DNA from: an uncultured Microbacteriaceae bacterium
GTDB taxonomy: Bacteria > Actinomycetota > Actinomycetes > Actinomycetales > Microbacteriaceae
Reading direction: 5' to 3'
Length of the DNA stretch: 9,539 bases
NCBI GenBank assembly: GCA_946481135.1
Contig: CAMLMQ010000109.1
Location: 1 to 9,539 of the forward strand
Shown here: positions 1 to 9,539 of the stretch, in pieces
Numbering within the stretch: position 1 is the first letter of the stretch
How the letters are laid out: each line of letters opens with the position of its first letter
The notes under the pieces: model-generated
Told to the model about the DNA's origin: nothing
Seen by the model: only the letters and a program-made list of their open reading frames with translations
Databases searched by the model: none
Made by a program: the position numbers and the translations under genes

Positions 1-671
1 GCGATCTGCTCGGCCTGGAGGTCGGCGAGCGAGGCGCCCGTCTCCTCGGTGAGCAGCGTCGACGACATGAGGTTCATGCCCTGCTCCGCCGCCCAGACCG
101 CCGTCGCCCGCGTGCCGGCACCCCACCAGATGCGGTCGGGCAGTCCGGGGGAGCGCGGCTCGATCGGCAGCGGCTGCGAGACGCCGGTCATCTGCGGGTT
201 CGACATCGCGACGCCCGCCCCGGCGATCGCCGCGCGGAAGACCTCGGTGTGCCGCCGGGCGAGGTCGGCGTCGGTCTCACCGTCGGTCGGCACGTAGCCG
301 AACGACTCCGAGCCGCGCAGCGCCGACTCGGGCGAACCGCGGGAGAGACCGAGCTGCAGTCGACCACCGCTCAGCAGGTCGGCGGCCGCGGCATCCTCGG
401 CCATGTAGAGCGGGTTCTCGTAGCGCATGTCGATCACGGCCGTGCCGATCTCGATCCGCGACGTGCGGGCTCCGATCGCCGCGAGCAGCGGGAACGGCGA
501 CGCGAGTTGCCGCGCGAAGTGGTGCACCCGCACGAAAGCCCCGTCGACCCCGACCTCCTCCGCCGCGACCGCGAGGTCGAGCGTCTGCCGCAGGGCGTCC
601 CCGGCCGTCCGGACGGTCGAGCCGCCGACGGGCGACCAGTGGCCGAAGGTCAGGAAACCGATGCGCTTCAC
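1..671 (-). CDS. LLM-class (luciferase-like) flavin-dependent oxidoreductase, 3' end outside window
   Basis: Luciferase-like monooxygenase fold enzyme that would use reduced FMN or F420 to oxidise an unknown organic substrate in the cytoplasm. 223 codons are visible; the C-terminal part runs off the left edge. The translation begins MKRIGFLTFGHW and continues with family-typical blocks: a HHFARQLASPFPLLAAIG segment near residues 50-67, the IGTAVIDMRYENPLYMAEDA strand-loop near 77-96, SGGRLQLGLSRGSPE near 101-115 and an RIWWGAGTRATAVWAAEQGMN segment near 187. The GTG at 669-671 is chosen because the encoded KRIGFLTFGHW is the usual N-terminus of this subgroup; no good Shine-Dalgarno precedes it, and the leader could be nearly absent. 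It diverges from the Ddn-like gene across a 67-bp gap. Family assignment is firm; substrate and cofactor choice cannot be read from sequence. Confidence 0.9.
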   Translation of the reverse strand, partial: MKRIGFLTFGHWSPVGGSTVRTAGDALRQTLDLAVAAEEVGVDGAFVRVHHFARQLASPFPLLAAIGARTSRIEIGTAVIDMRYENPLYMAEDAAAADLLSGGRLQLGLSRGSPESALRGSESFGYVPTDGETDADLARRHTEVFRAAIAGAGVAMSNPQMTGVSQPLPIEPRSPGLPDRIWWGAGTRATAVWAAEQGMNLMSSTLLTEETGASLADLQAEQI

Positions 672-738
672 ACCGCGATTCAAGCAGCAGACCCGTCGCG
701 GCATTCCCGGTGGCGCTCCGGCGGGGCAGGATGGCGGC

Positions 739-1215
739 ATGGCACTGCCCCGGCCCTTCCGACGGCCCGTCGCGTGGTTCTCGCGCACCGCGTTCTTCCG
801 ACGGGTCGGCCCGCGCGTGATGCCCCCGCTCGAGCGCGGGATGGCGCGCCTGACCGGCGGACGCGTCCAGGTCTCCGGACTCGGCGTGCCGACGCTCGTG
901 CTGCACACCGTCGGTGCGCGCTCGGGCGAGGAGCGCGAGACCGTGCTCATGTACTGTCCCGACGGCGCGGAGTTCCTCGTCACCGGCAGCAACTTCGCCC
1001 GCGAGGCGCATCCCGCGTGGACGTACAACCTCCTCGCGCAGCCCGACGTCGCGGTGAGCCTCCACGGCCGACGCATCCCGGTGAACGCGCGGCTTCTCGA
1101 CGACGACGAGCGGGAGGCGACGTGGTCGAAGCTCGAACGCAACTGGCCGGGCTACCGCCGCTACGAGGTCACGGCGGGCCGCACGTTGCGGGTGTTCCGC
1201 CTCACTCCGCGGTGA
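739..1215 (+). CDS. Ddn-like nitroreductase/deazaflavin-dependent oxidoreductase
   Basis: Small split beta-barrel oxidoreductase of 158 aa, of the family containing mycobacterial Ddn, which reduces substrates with F420H2. Seen: a basic N-terminus, the core TLVLHTVGARSGEERETVLMY (about residues 54-74; the family pattern is L.T.GRkSG..R..pl.Y), then FLVTGSNFAREAHPAWTYNL (about 80-99) and QPDVAVSLHGRRIPV, all in family order. Length is normal. The ATG at 739 is preferred because the homologous region starts just after it; a GGCAGGA stretch at 725-731 could be a ribosome site, while CAGGAT six bases before the ATG resembles the leaderless -10 motifs elsewhere in this window. The 3' end overlaps nnrE on the other strand by 14 bp. 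Known for the family: F420 or heme/flavin binding. Inferred: the host makes F420. The true substrate is unknown. Confidence 0.88.
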   Translation: MALPRPFRRPVAWFSRTAFFRRVGPRVMPPLERGMARLTGGRVQVSGLGVPTLVLHTVGARSGEERETVLMYCPDGAEFLVTGSNFAREAHPAWTYNLLAQPDVAVSLHGRRIPVNARLLDDDEREATWSKLERNWPGYRRYEVTAGRTLRVFRLTPR

Positions 1216-1864
1216 CGACCGGATGCTCGGGCAGGTACGGCCCGAGCCCGAGGTCGACGAGAACGACCCGCCCCGCGTAGCGCGACCCCGGTTCGCGCAG
1301 CAGGCCCGCCTTCTCGGCGCCGAACGTGACGGTCAGGTCGGCGGGGAGCACGACGGGGTCGGGCACCGCGCCGTCGTCGGGTCCGATGCCGCTCGGCAGG
1401 TCGACCGCGACCACCCGCGGGCGCGAGGTCGACTCCAGGGCGGGCAGCACGTCGGCGACGATTCGACGGGCGTCGCCGCGAAGCGCGGGGGAGGCTCCGG
1501 TGCCGGTCCCGAGGATGCCGTCGACGACGACGTCCGCGGATGCGGCGAGCGTTCCGACCTCGTCCCGGTCGGCCCAGCTCGCCCCGGCCGTCTCCGCCGC
1601 GGCTCCCGCCTCGGCGTGGAAGCGCGACCCGGTCGCGACGAGGTCGACGCGCACGCCCTCCGTCGCGAGCTCGGCGGCGGCGAAGAGGGCGTCTCCGCCG
1701 TTGTCGCCCGACCCGACGAGCACGAGCACCCGGCGCGGGGCGAGGTCGCGCAGCTCCGCGGCCAGGGCCGCCGCGGCGCGGCGCATGAGCGGCTCGCCCG
1801 CGTCGAGCAGCGGCTGCTCCGCGGCCCGCACCTGCGCCGCCGTATAGCCGCGCCGGGGCGTCAT
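1202..1864 (-). CDS. nnrE: NAD(P)H-hydrate epimerase (YjeF N-terminal domain protein)
   Basis: Metabolite-repair enzyme that interconverts R- and S-NAD(P)HX so that the ATP/ADP-dependent dehydratase can restore NAD(P)H; cytosolic. The 220-aa protein covers one YjeF_N Rossmann-like domain. Seen: VLVGSGDNGGDALFAA (about residues 48-63; the glycine-rich nucleotide loop, usually G.GNNGGDG), VVDGILGTG (113-121), VAVDLPSGIGPD (152-163) and LTVTFGAEKAGLL (177-189), all in canonical order. The C-terminal dehydratase domain found in fused YjeF proteins is absent, so NnrD must be encoded elsewhere. The start ATG overlaps the GNAT stop codon as ATGA (1861-1864), implying translational coupling with that upstream gene. 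The 3' end runs 14 bp into the opposing Ddn-like gene. Confidence 0.92.
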   Translation of the reverse strand: MTPRRGYTAAQVRAAEQPLLDAGEPLMRRAAAALAAELRDLAPRRVLVLVGSGDNGGDALFAAAELATEGVRVDLVATGSRFHAEAGAAAETAGASWADRDEVGTLAASADVVVDGILGTGTGASPALRGDARRIVADVLPALESTSRPRVVAVDLPSGIGPDDGAVPDPVVLPADLTVTFGAEKAGLLREPGSRYAGRVVLVDLGLGPYLPEHPVVTAE

Positions 1865-2145
1865 CGGGCGGCGAGAAGCGACCGGCGCTCGGGATGCGCG
1901 GCGAACCAGTCCGCGACGAACCAGCAGGTGGGGTGGATGGGTCCGGCACCGCGGGCCTCGACGTCATCGACGGCGAACTCGACGAGCTCGGCGGCGTGAC
2001 CCTGGCCGCGGAACTTCGGCACGGTGACCGTGTGGTGCATGACCGTTCCCGATCCGTGATCGAGGTACTCGAGCACGCTCACCAACTCGTCGCCCTGTCG
2101 GAGGACATAGCGGTGGGCGTCCGGCTCGTGCGTGATCTCGCTCAC
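1861..2145 (-). CDS. Short GNAT-family N-acetyltransferase (COG2388/YidJ type)
   Basis: A 94-aa protein resembling the minimal GCN5-like acetyltransferases of COG2388. Seen: MHHTVTVPKFRGQGHAAELV (about residues 36-55) carries the RGQGHA acetyl-CoA pyrophosphate loop, and PIHPTCWFVADWFAAHPE (69-86) carries the conserved Cys74 and the Trp/Phe-rich C-terminus of the family. Its substrate is unknown. The GTG at 2143-2145 is chosen because the family begins with residues like SEITHEPDAHRYVL. The frame stays open upstream to 2397, but that part has low-complexity Gly-rich composition and no homology that I recognise. TACCCT lies seven bases before the GTG and there is no Shine-Dalgarno, so translation is probably leaderless. 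It is the first gene of a two-gene operon with nnrE. Confidence 0.87.
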   Translation of the reverse strand: MSEITHEPDAHRYVLRQGDELVSVLEYLDHGSGTVMHHTVTVPKFRGQGHAAELVEFAVDDVEARGAGPIHPTCWFVADWFAAHPERRSLLAAR

Positions 2146-2152
2146 GGTCTCG

Positions 2153-2158
2153 AGGGTA
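2153..2158 (-). promoter_or_regulatory. -10 element (TACCCT) of the GNAT-nnrE operon
   Basis: On the minus strand TACCCT fits the actinobacterial TAnnnT consensus and ends seven bases before the GTG start at 2145, placing transcription initiation at or next to the start codon. No clear -35 box was found. Inferred from sequence and from the same arrangement at six other genes here. Confidence 0.45.
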
Positions 2159-2176
2159 TCGGTGGATCTTTGGTGA

Positions 2177-2208
2177 ATCTTGAGGGTTGACGAGGTTGCA
2201 TCTTGAGG
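2177..2208. repeat. Two direct copies of ATCTTGAGG upstream of the GNAT operon and the 6C-like RNA
   Basis: ATCTTGAGG occurs exactly at 2177-2185 and 2200-2208, 23 bp apart (about two helical turns), with a partial ATCTT at 2166-2170. TTGACG at 2187-2192 lies between them. The pair sits about 20-55 bp upstream of the GNAT -10 and upstream of the structured C-rich region, so it is a plausible activator or repressor site for one or both. The regulator is unknown. Confidence 0.4.
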
Positions 2209-2318
2209 AACCTGCGGCAGATTGATCTCAGACGGAACGCGACCCCCCGAAGCGATCCGGACTCGGGCGGGACCCCCCGATGAGAACCCGAAACTCTCAT
2301 CGCCGCCCGGATGAGCGA

Positions 2319-2444
2319 GGGGGCCGGACATCCCCCCAGCACCGGCCCCCCGCTCTCCCCCAGATTCCCCCGTGTAATACCCAGCAACACCCCCCATGAT
2401 CGGGAAAAGCCCGGTGCTCCCCCCAGCACCGGGCTTTCCTGTTT
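2319..2444 (+). ncRNA. Candidate 6C-type small RNA (two hairpins with C6 loops)
   Basis: The 313-bp gap between divergent genes has no convincing protein gene, but on the plus strand it folds into two strong hairpins. The first has a perfect 9-bp stem (2319-2327 with 2342-2350) and a 14-nt loop containing CCCCCC (2332-2337). The second has a perfect 13-bp stem (2406-2418 with 2425-2437) closing a loop of exactly six C's and runs into TTTCCTGTTTCCT. The exact 15-mer TCCCCCCAGCACCGG occurs in both (2331-2345 and 2418-2432). Known: the actinobacterial 6C RNA is defined by two stem-loops each with six or more C's, often ending in an intrinsic terminator, and in mycobacteria its C-rich loops pair with mRNAs. 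The 55-nt linker, also C-rich (C5-C6 runs at 2357, 2367, 2390), seems longer than usual. The 5' end is not defined; no TAnnnT -10 was found between 2160 and 2319. Confidence 0.6.
2406..2444 (+). terminator. Intrinsic-terminator-like hairpin ending the 6C-like RNA
   Basis: A perfect 13-bp stem (AAAGCCCGGTGCT paired with AGCACCGGGCTTT), a CCCCCC loop, then the moderately U-rich CCTGTTTCCT. On the minus strand the same stem is followed by only one further T, so the plus-strand reading is favoured. It ends about 20 bp before the gpx start and would separate gpx from the upstream RNA. Confidence 0.65.
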
Positions 2445-2446
2445 CC

Positions 2447-2452
2447 TAGGCT
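2447..2452 (+). promoter_or_regulatory. -10 element (TAGGCT) of gpx
   Basis: TAGGCT matches TAnnnT and lies six bases before the gpx ATG, the spacing expected for a leaderless mRNA. Its -35 region (about 2424-2430) would fall inside the 3' arm of the terminator hairpin. No Shine-Dalgarno beyond a GGGG run. Confidence 0.5.
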
Positions 2453-2458
2453 GGGGTC

Positions 2459-2962
2459 ATGGCCATCGACGACAGCGTCCGCAGCATCCCGATCACCACG
2501 ATCGACGGCGCGGAGACCTCGCTCGCCGAGTTCGGCGACCGGACGGTGCTCGTCGTGAACGTCGCCTCCCGCTGCGGGCTCACGCCGCAGTACTCCAAGC
2601 TCGAGGAGCTGCAGCGACGCTACGGCGACCAGGGGCTGACGGTCGTCGGGTTCCCGTGCAACCAGTTCCTCGGCCAGGAACCCGGCTCGACCGACGAGAT
2701 CAAGGAGTTCTGCTCGACCACCTACGGCGTCAGTTTCCCGCTCATGGACAAGACCAACGTGAACGGACGCAACCAGCATCCGCTGTACGCCGCATTGACG
2801 CGCGAGAAGGATGCCGAGGGCAAGGCCGGCAAGGTGAAGTGGAACTTCGAGAAGTTCGTGATCGCGCCCGACGGCAGCGTCAGCCGCTTCCGCCCGTCGA
2901 CCGAGCCCGACGCCCCCGAGGTCGTCGCGGCGATCGAGCGGGGGATCGCTCAGCGGTCCTGA
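2459..2962 (+). CDS. Glutathione peroxidase family protein (thioredoxin-dependent peroxidase type)
   Basis: Cytosolic thiol peroxidase that reduces hydrogen peroxide or organic hydroperoxides, probably with thioredoxin, since Actinobacteria generally lack glutathione. 167 aa, full family length. Seen: NVASRCGLTPQY with peroxidatic Cys39 (Cys, not selenocysteine), GFPCNQFLGQEPG (64-76) with the conserved Gln69, EFCSTTYGVSFPLMDK with Cys85, and KVKWNFEKFVI (126-136) with the Trp128-Asn129 pair of the catalytic tetrad. Cys85 sits 46 residues after Cys39, matching the resolving cysteine of thioredoxin-type enzymes such as plant and yeast GPx. The start is supported by a leaderless -10 and by alignment. 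The 3' end overlaps the S4-protein gene on the opposite strand by 13 bp. Family identity is firm; the reductant is inferred. Confidence 0.93.
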   Translation: MAIDDSVRSIPITTIDGAETSLAEFGDRTVLVVNVASRCGLTPQYSKLEELQRRYGDQGLTVVGFPCNQFLGQEPGSTDEIKEFCSTTYGVSFPLMDKTNVNGRNQHPLYAALTREKDAEGKAGKVKWNFEKFVIAPDGSVSRFRPSTEPDAPEVVAAIERGIAQRS

Positions 2963-3327
2963 CCGCCGTCGCCGGCGTTGAGTCGGTCGATGAGTCGGCG
3001 GTCCCGTTTGGTCGGTCGTCCGGCGCCGCGGTCGCGGGTCGCGACGAGCACGCGCTCCTCGGGAGGCGGGGGAGCCGGAGTCAGATCCTCGTAGGCGGCC
3101 GCCGCCTGCGGCGCACCGACCCGCTTGGCGAGCACCTGACGAACCACCACGATGCGCGCGACGTCGCCCGTGCGCAGCCTCACCTCATCTCCGACGCGCA
3201 CGGGACTCGCGGCCTTCGCCCGCTCGCCGTTGAGGCGCACGTGGCCCGCCCGCACCATCGCCGTCGCGGCCGAGCGGGTCTTCACGAGCCGCACGGCCCA
3301 GATCCACGCGTCGAGGCGATCGGCCAC
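2950..3327 (-). CDS. S4-domain RNA-binding protein (Hsp15/HslR-like)
   Basis: 125-aa protein resembling the heat-shock ribosome-associated protein Hsp15, which in E. coli binds stalled 50S subunits carrying peptidyl-tRNA. Seen: an N-terminal S4 domain, RLDAWIWAVRLVKTRSAATAMVRAGHVRLNGERAKAASPVRVGDEVRL split over about residues 4-51, then a Pro/Glu linker (PAPPPPEE, 84-91) and a basic tail containing GRPTKRDRRLIDRL, a C-terminal signature of this family. The GTG at 3325-3327 is the start; TAAGGT six bases upstream and no ribosome site suggest a leaderless mRNA. It diverges from the NUDIX gene across a 38-bp gap and overlaps gpx tail to tail. That it acts on actinobacterial ribosomes is inferred from the family. 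Confidence 0.9.
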   Translation of the reverse strand: MADRLDAWIWAVRLVKTRSAATAMVRAGHVRLNGERAKAASPVRVGDEVRLRTGDVARIVVVRQVLAKRVGAPQAAAAYEDLTPAPPPPEERVLVATRDRGAGRPTKRDRRLIDRLNAGDGGQDR

Positions 3328-3333
3328 GCCACG

Positions 3334-3339
3334 ACCTTA
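3334..3339 (-). promoter_or_regulatory. -10 element (TAAGGT) of the S4-protein gene
   Basis: Minus-strand TAAGGT ends six bases before the GTG start at 3327. It lies 13 bp from the NUDIX -10 on the other strand, so the two promoters must share -35 territory. Confidence 0.5.
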
Positions 3340-3352
3340 CGGGCGCCGACCC

Positions 3353-3358
3353 TAGAGT
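3353..3358 (+). promoter_or_regulatory. -10 element (TAGAGT) of the NUDIX gene
   Basis: TAGAGT ends seven bases before the ATG at 3366. The in-frame GTG at 3357 lies inside this hexamer and so cannot be in the transcript, which supports the ATG as start. Confidence 0.5.
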
Positions 3359-3365
3359 GGACCGC

Positions 3366-3857
3366 ATGACCCGCGCGAGCCACGACCCGGCCGCGCGTCG
3401 GCCCCGAGGGCCCGAAGACACGTGGGTCGACGGTCCGCGGGGCCGCTACTGGGGCGCCTTCGGCGCGGCCGGCCTGCTGCTCGCCCATCCGGACGCCGGC
3501 GTGCTCCTGCAGTTGCGGGCCGTGTGGAGTCACCTCGGAGGCACGTGGGGGCTGCCCGGCGGGGCGCGCAAGGCCGAGGAGACCCCGGAGCAGGCCGCCA
3601 TCCGGGAGGCCGACGAGGAGGCGGGTGTGCCGCCGGAACTCGTGCGGGTGCTGGAGACGACGGTGCTCGACCTCGGCTACTGGTCGTACACGACGGTGCT
3701 CGCCCGCGCCGACGAACTCTTCACCCCGATCGTCGGCGATGCCGAGAGCGATGCGCTGCGCTGGGTGCCGATCGACGCCGTCGACGAGCTGCCGCTGCAT
3801 CCGGGGTTCAGTGCCGCATGGCCCGCCCTGCGGCTACGCCTGCACGAGCTGCTCTGA
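3366..3857 (+). CDS. NUDIX hydrolase
   Basis: Metal-dependent pyrophosphohydrolase of nucleoside-diphosphate-linked substrates, 163 aa. Seen: a complete Nudix box at about residues 66-88 (G-A-R-K-A-E-E...READEEAGV), matching GX5EX7REUXEEXGU at every conserved position, preceded by WGLPGG as usual. The region around VWSHLGGTWGLPGG and YWSYTTVLA looks like MutT-related, sanitising-type Nudix enzymes, but substrate preference cannot be read from the box alone. The N-terminal 25 residues are Arg-rich and variable. The start is discussed with its promoter. It is transcribed away from the S4 gene, and its last 24 bp overlap the LRV-repeat gene on the opposite strand, so the two mRNAs are complementary at their 3' ends. 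Confidence 0.92.
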   Translation: MTRASHDPAARRPRGPEDTWVDGPRGRYWGAFGAAGLLLAHPDAGVLLQLRAVWSHLGGTWGLPGGARKAEETPEQAAIREADEEAGVPPELVRVLETTVLDLGYWSYTTVLARADELFTPIVGDAESDALRWVPIDAVDELPLHPGFSAAWPALRLRLHELL

Positions 3858-4328
3858 GCCGAGCTGCTCAGACGCGGCCTGCGCCGAGTCCTCGGCCAGT
3901 CGCGCCTTCCAGGCGACGAGGCCGCGCACGACGGGGCTCGGGTCGTCGGCCAGTTCGGCCATCGCATCCGCGGGCACGAAGTAGTTGACCGCCACGAAGC
4001 CGCGCACCGTCTCCGACTCGTCATGCGCGAGCTCGCGCAGGATGTCGCACGACACGGTCTCGTTGCGCGCGAGGGTGGCCCGCACCCCGGGGTCGGGGTC
4101 GGCCGCGAGCACCGCGATGAGGTCGGCGGGCGTGTGGGAGTCGGCCGCGACCCGCTCGCGGATCTTCGGGTTCTCGTGCGCGGCGAGCAGCCGCAGCCGT
4201 CGCAGTTTGCTCTCCGTCATCTCGGGCGACCGATAGTGGAGGGCCACCTCGTCGGGCGTGCGCATCTGCGGGGCGTTCGCGGCCAGCTGCCGCCGCTGGG
4301 CGGGGGTGTTGAACCGGATGCAGGACAT
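3834..4328 (-). CDS. LRV/HEAT-like repeat protein, function unknown
   Basis: 164-aa soluble protein. After an N-terminal segment (MSCIRFNTPAQRRQLAANAPQ split over residues 1-21, then TPDEVALHYRSPEM) come about four consecutive 26-residue units at roughly 49-74, 75-100, 101-126 and 127-150. Each has the pattern A.(D/H)(E/P)...VR..VA.N..TP.D.L..L. This is the leucine-rich-repeat-variant (LRV) or HEAT-like solenoid pattern. Such solenoids bind proteins or nucleic acids; the ligand here is unknown. Unlike some LRV proteins, no N-terminal Fe-S cysteine cluster is visible (only Cys3 and Cys94). The ATG at 4328 has TAGCGT seven bases upstream and no ribosome site. The frame is open further upstream, but that part lies antisense-frame within the DUF1295 gene and looks like a shadow. 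25 bp separate it from that gene, enough for its own -10. Confidence 0.82.
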   Translation of the reverse strand: MSCIRFNTPAQRRQLAANAPQMRTPDEVALHYRSPEMTESKLRRLRLLAAHENPKIRERVAADSHTPADLIAVLAADPDPGVRATLARNETVSCDILRELAHDESETVRGFVAVNYFVPADAMAELADDPSPVVRGLVAWKARLAEDSAQAASEQLGSEQLVQA

Positions 4329-4335
4329 GCGCCCG

Positions 4336-4341
4336 ACGCTA
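4336..4341 (-). promoter_or_regulatory. -10 element (TAGCGT) of the LRV-repeat gene
   Basis: Minus-strand TAGCGT ends seven bases before the ATG at 4328, in the 25-bp gap after the DUF1295 stop. Any -35 would lie in the end of the DUF1295 coding region. Suggests separate leaderless transcription in addition to possible read-through. Confidence 0.45.
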
Positions 4342-4353
4342 ACCCACGGCCCG

Positions 4354-5172
4354 TCAGGCGCGGGCCAGACGCGCCCGGCGCGGAGGAAGCGGCACGATCG
4401 CCGAGACCCGGGCCTGGTAGTCGGCGTACTCCGGGTACCTGGACTTCGTGATGCTCTCGGTGAAGATCGTCGAGCCGACGAACAGCCCGGTGAGCAGCAG
4501 CGCGCCGAGCACCGTCCACTGCAGCAGCGACCCCGCGGCGATGCATCCGAAGGCGAAGAACACCCACCACTGCGCCTGCTCGAAGAAGAAGTTCGGGTGG
4601 CGCGAGAAGCGCCAGAGTCCCGACTGCAGGAAGCGCGACTCGGGCTCACGGCCGGCCTCGATCGCCGCGCGCTTGCGTTGCTGGAAGGTCCACTGCTGCT
4701 GGTCGGCGATCGTCTCCCCGACGAGGAAGGCGAGGAAGGCGGCCGCGACGACCGCATCGAGGGCGCCGAGCGGCGTGCCCGGGTTCTCGTACGCGGTGAG
4801 GGCCGGGAGGGTGATGAGCACGAGCAGCGCGTGCTGGTAGATCACGATGAAGAGGATGTTGAACACGGCGAACTGTGCCGGCGACATCCGCGCACGCAGA
4901 ATGGGCCAGCGGTAGTCCTCGACGCCCGTGTAGCCGCCCTTGCGCGCGAAGTTGAACGTGAGGCGGGCCCCCCAGAGGGTGACGAGCACCGCCATCAGCA
5001 CGAGCCGGGCGTCGGCGAACCCGGCTGCGGCCGCGAAGATCCAGACGTAGACGACGGGCACGATCGACCACAGGCGGTCGACCCACGAGTGGTCGCGGCT
5101 GACGAGGGAGGCGATCCAGCAGAAGGCGGCGACGGCGCCGGCGACCGCGATCACGACGAAGAGCGGGTGCAT
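4354..5172 (-). CDS. DUF1295 domain integral membrane protein (steroid 5-alpha-reductase-like fold)
   Basis: 272-aa polytopic membrane protein of the DUF1295 family, related in fold to steroid 5-alpha reductases and isoprenylcysteine methyltransferases. Hydrophobic segments are visible at about residues 3-23, 36-52, 57-70, 101-125, 138-153 and 204-236. Seen: SWVDRLWSIVPVVY (29-42), FNFARKGGYTGVEDYRWP (73-90), the E154..ADQQQ pattern and GLWRFSRHPNFFFEQAQWW (185-203), the cofactor/active-site region typical of the family, followed by SRYPEYADYQ (244-253). A reductase acting on a lipid-like substrate with NADPH is inferred from the fold; the substrate is unknown. Start ATG at 5172 follows TAGAGT by six bases without a ribosome site. 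It diverges from the CDP-alcohol phosphatidyltransferase gene over only 35 bp. Confidence 0.9.
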   Translation of the reverse strand: MHPLFVVIAVAGAVAAFCWIASLVSRDHSWVDRLWSIVPVVYVWIFAAAAGFADARLVLMAVLVTLWGARLTFNFARKGGYTGVEDYRWPILRARMSPAQFAVFNILFIVIYQHALLVLITLPALTAYENPGTPLGALDAVVAAAFLAFLVGETIADQQQWTFQQRKRAAIEAGREPESRFLQSGLWRFSRHPNFFFEQAQWWVFFAFGCIAAGSLLQWTVLGALLLTGLFVGSTIFTESITKSRYPEYADYQARVSAIVPLPPRRARLARA

Positions 5173-5178
5173 GGGACG

Positions 5179-5188
5179 ACTCTAGGAT
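5179..5188. promoter_or_regulatory. Overlapping divergent -10 elements (TAGAGT minus, TAGGAT plus)
   Basis: On the minus strand TAGAGT (5179-5184) precedes the DUF1295 ATG by six bases. On the plus strand TAGGAT (5183-5188) precedes the phosphatidyltransferase gene. The two hexamers share the TA at 5183-5184, so RNA polymerase probably cannot open both at once. The plus-strand ATG at 5187 sits within its own -10 and cannot be the start. Confidence 0.5.
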
Positions 5189-5207
5189 GTGGAGGGGAGG
5201 TGGGCGA

Positions 5208-5813
5208 ATGACGCCACCGGTGAGCACGCGGGTCTGGACGATCCCGAACGTGCTGTCGTTCTTCCGCCTCGCGCTCATCCCGCCGTTCCTGGCCCTGATC
5301 GTGACGCACCAGTACGGATGGGCGGTGCTCGTCGTCGCCGTCTCGTCGCTGACCGACTTCGTCGACGGCTTCGTCGCCCGGCACTTCAACCAGGTGAGTC
5401 GGCTCGGGCAGTTGCTCGATCCGGCGGCCGACCGGCTGTTCATCCTCATCACCCTGCTCGGGCTCGGCTGGATCGGCGTGCTGCCGTGGTGGTTCGTCGC
5501 CGCGATCATCGGCCGCGACCTGCTGCTCGTCGTGCTCGGCGTCGTGCTCGCGAACCACCGCTACGGGCCGCTTCCGGTGCACCGCCTCGGCAAGCTCGGC
5601 ACGTTCGCGATCCTCTTCGCGATGCCTGTGCTGCTGCTCGCGACCGCCGTGCCCGAGACCGCGTGGGCAGCGCTGCCGCTGGGGTGGGCGGCCGCGATCT
5701 GGGGCGTGTTCCTGTACTGGTGGGCCGGCGTCGCCTACGTGCTGCAGGCCGCCCGCTTGATCCGCGAGATCCGGGTGGCGGGCGCGGGCGCATCCGATAC
5801 TGTGGATCGGTAG
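5208..5813 (+). CDS. CDP-alcohol phosphatidyltransferase (PgsA/cardiolipin-synthase type)
   Basis: Membrane enzyme that transfers a phosphatidyl group from CDP-diacylglycerol to an alcohol acceptor, 201 aa. Seen: TIPNVLSFFRLALIPPFLAL (11-30) and the complete CDP-alcohol motif at residues 53-75, DG..AR........G...D...D, with Asp50/Asp53 before and Asp71/Asp75 after. Hydrophobic helices are apparent at about 19-46, 76-100, 130-146 and 152-175. The acceptor could be glycerol-3-phosphate (PGP synthase) or phosphatidylglycerol (actinobacterial-type cardiolipin synthase); the motif does not decide. In Mycobacterium a pgsA2 gene lies near garA, matching this context. The ATG at 5208 is chosen for its GGGGAGG ribosome site at 5194-5200 and usual family N-terminus. 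First gene of the operon with garA and ftsR. Confidence 0.92.
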   Translation: MTPPVSTRVWTIPNVLSFFRLALIPPFLALIVTHQYGWAVLVVAVSSLTDFVDGFVARHFNQVSRLGQLLDPAADRLFILITLLGLGWIGVLPWWFVAAIIGRDLLLVVLGVVLANHRYGPLPVHRLGKLGTFAILFAMPVLLLATAVPETAWAALPLGWAAAIWGVFLYWWAGVAYVLQAARLIREIRVAGAGASDTVDR

Positions 5814-5817
5814 GAGG
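5812..5817 (+). promoter_or_regulatory. Shine-Dalgarno AGGAGG of garA, overlapping the upstream stop codon
   Basis: A perfect AGGAGG starts within the TAG stop of the phosphatidyltransferase gene (5811-5813) and lies five bases from the garA ATG at 5823. It is the strongest ribosome site in the window. TACTGT at 5798-5803 could be a weak internal -10. Confidence 0.7.
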
Positions 5818-5822
5818 TCAGG

Positions 5823-6305
5823 ATGGTCGAGCCGCACGAGACGGAGCCCGAAAAGGATTCCGAGAACGCCGCGGCGTCGGGACCCTCGAACGACACGACG
5901 GCGCATTTCACCGACGAGTTCGTCGCCCAGCTCGCCGCGATGGAGGCGGGGATCTCGCCTGAGGAGCAGGACGCGATCGCCGCCCTGCCGGCCGGATCGG
6001 CGCTGCTCGTCGTGCGTCGCGGTCCGAACGTGGGCGCCCGGTTCCTGCTCGACGCCGACGTCACCGTCGCGGGTCGCCATCCCGAAGCCGACATCTTCCT
6101 CGACGACGTGACCGTGTCGCGTCGTCACGCCGAGTTCGTGCGCGTCGGCACGGCGTTCCAGGTGCGCGACCTGGGGTCGCTCAACGGCACGTACTTCGAC
6201 GGCGTCCGCATCGAGTCCGCCCTGCTGAGCGATGGAGCAGAAGTGCAGGTTGGCAAGTTCCGTCTGACGTTCTACGCGTCGCGTCTCGACAAGACGGTCA
6301 CGTAG
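5823..6305 (+). CDS. garA: FHA-domain regulator, GarA/OdhI type
   Basis: Signalling protein of 160 aa. GarA/OdhI proteins bind and inhibit 2-oxoglutarate dehydrogenase (and in mycobacteria act on glutamate dehydrogenase and glutamate synthase) until Ser/Thr kinases phosphorylate an N-terminal Thr, which then folds back onto the FHA domain. Seen: an acidic variable N-terminus; NDTTAHFTDEF at 23-33 where mycobacterial GarA has ETTSVF; PAGSALLVVRRGPNVGARFLLD (56-77); GRHPEADIFLDDVTVSRRHAEF (84-105) with phosphothreonine-binding Arg85, Ser99 and Arg100; and SLNGTY (119-124). The core matches GarA almost block for block. It lies nine bases after the upstream gene, and its TAG overlaps the ftsR GTG by one base. 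Regulation of TCA flux by this copy is inferred. Confidence 0.93.
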   Translation: MVEPHETEPEKDSENAAASGPSNDTTAHFTDEFVAQLAAMEAGISPEEQDAIAALPAGSALLVVRRGPNVGARFLLDADVTVAGRHPEADIFLDDVTVSRRHAEFVRVGTAFQVRDLGSLNGTYFDGVRIESALLSDGAEVQVGKFRLTFYASRLDKTVT

Positions 6306-7000
6306 TGGCTGGTGCTGCTTCCCCGGCGCGCACGTCGGGGGGTTCGACCCTTCTCAGCATCGGCCAGGTGCTCGCGCGGCTGAACCCGGAGTTCCCCGAC
6401 CTCACCCCGTCGAAGCTGCGTTTCCTCGAGGAGCGCAGCCTCGTGACGCCCTCGCGCACCGAGTCGGGCTACCGCAAGTTCTCGCCGGCCGATCTCGAGC
6501 GGCTGCGCCTCGTGCTGTCGATGCAGCGCGACTACTACCTGCCACTCAAGGTCATCCGGGCGTACCTCGACGACCTCGACGCCGGCAAGGAGCCGGTGCT
6601 GCCGGGTGGGGCGACCGTGACCGCTCCGTCGATGCTCGCCGCCGACCGCCGGCTCGACCGTGCGGAGCTCATCCGCGAGGCCGGCGCCAACGCGATGCTG
6701 CTCAACGACGCGATCGCCGCCTCGCTCATCGTCGCGGGCGACACCTTCGGCGAGGACGCGCTCGCGGTGCTGAAGGCACTCGTGGAGTTGCAGCGCAGCG
6801 GTATCGAGCCGCGGCACCTGCGCGGGTTCCGGGCGGCGGCGGAGCGCGAGCTCGGCCTCATCGAGAGCGCGCTCATCCCGGTGGCACGTCGCAAGGATGC
6901 GTCGAGTCGGGCGAAGGCGCTGGAGCTGGCGCGGGAGATCGCCGGGCAGCTCGAGGTCGTGCGGTCGAGCCTCATCCGCAGCGCACTCGGTCGGCTCTGA
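6305..7000 (+). CDS. ftsR: MerR-family transcriptional regulator FtsR (Rv1828 type)
   Basis: DNA-binding regulator of 231 aa. The orthologue next to odhI in Corynebacterium glutamicum, FtsR, activates ftsZ; the mycobacterial counterpart is Rv1828. Seen: an N-terminal MerR winged helix, LLSIGQVLARLNPEFPDLTPSKLRFLEE split over about residues 16-43, then RSLVTPSRTESGYRKFSPADLERL (44-67) and MQRDYYLPLKVIRAYLDDLD (73-92). A linker and an alpha-helical C-terminal domain (about 112-231) follow, of the type found in this family instead of a metal or drug pocket. The GTG at 6305 overlaps the garA TAG, indicating translational coupling; no independent ribosome site is evident. Residues 1-14 are low-complexity, so a slightly later start is possible. 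Orthology rests on sequence blocks and gene order. Confidence 0.92.
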   Translation: MAGAASPARTSGGSTLLSIGQVLARLNPEFPDLTPSKLRFLEERSLVTPSRTESGYRKFSPADLERLRLVLSMQRDYYLPLKVIRAYLDDLDAGKEPVLPGGATVTAPSMLAADRRLDRAELIREAGANAMLLNDAIAASLIVAGDTFGEDALAVLKALVELQRSGIEPRHLRGFRAAAERELGLIESALIPVARRKDASSRAKALELAREIAGQLEVVRSSLIRSALGRL

Positions 7001-7043
7001 GGGCACGACGCGGGAATTCGCGCCGCGACACGCCCGGATGTGA

Positions 7044-7072
7044 TTGTCGGGGTGCGAGCGGCGGGGTAGCGT
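7044..7072 (+). promoter_or_regulatory. Sigma-A-like promoter of the second MerR gene
   Basis: TTGTCG (7044-7049) and TAGCGT (7067-7072) are separated by 17 bp, giving the best -35/-10 pair in the window. Initiation would be near 7079, leaving a leader of about 48 nt that carries the repeat operator and a Shine-Dalgarno sequence. This makes the gene transcriptionally independent of ftsR. Confidence 0.6.
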
Positions 7073-7088
7073 GAGAGCGCGGAAGAGC

Positions 7089-7115
7089 TTGAACCTCAAG
7101 TTCAACCTGAAGGTT
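7089..7115. promoter_or_regulatory. Tandem/inverted repeat, likely MerR-type operator
   Basis: Two adjacent 12-mers, TTGAACCTCAAG (7089-7100) and TTCAACCTGAAG (7101-7112), agree at 10 of 12 positions. The same stretch contains the inverted repeats TTGAAC-N5-GTTCAA (7089-7105) and AACCT-GA-AGGTT (7104-7115). It lies just downstream of the predicted start of transcription and directly upstream of the MerR gene, which suggests autoregulation. Alternatively TTGAAC and TAGGGA (7115-7120) could form a MerR-style promoter with a 20-bp spacer. Confidence 0.55.
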
Positions 7116-7126
7116 AGGGAATCGAC

Positions 7127-7681
7127 ATGGCGGAAGTGACCCGGAGCGACGCGTCGCGCTACGCGGCCGAGCCCCTGCTCTTCACCGACGGACTCCCGGA
7201 GCTCGACGAATCGGCCGGCTATCGCGGCACGGTCGCGGCGAAGGCCGCGGGCATCTCGTACCGCCAGCTCGACTACTGGGCGCGCACGCAGCTCGTCGAG
7301 CCGACGGTGCGCGGCGCCGCCGGCTCCGGATCGCAGCGCCTCTACGGCTTCCGCGACATCCTCGTGCTCAAGCTGGTCAAGCGGCTGCTCGACACGGGCA
7401 TCTCGCTGCAGCAGATCCGCGTCGCGGTCGACCAGCTGCGCAGCGCCGGCATCAACGACCTCGCGCAGACGACACTCATGAGCGACGGCGCCTCGGTCTA
7501 CCTCTGCACCTCCGACGAGGAGGTCATCGACCTCGTCTCGCAGGGTCAGGGCGTCTTCGGCATCGCCGTCGGCAAGGTGCTGCGCGAGGTCGAGTCGAAC
7601 CTCGTCGACGTCGAGTTCTCGCCCGCCGAAGACCCGGCCGACGAGCTCGCCGCCCGCCGCGCCGCGCGCGCCGCCTCCTGA
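7127..7681 (+). CDS. MerR-family transcriptional regulator (Rv1830 type)
   Basis: 184-aa DNA-binding protein resembling the second MerR regulator of the garA cluster (Rv1830 in Mycobacterium). Seen: a variable N-terminus ending LLFTDGLPELDESAGYRG (17-34), a MerR-like helix-turn-helix (about 35-100) with AAKAAGISYRQLDYWARTQLV (37-57) and RLYGFRDILVLKLVKRLLDTGISLQQIR split over 71-98, then a compact C-terminal domain including SVYLCTSDEEVIDLVSQGQGVFGIAVG (123-149) and an Ala/Arg-rich tail. Conserved Cys127 is not part of a known metal site. AGGGA at 7116-7120 is a good ribosome site for the ATG at 7127. The target genes are not visible from sequence; self-regulation is suggested by the upstream repeats. 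Confidence 0.9.
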   Translation: MAEVTRSDASRYAAEPLLFTDGLPELDESAGYRGTVAAKAAGISYRQLDYWARTQLVEPTVRGAAGSGSQRLYGFRDILVLKLVKRLLDTGISLQQIRVAVDQLRSAGINDLAQTTLMSDGASVYLCTSDEEVIDLVSQGQGVFGIAVGKVLREVESNLVDVEFSPAEDPADELAARRAARAAS

Positions 7682-7707
7682 TCGCCGCCGCCCGCGCCGC
7701 CTCCTGA
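7660..7707. repeat. 22-bp near-perfect direct duplication across the MerR stop codon
   Basis: Positions 7660-7681 and 7686-7707 agree at 21 of 22 bases, including CGCGCCGCCTCCTGA. The first copy carries the stop codon of the MerR gene. The second lies in the 41-bp convergent gap and contains an out-of-frame TGA (offset 26 bp). Probably a small slippage or unequal-exchange duplication in GC-rich DNA. Confidence 0.6.
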
Positions 7708-7722
7708 GCAGGCGACCGGCCG

Positions 7723-8535
7723 TCAGTCGGCGGGGGAGTCGGTCGCGTCGGTGAGACGTGCCGTGCGCATGACGCGCTCGAGCAGCTGGTCGAAGTTGCG
7801 GGCCATCTCCTGCGCGCCGTCGCCCGGCCAGATGTGGAGCGGCTTCGCCGCACCCTGGGCCTGCTGCAGCGACGTGCGCTCGGGCAGCTGCGGGCTGAGC
7901 ACGAGGGGGCCGAACATGTCGCGCAGCTCTTTGATGCGGAACTGGTGCTCGAGCGACTGCACGCGGGCGCGGTTCACGATGATGCCGAGCGGCTGCAGCC
8001 GCGGTGAGAGCCCGCGGCGGATCTCCTCGATCGCGCGGAGGGCGCGGTCGGCCGCCGCGACCGAGAACAGGCCCGGTTCCGTCACGACGCCGACGCGGTC
8101 GGAGGCCGCCCACGCCGTGCGGGTGAGGGCGTTGAGCGACGGCGCGCAATCGATGAGCACGAGCTCGTAGTCGCGCTCGACGTGGGCGAGCGCCTCCTCG
8201 AGCTTCCAGATGTCGCGGATGCTGGGGTGCGGCCCGTCGAAGTTGATCGCCGACGGCGACCCGATGAGCACATCCACGACGCCCTGACGACCGCGGGTCC
8301 AGCCGCTGCGTGCGATCGCGGCGCGCACCGTCTTCTCCTTGGGGGAGGCGAGCACGTCGGCGACGTTGAGGTGACCGGCGACATCGATGTCCATGCCGGT
8401 CGACACGTCGGACTGCGGGTCGAGGTCGACCACGAGCGTCGAGAGGCCCTTCGCGAACGCGGCCGAGGCGAGCCCCAGTGTCACCGTGGTCTTCCCCACG
8501 CCCCCCTTGAGGGAGCTGACGCTGAGCACATGCAC
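7723..8535 (-). CDS. ParA/Soj-family ATPase
   Basis: Deviant Walker-type P-loop ATPase of the ParA/MinD superfamily, 270 aa, involved in chromosome or cargo positioning. Seen: SLKGGVGKTTVTLGLASAAFA split over about residues 8-28 with signature Lys10 and P-loop Lys15, Walker A' VVDLDPQSDVSTGM (35-48), and Walker B YELVLIDCAPSL (123-134) with Asp129. ParA-type residues QPLGIIVNRARVQSLEHQ (181-198) and LSPQLPERTSLQQAQ follow. There is no N-terminal helix-turn-helix, as in the short chromosomal ParA class. The GTG at 8533-8535 gives the usual MHVLSVSSLKGG start, and TAGGCT lies eight bases upstream. The open frame extends to 8580, but that part lies upstream of the -10. No parB is adjacent, so it may be a ParA-like orphan rather than the main segregation ATPase. 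Confidence 0.9.
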   Translation of the reverse strand: MHVLSVSSLKGGVGKTTVTLGLASAAFAKGLSTLVVDLDPQSDVSTGMDIDVAGHLNVADVLASPKEKTVRAAIARSGWTRGRQGVVDVLIGSPSAINFDGPHPSIRDIWKLEEALAHVERDYELVLIDCAPSLNALTRTAWAASDRVGVVTEPGLFSVAAADRALRAIEEIRRGLSPRLQPLGIIVNRARVQSLEHQFRIKELRDMFGPLVLSPQLPERTSLQQAQGAAKPLHIWPGDGAQEMARNFDQLLERVMRTARLTDATDSPAD

Positions 8536-8543
8536 GAAGAGGC

Positions 8544-8549
8544 AGCCTA
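8544..8549 (-). promoter_or_regulatory. -10 element (TAGGCT) of the ParA-like gene
   Basis: Minus-strand TAGGCT, identical to the gpx -10, ends eight bases before the GTG at 8535, consistent with leaderless or near-leaderless transcription. No ribosome site is visible. Confidence 0.5.
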
Positions 8550-8556
8550 CCTTCAC

Positions 8557-8562
8557 TACTCT
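8557..8562 (+). promoter_or_regulatory. Possible -10 element (TACTCT) of pyc
   Basis: TACTCT fits TAnnnT and would start transcription near 8569, leaving a leader of about 36 nt that contains the AGAGG ribosome site at 8593-8597. TACCTT at 8548-8553 is an alternative. No convincing -35. Confidence 0.3.
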
Positions 8563-8604
8563 GGGAGAAAGGTCCGCCACCTAAGACTTTCGAGAGGCCC
8601 GCAT

Positions 8605-9539
8605 TTGTTCGAGAAGATCCTGGTGGCCAATCGCGGTGAGATCGCAATCCGTGCGTTCCGCGCCGCGTACGAGCTCGGCGCGAAGACCGTCGCGGTCTAC
8701 CCGTTCGAAGACCGCAACTCCCTCCACCGGCTGAAGGCCGACGAGGCCTACCTCATCGGCGAGGAGGGGCACCCGGTGCGGGCCTACCTCGACGTCGACG
8801 AGATCATCCGCGTCGCGAAGGAGTCGGGCGCGGATGCGATCTACCCCGGCTACGGCTTCCTCTCCGAGAACCCCGACCTCGCCGAAGCGGCGGCCCGCAA
8901 CGGCATCACGTTCATCGGCCCCGGCAGCGACGTGCTCGAGATGGCGGGCAACAAGGTCACGGCGAAGGAGCACGCGATCTCCGCGGGCGTCCCCGTGCTC
9001 AAGTCGACGCCCGCGACGACCGACATCGAGGAGCTGCTGCGCGGCGCCGACGAGATCGGCTTCCCGGTGTTCGCGAAGGCCGTCGCGGGCGGTGGCGGCC
9101 GCGGGATGCGACGGGTCGACACCCGCGAGGAGCTGCGACCCGCTCTCGAGGCGGCGATGCGCGAGGCCGATTCGGCCTTCGGTGACCCGACGATGTTCAT
9201 CGAGCAGGCGGTCGTGCGGCCCCGTCACATCGAGGTGCAGATCCTCGCCGACGCGACCGGCGAGACCATCCATCTCTTCGAACGCGACTGCTCGGTGCAG
9301 CGCCGCCACCAGAAGGTCGTCGAGATCGCGCCGGCGCCGAACCTCGACGACTCGATCCGGCAGGCGATGTTCCGCGACGCGATCGCGTTCGCGAAGTCGA
9401 TCGGCTACGTCAACGCCGGCACCGTCGAGTTCCTGCTCGACACGGCGGGGGAGCGCGCCGGCCAGCACGTCTTCATCGAGATGAACCCGCGCATCCAGGT
9501 CGAGCACACCGTGACCGAGGAGGTCACCGACGTCGACCT
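8605..9539 (+). CDS. pyc: Pyruvate carboxylase, N-terminal part (3' end outside window)
   Basis: Biotin-dependent enzyme that carboxylates pyruvate to oxaloacetate (anaplerosis); cytosolic. 311 codons are visible, covering most of the biotin carboxylase domain. Seen: FEKILVANRGEIAIRAFRAA (2-21), ADAIYPGYGFLSENP (76-90), the ATP-grasp glycine loop AGGGGRGMRRV (161-171), HIEVQILAD (208-216), RDCSVQRRHQKVVEIAP (227-243) and FIEMNPRIQVEHTVTE (290-305) with the metal/bicarbonate residues Glu292, Asn294 and Arg296. The wording AYELGAKTVAVYPFEDRNSLHRLKADEAY and GHPVRAYLDV is of the pyruvate carboxylase type rather than the acyl-CoA carboxylase alpha subunit. The start is TTG at 8605-8607, preceded by AGAGG seven bases upstream; no in-frame ATG or GTG precedes it. 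It diverges from the ParA-like gene over 69 bp. The transcarboxylase and biotin carrier domains are beyond the window. Confidence 0.93.
   Translation, partial: MFEKILVANRGEIAIRAFRAAYELGAKTVAVYPFEDRNSLHRLKADEAYLIGEEGHPVRAYLDVDEIIRVAKESGADAIYPGYGFLSENPDLAEAAARNGITFIGPGSDVLEMAGNKVTAKEHAISAGVPVLKSTPATTDIEELLRGADEIGFPVFAKAVAGGGGRGMRRVDTREELRPALEAAMREADSAFGDPTMFIEQAVVRPRHIEVQILADATGETIHLFERDCSVQRRHQKVVEIAPAPNLDDSIRQAMFRDAIAFAKSIGYVNAGTVEFLLDTAGERAGQHVFIEMNPRIQVEHTVTEEVTDVD

Follow-up and report, generated by a model that had tools for sequence, protein, structure and literature searches.

A probable structured small RNA with C-run loops between a GNAT and a glutathione peroxidase gene in Microbacteriaceae

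A 9,539-nt stretch of DNA from an uncultured Microbacteriaceae bacterium (hereafter the window) contains a gap in which C runs crowd on the plus strand, and a first-pass annotation had taken two hairpins in this gap for a candidate 6C small RNA. The question raised by the locus is whether it encodes 6C, another RNA, or none. The gap was confirmed to be gene-free (2146-2458) and to lie between a GNAT-family acetyltransferase gene on the minus strand, whose start was placed at the GTG at 2145 by alignment with relatives, and a plus-strand gene which, in agreement with the peroxidase neighbour named in the annotation, belongs to the glutathione peroxidase (GPx) family. Homologues were found in Pseudolysinimonas yzui (P. 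yzui) and in a further Microbacteriaceae genome, G043, and the element is read as a real, structured and probably independent RNA gene that is 6C-like in its loops. The features discussed below are as follows.

1861..2145, minus strand: GNAT-family acetyltransferase gene (Pfam PF14542 on the enclosing frame), divergent from GPx
2166..2207, plus strand: three direct repeats, ATCTTTGG (2166), ATCTTGAG (2177) and ATCTTGAG (2200), conserved in P. yzui
2212..2236, plus strand: 25-nt block identical in P. yzui, by sequence comparison
2230..2441, plus strand: proposed small RNA of ~210 nt, from folding z-score and homologues, with inferred ends
2233..2259, plus strand: hairpin H0, C6 loop (C7 in P. 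yzui, C4 in G043)
2264..2309, plus strand: hairpin H1, C6 in the 5' internal loop, apical loop ACCCGAA
2313..2355, plus strand: hairpin H2 (the first hairpin of the annotation), C6 loop (C6 in P. yzui, C4 in G043)
2356..2405, plus strand: C-rich linker, read from the sequence
2406..2437, plus strand: terminator-like hairpin (the second hairpin of the annotation), with a C6 loop in the window only
2447..2452, plus strand: TAGGCT, 6 nt before the GPx ATG
2459..2962, plus strand: GPx, glutathione peroxidase family gene (Pfam PF00255)
6337..6342, plus strand: G6 run, candidate target, in codons 11-13 of the first MerR-type gene (6305-7000)

Hairpins, C runs and extent of the element

Both hairpins described earlier are present on the plus strand. 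In the first (2319-2350), nine perfect base pairs enclose a 14-nt loop containing C6, and the hairpin can be extended to 2313-2355; the second (2406-2437) has a perfect 13-bp stem closed by a CCCCCC loop and, in line with the terminator shape ascribed to it, is the sole terminator-like site in 2000-2600 (0.3 expected from shuffles). The 15-mer TCCCCCCAGCACCGG said to be common to both occurs at 2331 and 2418 only, with up to two mismatches allowed, and two copies of it were seen in none of 200 shuffles. On the plus strand, C6 runs were located at 2243, 2273, 2332, 2346, 2390 and 2419. The window as a whole holds no excess of such runs (9 against 8.46 expected); it is their clustering that is unusual, with six within 200 nt on one strand, where at least four were reached in 0 of 500 shuffles.

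The extent given in the annotation, however, covers only the 3' half of the element, which starts about 90 nt further upstream. Folding of 2229-2441 gave a z-score of -7.6, and the homologues gave -8.7 (P. yzui) and -5.5 (G043). In the window the C runs of H0, H1, H2 and the terminator hairpin are predicted to be unpaired with probabilities of 0.82-1.0 and those of the linker with 0.43-0.9 (two mostly unpaired, one at 0.43), and the run at 2346 is predicted to be paired within a stem. The start of the RNA is likely to lie near 2230, and CAGATT at 2218-2223, inside the 25-nt block, is a possible -10 element of its putative promoter.

Homologues and compensatory changes

In all three genomes the RNA sits between GNAT and GPx, such that the three homologues represent one locus. 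The P. yzui homologue matches at 78% over query positions 11-218 (E 1.6e-37), and the GPx of the window also finds its best match in this species (78%). A DNA search of 398 genomes of the family returned matches in 128 at E 0.1, with P. yzui followed next by a match at E 0.00145; apart from P. yzui (L101), the 30 loci fetched (L101-L130) were taken to contain only short chance matches, judged on excerpts. G043 was missed by this search and was recovered with R1, a covariance model built from the window and P. yzui (27.1 bits, E 0.0025). With up to eight candidates scored per genome, R1 matched seven of the 398 genomes at E 0.05, where P. yzui and G043 were kept and the five others were discarded on reading. 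A 24-nt pattern allowing up to three mismatches was found in two of the 398 genomes, and the second match (L131) was rejected, as it lay inside the reading frame of a membrane-like protein. Of 80 GPx loci fetched, 24 from Microbacteriaceae were read, and a similar gap was seen in P. yzui (L001) alone. Within the genomes searched, the RNA gene is narrow in distribution.

The best-kept stretch, comprising the CTTGAG repeats, the 2212-2236 block, H0 and H1, lies upstream of the coordinates first annotated. H1 carries a C run of C6, C5 and C6 in the three sequences and is the only hairpin with a long C run (C5-6) in all of them, the H0 and H2 loops of G043 being C4; CCCCCG, 5 nt and AACCCGAA (pattern CCCCCGN5AACCCGAA) are invariant across the three. 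This pattern was found at 26 sites in 23 of the 398 genomes against 2 control sites, and inspection by eye revealed no matching arms around these sites other than at the P. yzui locus and in G043.

The comparison of relatives for compensatory changes, which had been suggested as a check, bore out the upstream hairpins. In a hand alignment, fitted to the structure and hence biased in favour of pairing, 7 of the 15 pairs of H0 and inner H1 had both partners changed (5 of 7 for the inner pairs of H1), and non-standard cells occurred in 4 of the 15 pairs (5 of 45 cells). The alifold energy of each of these two hairpins lay beyond all of 1000 column shuffles; a MAFFT alignment misplaced parts of the third row. 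Conserved RNA structure, as generally expected of a trans-encoded small RNA, was found. As a separate observation, a gene of P. yzui whose product looks secreted is preceded by another C-rich leader (L098 1385-1665; G001 C10 near 13352), in which there are several runs of C5-C7 and ACCCGAA occurs twice; this leader scored 6.3 bits with R1, and a search for it as a paralogue gave no convincing homologue in five genomes.

Relation to 6C RNA and other readings

The proposed 6C identity was not supported. No Rfam match at gathering score was obtained over the window, and the best match to the 6C model (RF01066), at 2377-2441, reached 27.1 bits against a cut-off of 47, followed by one of 17.1 bits at 2258-2357. 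The former joins the terminator hairpin to a weak hairpin at 2377-2405 that the annotation had not named. Nor are two adjacent C6-loop hairpins conserved in relatives: they are confined to the window, as the P. yzui terminator lacks C6 and H2 of G043 has C4. Likewise, neither the 15-mer common to both hairpins nor the C6 loop of the terminator, although genuine in the window, is conserved in P. yzui. Of 14 relatives searched (12 first, then G043 and G117, with G001 and G009 repeated), 11 have a better 6C candidate (33-44 bits) elsewhere and three have none; the 11 include candidates apart from the RNA in P. yzui (C2:287312, 36.8 bits) and G043 (C5:585800, 41.5 bits). When read, the 11 candidates show two C-loop hairpins. 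None reaches 47 bits, as is also the case for the 6C of C. glutamicum; three non-actinobacterial controls also gave weak sub-cut-off matches, so that score alone does not decide. Because of the 27.1 bits against a cut-off of 47, and because both relatives have a 6C-like gene elsewhere, the RNA is probably not 6C itself. As judged in P. yzui and G043, the locus is not the genome's own 6C locus. Independently of this, the 11 loci (L081-L089, L168, L169; 33-44 bits) are probable Microbacteriaceae 6C genes which annotation at the cut-off would miss.

The RNA resembles 6C (RF01066; B11 of mycobacteria; cgb_03605 of C. glutamicum) in its C-run loops, terminator hairpin, intergenic position and occurrence in Actinobacteria. 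In contrast to the two hairpins and ~75 model positions of 6C, it has four hairpins in ~210 nt, a C run in the internal loop of H1 and an ACCCGAA loop, and it co-exists with a better 6C candidate. Two stem-loops, with C8 there, are described for C. glutamicum 6C (PMC4046766). Other known RNAs were more distant. Rhizobial SmelA075/SmelA099 (PMC3927594) and Rfam ar14 similarly have 3-4 hairpins, whose variable stems carry like C-rich loops. In them, however, the loop is CCUCCUCCC, reported three or four times per rhizobial RNA, where the window has pure C runs, and they belong to a different phylum. The ar14 model gave 21.4 bits against a cut-off of 58.8, and the RNA does not fall into the ar14/anti-Shine-Dalgarno multi-loop group. 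Scr3202 (RF02833) shares a hairpin with a CCCCCC loop, but matched at 20.5 bits against 52 and over one hairpin only. A limited literature search returned no report joining Pseudolysinimonas with a small RNA, or 6C RNA with Microbacteriaceae.

It could still be envisaged that the locus is a diverged extra copy of 6C, in which H2 and the terminator hairpin are the two 6C hairpins and H0 and H1 an added 5' part. The sub-threshold 6C match would fit such an origin, as would the H2 loop of P. yzui, which is the same as the loop of P. yzui 6C (TTCCCCCCAAT), and a weak match of R1 to the 3' hairpin of the latter (L088; 16.8 bits, E 0.012); additional 6C genes are reported in mycobacteria (PMC9569102). 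Against this, the very hairpins concerned are those that lose C6 in the relatives, nothing corresponding to H1, the best conserved hairpin, was seen in the 6C loci read, and the 6C candidates of P. yzui and G043 lie elsewhere. We regard an extra 6C copy as unlikely.

An improbable alternative, ranking below the extra copy, is a protein sponge, in which repeated hairpins with a common loop motif titrate a protein that binds C-rich loops, following the titration logic of CsrB. Repeated C-rich loops on diverged stems and the invariant ACCCGAA apical loop are compatible with such a role, and G6 antisense sites near starts are few. Indeed, pairing with ordinary G-rich ribosome sites, as suggested in the first-pass annotation, found weak backing: G6 at -25 to -4 occurred at 3 of 548 starts (simple-rule predictions in 0.8 Mb of P. 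yzui), G5 was not clearly enriched (7 against 4 C5 at -20 to -11 of the same starts), and the ribosome site cited as an example, 5191-5200 (GGAGGGGAGG), has no G run longer than 4. Speaking against a sponge, we know of no C-rich-loop-binding protein for 6C-type RNAs, and the title of Mai et al. 2019 reportedly says chaperone-independent.

In the three genomes the RNA immediately precedes GPx and is separated from it by a terminator, an arrangement that would suit a cis leader or attenuator of GPx. However, the likely -10 of a leaderless GPx mRNA is TAGGCT, judging from its sequence and position, and of 26 GPx genes, 23, including those of the window, P. yzui and G043, have TAnnnT 6-8 nt upstream of the start (the 26 are the window, 24 of the 80 loci and G043; the misses are L012, L061 and L077). 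GPx matches were present in 312 of 378 genomes, and among the 30 best GPx loci from these genomes a divergent GNAT-GPx pair was seen in 13. P. yzui and G043 account for the two with the RNA, and the other 11 have only 32-82 nt between the starts and lack it. The distance between the two genes is 57 nt in P. kribbensis (L061) and 68 nt in G117, from the genus group of G043, and neither gave an R1 match. Since the promoter is of the leaderless type in 23 of 26 genes and only 32-82 nt are left in 11 relatives, the RNA is probably not a peroxidase leader, and a cis role is very improbable. Separately, GPx looks leaderless throughout the family. The remaining alternative, a terminator accompanied by chance hairpins devoid of RNA function, draws on the high GC content (0.69), but is hardly credible in view of the C6 clustering, the z-scores and the compensatory changes.

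Putative operator, candidate targets and proposed action

The reading we favour, with moderate confidence, is that of an activator-controlled antisense RNA, accessory and similar to 6C, that acts in trans and is encoded by a separate, lineage-restricted gene between GNAT and GPx. Computation gave a structure conserved in three genomes, C runs predicted to be unpaired, a terminator-like end, a separate promoter of the leaderless type for GPx and, in both relatives with the RNA, a better 6C candidate at another place. On this basis, an RNA of ~210 nt from the plus strand of 2230-2441 would expose C runs from H0, H1, H2, the terminator hairpin and the C-rich linker. Its transcription would depend on an activator acting at a promoter that contains the CTTGAG direct repeats, and the exposed C runs would pair in trans with G runs of a limited set of mRNAs. 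Such pairing may lower target expression, as reported for the 6C-type RNA B11 of M. abscessus (PMC10470900), where six G's in the eccB4 5' UTR are described and mutating only one of the two loops does not abolish repression. The action would be 6C-like, and the gene separate from 6C and restricted to its lineage.

The repeats at 2166..2207 form a putative activator operator. An 11-nt repeat spacing is typical of OmpR-type regulators, and a consensus scan detected no sigma-70-type site in 2000-2600. The tandem pattern, searched in five genomes with up to two mismatches, occurred once in P. yzui, at the RNA locus, and three times in P. kribbensis (with one control hit there), and no site was found in G043, G117 or G002. 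As a lead only, the repeats resemble the CopR site of C. glutamicum (PMC3140484). We also observed CTTGAG-type 11-nt repeats ~75 nt upstream of the 6C candidate of P. kribbensis (L089; G009 C1:1041084-1041102) in the same orientation, a site that was spotted by eye before the tandem-pattern search. It was the one operator-like site among nine 6C loci scanned (L081 and L084 were omitted, as the loop expression did not match). In the same genome, identical CTTGAG-repeat copies (L173 and L176; G009 C1:14537 and C1:3467392) precede what we read as a glycosyltransferase-like gene.

Nine GGGGGG matches occur in the window, and the single one on the plus strand, 6337-6342, lies in the first MerR-type gene, where 12 continuous pairs with H1 are possible (-25.0 kcal/mol). 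The MerR gene was present in 14 of 139 sources, all within the window and 28 stretches (L251-L278). G6 was found within 90 nt before the GQVL codons in three of three genomes with the RNA and in one of 11 without it (L266); as the window was the discovery case, the proper test is 2 of 2 against 1 of 11, among related genomes. Glycine-rich codons could explain this co-occurrence. Ranked by energy among 549 starts, the P. yzui MerR site came 4th with H2, 67th with H1, 131st with H0 and 156th with the apical loop, and 97th when the best loop was taken. These ranks are not decisive, and the MerR G6 is regarded as a candidate target.

A broader proposal, which we hold to be doubtful, is that multi-C-loop RNAs with C-run and invariant ACCCGAA hairpins form a new family which, in the Pseudolysinimonas group, occupies the GNAT-GPx gap. 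The RNA would be a further regulator of the 6C kind, controlled by a response regulator that has its operator upstream of 6C in an RNA-lacking sister species, and would co-evolve with the MerR G6. If true, the new family would connect cell-division control with a signal from the envelope. What 6C does in Actinobacteria, and on which targets, is known only in part, and a second, differently built C-loop RNA in the same genomes, which some relatives have and others lack at a single gene pair, lends itself to a natural comparison that could address the function of C-loop RNAs, the sharing of targets and the division of expression with 6C. In the 6302-6342 region, the stop of the FHA gene overlaps the GTG start of the MerR gene (TAGTG), with the G6 run following, and this FHA-MerR gene order is what we take to be that of garA/odhI-ftsR.
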